A stretch of 64,000 bases of DNA from Trueperella bernardiae (GTDB lineage Bacteria > Actinomycetota > Actinomycetes > Actinomycetales > Actinomycetaceae). Shown one piece after another: positions 1 to 64,000 of this stretch (position 1 is the first letter of the stretch; every line of letters begins with the position of its first letter). The stretch is taken from assembly GCF_001469025.1 (NCBI RefSeq), contig NZ_LNIZ01000002.1, positions 124,001-188,000 on the forward strand, given 5' to 3'. A program made the translations under genes and the position numbers. The notes below the pieces were generated by a model. It made no database searches, was not told the DNA's origin, and was given only the letters and a program-made list of their open reading frames with translations.

Positions 1-1
1 C

Positions 2-439
2 TGGCTGACCGGAAACATTTGGAACATTGGCCAGCAGACTTGGCTTATCACCAAGAACCCCGCGCCCGGCTCGCCGGCCTATAAGGCCCGCCAGGAGCGG
101 CTGCGCGCCAAGCGCATCGCCAAGGGCCTGCCGCCGGAGGAAGAAGAGTCGCCCACCGAAGTGTCGGTGGGTCAGCGCGAACAGCCCCTCGGCAAAAAGC
201 GCTCCAAGAAGGCCGCAGCGAAGGGCGTTGAGCCCGCCGCCGACGTCGTGAACGGCGCCGCCGCCGACATCGCCGAAGAAGAGTATGAGATTCGGGGACT
301 CGACGGACTCACCGACGCCGAGCGCGCCCAGAAGCGCTACGAGCGGCGGATGGCCGAGCGGCAGCGGTCGAAGACCAAGAAGAACAAGAAGCAGCAGGCT
401 AAGCAGCGCCAGCAGAACCAAAAGAAGCGCAATTTTTAG
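2..439 (+). CDS. yidC: Membrane protein insertase YidC, C-terminal part
   Basis: The reading frame is open from the first bases of the window to TAG at 437-439, so the start lies upstream. It opens with W-L-T-G-N-I-W and QQTWLITKNP, which matches the last transmembrane segment of YidC/Oxa1 insertases. About 100 residues of charged tail follow, ending in a strongly basic stretch (RSKTKKNKKQQAKQRQQ). In this family the basic tail contacts the ribosome. YidC inserts membrane proteins alone or with SecYEG. It sits 9 bp before jag, the usual partner order near the actinobacterial origin. Confidence 0.95.
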   Translation, partial: WLTGNIWNIGQQTWLITKNPAPGSPAYKARQERLRAKRIAKGLPPEEEESPTEVSVGQREQPLGKKRSKKAAAKGVEPAADVVNGAAADIAEEEYEIRGLDGLTDAERAQKRYERRMAERQRSKTKKNKKQQAKQRQQNQKKRNF

Positions 440-448
440 GGGATAAAG

Positions 449-1030
449 ATGAGCGAAGATACTTCCAAGCTTGATCAAGAAGGCGACATCGCCGCAGACT
501 ACCTCGAGGAGCTGCTCGACATCGCGGACCTCGACGGGGACATCGAGATCGGTGTCGAGGCCGACCGCGCCTCCGTGGCGATCGTGTCTGACGACGGCGG
601 GGACCGCCGGCTCAAGCGCCTCATCGGCCGCAAGGGCGAGGCACTCGATTCGCTACAGGAGCTGACCCGCCTGGCGGTCCAGCAGGAGACCGGCGAGCGT
701 TCGCGCCTCATGCTCGACATCCTTGGCTACCGCGACAGCCACCGCCGCCACATCGCGGAGATCGCACAGCGCGCGGTGGACCGCGTGGAGGAAACCGGAG
801 AGCCCTACTCGATGAAGCCGATGAACCCGTTCGAGCGCAAGGTGGTCCACGACGTCGTGGCCGCCGCCGGGCTTGTGTCTGATTCGTCGGGCGTGGGCCA
901 GGACCGCCACGTGGTCATCACCCTTCCCGATGATGATTACGACGACGACTACTCTGGCGACAGCGCTGAGAGTGCGGAAAGTGCCGACAGCGGGGAGAGC
1001 GCGGAGAGCGCCGAGTCCGCGGACGAGTAA
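449..1030 (+). CDS. jag: Jag/KhpB-type RNA-binding protein (KH and R3H domains)
   Basis: This 193-residue protein follows yidC directly, as in most Gram-positive bacteria. A KH domain carries the GxxG loop in LIGRKGEALD (about residues 54-63). An R3H-like domain is seen around NPFERKVVHDVV (about residues 127-138). Both bind single-stranded RNA; KhpB homologues associate with KhpA and affect division and translation. The C-terminal 35 residues are a low-complexity acidic tail (DDDYDDDYSG followed by SAES/SADS repeats), longer than is typical. The start is ATG 449, preceded by GGGGATAAAG. Confidence 0.92.
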   Translation: MSEDTSKLDQEGDIAADYLEELLDIADLDGDIEIGVEADRASVAIVSDDGGDRRLKRLIGRKGEALDSLQELTRLAVQQETGERSRLMLDILGYRDSHRRHIAEIAQRAVDRVEETGEPYSMKPMNPFERKVVHDVVAAAGLVSDSSGVGQDRHVVITLPDDDYDDDYSGDSAESAESADSGESAESAESADE

Positions 1031-1105
1031 GCAACGCTGATGCGGGGGCTGGCTGCGGCTGGCCCCCGTTTCTGTAGGTAGTGGTAGAAGAGGGAGCGTG
1101 TAGAG

Positions 1106-1792
1106 ATGTCGGATGCGAGGAAGTCCGGGTGGGAGCCGGCGAGTGCGCGTGTTGACGTGGTGAGAGTGGAGCCCACGCCGGAGGGCGGCGCAGGTCACTT
1201 TGGTGTTCGCGAGTGGGAGCGGCTCGTTCGCTTCGGAGAACTGCTCGTGGAGCAGGGTGAGCTGCGCGGCCTCATTGGGCCGCGGGAGCTGGACCGCTTG
1301 TGGTCGCGCCACCTGCTGAACTCGACTGCCGTGTCGGAGTTCGTGCCCAACGGGATGAGGATCGCGGACGTAGGGGCGGGAGCCGGATTTCCTGGAATGG
1401 TTCTCGCTATCATTCGCCCTGACCTTGACGTCGACCTCATCGAACCCATGGAACGACGCACCGACTGGCTCCAGTTCGTCACCGATGAACTGGCGTTGGA
1501 GAACGTGAACGTCATCCGCGCCAGAGCCGAAGATCTACCCAAGACATATGCCGTGGACGTCGTGACCGCCCGCGCAGTCGCCGCCCTCAAGAAGCTACTC
1601 CCCTGGACGCTACCACTACTCAAGCCCGGCGGACGGCTTGTCGCACTCAAGGGGCAGCGGGCCGAGATTGAAGTAGCCGAGGCCGAGAAGCAACTCATGA
1701 AATACCGGGCACAGTCTGCGCGAACGATGGACGTGGATGTGTGGGGAACTGACGAGGGCACAAGGGTAGTTGAGGTCGTCAAGATGAAGTAG
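1106..1792 (+). CDS. rsmG: 16S rRNA (guanine(527)-N7)-methyltransferase RsmG
   Basis: This 228-residue SAM-dependent methyltransferase (formerly GidB) modifies G527 in the 530 loop of 16S rRNA; loss gives low-level streptomycin resistance in other bacteria. The SAM-binding motif is IADVGAGAGFPGMVLA (about residues 86-101). It is followed by the acidic strand VDLIEPMERR and by TARAVAALKKLLPWTLPLLKPGG, all typical of RsmG. The N-terminal ~30 residues before HFGVREWERL are poorly conserved, so a later start is possible, but ATG 1106 has a fair upstream purine run (AGAGGGAG). Its position between jag and parA is canonical. Confidence 0.93.
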   Translation: MSDARKSGWEPASARVDVVRVEPTPEGGAGHFGVREWERLVRFGELLVEQGELRGLIGPRELDRLWSRHLLNSTAVSEFVPNGMRIADVGAGAGFPGMVLAIIRPDLDVDLIEPMERRTDWLQFVTDELALENVNVIRARAEDLPKTYAVDVVTARAVAALKKLLPWTLPLLKPGGRLVALKGQRAEIEVAEAEKQLMKYRAQSARTMDVDVWGTDEGTRVVEVVKMK

Positions 1793-1836
1793 TGAGCGGT
1801 TCAGGCTTTGTAGTCGGAGTCTGGCCGTCAGCGCGA

Positions 1837-2723
1837 TGTTTCACGTGAAACAGTGTCGTGAGTAGCGAATGCTGCGCGAATGTTTCACGTGAAACATTGG
1901 GCATTTGGTTTCGTCTGCGGTAGAGACGCCGGTTCTTAAGGCGGTGAAACTTTATGTCGCCGCCCCGGTGTAGCCACCTGCGGTTCGGGTCGTTCTTTAT
2001 CTACTTTCTGGCACCTCCGCACTTCCGTTTCACGTGAAACATCGCAGCCGGCCGAGCTATCTGGCCCCCCACGGTTCTAATGCCGTGTCGTACCGAAGGA
2101 ATTAAGCGTTTCACGTGAAACAGCAAATTTGTCTGTGACAGCCTTCCCTCCATTTGACTGCAATGCAGGTACTTGAACTGATAGCCATGCGTTTAACGTG
2201 AGGCACTACGGGCGGTTATAACGCCGTGCCTCCGCTGGCACTTCACGTAGTGTGCTGTTTCACCGTTTCATGTTTCACGTGAAACACCGCTCTGGTGCTT
2301 CTGTCTGCGGAAGTGTCGCCGGGACGTCCGGCAGGGAGCGTCATTTTTCCGTTCCTTCGTAGTTACTTCGGGCGCTGTTCGGGACAGGTCCTTCGGTAGC
2401 TTCCTTTAGATTTCCGTTTCACGTGAAACGTCATAGTCTTTTGAGGCGGCTTAGTCTGCAATTCCTTGTAACGTGCCGTCGCTCTTCGGCTGTTGAACGT
2501 TTCACTTAAAACATTCGAATTGAGTAAACTATATCGTTTCCGCCAACGTATAGCACAAGACAGTTGGGAACCGAATAGTGTTTCACGTGAAACGGTTGAC
2601 AGGCCCTGTGGACATCACAAGTGCTGTGGAGAGGCGCGACTGTTTCACGTGAAACGCGGTCAGTTTGATGGAGAAATTAACCAGTCAACGTTCGTGCGCG
2701 GGGCCGATGTTTCACGTGAAACA
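1837..2723. repeat. parS centromere cluster: nine intact and three decayed sites
   Basis: The 1-kb gap between rsmG and parA holds no credible gene. It carries nine copies of the palindrome GTTTCACGTGAAAC, the ParB-binding parS core, inside 16-mers starting at 1837, 1881, 2026, 2107, 2271, 2415, 2579, 2641 and 2708. Sites 1837, 1881, 2271 and 2708 are perfect TGTTTCACGTGAAACA. Others differ only in the outer base(s). Three decayed copies sit near 2190 (CGTTTAACGTGAGGCA), 2239 (CACTTCACGTAGTG) and 2498 (CGTTTCACTTAAAACA). ParB loads here and spreads to segregate the origin region. Counting decayed copies, many start-to-start steps are 81-83 bp. Confidence 0.95.
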
Positions 2724-2800
2724 TCGCTCGAAAGCAGTTCAGAAGCGCGATTGTCGGGGCACTCCGATAGAATGAATTCCTAACAACCCGAGGAGCAGAA

Positions 2801-3730
2801 GTGGCAGATCCCAGACGTCAAGCCGAGCGTCGCCGCGGCACTGAGCCCGTCAAGCGTACTTTTGAAGAGCAATTCACGGAAGCGGCATCCCCAGTGGGTG
2901 CAGAACTCCTCCGTGACAGGAAGACACTGCGAGGACTTCGCGGAAAAAAGCTTCCCAAGCCCGAGCAGACCAGAATCATTGCGGTCGCAAATCAAAAGGG
3001 CGGCGTCGGAAAGACGACCACGGCGGTGAACATCGCTGCGGGACTCGCGCTCGGTGGTCTCAAGGTGCTGGTCATTGACGCGGATCCCCAGGGCAACGCC
3101 TCGACGGCTCTTGGAACTCCGCACACGCCCGGCACCGAGTCGCTGTATGAAGTTATGATGGGCCAGAAACCTCTCGATGAGGTCACCTACCAATGCCCGG
3201 ACATCGTCAACCTGCAAGTGGTTCCATCGACGATCGATCTTTCGTCGGTCGAGGTCTCACTCATCATGGAATTCCGACGGGAATACCGCCTCAAGGAAGC
3301 GATAGAAGCCGCTAACCTGGACGACGACTACATCATCATCGACTGCCCGCCCAGCCTCGGGCTCCTCACGCTGAACTCCCTCATCGCCGCTCGCGAGGTG
3401 CTGATCCCCATCCAGGCGGAGTACTACGCACTGGAGGGCCTGACCCAGCTGGTCAACACCATCAACATGATCAAGGAATCAGCGAACCCGGAGCTGCACA
3501 TCTCCTCGATCCTGCTCACTATGTTCGACAAGCGCACCAACCTGTCACAGGACGTCGCTGCCGATGTGCGCGAGCACTTCCCGGAGCAAACCCTCACGGT
3601 CGAGATCCCTCGCAACGTGAAGATCTCCGAGGCGCCCAGCTTCGAGCAGACCGTGCTCACGTATGACCCGCGTTCGGCCGGAGGCGTCGCCTACCTCGCC
3701 GCCGCCCACGAGATCGCCAACCGGAGGTAA
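2801..3730 (+). CDS. parA: Chromosome partitioning ATPase ParA (Soj)
   Basis: This 309-residue ParA family ATPase forms the ATP-dependent, DNA-bound gradient along which ParB-parS complexes move. The deviant Walker A motif is NQKGGVGKTTTAVN (about residues 64-77). Further motifs are VIDADPQGNAS (Walker A') and YIIIDCPPSLGLLTLNSL (Walker B). The first ~60 residues form a charged extension (KRTFEEQFTEAASPV) typical of actinobacterial ParA. Translation starts at GTG 2801 with CGAGGAGCAG just upstream. It lies directly after the parS cluster and 2 bp before parB, so the two are one operon. Confidence 0.97.
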   Translation: MADPRRQAERRRGTEPVKRTFEEQFTEAASPVGAELLRDRKTLRGLRGKKLPKPEQTRIIAVANQKGGVGKTTTAVNIAAGLALGGLKVLVIDADPQGNASTALGTPHTPGTESLYEVMMGQKPLDEVTYQCPDIVNLQVVPSTIDLSSVEVSLIMEFRREYRLKEAIEAANLDDDYIIIDCPPSLGLLTLNSLIAAREVLIPIQAEYYALEGLTQLVNTINMIKESANPELHISSILLTMFDKRTNLSQDVAADVREHFPEQTLTVEIPRNVKISEAPSFEQTVLTYDPRSAGGVAYLAAAHEIANRR

Positions 3731-3732
3731 GA

Positions 3733-5079
3733 ATGTCTGACAAGAGAAGAGCACTCGGACGCGGACTCGGCGCGCTGTTCCCCGAGGAACAAAAGGAAAC
3801 GCGCAGTCGGGCCACGGACGTTTTCTTCAGCTCGCCCATCGCGAAGGAGACGACAAGCGCCGACACTTCGGACAATTCGGACACTGTGGTGTCTGAGGCA
3901 GATACGGTGAAGGAATCCGGCGAAACGAAGCCGGCAACTGCCCGGAAGACCACGGCAAAAAAGACAACCGCGAAGAAGGCCGCTTCGGAGGCCAGTTCTT
4001 CGGAGAATTCCATGCTGTCCGAAAATGCAGCCAAGGAAGGCGCCGGCCTGGAAATCTCGCTCGACTTGGCGGCAGGTTCGGGAACAGAAACCGCAAGCGA
4101 GCCGGGTGTGCCCGCCAAGGGCAAGGGCCGGGCTGGTGGAACACCCACGGGCATGGGCATGCCTGACCTGGCCACCGCTGCTACTGCTGACACCGCTGAT
4201 CCCAACGGGCTGCTCCCCGTCCCGGGCGCCACCTTCGGCGACATTCCCGTCGACGCCATCATTCCCAACACCCGCCAGCCGCGCGAAGTCTTCGACGAGG
4301 ACGATCTCCAAGAGCTCGCAGACTCGATTGCGGAGGTCGGGGTGCTGCAGCCGATAGTCGTGCGCGGGCTCGCGGAGCACCACCCAGACAACCCGGACGC
4401 GCAATACGAGCTCATCATGGGCGAACGTCGTTGGCGAGCTTCGCAGCGGGCGGGCAAGGACACCGTCCCCGCGATCGTCCGTCACACCGACGACGCCGAC
4501 CTCCTGCGCGACGCCCTCCTCGAAAACCTCCACCGGGCAAACCTCAACGCCCTGGAAGAAGCGGCTGCCTACCAGCAGCTCCTCGAGGACTTCCGGTGCA
4601 CGCAGGAAGAACTCTCCCGGCGAATTGCTCGCTCGCGCCCGCAGATCTCCAACACGCTACGCCTGCTCAAGCTACCCCCGCTCGTCCAGCGTCGGGTGGC
4701 GGCCGGCGTTCTCTCGGCGGGACACGCCCGCGCCCTGCTCGGGCTCACGGATCCGGCGGCGATGGAGCGCCTCGCCCAGCGTATCGTAGCGGAGGGCCTC
4801 TCGGTTCGGCAGGTCGAGGAAACCGTGGCGATCGGAGAGGACTACGCCCCCGCACGTGCACGGGGTCCCCGCCGCGGCCGTTACGCGGAAGAGCTCAATG
4901 AGCTCGCGGGCCGCCTCTCGGACCGGTTCAACACCCGGGTCAAGGTCAACATGGGCTTGACCAAGGGGCGGATCGCCATCGAATTCGCGACGATCGAAGA
5001 CCTGAACCGGATCCTCGACAACCTCTCCGAGGGTGCCGTGGCAGTCGAGGCAGAGAGCGGCGCGGCGCAACAAGCCTGA
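3733..5079 (+). CDS. parB: Chromosome partitioning protein ParB (Spo0J)
   Basis: This 448-residue ParB is a parS-binding CTPase clamp. It opens with RRALGRGLGALFPEE, the conserved N-terminal ParA-contact peptide. A long low-complexity linker (about residues 30-150, with KTTAKKTTAKKA and Ala/Gly/Pro runs) then precedes the core. The core shows VDAIIPNTRQPREVF, the CTP-binding GERRWRAS box (about residues 230-237), LLENLHRANLNALEEA and the helix-turn-helix CTQEELSRRIARSRPQISNTLRLLKLP. A dimerisation domain closes the chain. The family is usually 300-350 residues, so the linker accounts for the extra length. It is co-transcribed with parA. Confidence 0.97.
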   Translation: MSDKRRALGRGLGALFPEEQKETRSRATDVFFSSPIAKETTSADTSDNSDTVVSEADTVKESGETKPATARKTTAKKTTAKKAASEASSSENSMLSENAAKEGAGLEISLDLAAGSGTETASEPGVPAKGKGRAGGTPTGMGMPDLATAATADTADPNGLLPVPGATFGDIPVDAIIPNTRQPREVFDEDDLQELADSIAEVGVLQPIVVRGLAEHHPDNPDAQYELIMGERRWRASQRAGKDTVPAIVRHTDDADLLRDALLENLHRANLNALEEAAAYQQLLEDFRCTQEELSRRIARSRPQISNTLRLLKLPPLVQRRVAAGVLSAGHARALLGLTDPAAMERLAQRIVAEGLSVRQVEETVAIGEDYAPARARGPRRGRYAEELNELAGRLSDRFNTRVKVNMGLTKGRIAIEFATIEDLNRILDNLSEGAVAVEAESGAAQQA

Positions 5080-5181
5080 GATCTGCCAGCGCAACATGTG
5101 CGGCGAACCGGGTGAAACTCATGACTCCCGCGTCGTCGCTGACGGCACTCGCCAGCGTTGCTTGCGTGGCCAGCGCCCGCC

Positions 5182-6153
5182 CTACTCCTGGGCGGCGTCG
5201 GCGGAGTGCGCGGCCGTTGTGAGGATGTCGAGGTAGACGTCGTCGAGCGTGCGGCCCTGGCGGCGCGCCAGCGCGGCCGCGCCCTGCGGGAAGATCGAGG
5301 TCTCGCTCATGCCGGGGGTGATGTTGACGTCGAGGAACCAGGCCTGGCCCTCGGCGTCGACCATGACATCCGTGCGCGACAGGTGGCGCAGCCCGAGCGT
5401 ACGGTGCACGGCCTCGGCCATCTCGCTGACCACGTGCGTCACCTTGTCCTCCTCGTCCGCAATGAGGTACTCCACCCGGCCGGGGTTGTATCGCGCGTCG
5501 TAGTCGTAGGGGCCGGACGCCCGGACTTCCACCGGCGGCAGCGCCCGCGGGCCCTCCCCAAGGTCGGCGATGCCGACGCCGAATTCACGCCCCGCGATGT
5601 GCTGCTGGATGAGGGCCACATCCCCGTACGCGAAACAGTCCACCATCGCGCCCGGCAGCGCCGCGCGGTCAGACACGATCGACAGGCCCATCGAGGACCC
5701 AGCTTTGGTGGGCTTCACCACCAGGGGGAAATCGAAGCGGTGCTCCACCAGGTTCAAAATGTTGCCCACGCCCACCTCGCGGAACAGGCTCTGCGGAAGC
5801 GCGAGCGAATCGGGCACCCGCAGCCCGGCGCGCGCCAGCACCGACGCGGCCACCGACTTGTCCGAGGCCAGCCGGCATCCGAAGGCTTCTGAGCCGACGA
5901 ACGGGTACCCGGCCAACACCAGCAGGTCCTGCAGCGAGCCGTCCTCGCCGATGGATCCGTGCACGAGCGGCCACACGACGTCGGGCTCGATCGCGTCCAG
6001 GCGCTGGAGGAGCTGGGCGTCGACGTCGAGAACCTTGACCTGGATCCCGGAGTTACGCAGCGAATCGGCCACGCGGCGGCCGGAGTGGAGCGAGATCTCA
6101 CGTTCGTGGGTGAGGCCACCGGCGAGCACAGCTACTGTCATCGGGCCCATCAT
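5182..6153 (-). CDS. ddl: D-alanine--D-alanine ligase
   Basis: This 323-residue ATP-grasp enzyme joins two D-alanines for peptidoglycan precursor synthesis in the cytoplasm. Family signatures are VAVLAGGLTHEREISLHSG at the N-terminus, PLVHGSIGEDGSLQDLL, LVVKPTKAGSSMGLS (ATP-grasp lysine) and the C-terminal WFLDVNITPGMSETSIFP with the Mg-binding Asp/Asn. The start may be any of three nearby Met codons (6153, 6150, 6141). It lies 3 bp downstream of the aminotransferase gene, so the two are probably co-transcribed, and it converges on parB. Some family members annotated as Ddl have broader amino-acid ligase activity. Confidence 0.92.
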   Translation of the reverse strand: MMGPMTVAVLAGGLTHEREISLHSGRRVADSLRNSGIQVKVLDVDAQLLQRLDAIEPDVVWPLVHGSIGEDGSLQDLLVLAGYPFVGSEAFGCRLASDKSVAASVLARAGLRVPDSLALPQSLFREVGVGNILNLVEHRFDFPLVVKPTKAGSSMGLSIVSDRAALPGAMVDCFAYGDVALIQQHIAGREFGVGIADLGEGPRALPPVEVRASGPYDYDARYNPGRVEYLIADEEDKVTHVVSEMAEAVHRTLGLRHLSRTDVMVDAEGQAWFLDVNITPGMSETSIFPQGAAALARRQGRTLDDVYLDILTTAAHSADAAQE

Positions 6154-6156
6154 TAC

Positions 6157-7479
6157 CTACCTTAGGTTCGAGTTCGGCGTTTCCACGCCGGAGTTGGTGT
6201 GACGATTGGGGTTGCCGAACATCTGAACGGTGTCGAGTTCGGCCTCGAGCACGGTGGACAGGCGCCGCACGCCCTCCTTTATCCGCTCCGGGGTGGGGTA
6301 GCAGAAGGATAGGCGCATGTGGTCGCGCCCCTGCCCGTCCGCGTAAAATGCTGTGCCGGACACGTAGGCCACGAGATTGGTGGTGGCGCGCGGAAGCATC
6401 GCCTTGGCGTCGATCCCGTCGGGTACCTTCACCCACGTGTAGAACCCGCCCTCGGGCACGTTCCACGAGCATTGCGGCAGGTACTTCGCCAGCGCGCCCG
6501 TCATCGCATCCCGCCGCTCGCGGTACATCGAGCGGTAGGACTTGATCTGCGCCATCCAGTCGTACGTGCGCAGGTATTCGGAGATCGACAGTTGGCCCAT
6601 CTTCGTGGGCGACAGCACCGCGTTCTCATTCGCCAGCACCAGTCGCTGAATGACGGCGTGCGAGGCCAGCGCCCAACCCACGCGATACCCGGGCGCGAAG
6701 GTCTTGGAAAACGAGCCGAGATAGATTACCCCGTCGGGGTTGAAGGTCTGCAGCGGGGTCATCGTCACGTCGTCGAAACCGAGCATCCCATACGGGTTGT
6801 CCTCGAGGATGAGCACGTGATGGCGCTTACAGATCTCCACGATCTGCGGGCGGCGCTCCAGCGACATCGACACGCCCGCCGGGTTGTGGAAATTCGGCAC
6901 GGTGTAGAGGAACTTGACCTCACGGCCCTCGTTCTCTAGCTTGGTCAGCGTCTCCTCGAGCGCCTCCGGGATCAGCCCGTCCTTATCGAGCGGCACGTGC
7001 ACCACGTTGGCCTGGTAGGCGCGGAACACGCCGAGCGCGCCCACGTAACTGGGTGCCTCGGCCACGATCACGTCGCCCGGGTTGATGAAGATCTGCGTGA
7101 TGAGGTCCAGCGCCTGCTGCGAGCCGGTGGTCACCACGATGTCGTCGGGGTGGGCGCGAATACCTTCTGGGCGCATGATCTCAACGATCATCTCCCGTAG
7201 CTCTTCCTCACCCTGGCCGCCACCGTATTGCAGCACCTGCGTGCCGCGTTCGCGGATGAGCTTGGCAGACATTTCCGCCAGGAAGTCGAGCGGGAGGCCC
7301 TCGATGTTCGGCATGCCGCCGGCGAGCGAGACGACCTCCGGGCGGTTCGCCACTGCGAACAGCGAGCGGGTCTCGGACTGGCGCATGCCAAGTGCCCGGT
7401 CCGCGTAACGGTCAAACCACGGATCCAGGCGCGTGCCCGATCCCGTGGCGGCTAGTTTGCTCGCGATGCGCTCGTTCAT
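6157..7479 (-). CDS. PLP-dependent aminotransferase (class I/II, 2-aminoadipate/MocR type)
   Basis: This 440-residue fold-type I aminotransferase has no N-terminal GntR DNA-binding domain, so it is an enzyme rather than a MocR regulator. Signatures are VVSLAGGMPN, TTGSQQALDLI, the PNFHNPAGVSMS substrate/PLP region, EDNPYGML and the Schiff-base lysine in GSFSKTFAPGYRVGWA (about residue 265). Substrate cannot be read from sequence; 2-aminoadipate, aromatic or branched-chain amino acids are all known for this subfamily. I start at ATG 7479 because GGGAGAGGAATGAG precedes it; 20 in-frame codons upstream lack family similarity. It is upstream of ddl in the same transcript. Confidence 0.88.
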   Translation of the reverse strand: MNERIASKLAATGSGTRLDPWFDRYADRALGMRQSETRSLFAVANRPEVVSLAGGMPNIEGLPLDFLAEMSAKLIRERGTQVLQYGGGQGEEELREMIVEIMRPEGIRAHPDDIVVTTGSQQALDLITQIFINPGDVIVAEAPSYVGALGVFRAYQANVVHVPLDKDGLIPEALEETLTKLENEGREVKFLYTVPNFHNPAGVSMSLERRPQIVEICKRHHVLILEDNPYGMLGFDDVTMTPLQTFNPDGVIYLGSFSKTFAPGYRVGWALASHAVIQRLVLANENAVLSPTKMGQLSISEYLRTYDWMAQIKSYRSMYRERRDAMTGALAKYLPQCSWNVPEGGFYTWVKVPDGIDAKAMLPRATTNLVAYVSGTAFYADGQGRDHMRLSFCYPTPERIKEGVRRLSTVLEAELDTVQMFGNPNRHTNSGVETPNSNLR

Positions 7480-7629
7480 CTCATTCCTCTCCCACGCCGA
7501 CGCTACCACTTTGCCTCCCACCCGCGCAGAATTGTCCACAGGCTACCCAACGACGCCGGCCTGCCGGCTTGCGCCCAACGGCCCGCTGGCGTCACAAGCG
7601 CTTGTTAACCGACGACGCCGGCCCGCCGG

Positions 7630-8559
7630 TCAGCCGGCCAGTGCCTCCAGGTAGGCTTCGGCGTCGAGCGCGGCCTTGCAGCCCATGCCCGCGGCGGTGA
7701 TCGCCTGCTGGTAGTGGGAGTCGACGACGTCGCCGCACGCGAACACGCCCGGCACGCTCGTTGCGGTGCTGGGCTCGGCCACGGTGATGTAGCCCTTGTC
7801 GTCGAGCGCGATCTGGCCCTTGATGAACTCGGTGCGCGGCTCGTGGCCGATCGCCACGAACAGGCCAGTCACGGGTAGCTCGCGGGTCTCGCCCGTCACG
7901 GTGTCACGCAGGGTGAGGGAATCAAGCTTGGCTGAGCCGTTAATCGATTCAACCACGGAGTTCCAATGCATCTTCACCTTGTCGTTGGCGAGCAGGCGGT
8001 CGGCCATAATCTGCGAGGCGCGCAGTTCGTCGCGGCGGTGAATGACGTGAACCGTGGTGCCGAAGCGCGAGAGGAATTGGGCCTCGGTCACGGCCGAATC
8101 GCCGCCGCCGACCACCGCGATCTCCTGGTTACGGAAGAAGAACCCGTCGCACGTGGCGCAGTAGGACACGCCCTTGCCCGACAGCTCCTCCTCGCCGGGC
8201 AGGCCCAACTTCTTGTACTCCGAACCGAGCGCGAGGATGACGGTCTTGGCCTGGTAGGTCTCCTCGTCGGTGACGACCTCCTTGACCTCGCCCTCGAGCG
8301 TCATGGACTCCGCGTCCTCGTAGCGCACGTCCGCGCCGAAGCGCTCCGCCTGCTCCTGGAGCTTCTCCATGAGGTCCGGGCCGAGGATGCCCTCGGGCCA
8401 GCCGGGGAAGTTCTCCACCTCGGTGGTCTGCATGAGCGCGCCACCAGCGCTGACAGCGCCAGCGATGACGACGGGCTTGAGGCCGGCGCGGGCCGTGTAA
8501 ATGGCGGCGGTCCATCCGGCGGGGCCGGAGCCGACGATGACGACGTCGTGAATAGTCAC
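7630..8559 (-). CDS. trxB: Thioredoxin reductase
   Basis: This 309-residue FAD/NADPH flavoenzyme reduces thioredoxin. The FAD-binding GxGxxG is IVGSGPAGWTAAIYTARAG near the N-terminus. The redox disulfide is CATCDGFF (about residues 133-140), and an NADPH-binding GGGDSAVTEA follows. The C-terminal FAD motif is VFACGDVVDSHYQQAITAAGMGC. In mycobacteria trxB is followed by trxA; here no thioredoxin gene follows, so the partner must be encoded elsewhere. It is the last gene of the minus-strand block that starts at the NUDIX gene. Confidence 0.96.
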   Translation of the reverse strand: MTIHDVVIVGSGPAGWTAAIYTARAGLKPVVIAGAVSAGGALMQTTEVENFPGWPEGILGPDLMEKLQEQAERFGADVRYEDAESMTLEGEVKEVVTDEETYQAKTVILALGSEYKKLGLPGEEELSGKGVSYCATCDGFFFRNQEIAVVGGGDSAVTEAQFLSRFGTTVHVIHRRDELRASQIMADRLLANDKVKMHWNSVVESINGSAKLDSLTLRDTVTGETRELPVTGLFVAIGHEPRTEFIKGQIALDDKGYITVAEPSTATSVPGVFACGDVVDSHYQQAITAAGMGCKAALDAEAYLEALAG

Positions 8560-8571
8560 TCTTCCTCGTTT

Positions 8572-10728
8572 CTACTTCACATGAATTTCGGACACGATCA
8601 TTTGCGGTTCACCCGCGCTGTTGAGGGGCAGCTCGGTCATCCAGATGACGAATGACGTGCCGGTGAGCGGCTCGCTTAGCGTGAACGTGGTGCTGCCATC
8701 CGCGGGCCCTTCGGCGAGGACCTTGCCTGCCGAGGGTGCATCCTTAACGGTGTCGCGGATCTGAATATTCCCGCCGGTGTTGCCCACGGTGTCGATCGTG
8801 ACCTCGGCGACTGTGGCCTCCTGCTCGAGCTCTACATAGAGGCCAATACCGGACATAGTGTACATATCGGGCGAGCCGTACGTCCACGACTCCCACTCCG
8901 TCTCCGGGTTGCCATCCACGGCGAGCGGCACGATGCTCGGGTTGTCCAGCGTGGCCGGGTCTGTGCCGCGCAGCAGGCCGGCGTCGGGGCTGACCAGCTC
9001 GGCCGCGGCAATGGCGGGCGCCACGGTAGGGGTGGGGCTCGGCTCGGCGGTAGGTTCGGCCGTGGCCGAGGGCTCCTCCGTGGAGGGCACGTTCGTGTCC
9101 GGATCGACCAGCGTCACCGGGGCGACCGGCGCCGTCAGCGTCTTCAATCCCAACCAACCAAAGAAAACGATGCCGACCGCGAACAGCGGCAGCACCACCT
9201 TCGACACGTCGAACTTTTTCTCCCGCTCGCGCTCGTACTCGGTGAGTGCGGGCTTTGGCGTGGGCTTGGTAGCAGACTTTGCTAAGGGAGCGCCGGCGGG
9301 CTTCGGATCGGGTCTCGCGGCGGGCTCAGCCGCGCGCGCCGCCATGGCCGTGCGCGTGATGCGCTCCGGCTCGGTGACCTCACCCTCAAGCACGCTCACA
9401 CGCTTCGGGCCAGACTTCGCCTCGGGCACGACGCTCTCGGGCTCGCGGTCAACCTGCGACTTGTCGCCCTCGTCAACGACGTCGGCCTCCAGCTCGGCTG
9501 CCGACTCTTCCGCTGGCATGACGGCAGTCTGGGCCTCCTCGGGGGAGAAGGCCTCGGTGGCCGGGCCCTCGGGTTCATGGGAAAGGTCGGGCCACGCGAT
9601 TGGCGAGGAAAGCTTGGCATCCCCGTCCAGGCCGAGCGCGTCGTCGACCACCTGCGCCGCCTCGGCCTTCGTTTCGGCAGGCTGGTGCACGGGTTCGGGC
9701 TCTGCAGCCGCAGGCTCCTCGATGTCGGCCGCGGCGCCTTCTGCCCCAGCGTCTTCTGCCTCGTTCTCGATGTCGGCCGCGACTATCTCGATCGTGGCCG
9801 GCTCGCCCGCAAGTTCCTCCGCGGGCTCGTCCGCCGTCTCTACGGCGCCCACGCCCTCAGCGCCTACCTCTTCTTCGTGCGCATCAATCGCCTCGGGCTT
9901 GAGCGCCGGCCACTGCGGGCGCGTCTTCGGTGCCGTGACGGGCGGAATGCCGTCAGCCGCGGTGGCGGCGTCGTTGGCCTTCCCAGGCAAAGCCGCCACG
10001 TCGATCGCGTGCCAGGGCACGAGCGAGCGGGTGAGGTCGGCGGGCGAGGTGGCACCCTGGCCCTCGGACTCGCGCGTGAGCAGGGAGTCGAGCACGGGAG
10101 GCAGATCGAGCTGGCGGGCCTCATAGATGGCCGAGTCGTGCTCGGAGGGCTCGGGGAAGTCGTGGCCGAGCAGTAACGACGCGCACAGCACGCTCAGCCC
10201 TCGCGCCTCGTCGCGGTCGAGGTCGGCGCGGTCCTTCGACGTGTCAGCCCCGGCCAGCGCGCCGAAAACCCCCAACCCGTCCACGATCACGTCGCCCTCG
10301 GGCGTGAGGAAGATGGTCCTGCCCGTGCAATGCAGGTGGCGCACGCCGCGCCGGGCGGCGGTGGCGATCGCGCTCGCGGCCTCGCCAATAATGGAGGCCA
10401 CCTGCTCGGGTGGCAGCGGCGTGCCGATCAGATGCTGGGAGACGGGACTGCCCGGCGGGATCTCCGTGATGATCGCCAGGTCCTCCGAATCCACCTGCAC
10501 GATCGACACGAGGTGCGGGTCCCCCACGAGGGAGGCGCGGTGGGCGGCGTCGATCGTGGGTTGGGCGCGCGGGGAGTCGGGGTCAACGACGATGGCGCGC
10601 ACGTGCCGCGACAGCACCACGTCGAGCGCCACCCACACACTCGCCTGATCGCTCGGCTGATGCTCGTACGGGTACAGCAGATCGAACCGGTCGGCGATGC
10701 GCTGACCAGCCTGCGCGTATGTGTTCAC
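8572..10728 (-). CDS. Membrane pseudokinase with discoidin-like secreted domain (MurJ-locus protein)
   Basis: The 718-residue protein has three parts. Residues ~1-250 resemble a degenerate Ser/Thr kinase fold (RFDLLYPYEHQ, DVIVDGLGVFGAL) lacking the catalytic HRD and DFG residues. A ~280-residue Ala/Glu/Pro-rich linker follows, then one transmembrane segment (VVLPLFAVGIVFFGWLGL, about residue 540). Beyond it is a Pro/Thr linker and a C-terminal domain (DGNPETEWESWTY, GIGLYVELEQEATVAEVTI) resembling F5/8-type galactose-binding folds. In mycobacteria the pseudokinase and ectodomain are fused to the MurJ flippase at this locus. Here the flippase part is absent. A role in envelope control is inferred. 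Confidence 0.75.
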   Translation of the reverse strand: MNTYAQAGQRIADRFDLLYPYEHQPSDQASVWVALDVVLSRHVRAIVVDPDSPRAQPTIDAAHRASLVGDPHLVSIVQVDSEDLAIITEIPPGSPVSQHLIGTPLPPEQVASIIGEAASAIATAARRGVRHLHCTGRTIFLTPEGDVIVDGLGVFGALAGADTSKDRADLDRDEARGLSVLCASLLLGHDFPEPSEHDSAIYEARQLDLPPVLDSLLTRESEGQGATSPADLTRSLVPWHAIDVAALPGKANDAATAADGIPPVTAPKTRPQWPALKPEAIDAHEEEVGAEGVGAVETADEPAEELAGEPATIEIVAADIENEAEDAGAEGAAADIEEPAAAEPEPVHQPAETKAEAAQVVDDALGLDGDAKLSSPIAWPDLSHEPEGPATEAFSPEEAQTAVMPAEESAAELEADVVDEGDKSQVDREPESVVPEAKSGPKRVSVLEGEVTEPERITRTAMAARAAEPAARPDPKPAGAPLAKSATKPTPKPALTEYEREREKKFDVSKVVLPLFAVGIVFFGWLGLKTLTAPVAPVTLVDPDTNVPSTEEPSATAEPTAEPSPTPTVAPAIAAAELVSPDAGLLRGTDPATLDNPSIVPLAVDGNPETEWESWTYGSPDMYTMSGIGLYVELEQEATVAEVTIDTVGNTGGNIQIRDTVKDAPSAGKVLAEGPADGSTTFTLSEPLTGTSFVIWMTELPLNSAGEPQMIVSEIHVK

Positions 10729-10773
10729 GTCTCACTCCCTCGTCAATCTTTGCCAAAGTCTACCGCGACCGTG

Positions 10774-12732
10774 TCACGATCGCCTTGATGCCGCCACGAA
10801 ATCGTCCGGCTGCACGGGCTTGGAACGGCGGCCATCGCGCACTGACTTCACCAGGCCGATAAGGAACACGAGGCCCACGGCCCCGGCGATCACCACGGTG
10901 CCCACGTTCTCCCAGTCCGCCCGCACCCGCACGCGCAGCACGTCCTTAGCGCCGACCACCGTGCCGTCCGCGTTCGTCACCGTCACCTCCACGTCCAGGT
11001 TGCCCGAGCCGTGAGCCTCCACCGGCACCGAGACCGTGGTGGTCGACGACCCCGGCAGTGTCACCTCCACCGGCGACGGTGCGCGCAGGCGGATGTCCGG
11101 CACATCGAGGTGAACGGTTACGGTCACCGGCTGATGGAAGCCGTTCGTCACCTGCACGGGTAGTGCCGAACTTTCCGAGATGAGGTTGATCGTGGAGGTA
11201 GTGGAGACGTGGATCGTCTCGAGCTGGGCGGGCGTGGGCGCGATCGTGCGGATGAGGGCTTCGCGCCCGGACGGGTTGCCGCGCCACGACACGGAGGTCA
11301 GCTCCTGCGCCGCGGTGGTGGCGGCGGCCACCTTGGCATCGGCGTCGGGGAAGATCGCGGCCACGGCGCTGAAGGCGGCCAGTGCGTGGTCGATCGCGGT
11401 GACCTCCCCGCGCGTGAGCGCGCCGGAAGGTTCGGTGTCGGGCTCGGTGAGGACGCGCTCGGTGTCGTCCGGCTCGAGGCCAATGAGAGCTTTGACCGAC
11501 GACGCCGTCACCCAGCTTGCGTCCAGCACTGCGGCCACAGCCGCGCGGGCGGCGTCGCTCGCCCCCCGGGGCACGGCGAGGACGTAGGGGCGCGGATCGT
11601 TGGGGCGCTGGCGGTGGTGGACGGCGGAAAGGGCGACCGCGACCTGGCGGGTGTCGAGCGTGTCGAGGGCGACGTCGTCGCGGCCGATCACCTGCAACTC
11701 GCCGGAAAGCACGTCGGAAGCGAGGGAATTGGTGACCAGCAGCGGCTCACCCTGGAAGGTGGTGACGGCCGAGGGGGTGTAGGTGAGCGTGTCGGCGGGC
11801 GCGTAGTCGGCGTCGGGGACAAGGACGGTCATGCCCAGGTCGTGGGCGAAGGCGATGTCGTTGGCGGTGGGAGACGAGGCGGGCAGGAACACGGTGTTCG
11901 TGGCGAGCTCGCGCGCTTGCTGCTCGCGGTCGAGGGCGGACAGCGCGGAGATGTCCGCGTCATAGGCCGGCAGGGCGAGGAGGGTGGCGCGGTCCGTGCT
12001 TACCGGCAGCTCCCGGTCCACGGCCAGCGTGACGCCCGCGATGTCCCAGGCATCCACCTGCTTCGTGACGTCGGGGAGGAGGGCGTCGGTGTCGGAATCG
12101 GTGGCGGGGGCGTCAAGGAGCAGGTTGATCGGCTCGGAGCTGATCGCCGAGACGGGCACCACCGCTGTGGCCGGGAACGGGGTGAGCTCGGCGGAGGAGG
12201 CCACCACAATCATCGTGCGGTCAAAGCCGACCGGGCCGTCGTCGGTGGACAGCTCGATCTCAATGCCGCGCGGGCCCCACGTGAACTCGCCGGTGGGCCA
12301 GGGCAGCTCGGTGTCGGGAAAGCTGAGACGCAGCGTGATGGTCTGGCCGGGGGCGACGCTGCGGGAGATATCGGTGCGGGCGACGTCCCAAGAAGGGGTG
12401 ACGTCGGCCATCCAGCGATGCACCGAGAACTCGGAGACCGCGGTGGTGGCCTGCGCGCGCAGGTCGGCAGAGGTCAGGGTGAGCGGGGCGGTGCCCGTGT
12501 TCGTCACGTCCACCGACACCACCAGGTCCTGGCCCGCCTCCAGGACGGCGGGGGCGTCGGAGATGGTGACGGCGGGCTGCGCGGAGTCGGCTTCGGCGCT
12601 CGCGGTCTCGGAGCTGGTGCCCTGGGCGCCGGGCCGGGCGTCCGTCGTCGCGAAGGCGGGCCCGGAGGCAGACAGCGCACCGGGTATACCCACCACGAGC
12701 GCGGCGACCAGCGCCGCCACTAGGCGTTTCAT
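10774..12732 (-). CDS. DUF6049 family secreted/membrane-anchored protein
   Basis: This 652-residue protein begins with a signal peptide (MKRLVAALVAALVVGIPGALSA). It carries a long extracytoplasmic part with Ig-like strands (VSVDVTNTGTAPLTLTSADL) and ends in one transmembrane helix (VVIAGAVGLVFLIGLV) with a basic tail. It matches the position and architecture of the Rv3909-like protein between the NUDIX gene and murJ in Actinobacteria; function unknown but envelope-associated by context. I start at ATG 12732, which overlaps the NUDIX stop by 4 nt (ATGA) and is followed at once by the signal peptide. Open frame continues upstream but lacks family features. Confidence 0.82.
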   Translation of the reverse strand: MKRLVAALVAALVVGIPGALSASGPAFATTDARPGAQGTSSETASAEADSAQPAVTISDAPAVLEAGQDLVVSVDVTNTGTAPLTLTSADLRAQATTAVSEFSVHRWMADVTPSWDVARTDISRSVAPGQTITLRLSFPDTELPWPTGEFTWGPRGIEIELSTDDGPVGFDRTMIVVASSAELTPFPATAVVPVSAISSEPINLLLDAPATDSDTDALLPDVTKQVDAWDIAGVTLAVDRELPVSTDRATLLALPAYDADISALSALDREQQARELATNTVFLPASSPTANDIAFAHDLGMTVLVPDADYAPADTLTYTPSAVTTFQGEPLLVTNSLASDVLSGELQVIGRDDVALDTLDTRQVAVALSAVHHRQRPNDPRPYVLAVPRGASDAARAAVAAVLDASWVTASSVKALIGLEPDDTERVLTEPDTEPSGALTRGEVTAIDHALAAFSAVAAIFPDADAKVAAATTAAQELTSVSWRGNPSGREALIRTIAPTPAQLETIHVSTTSTINLISESSALPVQVTNGFHQPVTVTVHLDVPDIRLRAPSPVEVTLPGSSTTTVSVPVEAHGSGNLDVEVTVTNADGTVVGAKDVLRVRVRADWENVGTVVIAGAVGLVFLIGLVKSVRDGRRSKPVQPDDFVAASRRS

Positions 12733-13247
12733 TCGCGGCCCCCGTACAGGATCGCGCGGGCCATGCCCACAATGCGGCGTTCGTTGGGGTAGACCAGGCG
12801 GGTGGCGACCTTGTCGATGCGCACCCACTCCACGTCCTCAGCCTCCTGGTCCGGGTCGTTATCCACGGTCAGCTCGCCGGAGAGCGCCTCGAGGAGGAAG
12901 TGGTGGACGACCTTGTGCACGCGCTTGTCAGTGGAGGAAAACCAGTAGTCGATGGAGGCCAGGTGCATGAGGGCGCGGCCGAAGATACCGGTTTCCTCGC
13001 TGACCTCGCGCACGGCCGCCTGCTCGGGCGTCTCGTCGCCCTCGAGGTGGCCCTTCGGCAGGCACCACTCGAGGCGCCCGCCGCGATTACGCCGGGCGAT
13101 GACGGCAACGTAGGCCTGGCCGCCTTTGACCGAGACGATGACGCCGCCCGCGGACGTCTCGTTGACGACCGGCAGGTTGTGGATACGAACCACTGGTCGT
13201 CTGCGGCGCGACCCCCTGGGAGGAGGGGCCGGGAATCTTCTTGACAT
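12729..13247 (-). CDS. NUDIX hydrolase
   Basis: The Nudix box is intact: GHLEGDETPEQAAVREVSEETG fits Gx5Ex7REUxEExGU, binding Mg for hydrolysis of a nucleoside diphosphate linked to another moiety. The substrate is unknown. The protein is 172 residues if translation starts at Met 13247 (MSRRFPAPPPRG); a GTG at 13289 in the same frame is an alternative, and neither has a strong ribosome-binding site. It is the first gene of the minus-strand block and is divergent from pcnA with about 70 bp between them. This pairing is conserved in Actinobacteria. Confidence 0.88.
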   Translation of the reverse strand: MSRRFPAPPPRGSRRRRPVVRIHNLPVVNETSAGGVIVSVKGGQAYVAVIARRNRGGRLEWCLPKGHLEGDETPEQAAVREVSEETGIFGRALMHLASIDYWFSSTDKRVHKVVHHFLLEALSGELTVDNDPDQEAEDVEWVRIDKVATRLVYPNERRIVGMARAILYGGRE

Positions 13248-13317
13248 CTTATTTCTACTGTAGTGATCTAGGTCGAGGAAAGTGCTCACGCACCCGGTTT
13301 TCTGGCACTCTTAAGGA

Positions 13318-14805
13318 GTGACTGAACGCGATACCACTTCCTTGACGACGACGGACGCCGGCACGAACCAGCGCGCCCGGCTTCTCGTGCAGGGACACCG
13401 ATCCCTGTCCGATCTGCCTGAGGCAATTCTTGAACTAGGATCTATTTTCGCACGTTCCGGGCACGAATTGGCCCTCGTTGGCGGGCCAGTTCGAGATGCC
13501 TTCCTGGGCCGCGCTATTCACGACTTTGATTTGACGACGTCGGCGCGTCCCGATGAGACGATGGCCCTGCTCGGCGAGTGGGGCGACAAGGTGTGGGACA
13601 TCGGCAAGGACTTCGGCACGATCGGCGCGGCGCGCTCCGGGCTGGTCGTGGAGGTCACCACCTACCGCACCGAAACCTACGATCCGGCCTCCCGCAAGCC
13701 CGAGGTGGACTACGGCGACACGCTGGAGGGCGACCTCACGCGGCGCGACTTCACGGTCAACGCAATGGCGGTGCGCCTGCCCGAGCTGGCGCTCGTGGAC
13801 CCGTGCGGCGGCCTGGATGATTTGATCGACGGCGTGCTCGAAACCCCGGCCCCGGCCCGGCAGTCCTTCGACGACGACCCGCTACGCATCATGCGCGCCT
13901 GCCGTTTCGCCTCCCAGCTGGACTTCGACGTATCCGAGGAGGTCATGGGCGCGATGGCTGACATGGCCGCCCGCCTGGAGATCGTCTCCGCTGAGCGCGT
14001 GCAGGCCGAACTCGAGCGCCTCATGATCGGCGCCAACCCGCGCAAGGGCCTGGAACTCATGGTGGAGACGGGCGTGTGCGACGTCGTGCTCCCCGAATTC
14101 TCCGCGCTCCGCGAGACCGTGGACGAGCACGGGCGCCACAAGGACGTCTACGAGCACACCCTCACCGTGCTCGATCGCGCGATCGCGCTTGAGACCGACG
14201 ACGACGGCCCCGTCCCCGCCCCCGACTTCGTGTTGCGCTTCGCCGCGATCATGCACGACGTCGGCAAACCCGCCACCCGCCGATTCGAGCCCGGCGGCGC
14301 GGTGTCCTTCCACGCCCACGACATCGTGGGGGCGAAGATGACCCGCAAGCGCATGAATCACCTGCGCTTCCCCAAGGTGGTGACGAAGGACGTCTCCGCC
14401 CTGGTCGCCCTTCACCTGCGCTTCCACGGGTACGGCGAGCAGAAGTGGACGGACGCCGCCGTGCGTCGTTACGTCACCGACGCCGGCCCGCTACTCGAGC
14501 GCCTCAACCGGCTCACCCGCGCCGACTGCACTACCCGCAACCGGCGCAAGGCCGCGTGGCTGTCCGCCGGGATGGATGACCTCGAGGCGCGCATCGTTGA
14601 GCTGAAGAAGCAAGAGGAGATCGACGCGATCCGCCCCGACCTCGACGGCCAGCAGATCATGGACCTGCTCGGCCTCAAGCCCGGCCGCGAGGTCGGCCAG
14701 GCGCGCTCTTACCTCCTGGCCCTGCGCATGGAGGAGGGGCCGCTCGGGCAGGAGGAGGCCACGCGCCGTTTGCTGGCCTGGTGGGCCGAGCGGGGCGAGG
14801 AGTAG
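13318..14805 (+). CDS. pcnA: CCA tRNA nucleotidyltransferase / poly(A) polymerase family
   Basis: The 495-residue enzyme adds or repairs the 3'-CCA end of tRNA. The nucleotidyltransferase domain shows ALVGGPVRDAFLG and HDFDLTTSARPDE, with the two metal-binding Asp in DFD. RRDFTVNAMAV and the RFASQLDFDV neck follow. A C-terminal HD domain is seen at AAIMHDVGKPATRR, as usual in actinobacterial members. The start at GTG 13318 overlaps the only Shine-Dalgarno-like AAGGAG (13313-13318), so this mRNA may be leaderless. The gene overlaps the next start by one base. Confidence 0.93.
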   Translation: MTERDTTSLTTTDAGTNQRARLLVQGHRSLSDLPEAILELGSIFARSGHELALVGGPVRDAFLGRAIHDFDLTTSARPDETMALLGEWGDKVWDIGKDFGTIGAARSGLVVEVTTYRTETYDPASRKPEVDYGDTLEGDLTRRDFTVNAMAVRLPELALVDPCGGLDDLIDGVLETPAPARQSFDDDPLRIMRACRFASQLDFDVSEEVMGAMADMAARLEIVSAERVQAELERLMIGANPRKGLELMVETGVCDVVLPEFSALRETVDEHGRHKDVYEHTLTVLDRAIALETDDDGPVPAPDFVLRFAAIMHDVGKPATRRFEPGGAVSFHAHDIVGAKMTRKRMNHLRFPKVVTKDVSALVALHLRFHGYGEQKWTDAAVRRYVTDAGPLLERLNRLTRADCTTRNRRKAAWLSAGMDDLEARIVELKKQEEIDAIRPDLDGQQIMDLLGLKPGREVGQARSYLLALRMEEGPLGQEEATRRLLAWWAERGEE

Positions 14806-16211
14806 TGGCTGGCCCGAGCCGAGAGAAAAGCGCGGGCCGGGACGCCGGCGTCGTGGGCGAGGAGCTCGAAGCGCTCGGTGAGGCGCGCGGGAAGCCGGCC
14901 GAAGAGCTGGGCGGCGAGAAGCCGGGGATGCTCGAGCAACTGCGCCAGTGCGCGCAATATCCGAAGTACCGCAAGCTGCTGGTGATCCGGATCGTGTCGC
15001 AGACCGGCGACGGGGTGTTCCAGGTCGGGCTCGCCACGCTGTTCTTCTTTAATCCGCAAAACGCGACGACAGCGGCCGGGGTGGCCGCGGCCTTCGCGGT
15101 GCTACTCCTGCCGTTCACGGTGGTCGGGCCGTTCGCCGGCACGTTGCTGGACCGGTGGAGCCGGCGCCAGGTGTTGTTCGGCGCGAATCTCATCCGGATG
15201 GCGCTCGCGGTGGTGTTGGCCGCGCTTATCTTCGCGGCCCCGACGCACTGGCTGGTCTACGTGCTGGCGCTGGTGACATTGGGGGTCAACCGCTTCTTGC
15301 TGTCGGGGCTGTCGGCCGGACAGCCGCATACGCTGCCGAAGCACCTGCTGGTGATGGCGAACTCCATCACGCCCACGCTAGGTTCGGTGGCGGCGGCGCT
15401 CGGCTCGGGCCTGGGACTGCTGCTCAGCCTCGTTTCGGCCGAGTCGATGCGCAACGCGATGGCGCTCATGATGGCCGCGGTCATCTTCGCAATGGCCGCG
15501 ATACTCGCGCTGCGGCTCGGCCGCGACGAACTCGGCCCCGAGGCCCGCCCGACCACCACGCTCGGGACGGACCTGGCCGGCGTCGTGCGGCGGATGTGGG
15601 ACGGGGTCGTGTACCTCACCCGCCGCGGCACGCCCATGTACGGGCTGACCGTCATGGCCACCCACCGCTTCCTCTACGGAGTCAACTTCATCGCGCTGCT
15701 CCTCATCTCGCGCAACCTGCTGGCCGATCCGCACGACGCCGGCGCCGGGCTCGCGATGTTCGCTCTGGTGGCGGGGGTGTCGATGGTGGGCAACGGGCTG
15801 GCGATCGTGGCAACGCCCACCGTGTATCAGTGGATCTCGCCGGCGGCGTGGATCGTGGTGTGCCTGGGGATCTCGGCAGTGTCGCAGACGCTGCTGGTGG
15901 CCACATACAAGATGCCGCTGCTGTACGTGTCGGCGGTGCTGCTGGGGCTAGGCGTGCAGGGGGCCAAGATCGCGGTGGACACGATCGTGCAGGCCGACAC
16001 CGCAGATTCTTTCCGCGGGCGGGCCTTCTCCCTCTACGACATGATGTACAACGCCGCGTTCGTGGGCGCGGCCGGGCTGGCCGCCGTCGCGCTACCGGAC
16101 ACCGGCTGGGAGCCCTCCGTGTTTGCGGTGCTCACCGTGGTCTACATCCTGCTCGCCGGCTGGTACTGGTACATGGTCAGCCGGATCGGCAACGCCCCGC
16201 GCGAGGCGTAG
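14805..16211 (+). CDS. MFS transporter
   Basis: This 468-residue hydrophobic protein has about 12 predicted membrane spans, starting at residue ~60 (LLVIRIVSQTGDGVFQVGLATLFFF). The loop-2/3 motif region GTLLDRWSRRQVLF fits the MFS signature G-x-L-x-D-R-x-x-R-R. Substrate is unknown; drug or metabolite export is usual for this branch. GTG 14805 is chosen because GAGGAG lies just upstream and it overlaps the pcnA stop by one base, indicating translational coupling. The first ~45 residues are charged and look cytoplasmic. Confidence 0.82.
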   Translation: MAGPSREKSAGRDAGVVGEELEALGEARGKPAEELGGEKPGMLEQLRQCAQYPKYRKLLVIRIVSQTGDGVFQVGLATLFFFNPQNATTAAGVAAAFAVLLLPFTVVGPFAGTLLDRWSRRQVLFGANLIRMALAVVLAALIFAAPTHWLVYVLALVTLGVNRFLLSGLSAGQPHTLPKHLLVMANSITPTLGSVAAALGSGLGLLLSLVSAESMRNAMALMMAAVIFAMAAILALRLGRDELGPEARPTTTLGTDLAGVVRRMWDGVVYLTRRGTPMYGLTVMATHRFLYGVNFIALLLISRNLLADPHDAGAGLAMFALVAGVSMVGNGLAIVATPTVYQWISPAAWIVVCLGISAVSQTLLVATYKMPLLYVSAVLLGLGVQGAKIAVDTIVQADTADSFRGRAFSLYDMMYNAAFVGAAGLAAVALPDTGWEPSVFAVLTVVYILLAGWYWYMVSRIGNAPREA

Positions 16212-16238
16212 GCGGCGGTTGGCCGGGCGGCCTGACAC

Positions 16239-16301
16239 AACTCGTGAACCTGAGGCATACCAGGCCCCTATAGCGATCGGTAGCCGGTATATTCACGACT
16301 T
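16239..16301 (+). repeat. 63-bp inverted-repeat element, copy 1
   Basis: The element runs from AACTCGTGAA to TTCACGACTT. It is one of three copies in the window, all exactly 63 bp; the others start at 50196 (opposite orientation) and 53642. The most conserved core is GTAGCCGGTAT near the right end. The outer 10 bp form imperfect inverted repeats. It lies in the gap between the MFS gene and the AI-2E permease gene. No coding potential is seen. Confidence 0.85.
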
Positions 16302-16401
16302 CTGCCAGGCGCAGTGCTGGGCACTGGGCGCGAGGGGCGTGAGGGGTGTCGTGATGGGGACCTTCCCCGCGAGTGTCGGAGGAAGGTGAGATGATGAAGT
16401 C

Positions 16402-17592
16402 ATGACGAACGAAGACCTTCCCCGCGAGCTCCCCGAGGAGGAGCCGCCGGCGCCGCCGGTGCAGATTGAGGACCGCGAAACGAGCGGCCTCATGATTCTC
16501 GTGGTGCTCGCGCTCATGACAGTGCTGGGGATCGGCCTCAACGCCATCTCCTCGGTGTTCACGCCGATCTTCCTGGCGCTCACGCTCGTGCTGGCCGTGC
16601 GCCCGATCGGGCAGAAGATGATCAAGCACGGCCTGCCGTCGTGGCTGGCGGCCACCGTGGTCATCACGGTGCTCGCGCTCATCGTGTTCGGGATGCTCGG
16701 GGTCACGATCCTGCTGCTCACGCCCGTGCCGCAGACGCTGATGAACTACTCCATCAACTTCGAGAACACGATGGACCAGGCCACTGAACTGCTCACCCGG
16801 CTGGGGTTTGAGAACGTGGAGCTGTCAAACTTCTTCGACCAGATCAACTTCAACTCGGTGGTCAGCCTGGCGTGGGAGCTGGTGGACAAAATGTCGTCGG
16901 TGGGCGGGCTCATCGCGATCGTGGGAGTCGCTGCGTTCTTCATTACCATCGACACCACGATCACCTCCGGGCGTGTGGCCATCATCAACAAGCGCCACGC
17001 CAACATCGGCCGGGCCATGTCCGACTTCGAGCGGCGCGTGCGCTCCTACTGGGTGGTCTCCACCCTGTTCGGCCTGATCGTGGCGGTGATCGACGGCTTC
17101 GCCCTCCAGGTGATGGGCGTGCCGCTGGCGTGGACATGGGCGTACTGGGCGTTCGTCACCAACTACATTCCCAACATCGGCTTCGTTATCGGCGTCATCC
17201 CGCCCATGCTCATGGCGCAACTCGACCAGGGCTGGCAGGCGATGGTGTGGGTGCTCGTGTTGTACTCGATCATCAACGTGGCGATCCAGACCTTCATCCA
17301 GCCCAAGTTCACGGGTGACGTGGTGGGGCTTTCGCCCACGGTCACCTTCATCTCGCTGGCGTTGTGGACCGTGGTGGTGGGCATCCTCGGCTCGATCCTT
17401 GCGGTGCCGCTCACATTGTTCTTTAAGGCTCTGCTAGTAGACTCCGATCCACGCGCCCGCTGGCTCGATGCCTACCTCATCTCCGAGCAACACATCGTGC
17501 GAAAAGACAGGCAGGGAGCGTACGCCGTCCCCACTCCCAAGGAGCGGCGGCGGAAAATGAAACGTTCGCGGCCCACGCGCGCGAAGAACTGA
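16402..17592 (+). CDS. AI-2E family transporter (PerM/TqsA-like permease)
   Basis: The 396-residue membrane protein has a paired N-terminal hairpin of spans (LMILVVLALMTVLGIGLNAIS, FTPIFLALTLVLAVRPI), a central amphipathic region, and a C-terminal group including WTWAYWAFVTNYIPNIGFVIGVIPPMLMA. The latter is the signature P-N-I-G-x-x-I-G-x-I-P-P of the AI-2E transporter family. Members export quorum signals, Na+ or unknown solutes, so a specific substrate is not assigned. The C-terminus is strongly basic (KERRRKMKRSRPTRAKN). ATG 16402 follows GGAGGAAGGTGAG at a longer-than-usual spacing. The gene lies 9 bp before the PBP gene. Confidence 0.85.
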   Translation: MTNEDLPRELPEEEPPAPPVQIEDRETSGLMILVVLALMTVLGIGLNAISSVFTPIFLALTLVLAVRPIGQKMIKHGLPSWLAATVVITVLALIVFGMLGVTILLLTPVPQTLMNYSINFENTMDQATELLTRLGFENVELSNFFDQINFNSVVSLAWELVDKMSSVGGLIAIVGVAAFFITIDTTITSGRVAIINKRHANIGRAMSDFERRVRSYWVVSTLFGLIVAVIDGFALQVMGVPLAWTWAYWAFVTNYIPNIGFVIGVIPPMLMAQLDQGWQAMVWVLVLYSIINVAIQTFIQPKFTGDVVGLSPTVTFISLALWTVVVGILGSILAVPLTLFFKALLVDSDPRARWLDAYLISEQHIVRKDRQGAYAVPTPKERRRKMKRSRPTRAKN

Positions 17593-17601
17593 GAGGCAGC
17601 G

Positions 17602-19746
17602 ATGGCAGGAAAAGAGAAGAAGGCGAAGGCAAAAGGCCGCGGTTATCCACGCGAGGGCCTGGGGCCGATTCGCCGCTGGATCCCGTCGTGGCGCTTCTTC
17701 CTCGGCACGTTCTTCGCTCTGACCGCGCTGGGGATCGGCGCCCTCGCCGGCCTGTACGTCACCACGAACATCCCCGAGGTGGACGACTTCGCGCTCGCGC
17801 AGACCACGAAGGTCTACTACTCCGATGGCGCCACGGAGCTCGGATCGTTCTCAGAGCTCAACCGCTCCTCGGTGTCCCTGGCCGACGTGTCGGAGCACCT
17901 CCAGCACGCCGTCATCGCCTCGGAGGATTCGTCGTTCTACGAGAACTCGGGCGTGGACCTGCGCGGCATCGCGCGCGCCCTGTGGAACAACATCCAGGGC
18001 AAGCCCACCCAGGGCGGGTCCACCCTCACCCAGCAGTACGTGGAGCGCTACTACACAGGCACCACCACCTCGCTGTTCGGCAAGCTCAAGGAAGCGATCC
18101 TCGCGCTGAAGATTGACAGTCAGCAGTCGAAGGAAACGATCCTTGAAAACTACCTCAACACCATCTACTTTGGGCGCGGCGCCTACGGCATCGAGGCGGC
18201 AGCGCAGGCCTACTTCGGCGTGCCGGCCAAGGACCTGACGCTGTCCCAATCCGCAACGCTCGCCGGCATCATCCCCGCACCCTCGGCGTGGGATCCGGCC
18301 GTCAGCCCGGAGCGGGCCGAACAGCGCTTCGAGCGCGTCATCGCCCGCATGGTCTCCGAACGGTGGATCACGCAAGAAGAGGCGGATACGGCGTCGTTCC
18401 CGGAAGTGCTCGAACCGAGCAAGGACAACGCGTATGCGGGAACGGACGGGTACCTGCTCGCGGCCGCGCGCAACGAACTGGTGGACAACGGGTTCACGGA
18501 GGAAGAACTGGCCACCGGCGGCTACCGGATCGTCACCACGATCGACGCGGCCAAGCAGCAGGCCGCCGTGGAGGCCGTGGCGAACCTGCCACAGGACAAG
18601 CCCGATAACTACTACGTGGGCCTCATCTCGGTCGATCCGCGCAACGGGGAGATCTACGCGATGTACGGCGGCAAGGACTACCTGGAGCGCCAGCGCAACT
18701 CGGCGCTACAGGACCGGGCGCAGGCCGGGTCCACGTTCAAGGCCTTCGCGGTAGCGGCCGCGATGGACGCCGGCATCTCTCCGCTCGAGCGCTACGATTC
18801 GCCGGCCACCTACACGATCGCCAATCCCGGTGGCACCGACCTGACGTTCAACAATGTGGACGGGCGCAGCTACTACAGCGTGCCGCTGACGAACATGACC
18901 GCGCAGTCGCTCAACACCGGCTTCATCAAGCTGAATGAGGAGATCGGCCCGAACAAGACGCGGGACATGGCGGTCAAGCTCGGCCTGCCGGAGGACACCC
19001 CGGGTCTGGATAACGGGGTGGGCAACGTGCTCGGTTCGGCCTCCCCGCGAGCGGTGGACATGGCCACGGCGTTTAGTACGATCGCCAACGGCGGGGAGAA
19101 GACCACCCCGCACATCGTGCGCGAAGTCTTCCAGGGCGAAAACCGGATCTACACGGGCAACACCGTTGGTGAGCGGGCGATCAGCGAGGAGACGGCCCAG
19201 CTGTCCACCTACGTCCTCGAAAACACGCTCAAGTACGGTGGCACGGCCGCCAACGCGGCGCTGCCTGGCCGCGAGGCGGCCGGTAAGACGGGCACGTCCA
19301 CCGGCCCGAAGTCGGCGTGGTTCGCCGCCTACGTCCCGCAGATGGTCACGGTGGTCAACATGTACGCCGTGGGTGAGGACGGCTCAGAGGCCGTGCTCGA
19401 ACCGTTCGGTGGGGTCTATCAGGTGGCCGGCGGCGATTTCCCCGCCCAGGTGTGGCACGACTACATGGCGACGGCCACCGCGGATATGGACGTGGAGTAC
19501 TTCCCGAACGTCGACACCCTGATTGGCCAGCTGACACCGAAGCGCACCCCGGCGCCCGCGCCCGAGCCCAGCGAGGAGCCTTCCGAGGAGCCGAGCGAGG
19601 AGCCGAGCACCGAGGCCCCCACCACCGAGGCTCCAACCCAGGCCCCCAGCACCCCGGCTCCCACGGAGGCGCCAAGCGAGGAGCCGAGCGCGCCCCCCAG
19701 CCCGGAGCCGGAGCCCGATCCGTCGTCAGAACCTGCCGACGGCTAG
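17602..19746 (+). CDS. Class A penicillin-binding protein (transglycosylase/transpeptidase)
   Basis: This 714-residue bifunctional peptidoglycan synthase has a basic cytoplasmic start and one membrane anchor (FFLGTFFALTALGIGALAGLYV). A GT51 domain follows, with catalytic EDSSFYENSGVD (about residues 107-118) and GGSTLTQQYVERYY. The transpeptidase has the active-site SxxK in GSTFKAFAVAAAMD, SLNTG as SxN and KTGTS as KTG. The C-terminus is ~90 residues of Pro/Glu/Ser/Thr repeats (PSEEPSEEPSEEPST), outside the cell and possibly spanning the wall. It is 9 bp after the permease gene. Confidence 0.95.
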   Translation: MAGKEKKAKAKGRGYPREGLGPIRRWIPSWRFFLGTFFALTALGIGALAGLYVTTNIPEVDDFALAQTTKVYYSDGATELGSFSELNRSSVSLADVSEHLQHAVIASEDSSFYENSGVDLRGIARALWNNIQGKPTQGGSTLTQQYVERYYTGTTTSLFGKLKEAILALKIDSQQSKETILENYLNTIYFGRGAYGIEAAAQAYFGVPAKDLTLSQSATLAGIIPAPSAWDPAVSPERAEQRFERVIARMVSERWITQEEADTASFPEVLEPSKDNAYAGTDGYLLAAARNELVDNGFTEEELATGGYRIVTTIDAAKQQAAVEAVANLPQDKPDNYYVGLISVDPRNGEIYAMYGGKDYLERQRNSALQDRAQAGSTFKAFAVAAAMDAGISPLERYDSPATYTIANPGGTDLTFNNVDGRSYYSVPLTNMTAQSLNTGFIKLNEEIGPNKTRDMAVKLGLPEDTPGLDNGVGNVLGSASPRAVDMATAFSTIANGGEKTTPHIVREVFQGENRIYTGNTVGERAISEETAQLSTYVLENTLKYGGTAANAALPGREAAGKTGTSTGPKSAWFAAYVPQMVTVVNMYAVGEDGSEAVLEPFGGVYQVAGGDFPAQVWHDYMATATADMDVEYFPNVDTLIGQLTPKRTPAPAPEPSEEPSEEPSEEPSTEAPTTEAPTQAPSTPAPTEAPSEEPSAPPSPEPEPDPSSEPADG

Positions 19747-19879
19747 GGGGCCGGCACCGGGCGCGAAGCGAGACGCCGGGTCTGGGCCGTTGGGCGTGAG
19801 GTGCCCGGGCGGCGTCGCGCGCGACCGCCGGGCATCCACATGTGGCGCATTGCGCAGTGGCCTAAGCGCGCGGATGGGC

Positions 19880-19941
19880 TAGAATTGGTCTTTGTCTGTC
19901 TATGACAGAGCATGAACCCTCCTGTCACGGAAGGACCGTGA
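19880..19941 (+). promoter_or_regulatory. Promoter -10 and structured leader of the rpsF operon
   Basis: TAGAAT at 19880-19885 is a good -10 hexamer; no clear -35 is seen at the ideal distance. Downstream the leader can form CTGTC/GACAG and GTCACGG-AAGGA-CCGTGAC (about 19923-19941) hairpins before the strong AAAGGAGGTGG ribosome-binding site. An S6:S18-binding leader is known ahead of rpsF in many bacteria, and this hairpin is a candidate. The rest of the 223-bp gap after the PBP gene shows nothing else. Confidence 0.5.
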
Positions 19942-19969
19942 CCGTTGAGACCAAAGGAGGTGGGTAGAC

Positions 19970-20278
19970 ATGCGTAGTTACGAGATGATGATCATCCTCG
20001 ACCCGGAAGTGGACGAGCGCACCCTCCAGCCCACGCTGGACAAGATGCTCGCCGTCGTCCCGGCTGAGGGCGGATCCCTCGACAACGTGGACATCATGGG
20101 CAAGCGTCGCCTCGCCTATGACATTAACAAGAAGAGCGAAGGCATCTACGTCGTCGTGTACATGACGGCCGAGCCGGACACCGCCAAGGAACTCGATCGC
20201 CAGCTGGGCCTGAACGAAACCGTCATGCGCACCAAGCTGCTCCGTTACGAGCCCAAGGCCGCGGCGGCAGCCGAGTAA
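19970..20278 (+). CDS. rpsF: 30S ribosomal protein S6
   Basis: This 102-residue protein opens with [18 protein letters not shown] and carries [19 protein letters not shown], both diagnostic of bS6. It binds 16S rRNA with bS18 in the platform of the small subunit. The start has an excellent ribosome-binding site (AAAGGAGGTGG). It heads the rpsF-ssb-rpsR-rplI operon. The C-terminal EPKAAAAAE is the usual acidic/Ala tail. Confidence 0.98.
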
Positions 20279-20291
20279 GAAGGAGAAGGAC

Positions 20292-20822
20292 ATGGCAGGC
20301 GAACCGATTATTACCGTCGTCGGGAATCTCACCGCAGATCCGGAACTCAAGTATGTTGGCTCGGGTACGCCAGTCGCTTCCTTCACGGTCGCTTCGACCC
20401 CGCGTACCTACAACCGCAACACCAACGAATGGGAAGACGGCGAAGCCCTCTTCATTCGTTGCTCGGTGTGGCGCGAATACGCAGAGAACGTCACCGAATC
20501 CCTGTCGAAGGGCATGCGCGTGGTCGTTCAGGGCAGGCTCCAGATCCGCAACTACCAGCGCCAGGACGGCTCGCAAGGCACGTCCGTGGAAATGCAGGTA
20601 GATGAGGTCGGCCCGTCGCTGCGCTACGCCACGGCTCAGGTCACCAAGACCAACCGCTCCGGCGGCGGTCAGGGTGGTTACAACCAGGGCGGCGGTTACC
20701 AGGGCGGCTTGGGCCAGCAACGCGGTCAAGCATCCTACAACGCGCCTCAGGGCGGCTCGGGCCAGGACCCGTGGTCGCAGGCGCCAAGCGGATCGGCATT
20801 CGACGACAACCCGCCGTTCTGA
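20292..20822 (+). CDS. ssb: Single-stranded DNA-binding protein
   Basis: This is a 176-residue SSB. The OB fold spans about residues 1-115 ([30 protein letters not shown]-like [25 protein letters not shown]). A Gly/Gln-rich flexible linker follows, and the chain ends in the acidic tip FDDNPPF, the conserved peptide that recruits replication and repair partners. It coats single-stranded DNA during replication, repair and recombination. The gene is 13 bp after rpsF with AGAAGGAGAAGG as the ribosome-binding site. Confidence 0.98.
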
Positions 20823-20893
20823 TCCACCATTGTTAACCGGCCAGCGGGCAGTGCTCGCCGCCGGAATGTTCACAGATAAAGAGGAATTCAATC

Positions 20894-21133
20894 ATGGTCG
20901 CAAAGCCTGTTTTGCGTAAGCCCAAGAAGAAGTCAAACCCGCTGAAGGCTGCGAAGATCGAGCACGTCGATTACAAGGACACCGCCACGCTTCGCAAGTT
21001 CATCTCCGACCGTGGAAAGATTCGCGCTCGCCGCGTCACCGGTGTTTCCACCCAGGAGCAGCGCCAGATCGCCCGCGCCGTGAAGAACGCTCGCGAGATG
21101 GCTCTTCTTCCGTTCTCGAGCTCGAACCGCTGA
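20894..21133 (+). CDS. rpsR: 30S ribosomal protein S18
   Basis: This 79-residue protein contains [30 protein letters not shown] and ends with [17 protein letters not shown], the standard bS18 core. It pairs with bS6 on 16S rRNA. The N-terminus [11 protein letters not shown] has one fewer Cys than zinc-binding paralogues, so it looks like the Cys-free form used under zinc limitation or as the sole copy. Start ATG 20894 is preceded by AAAGAGGAA. It is third in the rpsF operon. Confidence 0.97.
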
Positions 21134-21149
21134 GGAAGGGGATAAATAA

Positions 21150-21596
21150 ATGAAGGTCATCCTGACTCACGAAGTTGAAAAGCTCGGCCAACCGGGCGAC
21201 GTGGTCACCGTCAAGGACGGTTACGGCCGCAACTACCTGATCCCGCGCGGCTACGCCACGGCGTGGACCAAGGGCGCTCAGCGTCAGATCGATCAGATCA
21301 ACGAGGCCCGCCGCCGCCGCGCCACCGAGGATCTCGAGTCGGCACGCGAGTCGCGCGACGCGCTCGAGACCGCCACCCTGCAGATCGCCAAGACCGCCGG
21401 CGCGAACGGCCGCCTCTTCGGCGCCGTCACCACCGCCGACGTGGCCGCTGCTGCCGCTGCCGTCACCGGCAAGCCGGTGGACCGCCGCCAGGTGCACCTG
21501 GTGTCGGCCATCAAGTCGGTGGGCGAGTACACCGGTTCGGTGAAGCTGGGCGAGGAGATCGTGGCCAACGTGAAGATCAACGTGGTCGCCGAGTAA
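21150..21596 (+). CDS. rplI: 50S ribosomal protein L9
   Basis: The 148-residue bL9 starts MKVILTHEVEKLGQPGDVVTVKDGYGRNYLIPRGYA, the N-terminal 23S rRNA-binding domain. A long connecting helix (residues ~45-75) and the C-terminal domain (LFGAVTTADVAAA) follow. L9 reaches between neighbouring ribosomes and helps keep reading frame. It is the last gene of the rpsF operon, followed 30 bp later by a strong terminator. In many genomes dnaB comes next; here it is about 5.8 kb away. Confidence 0.98.
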   Translation: MKVILTHEVEKLGQPGDVVTVKDGYGRNYLIPRGYATAWTKGAQRQIDQINEARRRRATEDLESARESRDALETATLQIAKTAGANGRLFGAVTTADVAAAAAAVTGKPVDRRQVHLVSAIKSVGEYTGSVKLGEEIVANVKINVVAE

Positions 21597-21625
21597 TCCG
21601 ATCAGCACGCGGCTGAAGCCGCATA

Positions 21626-21660
21626 GGGGGCGGGGCGCGGGAGCGCCCCGCCCCCTTCTG
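21626..21660 (+). terminator. Intrinsic terminator of the rpsF-ssb-rpsR-rplI operon
   Basis: A 13-bp all-G/C stem (GGGGGCGGGGCGC paired with GCGCCCCGCCCCC, loop GGGA) begins 30 bp after the rplI stop and is followed by TTCTG. The stem is very stable although the U-tract is short, as is common in high-GC Actinobacteria. Confidence 0.8.
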
Positions 21661-21757
21661 CTGCCCGGCGGTGTGTGCCGATGGCCCGACCGGGCCTGGC
21701 CGGCCCGCCCACCTGGCCTGCCCGCCGTTCTCGGGCGCCCGGCCGGTCGCCCCCTTC

Positions 21758-21840
21758 CGTTTCGCGTCACGCGAAGTGTTTTCACGTCGCTCAAATCCCC
21801 GATTTGAGTGTGCACAAAACACTTTTGGTGACGCGAAACG
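21758..21840. repeat. 83-bp three-step palindrome between rplI and the nucleotidase gene
   Basis: Three nested perfect arms share one centre: CGTTTCGCGTCAC/GTGACGCGAAACG (outer, 13 bp), AAGTGTTTT/AAAACACTT (middle, 9 bp) and CTCAAATC/GATTTGAG (inner, 8 bp, 3-nt loop). Small unpaired bulges separate the steps. It lies beyond the rplI terminator in the gap between convergent genes. Its base composition is more A+T-rich than the surroundings. It may be a non-autonomous mobile element or a cruciform/RNA hairpin; no coding potential. Confidence 0.85.
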
Positions 21841-21863
21841 CAGTTGGGCGCGGGGCATAAGAG

Positions 21864-21893
21864 TGGGCCCCCGCCACGAACGGCAGGGGCCCA
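21864..21893 (-). terminator. Likely terminator of the nucleotidase gene
   Basis: TGGGCCCCCGCC and GGCAGGGGCCCA pair with one mismatch around a 6-nt loop, 18 bp past the end of the minus-strand nucleotidase gene. Read on the minus strand the stem is followed by CTCTTAT, a weak U-tract. Confidence 0.6.
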
Positions 21894-21911
21894 GGGGAGG
21901 CGGCCGGAGAT

Positions 21912-24875
21912 TTAGCTGATGGTCAGCATCTTCTGCCAGCCGTGCCCGATCTGAGTAGCTGGAGTCCACGAACCGCTGGCCTTGTTCAGGTAAGAGAACA
22001 TCGTGCCCTCGTTGCGGATACCGATCAGGTCGTACTTGCCATCGCCGTTGAGGTCACCGGGGATGGAGGCGTAGGTGAAGCCACCCCAGCCGTGGCCGAT
22101 CTGGCCCACGCCGTACAGGTAGCCGTTCGCAGCGCCCTCGTAGGCGAACATCCGGCCGTCTTCGTGGATGGCCACCAGGTCGTTGTGTGCCGAGCCGCTG
22201 AACTGGCCGGGGGCCAAGACGAAGCGCATTGAGTTCCAGCCGTGGCCGATCTTCATGCCGCTATGCAAGCCTACGGCGCTCACGTTGTAGCGGTACAGGT
22301 CGCCGGTCGCCACCTGGACGGCCACCACGTAGGTGTCCTTCGAGGAGCCGAGTGTACCCACGTAGGTGACGTTGTCCATCGCGTTCCAGCCATGGCCGGC
22401 CTTCAGGCCTTTGGTGAGGAAGCCGTCGCCGGCCGAGTACATGTAGTACAGGTCGCCGCTCTCGTAGCGGGCCAAGACGTCGGCGCGCCCGTCGCCGTTC
22501 ACGTCAGGAATGGCGTCGATCTCCACGATGTCCTTGGCCCCGCACATGACCACGCCGCGGTGGACGAGGCCCTTGCCGGTGCCGGCGTAGAAGTGCACGG
22601 CACCTGAGCTATCGACCGACCACAGGTCAGCGTACGCATCGCCGGTGGCCTCGCCGAGCTTGCCGGTGGCGCGCGCGGGCTTGGCCGGGCGGTCCATGAC
22701 CATGCACTGGCCGTGGTCGCCGCCCTGCTCGCCTTCGTCGGAGTCGCCGCCTGCGGGCGTGCACGCCACGTCGACGCCGAGGCCCGCGGCTTCACCCACG
22801 AGCTCCACGCCTGCTTCGTTCAGCACCGTGAGCGGGAGGTGGACCGTGCCCGCCGTCTTGCACTGCGCAGTGGCGGTCAGGGAGATGGGGGCGTCAACGT
22901 AACCGACGCCGTCGGCGGTGACGATCGCGTTCTCGTTCGCCGCGTTCGCGTCCTCGAGCGTGTTGTTGACCTTCGCGGTGGCGGTGACGTCGCCGAGCTT
23001 GACTGTGACGTCCTTGGTGCGGGCCTCACCCTCACCGGAGAAGGACAGGCCGCGCAGGCTCACCTTCGCCGACGCCGTGTTGCCCGCGACGTCGGCCGTG
23101 AGGCTCACGCCCACCGACTGCTTGGTCTCCCGCGGCTGGACCGTGGGGTTCTTCGTCAGGTACGCGCCGAAGAAGTCGCGATCCAGGCGGTCCGGGATCG
23201 TCTTGAGCGTGCCCGCGATCGAGGGATCCTTCAGTACGTCGAAGGAGTCGCCGCCGGAGAGAAGGAAGGTCACGGACGACACGGTGTACGTCTTCGCCGG
23301 GTCGATCGGCGCGCCGTCGATAAGGATGGAGGTCACGCGCTCGCCCATCGGCTTGGACGGGTCAAAGGTGTACCTCACGTTCTTCGACAGGCCGAGCTTG
23401 AGCATCGGGCGGGTCGAATCCTTGCCGAGCACCTTCCACTGCTGCTCGAGCAGGGTCTTGAACTGGGCGCCGGTCATCTTCACGTAGCCGACCTCGTTGG
23501 AGAACGGCTGGACCTTGAACACGTCGGCCACGGTCACCTTGCCGTCGGCCGGCAGGAGGTCGGCGCGGATGCCGCCGGCGTTGATGATGCCGATGTCGAT
23601 CGGGTCGCCGTCGAGCGTGGTGATGGTCTCGCGCATTGCGTCGGCGATGAGGCCGCCGATCGTGGACTCGGTGCCGCGGTTCTCGCCGCGCGTCGCCTGG
23701 CCGTCCTTGACGGTCTGCTGGTAGCCGCGTGAGAAGTTGCCCGCGCCGTCGGCGATTACCTTCGAGCCGGCCTCGTGGGCCGCGGTCTTCGCCTGGTCGA
23801 CTACGGCCTTGACCTCCGGGTCGTCGCCGCAGGTGGCGACTTCGGCGGCCGTGATCTGGACGGCCTCGGAGTCCACAACCTTCTTCGCCTTCGTGTCGTA
23901 TGTGATGCGCAGGTTGGACAGGTTGTCAGTGAAGCTGCCGGACGCGGTGGCCGACAGCACGTGCCCGGACTCGGTGGCTACCTTGGTGAAGTAGTACGGC
24001 TTGTGGGTGTCGCCGCCCATGATGCCGTCCACGTACTCGCCCATCTTGGGGTAGGACTGGGCGACGTCGTTATCGTACATCGCGATGACGACGTCGGCCT
24101 CGCCCTTGGTCTTGATCTCCTTGGCGAGGTCGTTGATCACGGGGACGGGCTTGGAGAACTCCATCCCGTCGAACGTGCCGGGGAAGACCTTCGTGTCGGC
24201 GTCGTCCTCGATCGCGCCGATGAAGGCGACCTTGACGCCCGACGGCGACGTCCAGACCTCGTACGTGCCCAGGCCCTCGAGGCCCGTAATGTTGGCGCCG
24301 AGGTAGGGGAAGTTGACCTTCTCGTACGTCACGCCATCCACTGTGCCGCCGGTGAAGCGGGCGCGCAGGACCTCTTGGCCCTTGTCGAATTCGTGGTTGC
24401 CGATCGTGGAGGCAAACACGTCCATCTTGTTGAGGGCGGCGATGGTGGGGTTGTCGTGCTGTGAGCCCGAGGTGAACGGCGAGGCGCCGATGTTGTCGCC
24501 CAAGAGCACGAGCTGGGAGTTCGGGTTCTTCTTCTTCGCTTCCTTGACGTAGCAGGACATGGCGGACAGGCCGGCTTCGTTGACGGTCACCTTCCCGCCA
24601 ACCTTCTTGGTCGTTTGCTCGATGTGGCCGTGGATGTCGGTGAGGTTGTATAGGTCGAGCACGACGATGTCCGAACCGGCTCCTTCGGGCGCGGGTTCGG
24701 CTTTTGCCGCGTCCTCGGCGGGCTCTGTCGCGGGAGCCTCAGCTTCGACGGAGGTCTCAGTCTCGACGGCGGCCGCGCGGCTGGCGTCGTCGGTGGTAGC
24801 AAGTGCAACGGTGGGTGAAAGGATGAGGCTGGAGGTGGCAACACTGCCGAGAACCAACCGCTTCGCTCGTTTCAT
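21912..24875 (-). CDS. Secreted bifunctional UshA-type 5'-nucleotidase with FG-GAP repeats
   Basis: This is a 987-residue secreted enzyme. After a signal peptide (KRLVLGSVATSSLILSPTVALA) and an acidic Ala/Glu linker comes a metallophosphatase domain (NLTDIHGHIEQ, LGDNIGASPF, IGNHEFDKGQ, MGGDTHKP). The 5'-nucleotidase C-terminal domain follows (RGENRGTESTIGGLIADAM, INAGGIRADL, SSVTFLLSGGDSF). The last ~200 residues hold tandem FG-GAP/VCBS blades (DVNGDGRADVLARYESGDLYY, DLNGDGKYDLIGI) with Gx-GHGW repeats. It probably scavenges extracellular nucleotides. I start at ATG 24875, preceded by GAAAGGCG and followed directly by the signal peptide. Confidence 0.9.
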   Translation of the reverse strand: MKRAKRLVLGSVATSSLILSPTVALATTDDASRAAAVETETSVEAEAPATEPAEDAAKAEPAPEGAGSDIVVLDLYNLTDIHGHIEQTTKKVGGKVTVNEAGLSAMSCYVKEAKKKNPNSQLVLLGDNIGASPFTSGSQHDNPTIAALNKMDVFASTIGNHEFDKGQEVLRARFTGGTVDGVTYEKVNFPYLGANITGLEGLGTYEVWTSPSGVKVAFIGAIEDDADTKVFPGTFDGMEFSKPVPVINDLAKEIKTKGEADVVIAMYDNDVAQSYPKMGEYVDGIMGGDTHKPYYFTKVATESGHVLSATASGSFTDNLSNLRITYDTKAKKVVDSEAVQITAAEVATCGDDPEVKAVVDQAKTAAHEAGSKVIADGAGNFSRGYQQTVKDGQATRGENRGTESTIGGLIADAMRETITTLDGDPIDIGIINAGGIRADLLPADGKVTVADVFKVQPFSNEVGYVKMTGAQFKTLLEQQWKVLGKDSTRPMLKLGLSKNVRYTFDPSKPMGERVTSILIDGAPIDPAKTYTVSSVTFLLSGGDSFDVLKDPSIAGTLKTIPDRLDRDFFGAYLTKNPTVQPRETKQSVGVSLTADVAGNTASAKVSLRGLSFSGEGEARTKDVTVKLGDVTATAKVNNTLEDANAANENAIVTADGVGYVDAPISLTATAQCKTAGTVHLPLTVLNEAGVELVGEAAGLGVDVACTPAGGDSDEGEQGGDHGQCMVMDRPAKPARATGKLGEATGDAYADLWSVDSSGAVHFYAGTGKGLVHRGVVMCGAKDIVEIDAIPDVNGDGRADVLARYESGDLYYMYSAGDGFLTKGLKAGHGWNAMDNVTYVGTLGSSKDTYVVAVQVATGDLYRYNVSAVGLHSGMKIGHGWNSMRFVLAPGQFSGSAHNDLVAIHEDGRMFAYEGAANGYLYGVGQIGHGWGGFTYASIPGDLNGDGKYDLIGIRNEGTMFSYLNKASGSWTPATQIGHGWQKMLTIS

Positions 24876-25020
24876 AGGTTCGCCTTTCGGGTGGTGAGTT
24901 GTACAACCATTTTCCTTAGGTTTCGGATAGCCTAAATTGGCGGCCCGTCCCCCGAGGGTATGCGATGTCGCTAAGAGCATCATACCGCAGGGGGTGTTTT
25001 CACAGGTAGGGCGATGAGCT

Positions 25021-26331
25021 TCAGTCGAGGCGCATCCAGGTGTCGGTACGTACGCGCCACAGCATCGTGCCCCCGCGCACGGCCATGAAAACGATCGCGT
25101 ACGCGCACCACAGCATCAGCATGCCGGCCGTGCCCAGGTGGCGGCCCGGGCCGGCGAGGAGGAGGGCGAGCGGGGCGAAGGCAGCCAACGCGGTGAGCAT
25201 GTAGGTGGCGAGCATGCGGGTGTCGCCGGCGCCGATGAGCACGCCGTCGAGCATGTAGGCCACCGCCGCGATCGGCAGGGCGAGCGACGTGACCCACATG
25301 GACTGGGTGGCCAGCCACGCGACGCCCGCGTCCACGCTCATCACCCGCGGGATGACGAACGACAGGCCCGCGAGGACCACGCCGAGACCCGCCCCCACCT
25401 TCAAACCGTAGGCCAGGCAGCGGGAGAGGATTGTGCGCACACGCTCGCGATTGCCCGAGCCCAGGCCCTGGCCGACCAGGATCTGCGCGGCGGTGGCGAG
25501 GGCGTCCAGGCCGTAGGCGGCGAAGTTCCACATCGTCATGACGATCTGGTTCGCGGCGAGGGCCACCGTACCGAGCCCTGTGGCGGCGGCGATCTGGAGA
25601 AGGATGGCCCCGCGCAGGGAGAGGGTGCGGATGATGAGGGGGACGGCGTCGCGAACAGCGCGCAGCACGCCCACGCCGCTGGGGGCGAGGGAGACGCCGT
25701 GCGCCACGGCCAGCCTGAGGACCATCCACGCCAGGTAGATCCCCATGAGGGATTGGGCGATCGCGGTGCCGAGCCCGGCGCCAGCCACCCCGAGGTCCAC
25801 GCCGTAGATGAGCGCGGCGTTCAGTGGGATGTTCGCCAGGGCGCCGGCGGTGGCGGCGATGAGGGGCGTGCGGGTATCGGCGAAGCCGCGCAGCGTGCCG
25901 TTGGCCGCGAGCACCAGCAGCATACCCGGCAGGCCGATCGCGGAGGCACGGGCGTAGGCCACCGCCTGATTGAGGACCGCGGGCTCCGGCCCGAACCAGC
26001 TGAGGATCGCGGGGGCGAAGCCCGCCAGGACCGCGCCGAGCGCCACGCCAAGGAGGGCGCCGAGCCACATCCCGTCCAGCCCCTGACGTAAGCCCCGGTC
26101 GGGCCTGCCCGCGCCGACGAAACGGGCGGTCGCCGCCGTCGTCGCGTAGGAAAGAAAAATGCACACGCCCACCAGCGTTGTGAGCAACGTCGAAGCCAGC
26201 GACAGGCCGGCCAGCGGGTTCGCGCCCAGCCGGCCGATCATCGTCGTATCCACGGCCACCAGTAGCGGCTCGGCCAGCAGCGTGGCGAGCGAGGGCAGGG
26301 CGAGCTGGCGGATCTCGCGGTCAATACTCAC
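25021..26331 (-). CDS. MATE family efflux transporter (DinF-like)
   Basis: The 436-residue protein has about 12 membrane spans in two homologous halves. It starts with REIRQLALPSLATLLAEPLLVAVDTTMIGRLGANPLAGLSLAS, a classic MATE/DinF N-terminus, and the second half begins near IRTLSLRGAILLQIAAATGLGTVALAANQI. Members export cationic drugs or toxic metabolites using Na+ or H+. It is convergent with nothing nearby and lies between the nucleotidase and an unknown gene. MATE and MurJ flippases share the MOP fold, but this sequence resembles DinF, not MurJ. Confidence 0.9.
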   Translation of the reverse strand: MSIDREIRQLALPSLATLLAEPLLVAVDTTMIGRLGANPLAGLSLASTLLTTLVGVCIFLSYATTAATARFVGAGRPDRGLRQGLDGMWLGALLGVALGAVLAGFAPAILSWFGPEPAVLNQAVAYARASAIGLPGMLLVLAANGTLRGFADTRTPLIAATAGALANIPLNAALIYGVDLGVAGAGLGTAIAQSLMGIYLAWMVLRLAVAHGVSLAPSGVGVLRAVRDAVPLIIRTLSLRGAILLQIAAATGLGTVALAANQIVMTMWNFAAYGLDALATAAQILVGQGLGSGNRERVRTILSRCLAYGLKVGAGLGVVLAGLSFVIPRVMSVDAGVAWLATQSMWVTSLALPIAAVAYMLDGVLIGAGDTRMLATYMLTALAAFAPLALLLAGPGRHLGTAGMLMLWCAYAIVFMAVRGGTMLWRVRTDTWMRLD

Positions 26332-26343
26332 GCCGGGCAGCCC

Positions 26344-26931
26344 CTAGCGGCCAGGATTCTGCTGGGGGGCCTCCGTCACGACGACGACCTGCGCGTTTGC
26401 CTGCGGATCACCGCCGATCCAGGCGTTGTACTCGCCCTTGGTCAGCTCCACGCCGTCGAGCGCGAAGCCCGAGCTGGCCGGGAACGAATTGTTCGTCACC
26501 GAGGTGAGGCGGCTATTGGAGAAGTTCTGCATCGTGCGCGACATGCGGCCAAAGAAAGAGGTATCCCGTGAGACCGTGACGCCCCGGAGGCGGCCCACCG
26601 TCATCGTGCTTGCCTGCGAAATCCCCGGGCCCTGCTGGGGTGGCATGCGGACGGGGGCCTGACGCTGCTGGACCGGCTGGGCGTTCATGGTGCGGGTGGG
26701 CTGGCGCGGCGGGGCGTCCTGGCGCGGGGCCTCCGTGAAGGAGCGGGGTGCCCGCTTGGCCATCTCGCGGGCCCGGCGCCTGTCGCGCTTCTGGCGGCGC
26801 TTATTGGCCTTCGCGTAGTCGCCCGCTAGGAAGGGCGATTCGAGGCTCTCCGCGCGGTGCGGGAGCGAGAAGCCCTTCGTTGAGGAAACCCACGCCGAAC
26901 CGGTCGTGTTGTCGGAATAGAAACTCACCAT
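26344..26931 (-). CDS. Hypothetical protein with basic segment and disordered centre
   Basis: I do not recognise this 195-residue protein. It has a very basic stretch (KANKRRQKRDRRRAREMAKRAPR, about residues 42-64), a Gln/Pro-rich disordered middle (QPVQQRQAPVRMPPQQGP) and a more ordered C-terminal part with TVGRLRGVTVSRDTSFFGRMSRTMQNFSNSRLTS. No signal peptide or membrane span is seen. The start ATG 26931 has a very good ribosome-binding site (GGGAGGAATC), which supports it being real. It lies 13 bp before the MATE gene in the same direction, so the two may be co-transcribed. Confidence 0.7.
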   Translation of the reverse strand: MVSFYSDNTTGSAWVSSTKGFSLPHRAESLESPFLAGDYAKANKRRQKRDRRRAREMAKRAPRSFTEAPRQDAPPRQPTRTMNAQPVQQRQAPVRMPPQQGPGISQASTMTVGRLRGVTVSRDTSFFGRMSRTMQNFSNSRLTSVTNNSFPASSGFALDGVELTKGEYNAWIGGDPQANAQVVVVTEAPQQNPGR

Positions 26932-27078
26932 GATTCCTCCCTGCCTACACCATAAGAATACCGCAGGGCCCGCCGGCGCGGCCCGCCAACGCTTGCTCGC
27001 GGGCCCGATGACACGCCGGCGTGTTCTTCAAGTAGCGTGTCGCGGCCTAAGGTGAAAACTTGTCAACATCCCGGTTGC

Positions 27079-27270
27079 TTATCCACTGGTGTGGATAGTG
27101 CTGTTGAAGAAATATCGCCAAAACCGCACCACCTTTCCACAAATCTCGGCGCATGTGTGTAACGCTGTGGACAACCTGCGGTCGTTATCCCTCTAACATC
27201 CACAGAGGCCCCGCGAGTGTCCACCGTATTTCTTCAACAAGCCACAGACAAAGCCGCAGCCTGTGGAAAA
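27079..27270. promoter_or_regulatory. DnaA-box cluster upstream of dnaB
   Basis: The 466-bp gap before dnaB holds several DnaA-box-like 9-mers. They are TTATCCACT (27079), TGTGGATAG (27090, reverse of CTATCCACA), CTTTCCACA (27133), TGTGGACAA (27166, reverse of the actinobacterial consensus TTGTCCACA), ACATCCACA (27196) and TGTGGAAAA (27262, reverse of TTTTCCACA). A perfect 13-bp inverted repeat, TGTTGAAGAAATA (27102-27114) and TATTTCTTCAACA (27227-27239), brackets the middle boxes. The segment is richer in A+T than its surroundings. It could be a DnaA-controlled dnaB promoter, a titration site or a remnant of origin DNA. Confidence 0.7.
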
Positions 27271-27398
27271 CTGACGGCTCGGTCGTCGTCGACGATTTGA
27301 CAACATGGCCCGCGCAGGAAGCCGCACCCGAGTTTCCCGGGGGTTACACGCGAGCCGGCCGCGGCAGGTAAGGTCTAACCGAGAGTGAAGGAGGGGCC

Positions 27399-28733
27399 GT
27401 GAGCGAGAATGTGTTTGAGCGCGTGCCGCCGCAGGACATGGAGGCGGAGCGCTCGGTGCTGGGCGGCATGATGATCAACAAGGACGCGATCGCCGACGTC
27501 ATCGAGATCTTGCAAGGCGCCGACTTCTACCGTCCCGCACACACCATTATTTACGACGCCGTCCTCGACCTGTTCTCCAAGGGCGAGCCGGCCGACGCCA
27601 TCACCGTGGCCGCGGAGATTGCCCGGCGTGGCGAGCTGGAGCGCGTGGGCGGGCGCACCTACATCTTCGACCTCGTCAACGGCGTGCCCACCGCCGCGAA
27701 CACCTCCTATTACGCGCGGATCGTCCACGAGCAGGCCCAGCTGCGCTCCCTCATCGAGGTGGGCACCCGCATCACCCAGCTGGGGTACACGACGGACGGC
27801 GCCGACGTCGTCGAACTGGTGAACATGGCTCAGTCTGAGGTCTTCCAGATGACCGAGTCGCGCACGAAGTCCGACTACACGCCCTTCCGCGAGATCGTGC
27901 CCGGGCTGATCGAGGAGCTGGAGATCAACGCGAGCCGGGACGGGAAGGTCTCGGGGCTCGCCACCGGATTCCACGAGCTCGACGGCGTGCTCAACGGCCT
28001 GCGGCCCGGGCAGATGGTGATCGTGGCTGCGCGTCCCGGCATGGGGAAAACCACCATCGCTATGGACTTTTGCCGGCACATCGCCTTCCGTGAGAACAAG
28101 CCGGTGGCCTTCTTCTCCCTGGAAATGGGGCGCACGGAGCTGGCCATGCGCGTGCTTGCGGCGGAGGGGGAGATCCCGCTGTCGGCCCTAATCTCCGGTG
28201 ACATCCGTCAAAACCAGTGGGAGCGCATCTCCACCACGCTGGCCCGGATCGCCGAGGGCCCGCTCTACGTGGACGACTCGCCCAACCTCACGATGATGGA
28301 AATCCGCGCGAAGGCCCGGCGGATGCGCCAGCAGCACGGGATCGAAATGGTGGTCATCGACTACCTCCAGCTCCTCACCTCAGGCGGGCGCACCCCCGAA
28401 TCGCGCCAGCAAGAGGTCTCGGAATTCTCCCGGTCGATCAAGCTGCTCGCCAAGGAGCTCGACGTGCCGATCATCGCAATCGCCCAGCTCAACCGAAACC
28501 CCGAACAGCGCAACGACAAGACCCCGCAGGTGTCCGACCTGCGCGAATCTGGCTCGCTCGAGCAGGACGCCGACGTCGTCCTTCTCATCAACCGCCCCCA
28601 AGCCGAGGACGGCTCCATGAACCCGCCGCCCGCCGAGGTGATCGTGGGCAAGAACCGCTCCGGCCCCACTGCGAAGATCGAGCTGGCTTTCCAGGGCAAC
28701 TACACGCGCTTTGCCAACTTCGGCGGAGAGTAA
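27399..28733 (+). CDS. dnaB: Replicative DNA helicase DnaB
   Basis: This 444-residue helicase unwinds DNA at the replication fork as a hexamer. The N-terminal domain includes QDMEAERSVLGGMMINKDAI. The RecA-like motor has Walker A ARPGMGKTTIAMDF (about residues 207-220), FFSLEMGRTEL, Walker B VVIDYLQLL, AQLNRNPEQR and DLRESGSLEQDADVV. No intein interrupts it. GTG 27399 follows a strong GAAGGAGGGG. It stands alone, preceded by a DnaA-box cluster and separated from rplI by three accessory genes. Confidence 0.98.
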   Translation: MSENVFERVPPQDMEAERSVLGGMMINKDAIADVIEILQGADFYRPAHTIIYDAVLDLFSKGEPADAITVAAEIARRGELERVGGRTYIFDLVNGVPTAANTSYYARIVHEQAQLRSLIEVGTRITQLGYTTDGADVVELVNMAQSEVFQMTESRTKSDYTPFREIVPGLIEELEINASRDGKVSGLATGFHELDGVLNGLRPGQMVIVAARPGMGKTTIAMDFCRHIAFRENKPVAFFSLEMGRTELAMRVLAAEGEIPLSALISGDIRQNQWERISTTLARIAEGPLYVDDSPNLTMMEIRAKARRMRQQHGIEMVVIDYLQLLTSGGRTPESRQQEVSEFSRSIKLLAKELDVPIIAIAQLNRNPEQRNDKTPQVSDLRESGSLEQDADVVLLINRPQAEDGSMNPPPAEVIVGKNRSGPTAKIELAFQGNYTRFANFGGE

Positions 28734-28804
28734 AGTAGCACGTGACCTGGCCGATAGACAACATCCTGGGGGTTGACTAGCCTGATTCTTTAAGGAGATG
28801 GTGC

Positions 28805-30094
28805 ATGTCGCGCACGTTTGAGTCGTTTGAGGTCAGGAACTACAGGTACTTTTTCGCCGGGGCGTTGGTGTCGAATATCGGCACGTGGATCTTCCGGGTC
28901 GCCCAAGATTGGCTGGTGCTGACCGACCTCACCGAAGGTTCCTCCGCCGCGCTCGGCATCGTCACCGCGCTGCAGTTCCTCGCGATCCCGTTCCTTGCCC
29001 CCTACGCGGGCGGGATCGTGGACCGGATGGACAAGCGTAAGGTCCTCATGGTCACCCAGGGGCTGCTGTGGCTTAACGCCGTGGCGATGTGGCTGGTGGT
29101 GTACACCGGCGCGGTGCAACTGTGGCACATCTACGCGCTGGCGTTCACGCAGGGCCTGGTGGTCGCGTTCGACAACCCCGCCCGCCAAGCCTTCGTCCCC
29201 GAAATCGTCTCGCAGGACCGGCTGGCGAACGCCGTGGGCCTGAATTCGACGTCGTTCAACGCGGCGCGCCTCATCGGCCCGGGCATGGCCGGCTTCATGA
29301 TCGCGGCCTTTAACGACGACGTCGCCCCGGCACTCCTCATCAACGCCCTGTCGTTTGTGGGCATGTTCGGTGCGCTGCTCGCGATGAAGACCTCCGAGCT
29401 ACACCCCTCGCCGCGTGCCGAGAAGAAGGGGGCCACGCGCGGCGGTTTCAGGTACGTGAAGTCGAAGCCGGACATCGTGGTGCTGCTGGTCATCGTCTTC
29501 ATGCTGGGCACGTTCGGCATGAACTTCCAGATCTTTAACGCCACGATGGCCACCGAGGCGTTCGGCAAGGGATCGGGCGAGTACGGCCTGCTCGGCACGA
29601 TCATGGCGATCGGCACGCTGGCGGGCGCGCTCATGGCGGCGCGGCGCAAGCGGCCGCGCCTGCGCACCATCCTCCTGTCGCTCATGGCGTTCTCACTGGC
29701 CACGATCGGGCTGGCCTTCACGCCGAACTACCTGGCCTACTCGGTGCTGCTCGTGCCCGCAGGGTTCTTCGCCCTAACCGTTATGACCAGCGCGAACGCC
29801 GCGGTCCAGCTCAGTTCCGACCCGCTGTACCGCGGGCGTGTCATGGCGATCTACATGGCGATCTTCCTGGGCGGCACCCCGCTGGGCGCGCCGATCATCG
29901 GCTGGCTCGGGGATGTGTTTGGGCCGCGGTCCACGCTGCTGCTGGGCGGCGGGGTCAACCTCCTGACCGTGCTCGGGATCCTGGCCTACTTCAGCACGAA
30001 GGGCATGCGGCTGCGCCTGCACTTCACTAACTACCTGCCGCGCATCCACGCCGAGTGGACCGTGCAGGCCAACGAGAAGATGGTGGGGATGTAG
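28805..30094 (+). CDS. MFS transporter
   Basis: The 429-residue permease starts MSRTFESFEVRNYRYFFAG and has about 12 spans. Loop 2/3 contains GGIVDRMDKRKVLM, the MFS signature region; FDNPARQAFVPEIVSQDRLANAVGLNSTSFNAARLIGPG is typical of the enterobactin-exporter-like (EntS/DHA3) branch. It probably exports a drug or small metabolite; substrate not readable. TTAAGGAGATGG precedes the ATG. It is monocistronic, with convergent genes and a palindrome downstream. Confidence 0.85.
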   Translation: MSRTFESFEVRNYRYFFAGALVSNIGTWIFRVAQDWLVLTDLTEGSSAALGIVTALQFLAIPFLAPYAGGIVDRMDKRKVLMVTQGLLWLNAVAMWLVVYTGAVQLWHIYALAFTQGLVVAFDNPARQAFVPEIVSQDRLANAVGLNSTSFNAARLIGPGMAGFMIAAFNDDVAPALLINALSFVGMFGALLAMKTSELHPSPRAEKKGATRGGFRYVKSKPDIVVLLVIVFMLGTFGMNFQIFNATMATEAFGKGSGEYGLLGTIMAIGTLAGALMAARRKRPRLRTILLSLMAFSLATIGLAFTPNYLAYSVLLVPAGFFALTVMTSANAAVQLSSDPLYRGRVMAIYMAIFLGGTPLGAPIIGWLGDVFGPRSTLLLGGGVNLLTVLGILAYFSTKGMRLRLHFTNYLPRIHAEWTVQANEKMVGM

Positions 30095-30196
30095 GGTGGC
30101 GGCGCGGCCGGCCCGGCCCGGGGCCAGGGTGCGCCCGGGAGAGGGCCACAACCAGCCCTCCGGCCACGCCCCCCCCCACAGATGCTGCACTACTCG

Positions 30197-30241
30197 GCAA
30201 GATGCGGCACTAATTTCCCGTTATTTTGTGCCGCATCTTGC
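30197..30241. repeat. 14-bp perfect inverted repeat between convergent genes
   Basis: GCAAGATGCGGCAC (30197-30210) and GTGCCGCATCTTGC (30228-30241) are perfectly complementary around a 17-nt A+T-rich loop. Weaker complementarity extends about 10 bp further on each side. There is no T-tract on either strand, so a classical terminator is unlikely, though it lies between convergent genes where a bidirectional stop would be useful. Confidence 0.75.
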
Positions 30242-30292
30242 GGTTTAGTATCCCGTTTGCGCAGAGCGAGGGCTGGGGTCGGAGCAGGGGTG

Positions 30293-30328
30293 CGCCCGCC
30301 GGCCCGCCCGCCGGCCCGCCCGCCGGCG
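30293..30328. repeat. GC-only tandem repeat, 12-bp unit
   Basis: About three units of CCGGCCCGCCCG run in tandem just before the end of the minus-strand HD-domain gene. It is probably slippage-prone and carries no recognisable site. Confidence 0.6.
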
Positions 30329-30333
30329 GCGGC

Positions 30334-30999
30334 TCAGCTGAGTTCCGCGCCCAGGCGCTGGAAGAACTCCCACTGGTAGTCCAGGTTCGCTATCCACAGC
30401 TCATGGGCCGGCGTCGTGGCGCACTCGTAGTCGTACTGGGCGCGCAGGGACTCGAGGTAGGAGTCGATGAAGGCGAGCTGCTCGGGCGTCGACTTGGCCA
30501 TGAAGTCCACGTACCGCAGCGTGTCGGCGATCCGGTACGCGCTGAAACGGTCCACGTTGTCGCAGTCCCCGATCGAGCGCGCCACCAGCCCCGGCTCGCG
30601 GTCAAAAACGAGATAGGCCCGGCCCCGCGCGTCGGCGTCGGTGCCCTCCCCGTCCTCGCGCGGGTTGAACCGGCCGTCAACGTGCATCGCGATGCCCTGC
30701 GCGATCTCCTCGGCCGCCGCCCCGCCAAAGCCGAGGCCATCGAAGTACTCTTTCACGACGAGCGCGCCCGCCCGGCCGTGATCGACCGGAACGGCGGCGT
30801 CGTACTTGCCGACGTCGTGAAGCAGGCACCCGAGCTCGAGCGCGTCGGCGTCCAGGCCGGCCTCGAGCCCGACCCGGCGGCCGATGCGGGCCACGCGAAG
30901 GCAGTGCTCGTAGCGGTAGCGGCGCGAGCCCTCGGATGCGGGCGCGGCCGCCAGGTGCTCGTAGAGGAACACCCGGGCGGCCGCGAAATCCGGATACAT
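30334..30999 (-). CDS. HD-domain phosphohydrolase
   Basis: The 221-residue protein begins MYPDFAAARVFLYEHL. The HD metal-binding signature is HCLRVARIGRRVGLEAGLDADALELGCLLHDVGKYDAA, with H...HD near residue 67, and HVDGR and DCDNVDRFS follow. Such proteins hydrolyse phosphate esters of nucleotides or metabolites; the substrate is unknown. ATG 30999 begins one base after the stop of the PdxK-like gene (TAA-T-ATG), which argues for translational coupling and for this start rather than a much longer frame that overlaps pdxK. Confidence 0.85.
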   Translation of the reverse strand: MYPDFAAARVFLYEHLAAAPASEGSRRYRYEHCLRVARIGRRVGLEAGLDADALELGCLLHDVGKYDAAVPVDHGRAGALVVKEYFDGLGFGGAAAEEIAQGIAMHVDGRFNPREDGEGTDADARGRAYLVFDREPGLVARSIGDCDNVDRFSAYRIADTLRYVDFMAKSTPEQLAFIDSYLESLRAQYDYECATTPAHELWIANLDYQWEFFQRLGAELS

Positions 31000-31000
31000 A

Positions 31001-31945
31001 TTACTTGTCGCAGCTGCCGGCGCCGTTACCGCAGCCACCCTCGCCGCAGTTGGCGCAGTCGCCGTCGCCGCTACAGCCTTCGCCCTCGTCGGGCGTGGCG
31101 TCCGAGTAGTCCATCTGGGCGGCGTAGGTGTAGTCGGCGTCCTGCTTGGGTTCGAACGCGCCCTGCCACACTGTGGAGAACGGGGTGTTGGCCCGCACCT
31201 GCGCGTCGATGCCCTGCGTGACCAGGTCCTTCGCCACGCGCACGGCCTTGTGGATATCCGAGCCCTTGGCCAGCTCCGCGGTGATCGCGGCGGCGAACGT
31301 GCAGCCCGCGCCCGACACGCGTGAGTTGCCGATCTTCGGCACCGAGTACGCGAGCGCCTGCTCGCCGTCCCACAGCACATCCACGGCCTCGTCGCCCGGG
31401 AAGTCCATCCCGCCCTTGACCACCACGTACTTCGGGCCCAGCTCCGAGATCCGCATCGCGGCCTCGGCCAGGTCTTCCAGGGTCTCGAGCTTGTCCATGC
31501 CGGCCAGAGTGCAGGCCTCGAAGTAGTTCGGGGTGGCCACGGTGGCCAGCGGCAGGATCTTCTCCCGCAGCGCGTTATCGGTGTCGAGCGCCATGCCCGG
31601 CTCCTGACCCTTGCAGATGAGCACCGGGTCCACCACGATATTCTTCCACTCCTGGCTCTTCAGGCCTTCGGCGACGGCGTCGATCGTGGGCACCGTGCCC
31701 AGCATACCGATCTTGACCGTATCCAGGTTGGCGTGCGACATCGCCGCGCGCATCTGGTCGCTGATCACGCCGGACTCGACGGGCACGAACTTATGGTTCC
31801 AGCCATCCGCCGGGTCGAAGGAAACGATACAGGTGAGTGTACCCAGGCCGTAACAGCCGAGCTCATGGAACGTCTTGAGATCCACCTGGAATCCCGCTCC
31901 GCCCGTGGCTTCAGAACCTGCAATCGTGTACGCGTACGTGACCAT
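31001..31945 (-). CDS. pdxK: PdxK/ThiD-family kinase with Cys-rich C-terminal tail
   Basis: This is a 314-residue ribokinase-fold enzyme of the PdxK/HMP-P kinase type: YAYTIAGSEATGGAGFQVDLKTFHELGCYG, VVDPVLICKG, TPNYFEACTL and the anion-hole/catalytic NSRVSGAGCTFAAA. It closely resembles Gram-positive pyridoxine kinases that also phosphorylate hydroxymethylpyrimidine. It ends in an unusual ~25-residue tail with six Cys among Gly and Asp (GCSGDGDCANCGEGGCGNG then SCDK), absent from typical members and suggestive of metal binding. ATG 31945 starts directly with the conserved core. It is coupled to the HD-domain gene. Confidence 0.85.
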   Translation of the reverse strand: MVTYAYTIAGSEATGGAGFQVDLKTFHELGCYGLGTLTCIVSFDPADGWNHKFVPVESGVISDQMRAAMSHANLDTVKIGMLGTVPTIDAVAEGLKSQEWKNIVVDPVLICKGQEPGMALDTDNALREKILPLATVATPNYFEACTLAGMDKLETLEDLAEAAMRISELGPKYVVVKGGMDFPGDEAVDVLWDGEQALAYSVPKIGNSRVSGAGCTFAAAITAELAKGSDIHKAVRVAKDLVTQGIDAQVRANTPFSTVWQGAFEPKQDADYTYAAQMDYSDATPDEGEGCSGDGDCANCGEGGCGNGAGSCDK

Positions 31946-32025
31946 GAATAACCTTTCAACGTTGGCCGAAATTGGCGCGGCCGGCGGAGACGATTTTAGT
32001 CCCCGCCGGCCGCAAAGACGAATGT

Positions 32026-32832
32026 TTACATGCGGTCGAACACGTCCGGGTGCTTGCCGGTGCGCCCGGGCTCGCCCCTGTCGAGCACGTCGATCCGCGC
32101 GATCTGATCCTCGGTGAGCGTGACGTCTTGCGAGGCGAAGTTTTCCTTCTGGCGATCTGCGTGCGTGGACTTCGGGATCGCGATGTGGCCCTTGGCCAGG
32201 TGCCAGGCGAGCACCGCCTGCGCCGGGGTGGCCCCCACCTCGGCCGCGACCTCCCCGATCACCGGATCGTCCAGCACGCCGCCGCGCCCGAGCGGCGACC
32301 ACGCCTCCACCGCGATCCCGCGCTCGGCACAGTAGGCCGCCAGCTCGGCGTTCGTAAAGTAGGGGTGCAGCTCGATCTGGTTGACCGCCGGCAGGATCGA
32401 CGTGCCCGACGCCAGCTTCTCCAGGTGGTGGATCTCAAAGTTCGACACGCCAATCGCGCGCGCCTGGCCCGACTCCACAAACTCCTCCATCACGCGGTAC
32501 GTGGTGATGAAGTCCCCGCCGTAGAACATCGGCATCGGCCAATGAATAAGGAAGAGGTCCACGTAGTCGGTCTGCAAGTCCGCCAGCGACTGGGCGAAGG
32601 TCCGCCGCACGTCGTCGGGCCGGTGGTTGGGGGTGTTGAGCTTCGTGGTGACGAAGATATCCTCACGGGGGATGCCCGTTGCCGCGAGCGCCCGGCCCAC
32701 CCCGAGCTCGTTGCGATACATCTGCGCGGTGTCAATGTGGCGGTAGCCCACCTCGAGCGCGGAGGCCACGGCCGCCGGCGCTGCGTCGTTGTCGATCTTG
32801 TAGGTGCCAAAGCCAAGCTGTGGAATATTCAT
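32026..32832 (-). CDS. Aldo/keto reductase
   Basis: This 268-residue TIM-barrel NADPH reductase has GFGTYKID, YRHIDTAQMYRNELGVGRAL (catalytic Asp and Tyr), VTTKL (catalytic Lys) and IHWPMP (catalytic His). The C-terminal cofactor loop AIPKSTHADRQKENF binds NADPH. It belongs to the AKR5-like 2,5-diketo-gluconate/methylglyoxal reductase group; the natural substrate is not evident. It is a single gene between the PdxK-like gene and the peptidase. Confidence 0.93.
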   Translation of the reverse strand: MNIPQLGFGTYKIDNDAAPAAVASALEVGYRHIDTAQMYRNELGVGRALAATGIPREDIFVTTKLNTPNHRPDDVRRTFAQSLADLQTDYVDLFLIHWPMPMFYGGDFITTYRVMEEFVESGQARAIGVSNFEIHHLEKLASGTSILPAVNQIELHPYFTNAELAAYCAERGIAVEAWSPLGRGGVLDDPVIGEVAAEVGATPAQAVLAWHLAKGHIAIPKSTHADRQKENFASQDVTLTEDQIARIDVLDRGEPGRTGKHPDVFDRM

Positions 32833-33026
32833 GTTTTCATCCTAGCCCGCGGTGCGAAGGTGTGCCTGGGCGGGCCGGAGGGCGCACGGATGCGCCCGGC
32901 ACGGGCGGGCCAGCGCGGGCCTCCGGCGTGGCTAACTTGTGAAAATATGCCCGGATTGGGCAGTTTTCGCGACGAAACGGCTCTAAATCCTGATCTCCCC
33001 ACAACCCCGCCACGGCGCCGACCCGA

Positions 33027-33066
33027 GCCAAAACTAAAACCGCAGGTCAGAGAGTTGCTCTCCTGC
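33027..33066 (-). terminator. Terminator of the peptidase-acyltransferase operon
   Basis: On the minus strand, 20 bp past the peptidase stop, GCAGG-AGAG pairs with CTCT-CCTGC. It is followed by GGTTTTAGTTTT, a good U-rich tail. A second stem, TGCCC-AATCC-GGGCA with TATTTTC tail, follows at about 32941-32968 and may act as back-up. Confidence 0.65.
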
Positions 33067-33085
33067 CGATGGCAAAAGGTGCCCG

Positions 33086-34516
33086 CTAGCCGAGCGCCTC
33101 GAGCAGCGGCCCGACCACCGCCGCGCCATGCGTGCGAAGCGCGTCGTGGTGCCAGTCCTCGGAGATGAGCACTTTGATCCCGGCGATCTCGGCAGCGGTC
33201 TCCAGGCAGATCTCCACGGGTACGAACATGTCCGGCCGGTACACCCACGCCGCCACCGGCACGGTGTTGCGGGCGAGCGCGGCGCGGTCGTGCAGGTTGG
33301 GCAAGTCCTCGCGGCCGGCCAGGATGCTCACCGTCTCGGCCATCGGAGCCAGCGCCGGATCCTCCTCCCCCTGCCAGGGGAACACGTGCTCACCCGTGAA
33401 GCGGAAGCCGTGCCCCTCGGCGCGAAGGGCGGCTTCGGCGCTCGCGGTTGCCTCCGGCTGGCGGAACTGCGCAAACTCCCCGCGCACCCGATCCGCCGCC
33501 CACCTCGGCGCCACCCCGCGCTGCTGGTAGATCGACTCATGCAGCGCCCAGTACAACGGCGTTGCCCCGTAGCTCAGCGCCGCTCCCACGGCAGTCAGGA
33601 ATCGCGAGCTCAGCCGCTTTCCAACGACGCCGTCGTCCCCACCCGCGCCCGGCACCTCGACGAACGGGTCCTCCAGCATGTAGTGCAGGGCTTCGAGCCC
33701 GTAGCTGTGCCCGAGCTCGAGGCCGAGCATCCGGAACCGTCGGGCGGTCAGCGGCTCGCCGGTGGGCAGGAGTTCGGGGGTACCGGCCGTGGCGGCGTCG
33801 GCAAGATGCGTGACGATCCGCCAGCATGTCTCCTCATCTTCGGGGTAGCGCGCGAAGAACTCGGCGTTGCGGGCCGCGGTGCGGGCGAAGGTGAGGCGGT
33901 AGACGTCGTCGGGGTGGCGCCACGTGGAGGGCAGGCCGGCGGTGATGAACGCCCGGCTCAGCCCGCGCGGGGCCTGGGATAGGTAGGTGGTGATGCAGAA
34001 CCCGCCAAACGACTGGCCCATCGCCGCCCACGGCTCATCGCCCTGCAGGGCGTGGCGCAGGGCCTCGGCGTCGGCGACGATCGAATCCTGCCGGAAGCAC
34101 GCCAGGTAGTCGGCCTGCTGGTCGGGGGTGCCGACGCCGGCCAACACGGCGGCGTCGATCGCGGCGGACTGGCCGGTGCCGCGCTCGTCGAGCATGACCA
34201 GGCGGTAGTCCTCAAGCACGCGGGCTACCCAGCCAGATTCGGTGGTCTGGCGGGTGCCGGCCGACCCCGGGCCGCCTTGGAAGAAAACTAGGCGCGGCTT
34301 GTCCTCGCAGCCCGCGCGCACGAACTCGCGGGCGAAGACCTGGATCGTGGCATCCGGGCGCGGCGGACGGTAGCCCAGGCCCGGGTGGGCCAACGGCACC
34401 TCAAGGCGGTGCTCAATGAGCGTGGTGGGGTGCTCCCACGGGACCTCGTAGCTCACCTGCCGGTGTTGCGCCGACGTCGTACATGCGGGCGCGCCCGTAA
34501 CCTCGGCCTGCGTCAC
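33086..34516 (-). CDS. Alpha/beta-fold hydrolase, proline iminopeptidase type
   Basis: This 476-residue S33-family peptidase is long for the family because of a large cap domain. It has the oxyanion region FFQGGPGSAG and MLDERGTGQS. The nucleophile elbow is GQSFGGFCITTYLSQAP (catalytic Ser about residue 178), and a late Asp and His are seen in VYRPDMFVP and SEDWHHDALR. Such enzymes release N-terminal proline or other residues from short peptides. The GTG start overlaps the upstream acyltransferase stop by 4 nt (GTGA), so the two are an operon. Confidence 0.85.
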   Translation of the reverse strand: MTQAEVTGAPACTTSAQHRQVSYEVPWEHPTTLIEHRLEVPLAHPGLGYRPPRPDATIQVFAREFVRAGCEDKPRLVFFQGGPGSAGTRQTTESGWVARVLEDYRLVMLDERGTGQSAAIDAAVLAGVGTPDQQADYLACFRQDSIVADAEALRHALQGDEPWAAMGQSFGGFCITTYLSQAPRGLSRAFITAGLPSTWRHPDDVYRLTFARTAARNAEFFARYPEDEETCWRIVTHLADAATAGTPELLPTGEPLTARRFRMLGLELGHSYGLEALHYMLEDPFVEVPGAGGDDGVVGKRLSSRFLTAVGAALSYGATPLYWALHESIYQQRGVAPRWAADRVRGEFAQFRQPEATASAEAALRAEGHGFRFTGEHVFPWQGEEDPALAPMAETVSILAGREDLPNLHDRAALARNTVPVAAWVYRPDMFVPVEICLETAAEIAGIKVLISEDWHHDALRTHGAAVVGPLLEALG

Positions 34517-35088
34517 TGCTCGTCCTCCGAACGCAGGCGTGGCGCGGTGCCCTGGGCGGGCTTAAACCCGGCGGCGTCGGCGTAAAACTCGCGGATGACG
34601 TCCATGTCGGCCGCGACGTCGCCCGTCAGCTCGATCGTCTTGCCCCAGCCGTACACGTGCCGGGTGGAGTCAATGAAGCCGAGCGTGACCGGCAGGCCGG
34701 CCCCGCGAGCGATGTGGTAGAAGCCGGACTTCCAGTAGTCGCGCTTCTTGCGCGTGCCCTCGGGGGCGATGATGAGCGAAAAGCGATCCTCGCCCTCAAG
34801 CTGCTCGATGATGCCTGCCACCATCCCGTTCGGGTGGCTGCGATCCACGCCAATCCCGCCCAGGGCGCGCACGATCGGCGCGAGCGGCCCGCGCATCACC
34901 GAGTCCTTCACCAAAAACTTAAACGGCACGCCCTTATCCCACAGGGCCATGAGCATGAACCAGAAATCCCAGTTCGACGTGTGGTAGGCGCCGATCACGA
35001 TCGACTTCTTCGGCAGTGGCGCCTCCTCCGCGAACGTCCATTTCGACAGGCGCTGGTATGTCTTAGAAAAAAGTCGTTTGAAACTCAT
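34513..35088 (-). CDS. PlsC-like 1-acyl-glycerol-3-phosphate acyltransferase
   Basis: The 191-residue membrane-associated acyltransferase carries the HX4D-like box in HTSNWDFWFML (His-Thr-Ser-Asn-Trp-Asp). GIGVDRSHPNG and the phosphate-binding PEGTRKK follow. The His-box and PEGTR motifs define the LPLAT family that adds an acyl chain to lysophospholipids. It may alternatively act in glycolipid assembly. It is the first gene of a two-gene operon with the peptidase. Confidence 0.87.
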   Translation of the reverse strand: MSFKRLFSKTYQRLSKWTFAEEAPLPKKSIVIGAYHTSNWDFWFMLMALWDKGVPFKFLVKDSVMRGPLAPIVRALGGIGVDRSHPNGMVAGIIEQLEGEDRFSLIIAPEGTRKKRDYWKSGFYHIARGAGLPVTLGFIDSTRHVYGWGKTIELTGDVAADMDVIREFYADAAGFKPAQGTAPRLRSEDEQ

Positions 35089-35173
35089 AGTTCTCCTTGC
35101 GATGTGGGCGGCGGGGTGGGCGGGGCCGCGGCGAGCGTTGTGGGACGACGCGCGGCGGGCGACGTCGTCGGCC

Positions 35174-35950
35174 CTAGGCCTTGGGGCGGGCGAGCTCGGT
35201 GGCGATCACCTGGTCCATCGTCTCGATGGGGATGAACCCGGGGACGTAGCTGTAGCCGACGATGAACGCCGGCGTGCCGGAGATGCCGAGCGAGGTGGCC
35301 GTGGTGCGGACATCCTCGATGGCGGCGACGGTCTCGGGCGCGGTCATGTCGGCGCGGAACTTCTCCAGGTCTGCCACCCCGATCGCTTTGGCGACGGCGG
35401 CGATCCCGTCCTCGCTGGCCTCCACCGCGTCGCCGGCCACGTGGTGGTCGTAGACGTAGGAGTGGTACTCGAGGAACTTGCCCTGGTTCGCGGCGGCCAC
35501 CGCGCCCTGTGCCAGCAGGGTCGACTCGTCGCCCAAAATCGCCAAGTTGTGGTACTCCACGCGCACCGTACCGTCATCAATGTAGTGCTGCATCTTCGGT
35601 TCGGTCTCCGTGGCCGCCTTCGCGCAGTAACCGCAACGGAAGTCGAAGTAGACCTGCATGACGATGTCCGCATCCAGGTCCCCCACCGCCATCGGATCGT
35701 CCGGGTCGAGGCGCCACAGGCCCTCCACCAGCTCCTTAAGCTCCGCACTCGGCGCGGCTGGCTCGGTCGCCTCGGCGCTGGGGCTGGCGCCGTCGGGCGT
35801 CGTGGCCTCGGACGTGGCGGACGCGGACGGTGTCGTCGGCTCAGGCTCGGCCTCCGAGGAACGATTGAGCACCAGCATGACGACGAGCGCCACCACCACC
35901 GTGGCAAGCAACACCACGGTCATGATGAGGTTACGGACGGTCTTGTTCAT
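35174..35950 (-). CDS. Membrane-anchored DsbA-family thiol-disulfide protein
   Basis: This 258-residue protein has one N-terminal transmembrane anchor (NLIMTVVLLATVVVALVVMLVL), a Ser/Thr/Pro/Glu-rich spacer, and a thioredoxin-fold domain. The active site is CGYC in YFDFRCGYCAKAATETEP (about residues 150-153), with the cis-Pro loop at GTPAFIVG. Gram-positive DsbA-like proteins oxidise or fold exported proteins such as pilins. A family-typical DsbA partner (VKOR) is not adjacent. It is a single gene. Confidence 0.88.
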   Translation of the reverse strand: MNKTVRNLIMTVVLLATVVVALVVMLVLNRSSEAEPEPTTPSASATSEATTPDGASPSAEATEPAAPSAELKELVEGLWRLDPDDPMAVGDLDADIVMQVYFDFRCGYCAKAATETEPKMQHYIDDGTVRVEYHNLAILGDESTLLAQGAVAAANQGKFLEYHSYVYDHHVAGDAVEASEDGIAAVAKAIGVADLEKFRADMTAPETVAAIEDVRTTATSLGISGTPAFIVGYSYVPGFIPIETMDQVIATELARPKA

Positions 35951-35988
35951 GCATTTCTCCTGCGGCGGTCGGAATTATCGGTTTGAGG

Positions 35989-37236
35989 TTAGAGGACGTA
36001 GCCGAAGAGCGGCGAGTTGGGCTCGAGCTTCTCGATCTCGAGGTCGGAGGCATCCATGCGGGCGCGCAGGTCGTCGATCTTGGTGCGGTCCTCGATCTCG
36101 ATGCCCACCAGCGCCGGGCCCGTCTCGCGGTTGTTCTTCTTCGTGTACTCGAACAAGATGATGTCCTCGCCCTCGGAGAGCACGTCGTCGAGGAACGTGC
36201 GTAGCGCGCCCGGGCGCTGCGGGAAGGTGACGAGGAAGTAGTGGCGCAGGCCCTCGTGGATCATGGAGCGCTCTACGATGTCGTCGTAGCGCATCACATC
36301 ATTGTTGCCGCCGGAGATGATGCAGGCGACGGGGCCGTCGGGCAGGTCGGTGAGGTAGTCGCCGAGCGCGGCCGGAGCGAGCGCACCCGACGGCTCAGCG
36401 ATGATGCCCTCCACCTGGTACAGCTCCAGCATCTCCGTGCAAATCGCGCCCTCGGGCACGATCACGATCTCATCGCACAGGTCAGCCACGATCTGGTAGG
36501 TGAGGTTGCCGGCACGGGCAACGGCCGTGCCGTCGGCGAAATTATCCACGGTCTCCAGGGTCTGCGGGGCGCCCGCCTTGAGGGCCGCCGCCATCGACGC
36601 CGCCCCCGCCGGCTCCACGCCCACCACCTTCACCTCCGGGTGGAACTGCTTCACCCACGCCAGCGTGCCGGACAGGAGGCCTCCGCCGCCCACCGGCACT
36701 ACCACAGTTGCCGGCGGAGTAGGGGCCTGCTCGAAGATCTCCTTCACCACCGTGCCCTGGCCGGCGATCGTCCGCGGGTCGTCGAAAGGGTGGACGTAGA
36801 CGGCGTCGTTCTCCTTGGCAAACGCGATCGCGGCCTCGGAACACTCATCGAAAGACGTACCCACCGTGCGCAACGTGACCCACTCCCCACCAATCGCCGC
36901 GATGCGGTTGCGCTTTTGGCGCGGCGTGGTGGACGGGATGAAGATCGTGCCGTGAATGTGCTTCTTGTTGCACGCGAACGCCACGCCCTGCGCGTGATTA
37001 CCCGCCGACGCACACACCACCCCATTCGGCGCCTCGGCCGGGCCCAGGCCGGCAAGGAAGTTGTAGGCACCGCGCACCTTATACGAGCGCCCCACTTGGA
37101 TATCCTCGCGCTTGAGCAGCACCTGGCGGCCCACCTTGGCAGACAGGCGCACGGATTCCTCAAGCGGGGTGGTCCGCACTGTCGAGCCCAGGGTCTGCGC
37201 CGCGACCACCACGTCCGTACCGGTCACATTCGTCAT
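35989..37236 (-). CDS. ilvA: Threonine ammonia-lyase (threonine dehydratase)
   Basis: This 415-residue fold-type II PLP enzyme deaminates threonine to 2-oxobutyrate, the first step of isoleucine synthesis. The PLP lysine is in GRSYKVRGAYNF (about residue 58). ASAGNHAQGVAFAC and VPVGGGGLLSG bind the cofactor. The C-terminal part YFLVTFPQRPGALRTFLDDVL is a single ACT-like regulatory domain, as in short actinobacterial IlvA, which implies allosteric control. I choose ATG 37236, preceded by GATGGGG, over an upstream in-frame codon. Confidence 0.93.
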   Translation of the reverse strand: MTNVTGTDVVVAAQTLGSTVRTTPLEESVRLSAKVGRQVLLKREDIQVGRSYKVRGAYNFLAGLGPAEAPNGVVCASAGNHAQGVAFACNKKHIHGTIFIPSTTPRQKRNRIAAIGGEWVTLRTVGTSFDECSEAAIAFAKENDAVYVHPFDDPRTIAGQGTVVKEIFEQAPTPPATVVVPVGGGGLLSGTLAWVKQFHPEVKVVGVEPAGAASMAAALKAGAPQTLETVDNFADGTAVARAGNLTYQIVADLCDEIVIVPEGAICTEMLELYQVEGIIAEPSGALAPAALGDYLTDLPDGPVACIISGGNNDVMRYDDIVERSMIHEGLRHYFLVTFPQRPGALRTFLDDVLSEGEDIILFEYTKKNNRETGPALVGIEIEDRTKIDDLRARMDASDLEIEKLEPNSPLFGYVL

Positions 37237-37352
37237 ATCCCCATCTTTCCGCGTGAGCAACTCGAAACCAAATTGTTGCCACTATTCGGCGGGGAAATTG
37301 CGGGGCCGGTATTGTGGAGGGATAAAGCCGGGGTTGCGATGGAGGTGGCGGG

Positions 37353-38762
37353 ATGCGGAAGCGGGCAGTTGCGCTGGTGCTCGCCGGGTGTGCTGTGCTT
37401 ACCGCGTGCACCGACGTCACCAAGCCAGCTTCCCCGACGGCGACGCCGTCCGCCCCCGACTCGGCGGGCGTGCCGGGGGCGGGCGAGCCGAGCGCCGAGC
37501 CCACGCCCGAACCCGTACGTAACCCCTATGAGGGCGGCGCCGAACGGGACTGGTCGGTGGAGCTTCCGGGCCAGCCGACGGCCGTGGTGTACGACAGGCA
37601 GTCGGGCACGTTGATCGCCGCGCTCGCGGAGGCGCGGGGCACGCAGCTGCACGCCTTCAGTGTGTCGAGTTCCGGGCGCACGCTCCCCATCTGGACCTAC
37701 GACATCCCTGACGCCACCGACATCCTCGCGATGGACGCCTCGAGCGGGTCGGTGTTCGTGTCGGTGGGGGATGCGGGGGCTGGTTCTGGGGACGCTGGTT
37801 CTGGGGGTGCCGGGGCCGCGGAGGCGAATGCCGGGGGTGCGGACGCGGGCCGGGCGACGGCGTCGTCGGGAAAAATGACGGACGCCGTGCCGAGCGATTT
37901 TATTGTGCTGGGGGCGAGGTCAGGCGCGGAGGAGCTGAGGTGGACGCGGGCGCATGTGCTGGACACGGAGGTGCCGTGGCTGGTCGGCGCGTATGACGCG
38001 GGCGCGGGGATCGTGCGGCTCGGGCGCGACTCGGTGCTCGCCGCGGTGATCGACTCCGGTGGGCGCGTGATCGAAGACGAGCGGCTGTTCACGGCGGATG
38101 CGCAGGTGAGGCTCGGGATCGACATCGTGGATACCGGGATTCCGGGCACCGCCGGCACCACGTTCGTGACCTACCCCGGGCTGAGCAAGGTCAGCGGGGA
38201 CAAGTGCTGGTCCGTCACCGACGGAATCGTGTGCGTGGGCGCGGGCCAGGTGGTGGAGTACGACGCGCGCGCAAACCTCCGGCGCGAAACGCCGCTGCGG
38301 GCCGGGAGCGCCGGGGAGGTCTACGAGGTCGCGGGCATGGATCCCGACGTCACTGCGCGCGAGCTGGCCGAGGCGCTCGCGGAGCGGGCTGATGCGGCGG
38401 GCGTGGATTCGGCCGGCGAAGGCGCCGGGGGTTCTGGTTCGGGTGCGTCCGGTGGTGCTGGCACCGGCGAGTCCGACTCCGCCGATTCCGATGTGCCCGA
38501 GGCCGACAAGCCCGCTGCCAATGCGCGGGATCGTGCCACGGTGGCCGTGCTCGCGGACGGGCGCTGGCTCACCGACATCCCCGCGGGCGCCGAGCCCTTC
38601 GCGCGCGGCGCCCCGTTTGCCCAGGCCGGGAATGCGATCGTCAACCTGGTCACGGGTGAGGCACTGGTGGAGGATGCGCTCGTGGGCGAAGGCCACAGCG
38701 CCGACATGTTCTTCGAGTGGGACGGCTCCGCCCTGCATTATTTGCGCCCGCTCGGCCGCTGA
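37353..38762 (+). CDS. Putative lipoprotein, beta-propeller-like, function unknown
   Basis: The 469-residue protein begins with a lipoprotein signal (MRKRAVALVLAGCAVLTAC; lipobox LTAC, lipidated Cys about residue 19). A Pro/Ser/Ala linker follows. Segments such as WSVELPGQPTAVVYDRQSGTLIAALAE and ATDILAMDASSGSVFVSVGD look like PQQ-type propeller blades. Two Gly/Ala-rich insertions (GAGSGDAGSGGAG; GSGSGASGGAGTGES) interrupt the fold. Sequence does not show an enzyme. It is divergent from ilvA. Confidence 0.8.
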   Translation: MRKRAVALVLAGCAVLTACTDVTKPASPTATPSAPDSAGVPGAGEPSAEPTPEPVRNPYEGGAERDWSVELPGQPTAVVYDRQSGTLIAALAEARGTQLHAFSVSSSGRTLPIWTYDIPDATDILAMDASSGSVFVSVGDAGAGSGDAGSGGAGAAEANAGGADAGRATASSGKMTDAVPSDFIVLGARSGAEELRWTRAHVLDTEVPWLVGAYDAGAGIVRLGRDSVLAAVIDSGGRVIEDERLFTADAQVRLGIDIVDTGIPGTAGTTFVTYPGLSKVSGDKCWSVTDGIVCVGAGQVVEYDARANLRRETPLRAGSAGEVYEVAGMDPDVTARELAEALAERADAAGVDSAGEGAGGSGSGASGGAGTGESDSADSDVPEADKPAANARDRATVAVLADGRWLTDIPAGAEPFARGAPFAQAGNAIVNLVTGEALVEDALVGEGHSADMFFEWDGSALHYLRPLGR

Positions 38763-38880
38763 TTAGCCCCGGCGGCTGGACTGCCGGGCTCCGGGAACTG
38801 GGTGCGTGGGCCCGGTTGGCTCCCAGGCGTAGCCTCTGCACAGGGCCCGGGGGCCAGCCGGGGCGGGGTATGCTTTCGTC

Positions 38881-39648
38881 ATGGAAGACTTTCCCTTCGA
38901 ATTCGAACGCAAGTTCCTGGTGCGCCGGCTACCCGAGGGTGTGGTCGAGCACGGTGCGCCGAAGGTGATCATTCAGGCCTACGTGTTCGCCGAGGCCGGC
39001 TACGCGATCCGCGTCCGCCTCGCGTTCCGTGGGGTGGACCTCGACGCCGATCTGGGCACCCCCGCCTTCGACCCGGCCGTCGACGAACTCGGCGCCTACG
39101 AACGCCGACTCCTCGCCGAGCTCGTGGCCAGGTCATCCGCGCCCGCCACCAGCACTTCCACCCCCTCGGCCGGCACTTCCGCCGACGCCGGCGGCCCGGC
39201 ACCCGGCATCCCCGTGGCCCCAATAAGCCCAACAACCCCAAGCCCCCATCCCACGCCCCCGCCGGTAGCGACCATCGCAGTGAAGTCCCCGTCGGTGGCG
39301 GGCGAGCGCTACGAGATGGAGACCGAGCTCGACCCGGAGGTGGCCGTGCAGATCATCCAGCGCTCGGGCCGGATTGTGGCCAAGACCCGCCATTCGCTGT
39401 GGGTGGGCGAGGACGGCTGGGAGTTCGACGTTTTCTCTGGCCAGAACGCCGGCCTGGTGGTAGCGGAGATTGAGCGCCTGAGCCCGGTGGTGGACCTGGC
39501 GATCCCGGACTTCTGCGTCACGGAAGTGACCACGGACCCGCGTTTCACCAACGATTCCCTCGCGAAGGAACCGTGGCAGCACTGGGATGCGCTCTACATG
39601 AACGAGCTCGCCCAGCGCGGCCCCTTCTTCCTTGACCTGCGCGGGTAG
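38881..39648 (+). CDS. CYTH-domain (triphosphate tunnel) protein with internal insertion
   Basis: The 255-residue protein starts MEDFPFEFERKFLVRRLP, where EFERKFLV is the ExExK signature of CYTH/triphosphate tunnel metalloenzymes, which hydrolyse or cyclise triphosphate substrates. YAIRVRLAF gives a conserved basic strand. A ~50-residue Ser/Ala/Pro/Thr-rich insertion (about residues 84-135) splits the barrel. It then resumes with ERYEMETELDPEVAVQII, KTRHSLWVGEDGWEFDVF and VVAEIERLSP. Tripolyphosphatase activity is the most likely role in Actinobacteria, but substrate is unproven. Confidence 0.8.
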   Translation: MEDFPFEFERKFLVRRLPEGVVEHGAPKVIIQAYVFAEAGYAIRVRLAFRGVDLDADLGTPAFDPAVDELGAYERRLLAELVARSSAPATSTSTPSAGTSADAGGPAPGIPVAPISPTTPSPHPTPPPVATIAVKSPSVAGERYEMETELDPEVAVQIIQRSGRIVAKTRHSLWVGEDGWEFDVFSGQNAGLVVAEIERLSPVVDLAIPDFCVTEVTTDPRFTNDSLAKEPWQHWDALYMNELAQRGPFFLDLRG

Positions 39649-39772
39649 CAACGGGGGGGTGATGGCGACGCCCGGCGCCGACGTCGTCGTCATCCCGTAG
39701 CCGGCGCACCCGGAGCGCCGCTTCACCCTGCGGGCTTATGCGGGCGGGGTGGGAGTCGAGAATAATGGGGGC

Positions 39773-40321
39773 ATGACAAGTTCTTCGTCGCGCAAGAGCC
39801 TGGTGGTGCAGGTGCTGATCTCCATCGGGTTGGCATTGATTGTCATCATTGGCTTCACGTACATTCGCTTGACGGAATCGAAAGCGAACTTGGCGCAGGT
39901 GCAGTCGTTGGAGCAGCAGTCGTCGTTTGTGACGCACGACATCAATGCGCTCGAAACCCGCCGCTCACCCTACGTGGGCGACAACTCGAACACCGTGCAG
40001 GCCCTGTATGCGCTGCCGCTCGGCGCGCGCATTGACAGGGTGGAGATCCATGGCACAGACGTGCTGGTCATGCTCGGCGAAGGCGACACCGGCAACGAAC
40101 GCGAAAACGTGCTGTATTCCGCGGTGGCGTTCATGGCCGCGATCGACAACGCCACTTCCCTCACGTACGTCACCCTCGACGGCAGTTACTACGTGGAGCG
40201 TTCCGCCATCGAGGAGCGCTTCGGCACCCCGCTATCCGACCTGCTCGATTCCGCCGAGACCTGGCAGGGCGCGCGGGGGCTGGTCCCGTTGGAGGCGGGC
40301 TCGCTGGTCGCGGATAGTTAG
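39773..40321 (+). CDS. DUF4825-like membrane-anchored protein
   Basis: This is a 182-residue protein with an N-terminal anchor (VVQVLISIGLALIVIIGFTYI) and an extracytoplasmic domain. The RRSPYVGDNSNTVQALYALPLG segment matches the DUF4825 pattern (YVGDNS..., ALP). DVLVMLGEG and YVTLDGSYYVERSAIEERFGTPL follow. The function of this family is unknown. I start at ATG 39773 (MTSSSSRKS) because it has an adjacent GGGGG and the anchor follows directly. Confidence 0.72.
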   Translation: MTSSSSRKSLVVQVLISIGLALIVIIGFTYIRLTESKANLAQVQSLEQQSSFVTHDINALETRRSPYVGDNSNTVQALYALPLGARIDRVEIHGTDVLVMLGEGDTGNERENVLYSAVAFMAAIDNATSLTYVTLDGSYYVERSAIEERFGTPLSDLLDSAETWQGARGLVPLEAGSLVADS

Positions 40322-40436
40322 CGCTCACGACGCCGTTCGCGCACTTCACGCTTGACGGCGCCCGCCCCGTGCCACGCAGCCCGGCCCATGTTGCCTCACC
40401 CGCGGCGTACCGCGGTCCACCCGGTAGACTCGTCCC

Positions 40437-41255
40437 ATGCACGAGCTTGGAATTTCCTCGATTCACCCCTCCGCCCCCGCGATGTTTTCGGCGGCGGCGA
40501 TCATGCGCGCGCCGATCGACCTCGAAGCCGCCGTCGAGCGTTTTGCCGCCCTGTGGGGCGAGCCGGTCATGCCCGAGTGGGACGTGGTGGACGAGCACGC
40601 CGGCGACTCCGGCCGCGTCCTCCACTTCGAGCTCGACGGCGTCCACGTGCTCCTCACCCCCGTGCCCCACGGTTTGGTGTTGGAGCGCGGGCAGCTGCCG
40701 CTTCATCGGTTCCACGTGGCGGCATCGTTTTTCGTTCCCGACGACGGCGCCCCCGACCCAGCCCCCGGCGAGCCGGACCCGGAGGCGGCCCTGGCCAGGG
40801 AGTTGCGGCGCCGGCACAAGATGGTCAAGGCGCACATCGTCTTTACCGAAGTGATGGACGGGCTCATGCGTGAGCCGGCGGCGATCGGCGTGTACCGCGA
40901 CGAGCTGGGGGTGCTGATGCCGCCGTCGATGGTGACGAGCCTGGCCGAGATGCTGACGAAGGGACAGGCGCCCCTGCCTCTGTGGGTGAACGTGCGGGTG
41001 CACTCCCACGATCTCACCTTTGGGCGCACGCTCGGCCTGACCAACTTCGGGCACTTGGACGTGCAGGTGCGGGAGTCAACCCGCTCGGAGGAGGACGTGT
41101 ACAACCTGCTGATGAACGTGGCCAATTATGTGGTCACGGGCGACACCTTCCTCCTCCCCAGCCAGACCCTCGGGTACACGGACGGGGAGCAGATCGTGAT
41201 CTCGCAGGAAGTGTCGCAGGCCGATGGGGCCACGGTCATTCGGCTCGACTTCTAG
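40437..41255 (+). CDS. DUF4261 domain protein
   Basis: The 272-residue soluble protein contains APIDLEAAVERFAALWGE, VHVLLTPVPHGLVLERGQLP and DRTSEEDVYNLLMNVANYVVTGD-like SEEDVYNLLMNVANYVVTGD, which fit the DUF4261 arrangement; its function is not known. No signal peptide or membrane span is seen. Residues ~100-120 are a Pro/Asp/Glu-rich loop. ATG 40437 is the natural start. It is 115 bp after the DUF4825 gene in the same direction. Confidence 0.72.
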   Translation: MHELGISSIHPSAPAMFSAAAIMRAPIDLEAAVERFAALWGEPVMPEWDVVDEHAGDSGRVLHFELDGVHVLLTPVPHGLVLERGQLPLHRFHVAASFFVPDDGAPDPAPGEPDPEAALARELRRRHKMVKAHIVFTEVMDGLMREPAAIGVYRDELGVLMPPSMVTSLAEMLTKGQAPLPLWVNVRVHSHDLTFGRTLGLTNFGHLDVQVRESTRSEEDVYNLLMNVANYVVTGDTFLLPSQTLGYTDGEQIVISQEVSQADGATVIRLDF

Positions 41256-41399
41256 CCGGATTCGGCCGCGGCGGGTGCTACCATATTCCCGGACGTGCGA
41301 GCGATCGGCGTCCCACCCGCCCGCAACCCGCGGCCGAGGTGCGCTTGGGTAGTGGCAGTGCCCGGCGTCGACGCGCATTCGCGCCCACGAAAGGACACC

Positions 41400-43369
<1,970 letters not shown>

Positions 43370-43419
43370 CGCCCGGCTCGGGGACTCGGGGACTCGGGGG
43401 CTCGGGTCTTGCGCCCCGC

Positions 43420-43496
43420 CCGTCAATTCTCAGGACTCTGGGGCCAAAAAGGCCGATTTCGCGCACGACAAGCTGTATTCTCCTGAGATTTGACGG
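43420..43496. repeat. 77-bp MITE-like element with 16-bp inverted ends
   Basis: CCGTCAATTCTCAGGA (43420-43435) and TCCTGAGATTTGACGG (43481-43496) are inverted repeats matching at 15 of 16 positions. The 45-bp interior contains GGCC-AAAAA-GGCC and no open frame. It sits between the convergent tgt and unknown genes. It could be a miniature transposable element or a structured 3' end shared by both transcripts. Confidence 0.78.
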
Positions 43497-43536
43497 CGCC
43501 TGAGCGTACCCGAGCGCGGCACCACGCCGGCTGGCG

Positions 43537-44856
43537 CTAAAAGCGCCGGTCAGTGGCGTCCCGGAGCTTGCGCAGAGTGTCCTCGTCCGGAAAACCCGTG
43601 ACCCGGTAGCGCGGCGGCCACACCGTGTCGTCCTCCACGATCCCGTCGGGCCAGATCTCGCGCGCCACGTGCGTGCGGACCGTGATGTTGACCGCCGGTA
43701 CCTCCTGCCACGGGTGCGGGGAGCGGGTGAAGGTGACGAAGTCGGTGTGGGGGATGGAGCCGTGGGCGTCGGTGGCATCCCATGTGGCGGCGGACACCCG
43801 CTCGCCCGTGGTGAGCCGGCGCGGCTGGAAGGTCTTGACCTGCCCGAACGCGGGCCACTGCCGCATCATGTCCTCCTGCGCCGTGTAGATCTTTTGCCGG
43901 AAGTAGTTGCGCAGCGCGCCGAGCACGGCCGCCAGCTCCGAGTCGGGGAAGGGTTGCCATTCGAGCCAGCCGTCGGCGGCCACGGTGTGAGGCAGGGGGT
44001 AGATCGCGTCGTCGGAGTTGCGTTGGGCGAGCAGGAGTTTGAAGAAGTCGGCCAGGTGCGGGTCGTCGGCGAAGACGATGAAGAGCTTCGTGCGCGAGGC
44101 AGGGATGAACAGCGGGATGTCGTCCGGGCGCTGCTCGCAAATACGGTCGGCCACCTGGTGGATCATGTCCAGATCCGAGAACCAGGACAGTTCGTAGTTC
44201 GGTGGTTGGAGGAATGTCATCACCTGCGCGCCCGCGATCTCCGTGATCCCGATCTCCACCGATTGCTGGGTGCCGTTCGTCATGAACCGCAGCGTCATGA
44301 CGGCGTCGGACATGATCTCCCCGATCTCGCGGGAATCCTCCAGTTGGTCGTAGTAGATCGGCTGGATGGTGTCCGGGTAGTCGTGCGCGAGCCCCACCGC
44401 GAGGAACGCCGTCAGCGGGATGTAGACAATCGAGTCCGAGTCCGGGGTGGCCGGCAGGAAGTAGTCCGCCGAGCGCACGATCGGGACGATCAGGGCCTCC
44501 GCGTCCGGGTCATCTAGGTCGTCGGAGGGTTCGCCGCTCGGGCCGGGGTAGGCGCCGCCGGTGGTGTCGGGGTAGCCGGGCACGACGCCGTCGTCGGGCT
44601 TTGCGGCCGAGGCCCGGTTGGGTTCGGTGACGGTGGCGGACTCGGCCTCGTCGATGCCGATGGAGATGAGGCGGTCGAGGAGTTCGGCGCGCTGGTCGAG
44701 CGGGGCGTCTTGCCTGATGAGGGCGCTGGGGCGGAAGCGGAAGGTGCGCCCGTCGTCGAGGAGGACGTCCAGCCAGTCCCCGTTCGCCGTCACCAGGGAA
44801 TTCGCCAGCCGCGGGTGCTGGGAGGTCTGCTGCAGGGCCCACTCCATGAAATCCAT
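43537..44856 (-). CDS. Hypothetical protein, unknown function
   Basis: I do not recognise this 439-residue soluble protein. Notable parts are DWLDVLLDDGRTFRFRPSALIRQ near the start, an acidic Pro/Gly-rich segment (about residues 85-120), a hydrophobic TAFLAVGLAHDYPDTIQPIYYDQL region and the C-terminal WPDGIVEDDTVWPPRYRVTGFPDEDTL. It has no signal peptide or membrane span. I start at ATG 44856, preceded by GAGGTT; an ATG at 44847 is an alternative. It is divergent from trkH. Confidence 0.75.
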   Translation of the reverse strand: MDFMEWALQQTSQHPRLANSLVTANGDWLDVLLDDGRTFRFRPSALIRQDAPLDQRAELLDRLISIGIDEAESATVTEPNRASAAKPDDGVVPGYPDTTGGAYPGPSGEPSDDLDDPDAEALIVPIVRSADYFLPATPDSDSIVYIPLTAFLAVGLAHDYPDTIQPIYYDQLEDSREIGEIMSDAVMTLRFMTNGTQQSVEIGITEIAGAQVMTFLQPPNYELSWFSDLDMIHQVADRICEQRPDDIPLFIPASRTKLFIVFADDPHLADFFKLLLAQRNSDDAIYPLPHTVAADGWLEWQPFPDSELAAVLGALRNYFRQKIYTAQEDMMRQWPAFGQVKTFQPRRLTTGERVSAATWDATDAHGSIPHTDFVTFTRSPHPWQEVPAVNITVRTHVAREIWPDGIVEDDTVWPPRYRVTGFPDEDTLRKLRDATDRRF

Positions 44857-44942
44857 AACCTCATTCTTATCAACTCGGCGCTTTGAGCAAAATGTCGCGC
44901 CTGGCACGGAAGTAGTCGCGGGGGCGTGCGTGGGCTTACGCT

Positions 44943-46283
44943 GTGCTCGTGTACTATTTGCGTCATCTGCGCCCGGCAAGCGCGGTAGCACTAAGTTTCT
45001 TCAGTTTGATTGCGATCGGCACGGTCCTGCTCGCCACGCCGTGGGCCTCCGCCGGAGCACCCGTAGCGATCGTTGACGCCCTTTTCACCGCCACCTCCGC
45101 CGTGTGCCTCACCGGCCTCATCACGCTCGACACCGCCCAGGCCTGGACCCACTTCGGCCAGGGAGTCATCATGGTGCTCGTCCAGTTCGGCGGTCTGGGG
45201 ATCATGACGATTGCGTGCCTCCTGTCCATGGTGCTGGGGGCGCGGCTGGGGCTCCGGCGTCGTCTGACGGCGGGAGCCGAGGGCCGTGGCGACCTGGGGA
45301 ACGTGCGCTGGGTGGTGCGCGCCACGGTGTTCTTCACCTTCGCCATCGAGGCCGTCATCTTCCTGTTCCTCACCGCGCGCTTCCGCTTCGGCTACGGATA
45401 CGGCTGGGGGCGCGCCACCTGGGAAGGCCTGTTCCACTCTGTTTCGTCCTTCAATAACGCGGGCTTCGCGCTGTATACGGACAACGTGATCGGTTTTGCC
45501 GACGATGGCCTCATCCTCCTCCCCCTCGCTTTCGGGCTCATGGTGGGCGGACTGGGATTTCCCGTGCTACTGGAGACGTTCCGGCGCCTGCGCACGCCGA
45601 AGTGCCTGCGCCGGCGCTGGTCGCTGACCGCGCTGTTCACGTGGGTGGGCACGGGGGTCCTCATCATCCTGGGCGTGCTGTTGATGCTCACCGAATGGAA
45701 TGGGGTGCTCGCCGGCTTCGACACTCCCGGCCGCTTCCTCAACGCCTTCTTCGCCGCTGTCAGCCCCCGCACTGCCGGCTTCAACGCCATTGACTACGCC
45801 GATGCCCGCGCCCAGACCCTGCTCGGCACCGACATTCTCATGTTCATAGGTGGCGGCTCCGGTGGTACCGCGGGCGGCATCAAGATCACCACGCTCGCCG
45901 TCCTTCTCGCCACGATCGGGGCGGAGGTGCGGGGCCGGCGCGTCGTCTCCGCACACGGCCGTGCCATGTCCCGGCGCGTGATCGGCCAGGCGCTGTCGGT
46001 GACGGTCGCGGCGCTCACGCTCGTGGTTGGCGCGACGTTCGTCATCCTTGCGCTCTCGCCCGGCTTCACCCTCGACCAGGTCCTCTTTGAAACCACCTCC
46101 GCCTTCGGTACGGTGGGTCTATCCACGGGCATCACGGAGAGCCTGCCGCGCCACGCCCAACTCGTCCTCATTGTCCTCATGTTCGCCGGCCGCGTGGGCC
46201 CCCTAGGCCTCGCCACCACCCTCGCTGGGCGCGTGACAAACCGGCTGTACGAGTACCCCGAAGAAAGGCCTGCCATTGGCTAA
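44943..46283 (+). CDS. trkH: TrkH/KtrB-family potassium uptake channel subunit
   Basis: This 446-residue membrane protein has four repeated M1-P-M2 units. Pore loops with the conserved selectivity Gly are seen at ATSAVCLTGLITLDT, SVSSFNNAGFALY, AVSPRTAGFNAIDY and TTSAFGTVGLSTGI. GGGSGGTAGGIKITT is the intramembrane gating loop. It imports K+ (or K+/Na+) and needs the cytosolic RCK subunit encoded next. GTG 44943 starts the first transmembrane region directly. Its end overlaps trkA by 8 nt. Confidence 0.93.
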   Translation: MLVYYLRHLRPASAVALSFFSLIAIGTVLLATPWASAGAPVAIVDALFTATSAVCLTGLITLDTAQAWTHFGQGVIMVLVQFGGLGIMTIACLLSMVLGARLGLRRRLTAGAEGRGDLGNVRWVVRATVFFTFAIEAVIFLFLTARFRFGYGYGWGRATWEGLFHSVSSFNNAGFALYTDNVIGFADDGLILLPLAFGLMVGGLGFPVLLETFRRLRTPKCLRRRWSLTALFTWVGTGVLIILGVLLMLTEWNGVLAGFDTPGRFLNAFFAAVSPRTAGFNAIDYADARAQTLLGTDILMFIGGGSGGTAGGIKITTLAVLLATIGAEVRGRRVVSAHGRAMSRRVIGQALSVTVAALTLVVGATFVILALSPGFTLDQVLFETTSAFGTVGLSTGITESLPRHAQLVLIVLMFAGRVGPLGLATTLAGRVTNRLYEYPEERPAIG

Positions 46284-46953
46284 CATCTTTGCTCACCGCA
46301 ATTCCGACGACGGCGCCGTGGTCGTCCTCGGCCTCGGCCGGTTCGGCCGGGCGCTCGCCGCGGAACTGGAAAACAGCGGCGTGGAGGTGCTGTGCGTGGA
46401 CTCCGACCGCGAGGTGGTCCAGGAGCTGTCCACCCAGTTCGACCACATCGTCCACGCGGACGCCACCAACACCGAGGCGCTGCGCCAGCTGGGCGTGGAC
46501 GAGGCCTCGCGCGTCATCATCGCGATCGGCTCGCACGTGGAGGCCTCGGTTCTGGCCGCCTCCGCCGTCATCACCATGGGGGTGCCGGACGTGTGGGCGA
46601 AGGCGTCAAAGGAATCGCACGCCATACTGCTGTCCCAGATCGGGGTCCACCACATCGTCCGGCCCGAGATCGACATGGGCAAGCGCGTGGCCCACCTCAT
46701 CCGCAACGACGTGGAGGACTACCTCGAGTTCACCCACGGCTTCTCCGTGGCCGCCGCCACCCCGCCCGCCCGCCTGCTGGGCAAGACCGTGGGCGAGGTC
46801 AACGCCAAGAAGACCGGCCTGGAGATCATCGCGGTCCAGCGCGGGGAGGGTAACTTCCGCGCCGCCCGCGACACCGACACCCTCGAATCCGGCGATCTCA
46901 TCATTCTCGCCGGCCCTACCTCCCGCCTGGAGCGGGAGACGGAGCGCCTTTAG
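46276..46953 (+). CDS. trkA: TrkA/KtrA-type RCK regulatory subunit
   Basis: This 225-residue cytosolic subunit has an RCK_N Rossmann domain: VVLGLGRFGRALAAELENSGVEVLCVDSD with GxGxxG and acidic strand end. HADATNTEALRQLGVDEA follows. The RCK_C domain is at LLGKTVGEVNAKKTGLEIIAV. It binds nucleotides (ATP/ADP, possibly c-di-AMP) to gate TrkH. TTG 46276 is the likely start, preceded by AAAGG and overlapping trkH. Confidence 0.93.
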   Translation: MANIFAHRNSDDGAVVVLGLGRFGRALAAELENSGVEVLCVDSDREVVQELSTQFDHIVHADATNTEALRQLGVDEASRVIIAIGSHVEASVLAASAVITMGVPDVWAKASKESHAILLSQIGVHHIVRPEIDMGKRVAHLIRNDVEDYLEFTHGFSVAAATPPARLLGKTVGEVNAKKTGLEIIAVQRGEGNFRAARDTDTLESGDLIILAGPTSRLERETERL

Positions 46954-47064
46954 GCGTGTGCGGCGAGCCCCTAGCCCCGCCCGCTACTCTGTGAGAGGAC
47001 AGGTTGGCGCCCTCCCGCACCCCTTCCCTAGGCTCAGTACGTTGGCCTACTGATCTGGGGAAAA

Positions 47065-50000
47065 ATGTTTAAGCTTGCCGAAGGTTCCTTGAAGAACCGC
47101 GCCTTCGTGGCCCTCCTCTCCACCGTGATTTTTGTCCTGGGCATCTTCGCCCTCGGCACCCTGCGCCAGGAGCTCATCCCGCGCGTGGAGCTGCCGGTCA
47201 TCAACGTCATCTCGGTGTCCCCGGGTGCCACGTCGGAGCAGATGCACGACCGCGTGTCGGTCCCGATCGAGCAGCAGGTTTCCACGATCGCGGAGGTCTC
47301 GGGGACGACCACCACGTCCCGGTCCTCGGTCTCGATCGTCACGATCGAGCTCGACTACGGCACGGACATCGCCCGCGCCACCAACCGCGTGGAGCAGCAG
47401 ATTTCGCGTGCGGACGATAACTTCCCGGAGGGCCTGACCTACGACGTCGTCTCCGGCGGCACGTCCGACATCCCGCTCGCGTACGTGGCCGTGACCTCGG
47501 ACGGCACCCCGCTGGAGGTGGCGGAGCGCCTGCGCACCACAGTTGTTCCAGCGCTTGAGCAGGAGAACGGGGTCGCCTCCGTCCAGCTGCTCGGCGCCCC
47601 GGAGCAGCGCATCTCGATCACGCTCGACCAGGCCCGCATCGCCGAACTCGGCATTTCCGCCGACGCCGTCCAGCAGGCCCTCGAAGACAACGGTCTGTCG
47701 GTGCCAGTGGGATCGCTCGTGGATGGCGAGGAGTCGCGGGACGTGACGGTGGGCCAGGAGATTGACTCGGTCGACGCCCTCAAGCAGATCCCGGTGGTGG
47801 CGGGCGAGGCGCAGCCGGGCCAGCCGGCCACGGTCTACCCGCTCTCGGACATCGCGGACGTCGAGCTCACGCAAGCAGATGCCCAGATGGTCGGCCGCCT
47901 CAACGGCGAATCGGCGCTCGGCATCGTCATCTTCCCCACCGCGAATGCCAACATCGTGCAGGTCACGGACCAGGTCAACGGCGTGCTGGACGAGCTAGCC
48001 CCCGCCGTCGGGAACAATACTCAGTTCACCACCCTGTTCACGCAGGCGCCGTTCATCACGGGCTCGATCGAGTCGCTGGCCCAGGAGGGCGCGCTCGGCC
48101 TCATCTTCGCGGTGCTCGTGATCCTCATCTTCCTCACCTCGATCCGCTCCACGCTGGTCACGGCCCTGTCGATCCCGCTGTCCCTGCTCGTGGGCTTCAT
48201 CGGCATGCTCGTGGGCGGGTACTCGCTCAACATGCTCACCCTCGCCGCGCTCACCCTGTCGATCGGGCGCGTGGTGGACGATTCGATCGTCGTTATCGAA
48301 AACATCAAGCGGCACCTCGAGTACGGCAAGCCCAGGCGGGAGGCGATTCTCGACGCCGTCCAGGAGGTCGCGTCCGCAATCACGGCGTCGACCGTGGTGT
48401 CGTTCATCGTGTTCGTGCCAGTGGGCCTGGTGCCGGGCATGGTGGGAGAGCTTTTCCGCCCGTTCGCGTTCACGGTGGTGATCGCGCTGGCGGCGTCGTT
48501 GCTGGTGGCGCTGACGATCGTGCCGGTGCTCGCGTACTGGTTCTTGCGCCCGTCGAAGGAGGCGAAGGCGGCCCTGGAGAGCGGTGAGGTGGTGGAGTTC
48601 CGGCGTCGTGCGGAAGAAAAGGAGCACCGCTACTGGCTGCACCGAGCCTACGAGCCGGCCCTGCGCGGCACGCAGAAGCACCCGGCGATCACGCTGGTGG
48701 CGGCGGTGGCGATCCTGGCCGCGACCGTGGCGCTGTTCCCGCTACTCAAGATCAACCTGCTGGGCGGCACGAACCAGGGCAACGTGACGGTGGCGCAGGC
48801 GACCGCTCCGGGGGCGTCGATGGAGGCGAAGGTGGAGCAGGCCGATGCCACCGAGGCGAAGATTTCGGCGATCGCGGGCGTGGAGTCCACGGCGGCGATG
48901 ATCGGCTCCAGCCCGATGGCGATGGGTGGGGCCGGCGATACGATTACGTACATGATTTCGGTGGACGAGAAGGCGGACATCACCGAGCTCACCGACGCGA
49001 TCGTGGCAGCCGGCGACTCCGTGACCGGCGAGGGCACCACCTCCGACTCGAGTCAGTCGATGCTGGGCTCGGGCACGATCGACGTCAACGTCACGGCCCC
49101 CACCCCGGAGGCGCTCGCGGCGGCGACCGAGCAAATCAACGACGCCGTGGCCCAGCTCCCCGAGATCAAGCGGGCTGAGCACAACGCCAGTGCAATCACG
49201 CCGGCCGTGCAGGTCAACGTCAACCGGGACGCGGCCGCGGCCGTGGGGCTGACCGAGAACGCGATCGTGGGGATGATCGCGGCGCAGATGGTGGAGCCGA
49301 ATATCGGGCAGATCACGATCGACAACGTGGACACCTCGATCTATATTTCGATTGATGAGTCGGTCACCACGATCGAGGCCCTGCGCGCGATGACGGTCCT
49401 CGGCCAGCCGCTCGAGGCGTTCGCCACCGTGGAGGAGGTCGACTCGCTGCCGACCATCGTGACGATCAACGGGCAAACGACGACGACCGTGTCCGCGACG
49501 CCCGTCGACGCCGACAACCTCGGCCACGCCACGGACGCGGTGAAGGAGGCCGTGGCCGGGCTGGACCTGCCGGACGGGACGGTGACGTCGATGGACGGGG
49601 CCTCCCAGCAGCTCGCGGATTCGTTCAACCAGCTGGGGCTGGCGCTCGCGGCGGCAGTGCTGCTCATCTACGTGGTGCTCGTGTGGATCTTCCGCTCGCT
49701 CGTCCAGCCGGCGCTGTTGCTGGTGGCGATCCCGTTCGCGGCGATCGGCTCCTTCCTGGCGCTGCTCATCACGGGCACGGCGCTCGACATCTCGGCGATG
49801 ATCGGCCTGCTCATGCTGACCGGCATCGTGGTGACCAACGCGGTGGTGCTGGTGGACCTCATGAACCAGTACCGCGAGCAGGGCATGGATCTAGCGAGCG
49901 CAGTGCATGACGGGGCGATGCGGCGCGTGCGGCCGGTGGCGATGACGTCGCTGGCCACCATTGTGGCGATGATCCCGATGGCGCTGGGGCTGTCGTCGTC

Positions 50001-50148
50001 GACCGGGTTTATTTCGACCCCGCTGGCGATCACGGTGATCGGCGGACTCATCACCTCCACCCTGCTTACCCTCATCCTGTTGCCGATTTTGTACCGGCTG
50101 ATCGAGGGCGTGGGAGAACGCCGGCGGGCGAAGGCAGGGCGGGACTAA
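47065..50148 (+). CDS. RND-family efflux permease (HAE1/SwrC-like)
   Basis: The 1027-residue inner-membrane pump has 12 spans and two large periplasm-side domains. It begins KNRAFVALLSTVIFVLGIFALGTLRQELIPRVELPVINV, typical of AcrB/SwrC permeases and not of mycobacterial MmpL proteins. The proton-relay span reads LTLSIGRVVDDSIVVIENIKRHLE with the double Asp. Gram-positive SwrC-like members export lipopeptides or drugs without an outer-membrane channel. No adaptor protein gene is adjacent. A TetR regulator follows on the same strand. Confidence 0.9.
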   Translation: MFKLAEGSLKNRAFVALLSTVIFVLGIFALGTLRQELIPRVELPVINVISVSPGATSEQMHDRVSVPIEQQVSTIAEVSGTTTTSRSSVSIVTIELDYGTDIARATNRVEQQISRADDNFPEGLTYDVVSGGTSDIPLAYVAVTSDGTPLEVAERLRTTVVPALEQENGVASVQLLGAPEQRISITLDQARIAELGISADAVQQALEDNGLSVPVGSLVDGEESRDVTVGQEIDSVDALKQIPVVAGEAQPGQPATVYPLSDIADVELTQADAQMVGRLNGESALGIVIFPTANANIVQVTDQVNGVLDELAPAVGNNTQFTTLFTQAPFITGSIESLAQEGALGLIFAVLVILIFLTSIRSTLVTALSIPLSLLVGFIGMLVGGYSLNMLTLAALTLSIGRVVDDSIVVIENIKRHLEYGKPRREAILDAVQEVASAITASTVVSFIVFVPVGLVPGMVGELFRPFAFTVVIALAASLLVALTIVPVLAYWFLRPSKEAKAALESGEVVEFRRRAEEKEHRYWLHRAYEPALRGTQKHPAITLVAAVAILAATVALFPLLKINLLGGTNQGNVTVAQATAPGASMEAKVEQADATEAKISAIAGVESTAAMIGSSPMAMGGAGDTITYMISVDEKADITELTDAIVAAGDSVTGEGTTSDSSQSMLGSGTIDVNVTAPTPEALAAATEQINDAVAQLPEIKRAEHNASAITPAVQVNVNRDAAAAVGLTENAIVGMIAAQMVEPNIGQITIDNVDTSIYISIDESVTTIEALRAMTVLGQPLEAFATVEEVDSLPTIVTINGQTTTTVSATPVDADNLGHATDAVKEAVAGLDLPDGTVTSMDGASQQLADSFNQLGLALAAAVLLIYVVLVWIFRSLVQPALLLVAIPFAAIGSFLALLITGTALDISAMIGLLMLTGIVVTNAVVLVDLMNQYREQGMDLASAVHDGAMRRVRPVAMTSLATIVAMIPMALGLSSSTGFISTPLAITVIGGLITSTLLTLILLPILYRLIEGVGERRRAKAGRD

Positions 50149-50195
50149 GCCGTGTTGGCTTGCTTGGGGCTCTTCCTCATTGGTGACGCGGGCAG

Positions 50196-50258
50196 AAGTC
50201 GTGAATATACCGGCTACGGGTTGCTATATCGCCCTGGTAGGTACTAGATTCACGAGTT
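50196..50258 (-). repeat. 63-bp inverted-repeat element, copy 2
   Basis: Read on the minus strand this copy begins AACTCGTGAA and ends TTCACGACTT, and shares TACCAGG and GTAGCCGGTATATTC with copy 1. It lies between the RND exporter and TetR genes, in the opposite orientation to copies 1 and 3. Confidence 0.85.
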
Positions 50259-50325
50259 TTCCCGCTCCACCCTGAAATGGGAATAGCCGGTAAACTGGGG
50301 AGACCGTCGTCGTGAAAGAAAGACC

Positions 50326-50943
50326 ATGAGCCCGAAGATTTCTGCGCCCTCCGTGAAGGAACATCACTCGATGATGTACACCAAGCTGGTGGACTGTGCC
50401 GAGGAGATCCTGCGCGAGGACGGGCCGGCGGCGCTGACGGCGGGGGCCGTGGCGGCGCGGGCGGGGATCGCGCGCAACTCGATCTACCGTTACGTGGAGT
50501 CGATTGACGACCTGCGTCTGCTTGTGCTCGAGCGCTATATCCCGGGCTGGAAGAAGCGGCTGGACACGGCGCTGGAGGTGGACGCGGAGCCGTACGAGCA
50601 GCTACGCACACTCGTCGAGATCACGCTGGACATCGGCGCGGAGGCCGGGCACCAGTGGCTGATCGACGTGGTCAAGGCCGGGATCGGGCGCGGGAAGCGG
50701 GACGAGGCGCCGTCGGGCGCGCAGATCCAGGCCAGGTCCGACGCCGTGCTGAATTTCCACCGCGAGCTCGCCGGGAGCGTGGTGCGGCTGTGGCGCGAGG
50801 TGACGCCGCAAGCCGCGGTGGTCAACGCCCAGATGACCCGGTCGATCCTGGACGCGGGCCTGCGGTTGCTCGACCACGGGTACCCGGCCGGCGAGGTGAA
50901 GGCGACGGCGCTGCGGCTGCTCGCCGCGCTCGTCGGGCGCTAG
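50326..50943 (+). CDS. TetR/AcrR-family transcriptional regulator
   Basis: This 205-residue repressor has an N-terminal HTH (ALTAGAVAARAGIARNSIYRYVESIDDL, about residues 37-64) with the family pattern ...GIARNSIYRYV.... A divergent C-terminal ligand-binding helix bundle follows. It lies just after the RND exporter, which it may control, though the repeat element separates them and the TetR gene has its own leader. It is 16 bp before hrpB and may share its transcript. Confidence 0.88.
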   Translation: MSPKISAPSVKEHHSMMYTKLVDCAEEILREDGPAALTAGAVAARAGIARNSIYRYVESIDDLRLLVLERYIPGWKKRLDTALEVDAEPYEQLRTLVEITLDIGAEAGHQWLIDVVKAGIGRGKRDEAPSGAQIQARSDAVLNFHRELAGSVVRLWREVTPQAAVVNAQMTRSILDAGLRLLDHGYPAGEVKATALRLLAALVGR

Positions 50944-50959
50944 TACGCGAGCGCTAAGC

Positions 50960-53554
50960 ATGGAGCGGCTGCTCGAAAACCTGCCGGACCTGCCCGTTGC
51001 GCGCGGGCTGGGGGATATTGCGCGCCAGCGCGGCAACATCGTGATGACGGCGTCGCCCGGGTCGGGCAAGACGATGCTGGTGCCCGTGCTCATGGCCACG
51101 CTCGTGGAGGGGCGCGTGATCGTGGTGCAGCCCCGGCGCGTGGCAGCGCGGGCGGCGGCCCGGCGGATCGCCTACCTGCTGGGCGAGCCCGTGGGGCAAC
51201 AGGTGGGATTCCGGGTGCGAGGAGAGTCGAAGCCGGGCAGCCGCGTGGAGATGGTGACGCCGGGTGTCATGCTACGCATGCTCCAGCACGACCCGGAGCT
51301 GGCGGGCGTGGGCGCCGTGATTATCGACGAAATCCATGAGCGCGACCTCGACACCGACCTCGCAACCGCCTTCGTGCTCGACGTCCAAGACACCCTGCGC
51401 CCCGACCTGCGGCTGGTAGCGATGTCCGCCACGCTCGAGGCCGGACGGTTCGCGGAGCTGGTAGGCGGTGCGGTGGTGGAGATCCCCGGCGCGATCCACC
51501 CGGTGGCGGTGGAGGAGCGGCTTGGCCCGCGGGCCCTGACCGACGTGGGACACGGCGTGGTGGTCTCGCGTGACTTCCTCGCGCACGTGGCCCGCGTGGT
51601 GCACGAGGCGGCGCAGTGGGCTGCGGGGCGCGGCGGTGGCAGTGGGGCCGGTGCGGCTGGTGGTGTGGGCGCGGCTGGCGTGGGCGGCGTCGTGCGCGGT
51701 GAGGACGACCCGGCGGGCTCGGTGCTCGTGTTCCTACCGGGCGTGGGGGAGATTGAGAAGATGCGGGCGCTGCTGGCGGGCGCGCCCCTGCCGGTGATGG
51801 CGCTGCACGGGTCGATGCCGGCGAAGGAGCAGGACCGGGTGCTGGCCGGCGGTGAAGACAGGATTATTTTGGCGACGTCGCTGGCGGAATCGTCGCTGAC
51901 GGTGCCGGGTGTGCGGGCCGTGGTGGACGCGGCGTTGGCGCGAGAGCCGCGCTTCGAGCCGCGCACGGGCATCTCGGACCTGGTGACCGTGCACGCCTCG
52001 CGGGCCAGGCTGGACCAGCGCGCCGGGCGGGCCGGGCGCGAAGGGCCGGGCCGGGCGTGGCGATGCCTGAGCTACGCGCGGGCGGTGGAGTTTTCGGAGC
52101 CGGAGATAGTGGTCGGCGACGTGACGGGCGCGAGCCTGCAGGCCGCGGCGTGGGGCAACCCGGGGATGGCCGGCCTGCGCCTGCTCGACCAGCCCAAGCC
52201 CGCGGCGGCAGAAGCGGCCCAGCGGACGTTGGCGGCGATCGGGGCTGTGGAGGAATCGGGAGTGATCACCGCGCGTGGGCGGGCACTTGCCGGCCTGCCG
52301 CTGTCCCCGCAGCTCGGGCGCGCCCTCATCGAGGGGGCCGCCGTGGTGGGCGCCCGGCGGGCGGCCGAGGTGGTGGCGCTGCTGTCGTTGGCGCCGCGCA
52401 TTCCGGGTGCTGACCTCGCGGCGCAGCTCCGGCGCTCAGGTGGCGACCGTGAATGGGCCCGGGAGGCCAAGCGCCTGAAGGAGCTGGCGGGCCGGCTGGG
52501 CGCGGTGGCGGGCGGGCGTGCTGGTCAGGTGACGGGTGAGGTGCCAGGTCAGGCAGGCGGGCGGGCGCGAGCCGAGGCGGGCGCTCTGGTGCAAGCCGGG
52601 ACGGGCGCGAGGCGGGCGAGTGTGGATGAGGAGATCGCGGCCGTCGTCGTGATGGCACACCCCATGTGGGTGGCGCGCAGGCGCGGGCGCGGGTACGTGC
52701 TAGCGAACGGTGCGGGGGCGGTGCTGGAGGACGGCTCGCCGCTGGAGGGCCAGGAGTGGCTGGCGGTCGCGGAATTGGGCGAGGCGCAGGGTCGGGCGGA
52801 TGCGGTGATCCGGGCGGCGGTGCCGGTGGCGCCGGAGGACGCGGCGGAGTACGGGCCGGGCGTGAGTGAACGGGTGGAGACCGCGGTGCGCGGCATGGAG
52901 GTGCCGGGCGCGCGGGTGCGGGCGCTGGGGGCGATCGAGCTAGGGCGCGAGCCGGTGAAACTGACGACGGATCAGGTGGCGGCGGCGAGGGCGCGCGAGA
53001 TGGAGCGGGCCGGGGTCGGGATGCTGGACTGGCCCGCGGCGGCGGTGGCGCTGCGGGAGCGGCTCGCGTTTCTGCACGAGGCCGTGGGGGAGCCCTGGCC
53101 GGACGTGTCCGATGAGGGGCTGGCCGCGCGCGTGGACGAGTGGCTGACCCCGCTGCTCGGCGCCGGGCGCCCCGACCTGCTGGCCGGGCTGCGTGCGCTG
53201 CTGCCCTGGCCGGAGGCGGCGCGGCTGGATGAGCTGGCCCCCGAGCGGATCGCCACGCCGACGGGGAGCGCAAAGGTGGACTACTCGTCCGGAGTGCCAA
53301 CCGTGCGGCTGCGGTTGCAGGAGTGCTTCGGGTGGACGGCCACGCCCCGGCTGGCCGGGGTGCCCGTCACGCTCGAGCTGCTCTCACCCGCCCAGCGGCC
53401 GCTGGCGATTACGCGGGATCTGGAGTCGTTCTGGGCGGGGTCATATGCGCAGGTCCGGGCCGAAATGCGCGGGCGTTACCCGCGCCACCCCTGGCCCGAA
53501 GACCCGCTGACCGCCGAACCGACGAGGCGGGCCAAGCCGCGGGCCGGGCGGTAA
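50960..53554 (+). CDS. hrpB: ATP-dependent helicase HrpB
   Basis: The 864-residue DEAH-type RNA helicase shows Walker A ASPGSGKTMLVP (about residues 31-42), DEIH in VIIDEIHERDLDTD, SAT in LVAMSATLEA and motif VI QRAGRAGREGPG. The C-terminal HrpB-specific region ends with SGVPTVRLRLQECFGW. Gly/Ala/Val-rich insertions interrupt it near residue 220 and residue 510. Its role in actinobacteria is unclear; E. coli HrpB is dispensable. ATG 50960 is a natural start, and the preceding TetR gene ends 16 bp upstream. Confidence 0.93.
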   Translation: MERLLENLPDLPVARGLGDIARQRGNIVMTASPGSGKTMLVPVLMATLVEGRVIVVQPRRVAARAAARRIAYLLGEPVGQQVGFRVRGESKPGSRVEMVTPGVMLRMLQHDPELAGVGAVIIDEIHERDLDTDLATAFVLDVQDTLRPDLRLVAMSATLEAGRFAELVGGAVVEIPGAIHPVAVEERLGPRALTDVGHGVVVSRDFLAHVARVVHEAAQWAAGRGGGSGAGAAGGVGAAGVGGVVRGEDDPAGSVLVFLPGVGEIEKMRALLAGAPLPVMALHGSMPAKEQDRVLAGGEDRIILATSLAESSLTVPGVRAVVDAALAREPRFEPRTGISDLVTVHASRARLDQRAGRAGREGPGRAWRCLSYARAVEFSEPEIVVGDVTGASLQAAAWGNPGMAGLRLLDQPKPAAAEAAQRTLAAIGAVEESGVITARGRALAGLPLSPQLGRALIEGAAVVGARRAAEVVALLSLAPRIPGADLAAQLRRSGGDREWAREAKRLKELAGRLGAVAGGRAGQVTGEVPGQAGGRARAEAGALVQAGTGARRASVDEEIAAVVVMAHPMWVARRRGRGYVLANGAGAVLEDGSPLEGQEWLAVAELGEAQGRADAVIRAAVPVAPEDAAEYGPGVSERVETAVRGMEVPGARVRALGAIELGREPVKLTTDQVAAARAREMERAGVGMLDWPAAAVALRERLAFLHEAVGEPWPDVSDEGLAARVDEWLTPLLGAGRPDLLAGLRALLPWPEAARLDELAPERIATPTGSAKVDYSSGVPTVRLRLQECFGWTATPRLAGVPVTLELLSPAQRPLAITRDLESFWAGSYAQVRAEMRGRYPRHPWPEDPLTAEPTRRAKPRAGR

Positions 53555-53641
53555 ACGCGGGTCGGAGGCCGCCGCGCGGCGAGCGCCGATAATCTGTGCC
53601 GTCGGCTTTGATTTTGGTCCGGCTCGGGGTGTGGCCGGCGC

Positions 53642-53704
53642 AAGTCGTGAATCTGGGGGCGACCTGGCCCGAATAGGAATCGGTAGCCGGTATTTTCACG
53701 AGTT
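53642..53704 (+). repeat. 63-bp inverted-repeat element, copy 3
   Basis: This copy begins AAGTCGTGAA and ends TTCACGAGTT, and shares CGGTAGCCGGTAT with copy 1. It lies in the gap between hrpB and rlmC, 88 bp before the rlmC start. The rest of that 238-bp gap shows nothing else. Confidence 0.85.
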
Positions 53705-53792
53705 GTGTCGGGCGGGTGCCGGGGACTGGGTGTGCGGGGCCTGCCCGGCCGGGCCCGGGCAGGTGGGATCGCGCGGACGGTAGGATGAGGGC

Positions 53793-55142
53793 ATGCGATT
53801 CCCCCTTCCAGTTCGCGCTGCCGCCGCCGAGCCGCTCCTCGAGTGTCACTACTATGACCAGGGGCGTTGCCGATCCTGCACCCTGATCGAGACCCCGCAG
53901 GATGAGCAGCTCGCCGCCAAGCAGGCGCGGGCCGAAGAGGCGCTCGCCCCCTTCATGAACGGCGAGTGGCTGGAGCCGGGGGCTTCGGGGCGGGAGACAT
54001 TCCGCAACAAGGTCAAGCTGGTGGTGACGGGCACGGCGGCCCGCCCGAAGCTCGGTATCTTGGGCCCGGATGGAGGCCAGGACTTGCGCGACTGCCCGCT
54101 GCCCACCCCGGGAATCCAGCTGGCCACCCCGGCGCTGGCTCAGTTCGTGAGCGAGTGCGGATTCCACCCCTACGACCCGGTGAGCGACCGCGGGGTGCTC
54201 AAGTACGTGATCGTCACCGAGTCGCCGAGCGGGGAGCTGATGGTGCGATTCGTCGCGCGGAGGCGCGGCGTGCAGGGGATGCTATTCAAGAAGCTGGCGC
54301 GCCTGCGGGAGCTGGTGCCGGCGGCGCGCGTGGTGTCGCTCAACGTCCAGCCTGAGCGCAAGGCGGTGATCGAGGGCGAGGAGGAGATCGTCATCTCCGA
54401 CGAGTCGGCGCTGCCGATGCGGCTCGAAGTGGCCGGCGGCGAGCTGACTCTCAACCTGCGGCCGAAGTCGTTCTTTCAGACCAACACCGAGGCCGCGCAG
54501 GTGCTGTACTCGCGGGCGGTCGAATGGGTGGCCGGCGCGGGTGCGGATGTGGACACGGGCGCTGACGGAGAGAAGGACGCCGCCGGGGATCGCGAGGCCG
54601 GCAGGCCGGCCACGGTCTGGGACCTGTACTGCGGGGTCGGCGGGTTTGCACTCGCGCTCGCGAGCGCGGGGATGAACGTGGTCGGGGTCGAGGCCGAAGA
54701 GCAGGCAGTCGAGGCGGCGCGGGAGTCAGCGGAGGAGTTGGCTGGCACGGCCGGCGGCGGCGCGGACGCCGCCGCCGGCGGGCGAGCTGACGTCAGCTTC
54801 GGCAAGCAGAGTGATCCAACAACCGGCGTGCAGGCCCGCGGTCGGGGTGAGGCGCGCTTCGTCGTCGCGGATGCGACCGCGTGGGCGGGGGAGCAGGGCG
54901 AGCGGCCGGACGTCGTTGTCGTGAATCCGCCCCGGCGTGGGATCGGGCCGGAGCTGGCGGAGTGGATCGCGCGGTCGGGGGTGGAGACGGTGCTGTACTC
55001 GTCGTGCAATGTGCGGTCGCTAGCGAAGGATGTGGCGGCGATGGGCGGGTTCGACGTGGTGAAGGCGCAGGTGGTGGACATGTTCCCGCACACCGAGCAC
55101 TTCGAGACGGTGTGTCTCCTCAGGCGGGCGTGCGAGGCGTGA
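53793..55142 (+). CDS. rlmC: 23S rRNA (uracil-C5)-methyltransferase, RlmC type
   Basis: This 449-residue class I methyltransferase has an N-terminal Fe-S Cys cluster (CHYYDQGRCRSCTLIETP). It lacks the TRAM domain of RlmD, which fits RlmC/RumB. The target would be U747 of 23S rRNA in E. coli numbering. SAM binding is at VWDLYCGVGGFALALASAG. The catalytic Cys is in LYSSCNVRSLAKD and the substrate motif is NPPRRGIG. Low-complexity Ala/Gly/Asp insertions (about residues 255-275 and 320-345) lie near the SAM motif region. Confidence 0.9.
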   Translation: MRFPLPVRAAAAEPLLECHYYDQGRCRSCTLIETPQDEQLAAKQARAEEALAPFMNGEWLEPGASGRETFRNKVKLVVTGTAARPKLGILGPDGGQDLRDCPLPTPGIQLATPALAQFVSECGFHPYDPVSDRGVLKYVIVTESPSGELMVRFVARRRGVQGMLFKKLARLRELVPAARVVSLNVQPERKAVIEGEEEIVISDESALPMRLEVAGGELTLNLRPKSFFQTNTEAAQVLYSRAVEWVAGAGADVDTGADGEKDAAGDREAGRPATVWDLYCGVGGFALALASAGMNVVGVEAEEQAVEAARESAEELAGTAGGGADAAAGGRADVSFGKQSDPTTGVQARGRGEARFVVADATAWAGEQGERPDVVVVNPPRRGIGPELAEWIARSGVETVLYSSCNVRSLAKDVAAMGGFDVVKAQVVDMFPHTEHFETVCLLRRACEA

Positions 55143-55218
55143 CGCGGCGCTGCCGGGTGGCGACGATCGGGATGCGGCCGGCGTTGACGGGGCGCGAGCC
55201 GCGTCAAACAACCGCTTG

Positions 55219-55250
55219 AAACAACTTCGCAAACAACTTGAAACAACTTG
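55219..55250. repeat. AAACAACTTG repeat cluster, left of the IS element
   Basis: Three direct copies of the 10-mer AAACAACTTG (the first ending in C) start at 55219, 55231 and 55241, with a decayed fourth copy near 55205. They lie 10 bp outside the left IS end. A related cluster lies at 56751-56792, on the other side of the IS. The A+T content is far above the surrounding coding DNA. Confidence 0.8.
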
Positions 55251-55260
55251 TTTTGGTCAA

Positions 55261-56687
55261 GTCCATGGTCGTGGTGTATCTGCCTTTCGATTTTGATTGG
55301 CGGGTGGTTGTTGGGTGGTTAGGCGGTGATTTCCTTGGGGTGGGCTTCGATGGTGTCGTGGTCGATGGTGTTGGTGGCGATGGTGAGCTTGACCTGCTCG
55401 AGGCTGGTGAGGGACATGTAGTGGTTTTGTTGGATCCACTCATCGTGTTGCTCGGCTAGGACCGCCCCAACCAGGCGGGTGATGGAGTCACGGTTGGGGA
55501 AGATCCCTACCACGTCCGTGCGGCGCCTGATCTCACGGTTGAGCCTTTCGGTGGGGTTATTGGACCAGATCTTGGTCCATACCGCCTTCGGGGCGGCGGT
55601 GAAGGCCAGCAGGTCATCAAGGCTCTCTTCAAGCTTGTCAGCCACGTCGGGGAACCTGGCCTGACAAAAGTTGACTACCTCCCTCGCCTGGTGCCACACG
55701 GTCTCCTTGTCAGGCTGGGCGAAAATGGTGTGGAACATCGCTGACAGGGTCGGCCACTGGGTCTTAGAGACCATGGAGGACAGGTTCTTAGAAAAATGGG
55801 TCCGGCACCGCTGCCAGCTCGCCTGGGGCAGGCACTCACTGACCGCGGCTTGGATGCCCATGTGAGCATCACTGGTGACCATGAACACCCCGCTCAGCCC
55901 GCGGGCGAGGAGGTCACGGAAGAACCCCGTCCAGGAGGTGATAGATTCACTGGTGGTCACCTGCATGCCCAGCAACTCCCGGTAGCCTTCGGCGTTGACC
56001 CCGGTCGCGAGCAGCACGCTGGTCTTAACCACTCGGCCCCCTTCACGGACCTTTATCGACAAGGCATCGCAGGCGATGAAGTAGTAGGGCCCGTTGTCTA
56101 GTGGTCGGGTGCGGAAGTCTTCAACGGTGTCATCGAGTTCCTTGGCCATCTGCGAGACCTGGGACTTCAATAGGTTGTCAATACCGAGCGTGCTTACCAG
56201 GTCGTTCATACGCCTGGTAGAGACCCCTTTGAGGTAGCAAATGGCAATGACACTGGTCAGGGCCCGCTCGGTGCGGCTACGGCGCTCTAAGAGCCAGTCA
56301 GGGAAGAACGAGCCCATGCGTAGCTTGGGGATAGCTACATCGATACTGCCCAGGCAGGTATCGAGCTGGCGGTGACAGTAACCATTACGGCTGTTGGTGC
56401 GCTCGGGTGAGACCGTGGCATAGGAGGCCCCGCATACGCTGTCTGCCTGGGCAGACAGGATCTGGTTGATGAAGTCGGCAAGCATCTGCCGCATCAAGTC
56501 AGGCGAGGCCTGGGTCAGTAACTCTTCAAGATAAGCAGTGTTGTCGATATGATGGGGATCGGCGGTCATCGTGATTGTATCCTTTCGAGGAGAATTGGAA
56601 GTTGATTCGAAAGGTACCCGCGATGACCGCCACTACACACGTTGGCACGCGGCCAGTCCCGGGTCCAGATACACCACACTAAAGGAC
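55261..56687 (-). mobile_element. IS256-family insertion sequence
   Basis: This ~1.43-kb element carries one transposase gene. Its ends form imperfect inverted repeats of about 22 bp: left GTCCATGGTCGTGGTGTATC and right (reverse complement) GTCCTTTAGTGTGGTGTATC, identical over GTGGTGTATCTG. I see no clear 8-9 bp target duplication, which could mean an old insertion or flanking rearrangement. The exact outer boundary is uncertain by a few bases. The transposase is intact, so it may still be active. Confidence 0.85.
55319..56569 (-). CDS. IS256-family transposase
   Basis: This 416-residue mutator-type DDE transposase is intact. It opens ELLTQASPDLMRQMLADFINQILSAQADSVCGA and has the IS256 block RNGYCHRQLDTCLGSIDVAIPKLR. 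The DDE residues are visible in FIACDALSIKVREG (Asp), VMVTSDAHMGIQAAV-like FMVTSDAHMGIQA (Asp) and SNNPTERLNREIRRRTDVVGIFPN (Glu). No frameshift or stop interrupts it. It lies inside inverted repeats at 55261 and 56687. Confidence 0.96.
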   Translation of the reverse strand: MTADPHHIDNTAYLEELLTQASPDLMRQMLADFINQILSAQADSVCGASYATVSPERTNSRNGYCHRQLDTCLGSIDVAIPKLRMGSFFPDWLLERRSRTERALTSVIAICYLKGVSTRRMNDLVSTLGIDNLLKSQVSQMAKELDDTVEDFRTRPLDNGPYYFIACDALSIKVREGGRVVKTSVLLATGVNAEGYRELLGMQVTTSESITSWTGFFRDLLARGLSGVFMVTSDAHMGIQAAVSECLPQASWQRCRTHFSKNLSSMVSKTQWPTLSAMFHTIFAQPDKETVWHQAREVVNFCQARFPDVADKLEESLDDLLAFTAAPKAVWTKIWSNNPTERLNREIRRRTDVVGIFPNRDSITRLVGAVLAEQHDEWIQQNHYMSLTSLEQVKLTIATNTIDHDTIEAHPKEITA

Positions 56688-56750
56688 GTAACCTTTGTTT
56701 TCCGCGAGATAGCGCGGTTTTATGGGTGTCTCGGGGTGGCGAGGGGGTCG

Positions 56751-56792
56751 CAAGTTGTTTCGAAGTTGTTTAAACAACTTGCAAACAACTTG
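56751..56792. repeat. AAACAACTTG palindromic cluster, right of the IS element
   Basis: Four copies of the 10-mer lie head to head: two in reverse (CAAGTTGTTT, AAGTTGTTT) and two forward (AAACAACTT, AAACAACTTG). The centre AAGTTGTTTAAACAACTT is a perfect 18-bp palindrome. The left flank of the IS has the same unit in direct order. The layout resembles operator or iteron clusters. Confidence 0.8.
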
Positions 56793-56871
56793 GGGTCGGG
56801 CCCGGTTGTCCACACTCCTGTTTTGGCGGAAAGGTGGGGAGGCATACTGGGGTAACCGGACATCCTGAGGG

Positions 56872-57093
56872 GTGGAAGACGTGACAGGGCTACTCAAGGG
56901 CGGCTTCAGCCGCGCGCAAGCGGACGAGCTTCCCGAGGCTTTCGTGTTCGCGAAGGCGGCCAGCTAGCTGGCAGGGCAGGTGGAGGAGGATCCCTTCGCT
57001 GATCAGGCGCTGCCATGTCAGGCTCGTGGATTGATCAGCGGTAGCGAGGTGCGTGGGATTCTCCGTGGCTACACCATAGGGGAATGCAAGTGA
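56872..57093 (+). pseudogene. Decayed antitoxin-like gene upstream of a Fic remnant
   Basis: GTG 56872 opens a frame reading GLLKGGFSRAQADELPEAFVFAKAAS that hits an in-frame TAG at 56965. The same frame continues cleanly (LAGQVEEDPFADQAL, QARGLISGSEVRGILRGY) to TGA at 57091-57093. That stop overlaps the ATG of the Fic remnant (TGATG), the coupling normal for a small antitoxin gene before its Fic toxin. The ~70-residue size and the ...ARG..SGSEVR...RGY... segment are compatible with a Fic antitoxin, but the family assignment is inference. Confidence 0.55.
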
Positions 57094-57420
57094 TGGGTGC
57101 GCTCGGTAAGTGGAAATCGTACCTTATTCCAGGCGCCCAGACGTTGCGAAACAAGTTTGTGAGTGAGGCAGAGCCGTATGGCGTTGCTGATCCACGACTG
57201 TTAGAACAGCTTGAACGGCGGTTCTCGCTCACGAGGGTGCTCGCGCTTGTCCAGCACCCCCATCGAGGGGAGCTTCGACTACGCCCATACGAGGGCCATC
57301 CATATGCCCGCGAGGAGGCGCGACAGAACGGCACCCCACCGAAGTTTCAAGGGTGCCGTTCTTTGTATCCGATCGGCGCACGGACGCAAACCCGAGGCCG
57401 ATAGTTTCGGGTGTCGCTAG
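57093..57420 (+). pseudogene. Truncated, frameshifted Fic/DOC-family toxin remnant
   Basis: From ATG 57093 the frame reads YLIPGAQTLRNKFVSEAEPYGVADPRLLEQLERRFSLTRV, which matches the N-terminus of bacterial Fic proteins (LRNK..., ELE..., ...R...L). Near 57262 a frameshift is needed to reach GSFDYAHTRAIH, the F-D-x-x-H-x-x-x-I-H motif just before the Fic core. The catalytic HxFx(D/E)GNGR region is missing. What remains cannot AMPylate, so this is a dead toxin next to a dead antitoxin. Confidence 0.7.
57325..57362. terminator. Hairpin terminator between the Fic remnant and the cas operon
   Basis: AGAACGGCACCC (57325-57336) and GGGTGCCGTTCT (57351-57362) form a perfect 12-bp stem with a 14-nt loop. 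On the plus strand TTTG follows; on the minus strand it lies 55 bp past the cas5e stop but lacks a T-tract. It may stop transcripts from both sides. Confidence 0.65.
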
Positions 57421-58127
57421 AGCGGATTGAGCATTGACCTCACCGCGTCTAGCCACTCGCCTCGGCTACGCACGGTTGGGACCGTGGTAATCTCGGCCAG
57501 CGGCGGAACCCCGGGGGCAAGGTGCTTGAGCTGCAGCCGCGCCGAGGGCGCCCCGCTCCGATCGTGCGGGCGGTAGACGGGAATCTTCGCAAGGGCGGCC
57601 GGGCTACCTTCGCCAAGGACAAAGGGGAACGTGGGCGCGAACGCCTTCCTCCCCAAGTAGCTGGTGAACACAGGGTTCTTCAGAGCTTCCCGAATCTGGT
57701 CGACGTGCTCGTTGCTCGTGATTTGCACAAGGAACTCGCCGTTTGCGATGTAGGTTCGTGTGATGACTGCGGTGCGAGCCCCTTTCTTAGTGGGTCCGGC
57801 GGGTGTATGAGTGAGGGCGTCCTTAGCGCGAATGCTCCTACCAAGTGCGATGGATAGTCCTCGTTTGAATTCTTTTTCCACCGTGGGGGGATTGATGGTT
57901 TGGAAGTCGTCAGTGAGCATGCCGCGGTTGTCGTTGCGGACGATGAACACCAGGTCATCCAACCAGCTGGGCCATTCGCCTCGGTAATATCCGCAGGCTC
58001 CGGCGAGGAGGCCGACAAGGCCGGACCTCGTTGGCTCGAGCTCCGTGTGGACGATGTTTCCGGTCACCGACGCGCCGGCCCAAGACTGCAGCGGGCCGGC
58101 GAGCCGGACGTAGAAGGACGTGGTCAT
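57417..58127 (-). CDS. cas5e: Type I-E Cascade subunit Cas5e (CasD)
   Basis: The 236-residue protein starts FYVRLAGPLQSWAGASVTGNIVHTELEPTRSGLVGLLAGACGY, the Cas5e signature: L-x-G-P-L-Q-S-W and the Gly-rich S-G-L-V-G-L-L-A. DFQTINPPTVEKEFKRGLS and FTSYLGRKAFAPTFPF also fit. Cas5e caps the 5' handle of the crRNA in Cascade. Its ATG overlaps the cas7e stop by 4 nt (ATGA). It is the last gene of the minus-strand operon; cas6e, usually next, is instead on the plus strand. Confidence 0.95.
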   Translation of the reverse strand: MTTSFYVRLAGPLQSWAGASVTGNIVHTELEPTRSGLVGLLAGACGYYRGEWPSWLDDLVFIVRNDNRGMLTDDFQTINPPTVEKEFKRGLSIALGRSIRAKDALTHTPAGPTKKGARTAVITRTYIANGEFLVQITSNEHVDQIREALKNPVFTSYLGRKAFAPTFPFVLGEGSPAALAKIPVYRPHDRSGAPSARLQLKHLAPGVPPLAEITTVPTVRSRGEWLDAVRSMLNPL

Positions 58128-59209
58128 GCCCGGGTCCAGTTCACGACGGCGTCGATCAGATCGTTCTTCGACACGGGCGTGAGCGTGTCGAACGCTTCAT
58201 CGAGATGCTCCGAGGTGCCCGAGAGGACCTCGAGGGGCCCAAAGTTATCGGCGTCGAACTTCCGCGCCTGTGCGAACTGTGCGGCGAGCGTGTCGATAGT
58301 CGGGGTGAGGTAGCCGCCGGTTGTGCCATCGGCGTCGACCGGGGTCTCGAAGTCGTAGGCTACACGATAACGCTGTTCCTCAGCGAGGATGAGGGCCGGC
58401 TGGATGTAAGGAGCCGTGGCGTTCACCTTGCCGCGCGGCTGACCGTAGATGATCGCGTTGACGAGCTCCTTGAGGTTTGCTGCGGCGTCGTCCCGGTCCC
58501 ACCCGGTCCAGCTCTTCTTCAGCTGGTCCTTATCTATGGTGACGCTCCGGTAGAACACGCCGTTAGTGAACTGGAAAACGCCGAGGAAGGTGGCGCCCAA
58601 GTCATTCTTGCGCTCGCGCAGGTCGTCGACCGTGGAGAAGTAGTCGGTGTCGATGGTTGCAGCATGCGTGGTGACTGCGGGAGAGACCGCAATCGCGGCC
58701 TCGGTGTTCTTTGCGGGAGCGTTGGCAAACATGCGTCCGAAAGCCGCGATGGCCAGCGATCCCGTGACCCCGTCCTTGATGAAGTCGCCGTCTGTCTGGC
58801 CAGCGACCGCCGCAGCAGCAGCAGCCTCGATCTCCTCGCTGCTCATCCAGATGGAGCGATCGGATTCGGTAACGGCGTTATCGCTTGCGCCGTCGCCAGC
58901 CGCGCTTTCCTTCTTCGTCAGGGTTCCGACGATGTCGGTCGCCGCCTTCGTCAGCGCTTTCTCGTCGAGGCCGGAACCGAGGGTCTTTGCGCGGTCGACG
59001 ATCTCGGCGACAAGCTGGCCCGATCGAACAGACGTCACCAGGCTCGCCTCCTCGTACATGGTGCGGATGCCGCGCTTAATCGCCTGCGAGGAGTGCAATG
59101 CACGGAGGGCGCCGCCCTGGACGACTCGCTTCGGGGTGCCGGAGTCGTCGCGATTAAGGTTTGAATAGGGCACGGACGCAACAATGTGGAGCGTGAGGTT
59201 ACGGGACAT
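58124..59209 (-). CDS. cas7e: Type I-E Cascade backbone subunit Cas7e (CasC/Cse4)
   Basis: This 361-residue protein begins NLTLHIVASVPYSNLNRDDSGTPKRVVQGGALRALHSSQAIKRGIRT, the standard Cas7e opening with S-N-L-N-R-D and R-x-S-S-Q. AIAAFGRMFANAPAKNTEAAIAVSPAVTTHA and GATFLGVFQFTNGVFYRSVTID follow. Six copies form the crRNA backbone of Cascade and insert a thumb every sixth base. I start at the ATG preceded by TTAGGAGAATC; a much longer open frame upstream overlaps cse2 and is not used. Confidence 0.96.
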   Translation of the reverse strand: MSRNLTLHIVASVPYSNLNRDDSGTPKRVVQGGALRALHSSQAIKRGIRTMYEEASLVTSVRSGQLVAEIVDRAKTLGSGLDEKALTKAATDIVGTLTKKESAAGDGASDNAVTESDRSIWMSSEEIEAAAAAAVAGQTDGDFIKDGVTGSLAIAAFGRMFANAPAKNTEAAIAVSPAVTTHAATIDTDYFSTVDDLRERKNDLGATFLGVFQFTNGVFYRSVTIDKDQLKKSWTGWDRDDAAANLKELVNAIIYGQPRGKVNATAPYIQPALILAEEQRYRVAYDFETPVDADGTTGGYLTPTIDTLAAQFAQARKFDADNFGPLEVLSGTSEHLDEAFDTLTPVSKNDLIDAVVNWTRA

Positions 59210-59225
59210 GATTCTCCTAAGTTCC

Positions 59226-59849
59226 TTAGTTCTGAGCTTGTGATGTGGTGGTGGGGTCGGCAGGTTCTTGCCGTTGTGGGCGATAGAAATCGCGGATGAT
59301 TCGCAGACGGCGTTCACGAGAGGCTTGGGTAAGGCCGCGCCCCCAGTACACCAAGGTGGCAACGAGATCGACGTAGTCAATGGCTGGCGCCCGCTCGCTG
59401 CCACGGGAGGCAACGAGGAGGATCCGGCGAATCGTCATGGCGGCCTCGTCGAGAGACTGTGTGTGAATGTAGGCCAGACGGTTGCCGATCATTCCGGGAG
59501 AGTTCGGATCCAGAAGTTCGCGGTTGTTGTGCGCAACCATGCCGGCCCACTGGCCGAAACTACGACGCGGATAGCGCCCGTCGGAATCCGCGCTCGGGGT
59601 GAACGCGGGGATGGAGTCCTTGAACTCGGCGACCAGGGAGGCTCCGCGGAGGAGGGCCTGCTCGGTCTGCCGCGAGGCGTCCGCGGGCACGTGCGGGAGA
59701 ACGAAGGGGTAGGCATAAACCTCCGTTCCGGCAGTCAATCCCCTGCGTACCGACGCGATCTCCTTGGTGGAACGAGCTCGCGAATCGCCAGCTGGCAACG
59801 CCAATGCGCGTATGTAGTGTTGCCACGCCTTTTCGTTATCGTTACTCAT
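59226..59849 (-). CDS. cse2: Type I-E Cascade small subunit Cse2 (CasB/Cas11e)
   Basis: The 207-residue alpha-helical protein has GRYPRRSFGQWAGMVAHNNRELLDPNSPGM-like helices and a basic C-terminus (RGSERAPAIDYVDLVATLVYWGRG). It fits Cse2, two copies of which stabilise the displaced strand in the R-loop. Two adjacent Met codons (59852, 59849) overlap the end of cse1; I prefer 59849 for its spacing from GAAGGAG. The 3' end is 16 bp before cas7e. Confidence 0.88.
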   Translation of the reverse strand: MSNDNEKAWQHYIRALALPAGDSRARSTKEIASVRRGLTAGTEVYAYPFVLPHVPADASRQTEQALLRGASLVAEFKDSIPAFTPSADSDGRYPRRSFGQWAGMVAHNNRELLDPNSPGMIGNRLAYIHTQSLDEAAMTIRRILLVASRGSERAPAIDYVDLVATLVYWGRGLTQASRERRLRIIRDFYRPQRQEPADPTTTSQAQN

Positions 59850-61470
59850 CATCGTCTCCTTCAGACGCATTGACTGGGGAAATCCTTTGGTTCACGAGCC
59901 CTCTCAACAAGGAGTCGAGCCGTGAACGGGAGTGCGAGATCTGCGCGGGGTATTGACCAATGTGTGGCGTGGTGACGAAATCGAACGCCGCCAGCGCGGC
60001 GTCGCGCCCCCGCCAATACACCTCCGGAGGAATCTCCAGACCGTCCTGGGTGGCAGCAATCAGGTCTGCGTAGACGTCGTGGATCGAACGCCAGAAGGCG
60101 CTCGCGGCGTCGGCGCGCTGGTTCTTGAGAGGGTCGAGGACGTTGGGTACCTGGTTTTTCGCGGCGGCTTGCCTGTCCCCGACTCCGGACCGGCGGAAGG
60201 GCGCGACCACGAATTTGAGGAGGGACTGAATGAACTTGGCCTCGTCGGCAACAGCCTCGACGAACTCCTCGCCCAAGTTGAACGACCACACCGAGTCGTC
60301 GGGCATGAAGACTGACGACGCACGGATAGATAAAGACCCTGGCTCGCCCCCAATCTGATGGCGGATGAACATGAGGCGAGGGTCAGATGCTAGCAACGTG
60401 CTACCTGGGATGAGGATCGACGTCCGGGCGTGTTCCCTGGCGAGCGATATGTTGAGGTTAGCCGCCCACTCGACCGCGAGCTGAGTGGCGTCACGGCCGA
60501 AGTCGACGCGAACCATCTTGCCGTCGCGATAGAGGTAGAAAGGATCGGACAGGTTGCGAAGATCCCACCATGCTTTACGGCTATCCTTAGCTTCCTTACC
60601 TGTACCTTTCGCAACTCCGCGAGGGAGCCAGTTGCTCGGGACGCCGCCCCTCCTGACGCCGGCAAGCTCGCCCTCCTCCCAGCAGCACACAGCGGAGTTA
60701 GATGACCACGACGCCTTCCACAGAGGGTGCATGTCATTGTCTTCCTGTGACTGAGTGCCCGTCCTGTCTGCCCATGCGGGGAGGCCCGCGCCTGCCACCC
60801 ATGAGCTGGGGGTCATGTAGAACAGAGTTTCGAGAAGCGTCTCTCCCCACCACACAACTTCGGTTGCCGTGTTGTCTTTGCCGACAAAGCGGAAGCCGGG
60901 TGCGCCCATCTCGCACTTGTCGCCGTCGTAGCGAGTGTTCTCCGCTGGATAAAAGCAGTAGAAAACTGCGATGTGCAGAACCGCCTCGTGGAGGGGAAGT
61001 CTACCCGTCCCGGCGAAGCCAAGGTTCCAGAAGTCCTTACCTTCTTCAGACAGCTTGCTGGGTAGCAGCTTTGTGACGGGATCGTTGTTTGGGCCGATGC
61101 GCCGGCCCGTGTCATTCTTCTTCTGCTCCGGAAGGGGTGGCCGCTGGAGAAAGGGGTGAACCGGGTTGAAAAGGTGGGCTCCCGCGTCGAGATCCGCGAT
61201 CGCGCCATCGACCGCGCCTGCGGGAATGCCATTTTCAAGGATGTGAATAACCTGTTTGTACCGCGCCTCACCTGAGGTGTGTTCGAGGTGTCGAAAGGTG
61301 ACGGCGAGCACATGCGTGAGGATGCGTAGCTGGCTCGACACCGCGAACCCGGGCAAGGACAGGTCAAGCTTGCAATCGGGTTTGTGTGCGTTGAGCAGCG
61401 TGTCTCTCACGGTGGCGCGACCATCCTGACGATGGATCCATGCAACCTCGGAAAGCGCGTTGTCACCCAT
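59842..61470 (-). CDS. cse1: Type I-E Cascade large subunit Cse1 (CasA/Cas8e)
   Basis: The 542-residue subunit recognises the PAM and recruits Cas3. GDNALSEVAWIHRQDGRATVRDTLLNAH opens it, and HLFNPVHPFLQRPPLPEQ, LHIAVFYCFYPAEN and DPFYLYRDGKMVRVDFGRDATQLAVEWAANLNISLAREH are consistent with Cse1. ATG 61470 is the start because CAGGAGGAGGTCCT precedes it. Translation further upstream would read through the mini-CRISPR. It heads the cse1-cse2-cas7e-cas5e operon and is divergent from cas6e across ~205 bp. Confidence 0.95.
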   Translation of the reverse strand: MGDNALSEVAWIHRQDGRATVRDTLLNAHKPDCKLDLSLPGFAVSSQLRILTHVLAVTFRHLEHTSGEARYKQVIHILENGIPAGAVDGAIADLDAGAHLFNPVHPFLQRPPLPEQKKNDTGRRIGPNNDPVTKLLPSKLSEEGKDFWNLGFAGTGRLPLHEAVLHIAVFYCFYPAENTRYDGDKCEMGAPGFRFVGKDNTATEVVWWGETLLETLFYMTPSSWVAGAGLPAWADRTGTQSQEDNDMHPLWKASWSSNSAVCCWEEGELAGVRRGGVPSNWLPRGVAKGTGKEAKDSRKAWWDLRNLSDPFYLYRDGKMVRVDFGRDATQLAVEWAANLNISLAREHARTSILIPGSTLLASDPRLMFIRHQIGGEPGSLSIRASSVFMPDDSVWSFNLGEEFVEAVADEAKFIQSLLKFVVAPFRRSGVGDRQAAAKNQVPNVLDPLKNQRADAASAFWRSIHDVYADLIAATQDGLEIPPEVYWRGRDAALAAFDFVTTPHIGQYPAQISHSRSRLDSLLRGLVNQRISPVNASEGDDDE

Positions 61471-61510
61471 AGGACCTCCTCCTGTAGATGAAGAAAGCGT
61501 AACACAGGTA

Positions 61511-61564
61511 TTGACCGTCGTCCATAAATGTTCCACATATATTTTGGGTGTGTTATTGTGTTGA
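61511..61564 (-). promoter_or_regulatory. cse1 promoter containing a guide-matching protospacer
   Basis: On the minus strand TCAACA (61559-61564) and TATATG (61536-61541) form a plausible -35/-10 pair 17 bp apart, placing the start near 61529. From that position ATTTATGGACGACGG (61529-61515) matches the mini-CRISPR spacer ATTTACGGACGACGG at 14 of 15 bases, the mismatch being position 6. AAC lies directly 5' of the match, where a type I-E PAM should be. The -35 abuts the second mini-CRISPR repeat. Confidence 0.6.
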
Positions 61565-61640
61565 CAGTACCCCCGCTTTCGCGGGGAAGAGAGGCGCCGT
61601 CGTCCGTAAATGGAAATACCCCCGCGCGTGCGAGGAGGCA
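61563..61640 (-). CRISPR. Degenerate two-repeat mini-CRISPR (candidate cas-regulating guide RNA)
   Basis: Read on the minus strand, two 29-nt repeat-like units flank a 20-nt spacer (61592-61611). Unit 1 (61612-61640) has the stem CCTCGC-ACGC-GCGGGG and ends GTATTTCC. Unit 2 (61563-61591) has CCCCGC-GAAA-GCGGGG, a perfect hairpin, and ends GTACTGTC. Both fit the type I-E repeat plan: 5-nt start, 6-bp stem, 4-nt loop and 8-nt handle ending. Processing by Cas6e would give a crRNA-like RNA with handle GTATTTCC followed by the spacer, which matches the cse1 promoter. Confidence 0.65.
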
Positions 61641-61675
61641 CCTCCTGCAGGTTACCGTAGAGAAAGGGGAATGCC

Positions 61676-62332
61676 GTGTCCGAGAAGGTATTTCTTGCAA
61701 AATATCCGGTTCATTCAGCGCTTCGGCGCCCGCATGTTCATAAGCCGGCGCGCGGCTGGGACATCAACGATCCGGTATTTCGGCACCGTGCCGTCATGGC
61801 GCTCTTCCCTGAGTTTGAAGGAACCAAGCCGCGTTCCACAAACAATATTCTGTTCCGCCTCGACCTGATCCCGGGGCAGGCTCCATACTTCCTCGTCCAG
61901 TCGCGCGTGCGGCCGGAGAACCTCGACGGCGTCGACGGCCTCCAGATCAAGGAAGTGGAGATCCAGCAGATAGCGGCGGGGACGCCCGTCCGCTTCCGTG
62001 TTGCGATCAATGCGGTGAGGCGAAAGGGAACGGGCGGGGTGAGCCCCGTGCCGATGGAGGCTACGGACGGCGAGGTGGGCGTTCCCGAGTGGCTCGCGAG
62101 CAAGCTCGAAAGCGGCCTGACGAACGTGACAATCGTGAACCACACCAGGGCGGTTCTCGGAGGGGATCGGAGGGGTAAGACGCCGAGCGCCACGCACGTG
62201 GTGCAGGTCGACACGATCGACGGGGTCGCGGAAGTCTCTTCGCCCGAGGGCCTGCAGGAGCTTGTGCTCAAGGGAGTGGGCCGGGCCAAGTCCTACGGGT
62301 GCGGATTGCTGTCGGTGCAGCCGCTGAGGTAA
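61676..62332 (+). CDS. cas6e: Type I-E crRNA endoribonuclease Cas6e (CasE/Cse3)
   Basis: This 218-residue RAMP protein has two ferredoxin folds. The N-terminus KPARGWDINDPVFRHRAVMALFPEF and NILFRLD fit Cas6e, as do FLVQSRVRPENL and RFRVAINAVRR. The C-terminal Gly-rich loop is VLKGVGRAKSYGCGLLSVQPL, the classic G-x-G-x-x-K-x-x-G-x-G-L. It cuts at the base of the repeat hairpin. The start is GTG 61676 after GAAAGGGG. It is unusual in being split from the Cascade operon and placed 4 bp before cas3. Confidence 0.95.
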   Translation: MSEKVFLAKYPVHSALRRPHVHKPARGWDINDPVFRHRAVMALFPEFEGTKPRSTNNILFRLDLIPGQAPYFLVQSRVRPENLDGVDGLQIKEVEIQQIAAGTPVRFRVAINAVRRKGTGGVSPVPMEATDGEVGVPEWLASKLESGLTNVTIVNHTRAVLGGDRRGKTPSATHVVQVDTIDGVAEVSSPEGLQELVLKGVGRAKSYGCGLLSVQPLR

Positions 62333-62336
62333 GCGA

Positions 62337-64000
62337 ATGAAGACGCACGAGCGGGTGTGGGCAAAGCTCGATGGGGAGGGCACGACGTACCCGCTGCTCG
62401 CCCACCTCTTAGATTCCGCGGCTGTCGCCGGCGCGTTGTTCGATCACTGGCTGAGGCCCGGGCTCCGGGAACTTCTCGCGCGTGCTCTGGCGCCGGGGGA
62501 GTCCGAGGAGGCCGCGCGCGGCGTGGTGGAACTCCTGGTCGGGTGCCATGACCTGGGCAAGGCGTCCGAGGAATTCCAATACCAGCCGAGAATGGCAGGT
62601 CCACGCATTGACGCTGTTCGGCGGCAGCTCGAGGCGGAGGAGGGGGTGTCATTCGATAACCCCCAAGCTATTCTGAAGCGTGCCGGCAAGCGTGACTATC
62701 GCCGGCATGAGCGGGTAGGCGCCCTCTCCTTACAGGGTGCGATCCTCGATGAGAACTTCTCGGCGGCGAGGTACTGGAGGGTTATCCCGGCGCTCGGTCA
62801 CCATGGGCGTTACTCCCTGCCGGGAGAAGAGCTGCGCAGGAATACCGATCGAAGGCGCTACATCAGTCACGTCTTGTCGGAGCCTTGGAACACGATACGC
62901 CGCGATCTACTCGATGCGCTGTGCGAGGCAACGGGTCAGGGTTTTCCCGATGCGGATTCGCGGCACGGCGCGACCGAGACAATCCTGCTCTCGGGTTTGA
63001 CCGTCCTGGCCGACCGCATCGCCTCCCAAGAGGCCTTCGTGGCGGCAGGCAGCGCGGCACGGGGTACGGGCGAGCTCAGCCTGACGGATCCGAGGGCGTG
63101 GCTGGAGCGACGGCGTCGTGAAGCGCTCGCCCACATCGACGCGACGGTAGGCATCTACCGCGGATGGGGGAGCCCGGAGGCGGCGCGGGCGGCGATCCTC
63201 GGCGGGCACGAGCCGCGGCAGATTCAGGCCATCGCTGGTGAGGTGGGCGACGGCCTGCTCAGCGTCATGACCCCGACGGGCGGCGGCAAGACCGAGGCGG
63301 CGATGCTGCGGCACGCGAGCGCAAACGAGCGGCTCATTTTCCTCTTGCCCACACAGGCGACGTCGAACGCGCTCATGCGGAGGATCCAGAAGTTCTACGA
63401 GGGGACGCCGAACGTGGCGGCGCTCGCCCACGGCCTGGCCTCCGTCGAGGACTTCTATGCCACGCCGGTGACGGTGGAGAAGGGGCCAGAGTCGGAGCGG
63501 TATTCCGACGGTGGAGGCCTCTATCCCACTGACTTCGTCAAGAGCCGCAGCGCGCGGTTGCTAGCACCGGTGTGCGTGGGAACCGTCGATCAGGCGTTGC
63601 TCGGGGCGTTGCCCCGCAAATGGACGCACCTGCGATTGCTGGCGCTGGCGAACGCGCACGTCGTCGTCGACGAGGTCCACACCCTCGACCTGTATCAGAC
63701 GGAGCTTCTCCGCCCGATCGTGTCGTGGCTCAAGGCGACGAACGCGCGGGTCACGTTCCTGACGGCGACCATGCCGTCGTGGCAGCGCGAGACGCTGCTC
63801 GCGCATTACGGCGCCCCCGGCGAGTTGCCGGACGCGCACTTTCCGTCGATCGAGACACTCACGACGAGCGGCCAGCTGTTGCGCTCAGAGCCCGCAGCGA
63901 GGGAGGCGGTGCTGGACATCCAGCGCTCGGAGGAGACGATCGATCAGGTGCCCGAATCACACGTGCGCTGGGCGAGCCGGATGCGTGAGCGTTACCCGCG
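62337..64000 (+). CDS. cas3: Type I-E nuclease-helicase Cas3, N-terminal part
   Basis: The frame from ATG 62337 stays open to the end of the window (over 550 codons). The HD nuclease domain shows LLAHLLDSAAVAGALFDHWL and LVGCHDLGKASEEFQY. The SF2 helicase has Walker A MTPTGGGKTEAAM (about residue 315), LPTQATSNALMRRI, the DExH-type VVVDEVHTLD and FLTATMPSWQRETLL. Cas3 is recruited to Cascade R-loops to nick and degrade target DNA. It follows cas6e by 4 bp. The C-terminal helicase half and any cas1/cas2 lie beyond the window. Confidence 0.96.
   Translation, partial: MKTHERVWAKLDGEGTTYPLLAHLLDSAAVAGALFDHWLRPGLRELLARALAPGESEEAARGVVELLVGCHDLGKASEEFQYQPRMAGPRIDAVRRQLEAEEGVSFDNPQAILKRAGKRDYRRHERVGALSLQGAILDENFSAARYWRVIPALGHHGRYSLPGEELRRNTDRRRYISHVLSEPWNTIRRDLLDALCEATGQGFPDADSRHGATETILLSGLTVLADRIASQEAFVAAGSAARGTGELSLTDPRAWLERRRREALAHIDATVGIYRGWGSPEAARAAILGGHEPRQIQAIAGEVGDGLLSVMTPTGGGKTEAAMLRHASANERLIFLLPTQATSNALMRRIQKFYEGTPNVAALAHGLASVEDFYATPVTVEKGPESERYSDGGGLYPTDFVKSRSARLLAPVCVGTVDQALLGALPRKWTHLRLLALANAHVVVDEVHTLDLYQTELLRPIVSWLKATNARVTFLTATMPSWQRETLLAHYGAPGELPDAHFPSIETLTTSGQLLRSEPAAREAVLDIQRSEETIDQVPESHVRWASRMRERYP

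Follow-up and report, generated by a model that had tools for sequence, protein, structure and literature searches.

Cas-regulating RNAs of the CreR type, described as known in an earlier note on this DNA, are indeed on record for types I-B, I-E and V-A (Liu et al. 2023, Cell Host Microbe 31:1481, cited in PMC12737573 and PMC13131331). As these citing papers present it, CreR resembles a crRNA, originates from a mini-CRISPR whose repeats are degenerate, has limited complementarity to a cas promoter and uses the effector of its own system, all features that the mini-array described below appears to share. The latter differs from CreR, as portrayed there, by its location in a divergent cse1/cas6e gap, by a target that may serve two operons and by spacers that are often only 15-21 nt long. 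The other close relative is CreTA, with its antitoxin RNA CreA (PMC9458426), in which, as here, psiR1 is more diverged than psiR2 and the spacer is partly complementary to a promoter, and in which repression is mediated by Cascade, as it probably is here; in the present case, however, the target is a cas promoter and there is no toxin gene. CRISPR-derived RNA regulatory elements have also been surveyed systematically (Shmakov et al. 2023, Nucleic Acids Res 51:8150, cited in PMC10651486). The elements concerned are repeat-like RNAs in CRISPR-cas loci, as would be the one considered here, and the survey reportedly covers guides matching cas promoters. Furthermore, the long-form tracrRNA autoregulation of Cas9 credited to Workman et al. 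2021, and likewise scaRNA (type II), reportedly involve a CRISPR-derived RNA whose short match makes the effector a repressor and not a nuclease; they differ from the present case by their type II effector and their tracrRNA-derived guide.

The window, i.e. the whole stretch of 64,000 nucleotides analysed, carries a mini-array that is very probably a Cascade-loaded autorepressor of the CreR kind, acting without cutting on the cse1 arm of a type I-E locus and probably also on the cas6e arm. Type I-E CreRs have already been reported; the two-sided operator, the 15-20-nt spacers and the 15-nt limit to pairing may be new.

The type I-E locus and its mini-array

The locus is found at the end of the window, its two cas arms diverging around a 205-bp gap. 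It comprises cas8e, cas11e, cas7e, cas5e, cas6e, cas3, cas1 and cas2 with 29-nt repeats and 32-nt spacers, and its Cascade subunits are of type I-E throughout according to PADLOC. The right operon has the order cas6e-cas3-cas1-cas2 and is followed by the canonical array, which contains 13 repeats of 29 nt (CTCTTCCCCGCGCGAGCGGGGGTAATTCC) separated by 32-nt spacers, with a 61-nt spacing; cas1, cas2 and this array lie outside the window (L003).

57417-58127, minus strand: cas5, last gene of the left operon (PADLOC Cas5e)
58124 to about 59209, minus strand: cas7, left operon (PADLOC Cas7e)
59226-59870, minus strand: cse2, left operon (PADLOC Cas11e)
59842-61470, minus strand: cse1 (cas8e), first gene of the left operon, ATG at 61470 (PADLOC Cas8e, 1.1e-101; Pfam CRISPR_Cse1, 8.8e-10)
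61515-61532, minus strand: target, made of the PAM AAC (61532-61530) and ATTTATGGACGACGG (61529-61515), beyond psiR2
61563-61591, minus strand: psiR2, CTCTTCCCCGCGAAAGCGGGGGTACTGTC, with an intact 6-7 bp stem
61592-61611, minus strand: spacer, ATTTACGGACGACGGCGCCT, 20 nt versus 32 nt in canonical spacers
61612-61640, minus strand: psiR1, TGCCTCCTCGCACGCGCGGGGGTATTTCC, 29 nt, degenerate but alignable with the canonical repeat; hairpin CCTCGC-ACGC-GCGGGG, then the 5' handle GTATTTCC at 61619-61612
61676-62332, plus strand: cas6e, first gene of the right operon (PADLOC Cas6e; Pfam CRISPR_assoc, 9.2e-29)
62337-64000, plus strand: cas3, second gene of the right operon, continuing beyond the window end

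The Cse1 protein belongs to a divergent lineage, and the Pfam score listed above is poor. An N-terminal extension of Cse1 was considered, the frame of the window being open up to a GTG at 61641, and was rejected because in-frame stops separate the mini-array from the start codon in 15/15 relatives examined. A transposase-like ORF, assigned by eye to the IS256 group, was also observed about 850 bp past the end of cas5 (55319-56569, minus strand).

The mini-array, psiR1 - 20-nt spacer - psiR2 (61640-61563, minus strand), corresponds to the degenerate two-repeat mini-CRISPR that the earlier note had placed between cse1 and cas6e, reading toward cse1. Its repeats are degenerate relative to the canonical array and are located within the cas locus, as in CreR. 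The other claims made about the match also proved exact: the start of the spacer recurs at 61529-61515, guide positions 1-15 match the target at 14/15 with position 6 as the sole mismatch, AAC occupies the PAM position and mismatches resume from position 16. Among 300 dinucleotide shuffles of the 200 bp that follow, none reaches this score, and the seed pattern adjoining AC occurs only once in the 2.03-Mb genome. Limited complementarity of the spacer to its own cas promoter beside a PAM, another trait of CreR, is present (14/15 nt and AAC here; 17 loci). Downstream of the target, the next gene is cse1 in the window and in 15 other loci, at a distance of 46-105 nt.

The folded mini-array region is more stable than shuffled sequences (z = -3.3). 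In an alignment of 12 psiR1 sequences and one canonical repeat, all six pairs of the 6-bp psiR1 stem form in 13/13 sequences, with 15 doubly changed (compensatory) cells versus 4.7 in shuffles. Thus, the stem is kept by compensatory change across the mini-arrays of relatives, which also mostly retain the handle GTANTTCN. An Rfam search with the mini-array gave no family match. Two Rothia loci (L105 and L116) show a psiR1 hairpin with an enlarged loop or an extra arm and a canonical psiR2.

Guide and target in related genomes

A Cas6e query detected the locus in the same family, and a Cse1 alignment query in Rothia, Corynebacterium, Actinotignum, Arcanobacterium, Varibaculum, Mobiluncus and others. 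As for contig scans, the one run with Cas6e alone returned no matches and a second one, run with the Cse1 alignment, found loci; no further strong match emerged when 395 genomes of the class were searched. The comparison includes 17 non-redundant loci from at least six genera (Actinotignum, Arcanobacterium, Varibaculum, Rothia, Corynebacterium, the genus of the window and others), whose mini-arrays were manually aligned on the handle GTANTTCN before scoring by script. Most relatives found share the divergent cse1/cas6e gap; this layout, which the earlier note had considered possibly new, is not unique and is typical of an I-E lineage in Actinomycetaceae, Rothia and Corynebacterium.

Complementarity between spacer and promoter, which the earlier note had proposed to look for in relatives keeping the mini-repeats, is conserved and co-varies. 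Indeed, sequences vary between the 17 loci, and own spacer-promoter pairs match at 13.65/15 positions versus 5.16/15 for swapped pairs. For example, guide positions 7 and 10 differ between two Corynebacterium loci (L104 and L106) in spacer and target alike, and positions 1 and 7 have changed in both spacer and target between two Actinotignum loci (L008 and L012). The exceptions are one half of the split locus of Actinotignum timonense and Mobiluncus. In Mobiluncus mulieris (L021 / L117), the mini-array is kept and its match to the cse1 promoter is weak (by eye, positions 2-5, 7, 8 and 10 after AAC); this mini-array is perhaps a decaying or re-tuned CreR. The cas locus of A. timonense is split, its two halves lying far apart (L152, about 12100-13580, and L155; L012 and L107). 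The cse1 half has kept the mini-repeats and lost the good match, and in the cas6e half the mini-array and target now lie upstream of genes named by eye as an Xre-like regulator and an ImmA/IrrE-like gene, a foreign pair that might have been brought under Cascade control. The mini-array is dispensable, since it is missing from some relatives with the same divergent locus, namely Winkia, Neoactinobaculum, Actinobaculum suis, a MAG and G021; C. silvaticum has no mini-array and only one repeat remnant left.

The mismatches are far from evenly distributed. Over the 17 loci, their numbers at positions 1-15 are 0,0,0,0,0,9,0,0,1,1,0,9,0,1,2, positions 6 and 12 carrying 18/23 of them (binomial P = 3e-12, a test that assumes independent loci). 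With 12 representatives only, which lessens relatedness while some remains, these two positions still carry 15/19 mismatches (P = 2e-10). Positions 6 and 12 are those of the bases that Cascade flips out, and the pattern has the 6-nt periodicity of Cascade, in agreement with the earlier attribution of the position 6 mismatch to a flipped-out base. From position 16, about 70% of positions are mismatched, which is near random. Spacers of the mini-arrays range from 15 to 32 nt, 20 nt being commonest and 15-21 nt frequent (some lengths were set by hand), and pairing stops at about 15 even with 27-32-nt spacers, so that this limit is independent of spacer length.

The PAM is AAC in 8 and GAC in 9 of the 17 loci, with no exception. 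The canonical repeats end in C, as expected if base -1 of the PAM is C. A check of the PAM through canonical spacers, comparing four array regions with 50,697 phage records, provided no usable protospacer.

Pairs of the same kind are found by a filtered scan in 6/20 ordinary cas3-cse1 I-E loci of the order, versus 0.5% of shuffled loci, which makes the principle a broad one. GC-rich sequence made a loose hairpin-plus-seed scan too noisy, and restriction to I-E-like handles gave a clean one. The pairs from ordinary loci (L118, L127, L128, L130, L131 and L137) have mismatches mostly at positions 6 and 12 and a PAM AAT or AAC; two of them, L128 and L137, carry the target on the opposite strand.

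Promoters around the target and candidate mechanism

Three promoters are predicted in the gap and its borders.

61496-61524, minus strand: predicted cse1 promoter, with -35 TGGACG (61524-61519) inside the target, 17 bp, -10 TACGCT (61501-61496)
61531-61559, plus strand: predicted cas6e promoter, back to back with the former, with a weak -35 TTCCAC (61531-61536) touching the PAM and a TG-extended -10 TATTGT (61554-61559)
61654-61682, minus strand: predicted mini-array promoter, CGGACA (61682-61677), 17 bp, TACGGT (61659-61654), with a weak score

The target had first been located just past the -10 of cse1. This is wrong, as the better-supported promoter TGGACG-N17-TACGCT has its -35 in the target; indeed, in 14/17 loci the -35 of the best promoter toward cse1 falls at target offset +5 to +17 (11% expected, P = 2.5e-11), where it overlaps or adjoins the target. 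Toward cas6e, the best promoter lies at offset -2 to -4, touching the PAM, in 7/17 loci (3% expected, P = 4e-7). From these consensus matches, the target resembles a single operator set between back-to-back promoters, and it probably serves the cas6e promoter as well as that of cse1. In most relatives, the -10 element of the predicted mini-array promoter ends 33-42 nt before the spacer; the RNA would therefore start at about psiR1.

Leftward transcription from a promoter immediately before psiR1 would yield a crRNA-like RNA, and Cas6e would cleave both psiR1 and psiR2, releasing an RNA with the 5' handle GUAUUUCC and a 20-nt guide. Cascade, once loaded with this guide, would recognise the AAC PAM and pair with 14 of the first 15 target nt, a complementarity that is itself observed. 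By analogy with E. coli Cascade, the 15-bp R-loop would be long enough for binding and too short to recruit Cas3. In E. coli, 5 seed nt and a PAM suffice for binding, affinity is already maximal with 18 bp or fewer, and Cascade binds a protospacer with mismatches at positions 19-32 while neither interference nor priming follows (PMC5904413). In type I-E, slow cleavage persists with spacers that are 6 or 12 nt shorter (PMC7296934); a short spacer would thus not suffice to prevent self-cutting, and the safeguard more likely lies in the 15-nt pairing limit. Bound Cascade would lie over the cse1 -35 and, at many loci, over that of the back-to-back cas6e promoter as well, repressing cse1-cse2-cas7-cas5 and probably also cas6e-cas3-cas1-cas2. 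By analogy with CreR, repression would weaken whenever Cascade or Cas6e runs short, is engaged with normal crRNAs or is inhibited by an anti-CRISPR. An antisense action on the cse1 mRNA was ruled out, the guide having the same sense as cse1.

If the cas6e promoter is as predicted, its transcript would be antisense to the mini-array, a hint of mutual antagonism. An extended scheme would then combine a single CreR guide and a single operator silencing both cas halves, a cas6e mRNA suppressing the guide in a double-negative loop, and a truncated 15-21-nt spacer, possibly with a smaller Cascade, whose 15-nt pairing is under selection; taken as a whole, this scheme is rather unlikely.

Alternative explanations and significance

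The degenerate repeats, and the loss of the mini-array or of the match in some relatives, are what would be expected of a dying array remnant that accidentally took up a piece of its own promoter and has no function. Nevertheless, differing sequences in six or more genera still match their own promoter, the mismatches concentrate at positions 6 and 12 and compensatory changes keep the psiR1 hairpins, none of which decay would produce, and this origin is very improbable. A 15-mer present as two direct copies close to a promoter also looks like a pair of operators of a protein repressor, the hairpins being incidental. Such operators are still harder to believe in, as the 15-mer is wholly different from genus to genus, a repeat handle always precedes one copy and AAC or GAC always the other, and a 6-nt spacing of mismatches is what an RNA-DNA hybrid within Cascade would give, not a protein operator. 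A CreA-type antitoxin guide (CreTA or CrePA) repressing a toxin gene instead of cas genes would have the same psiR1-psiS-psiR2 anatomy with a partial promoter match (PMC9458426), and in A. timonense the target now precedes the Xre/ImmA-like gene pair. However, the first gene after the target is cse1 in all 16 loci mentioned above, unlike in CreTA and CrePA, and no toxin-like ORF was seen between target and cse1; a toxin-directed role is hence very improbable.

A narrower form, compatible with the core of the CreR reading, is a working CreR that controls the cse1 promoter only and leaves that of cas6e-cas3-cas1-cas2 unaffected. It has a real though lesser chance of being correct, given that the cas6e promoter is a predicted one, that the conserved offset is best in only 7/17 loci and that the -35 of the window is weak; against it, 7/17 far exceeds the expected proportion. 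Globally, covariation, periodicity, PAM and hairpin in relatives strongly support a Cascade-loaded, non-cutting CreR autorepressor. The claim that a crRNA-like RNA directs Cascade to silence its own operon is thus supported by covariation, 6-nt periodicity and a constant PAM, with expression, processing and repression as its predicted steps.

Type I-E loci of at least six genera would therefore keep, under selection, a guide against their own promoter, a conclusion drawn from sequence alone. The tolerated mismatches (positions 6 and 12, with an end at 15) would constitute a natural record of the base pairs that Cascade needs for binding without cutting, and these mini-arrays may offer compact natural silencing guides for actinobacteria. 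If it exists, the double-negative loop could switch CRISPR immunity on all at once. More largely, autorepression of this kind would predict when the host bacteria, among them several commensals or opportunists of humans, step up their CRISPR defence, for example upon a block of Cascade by an anti-CRISPR.
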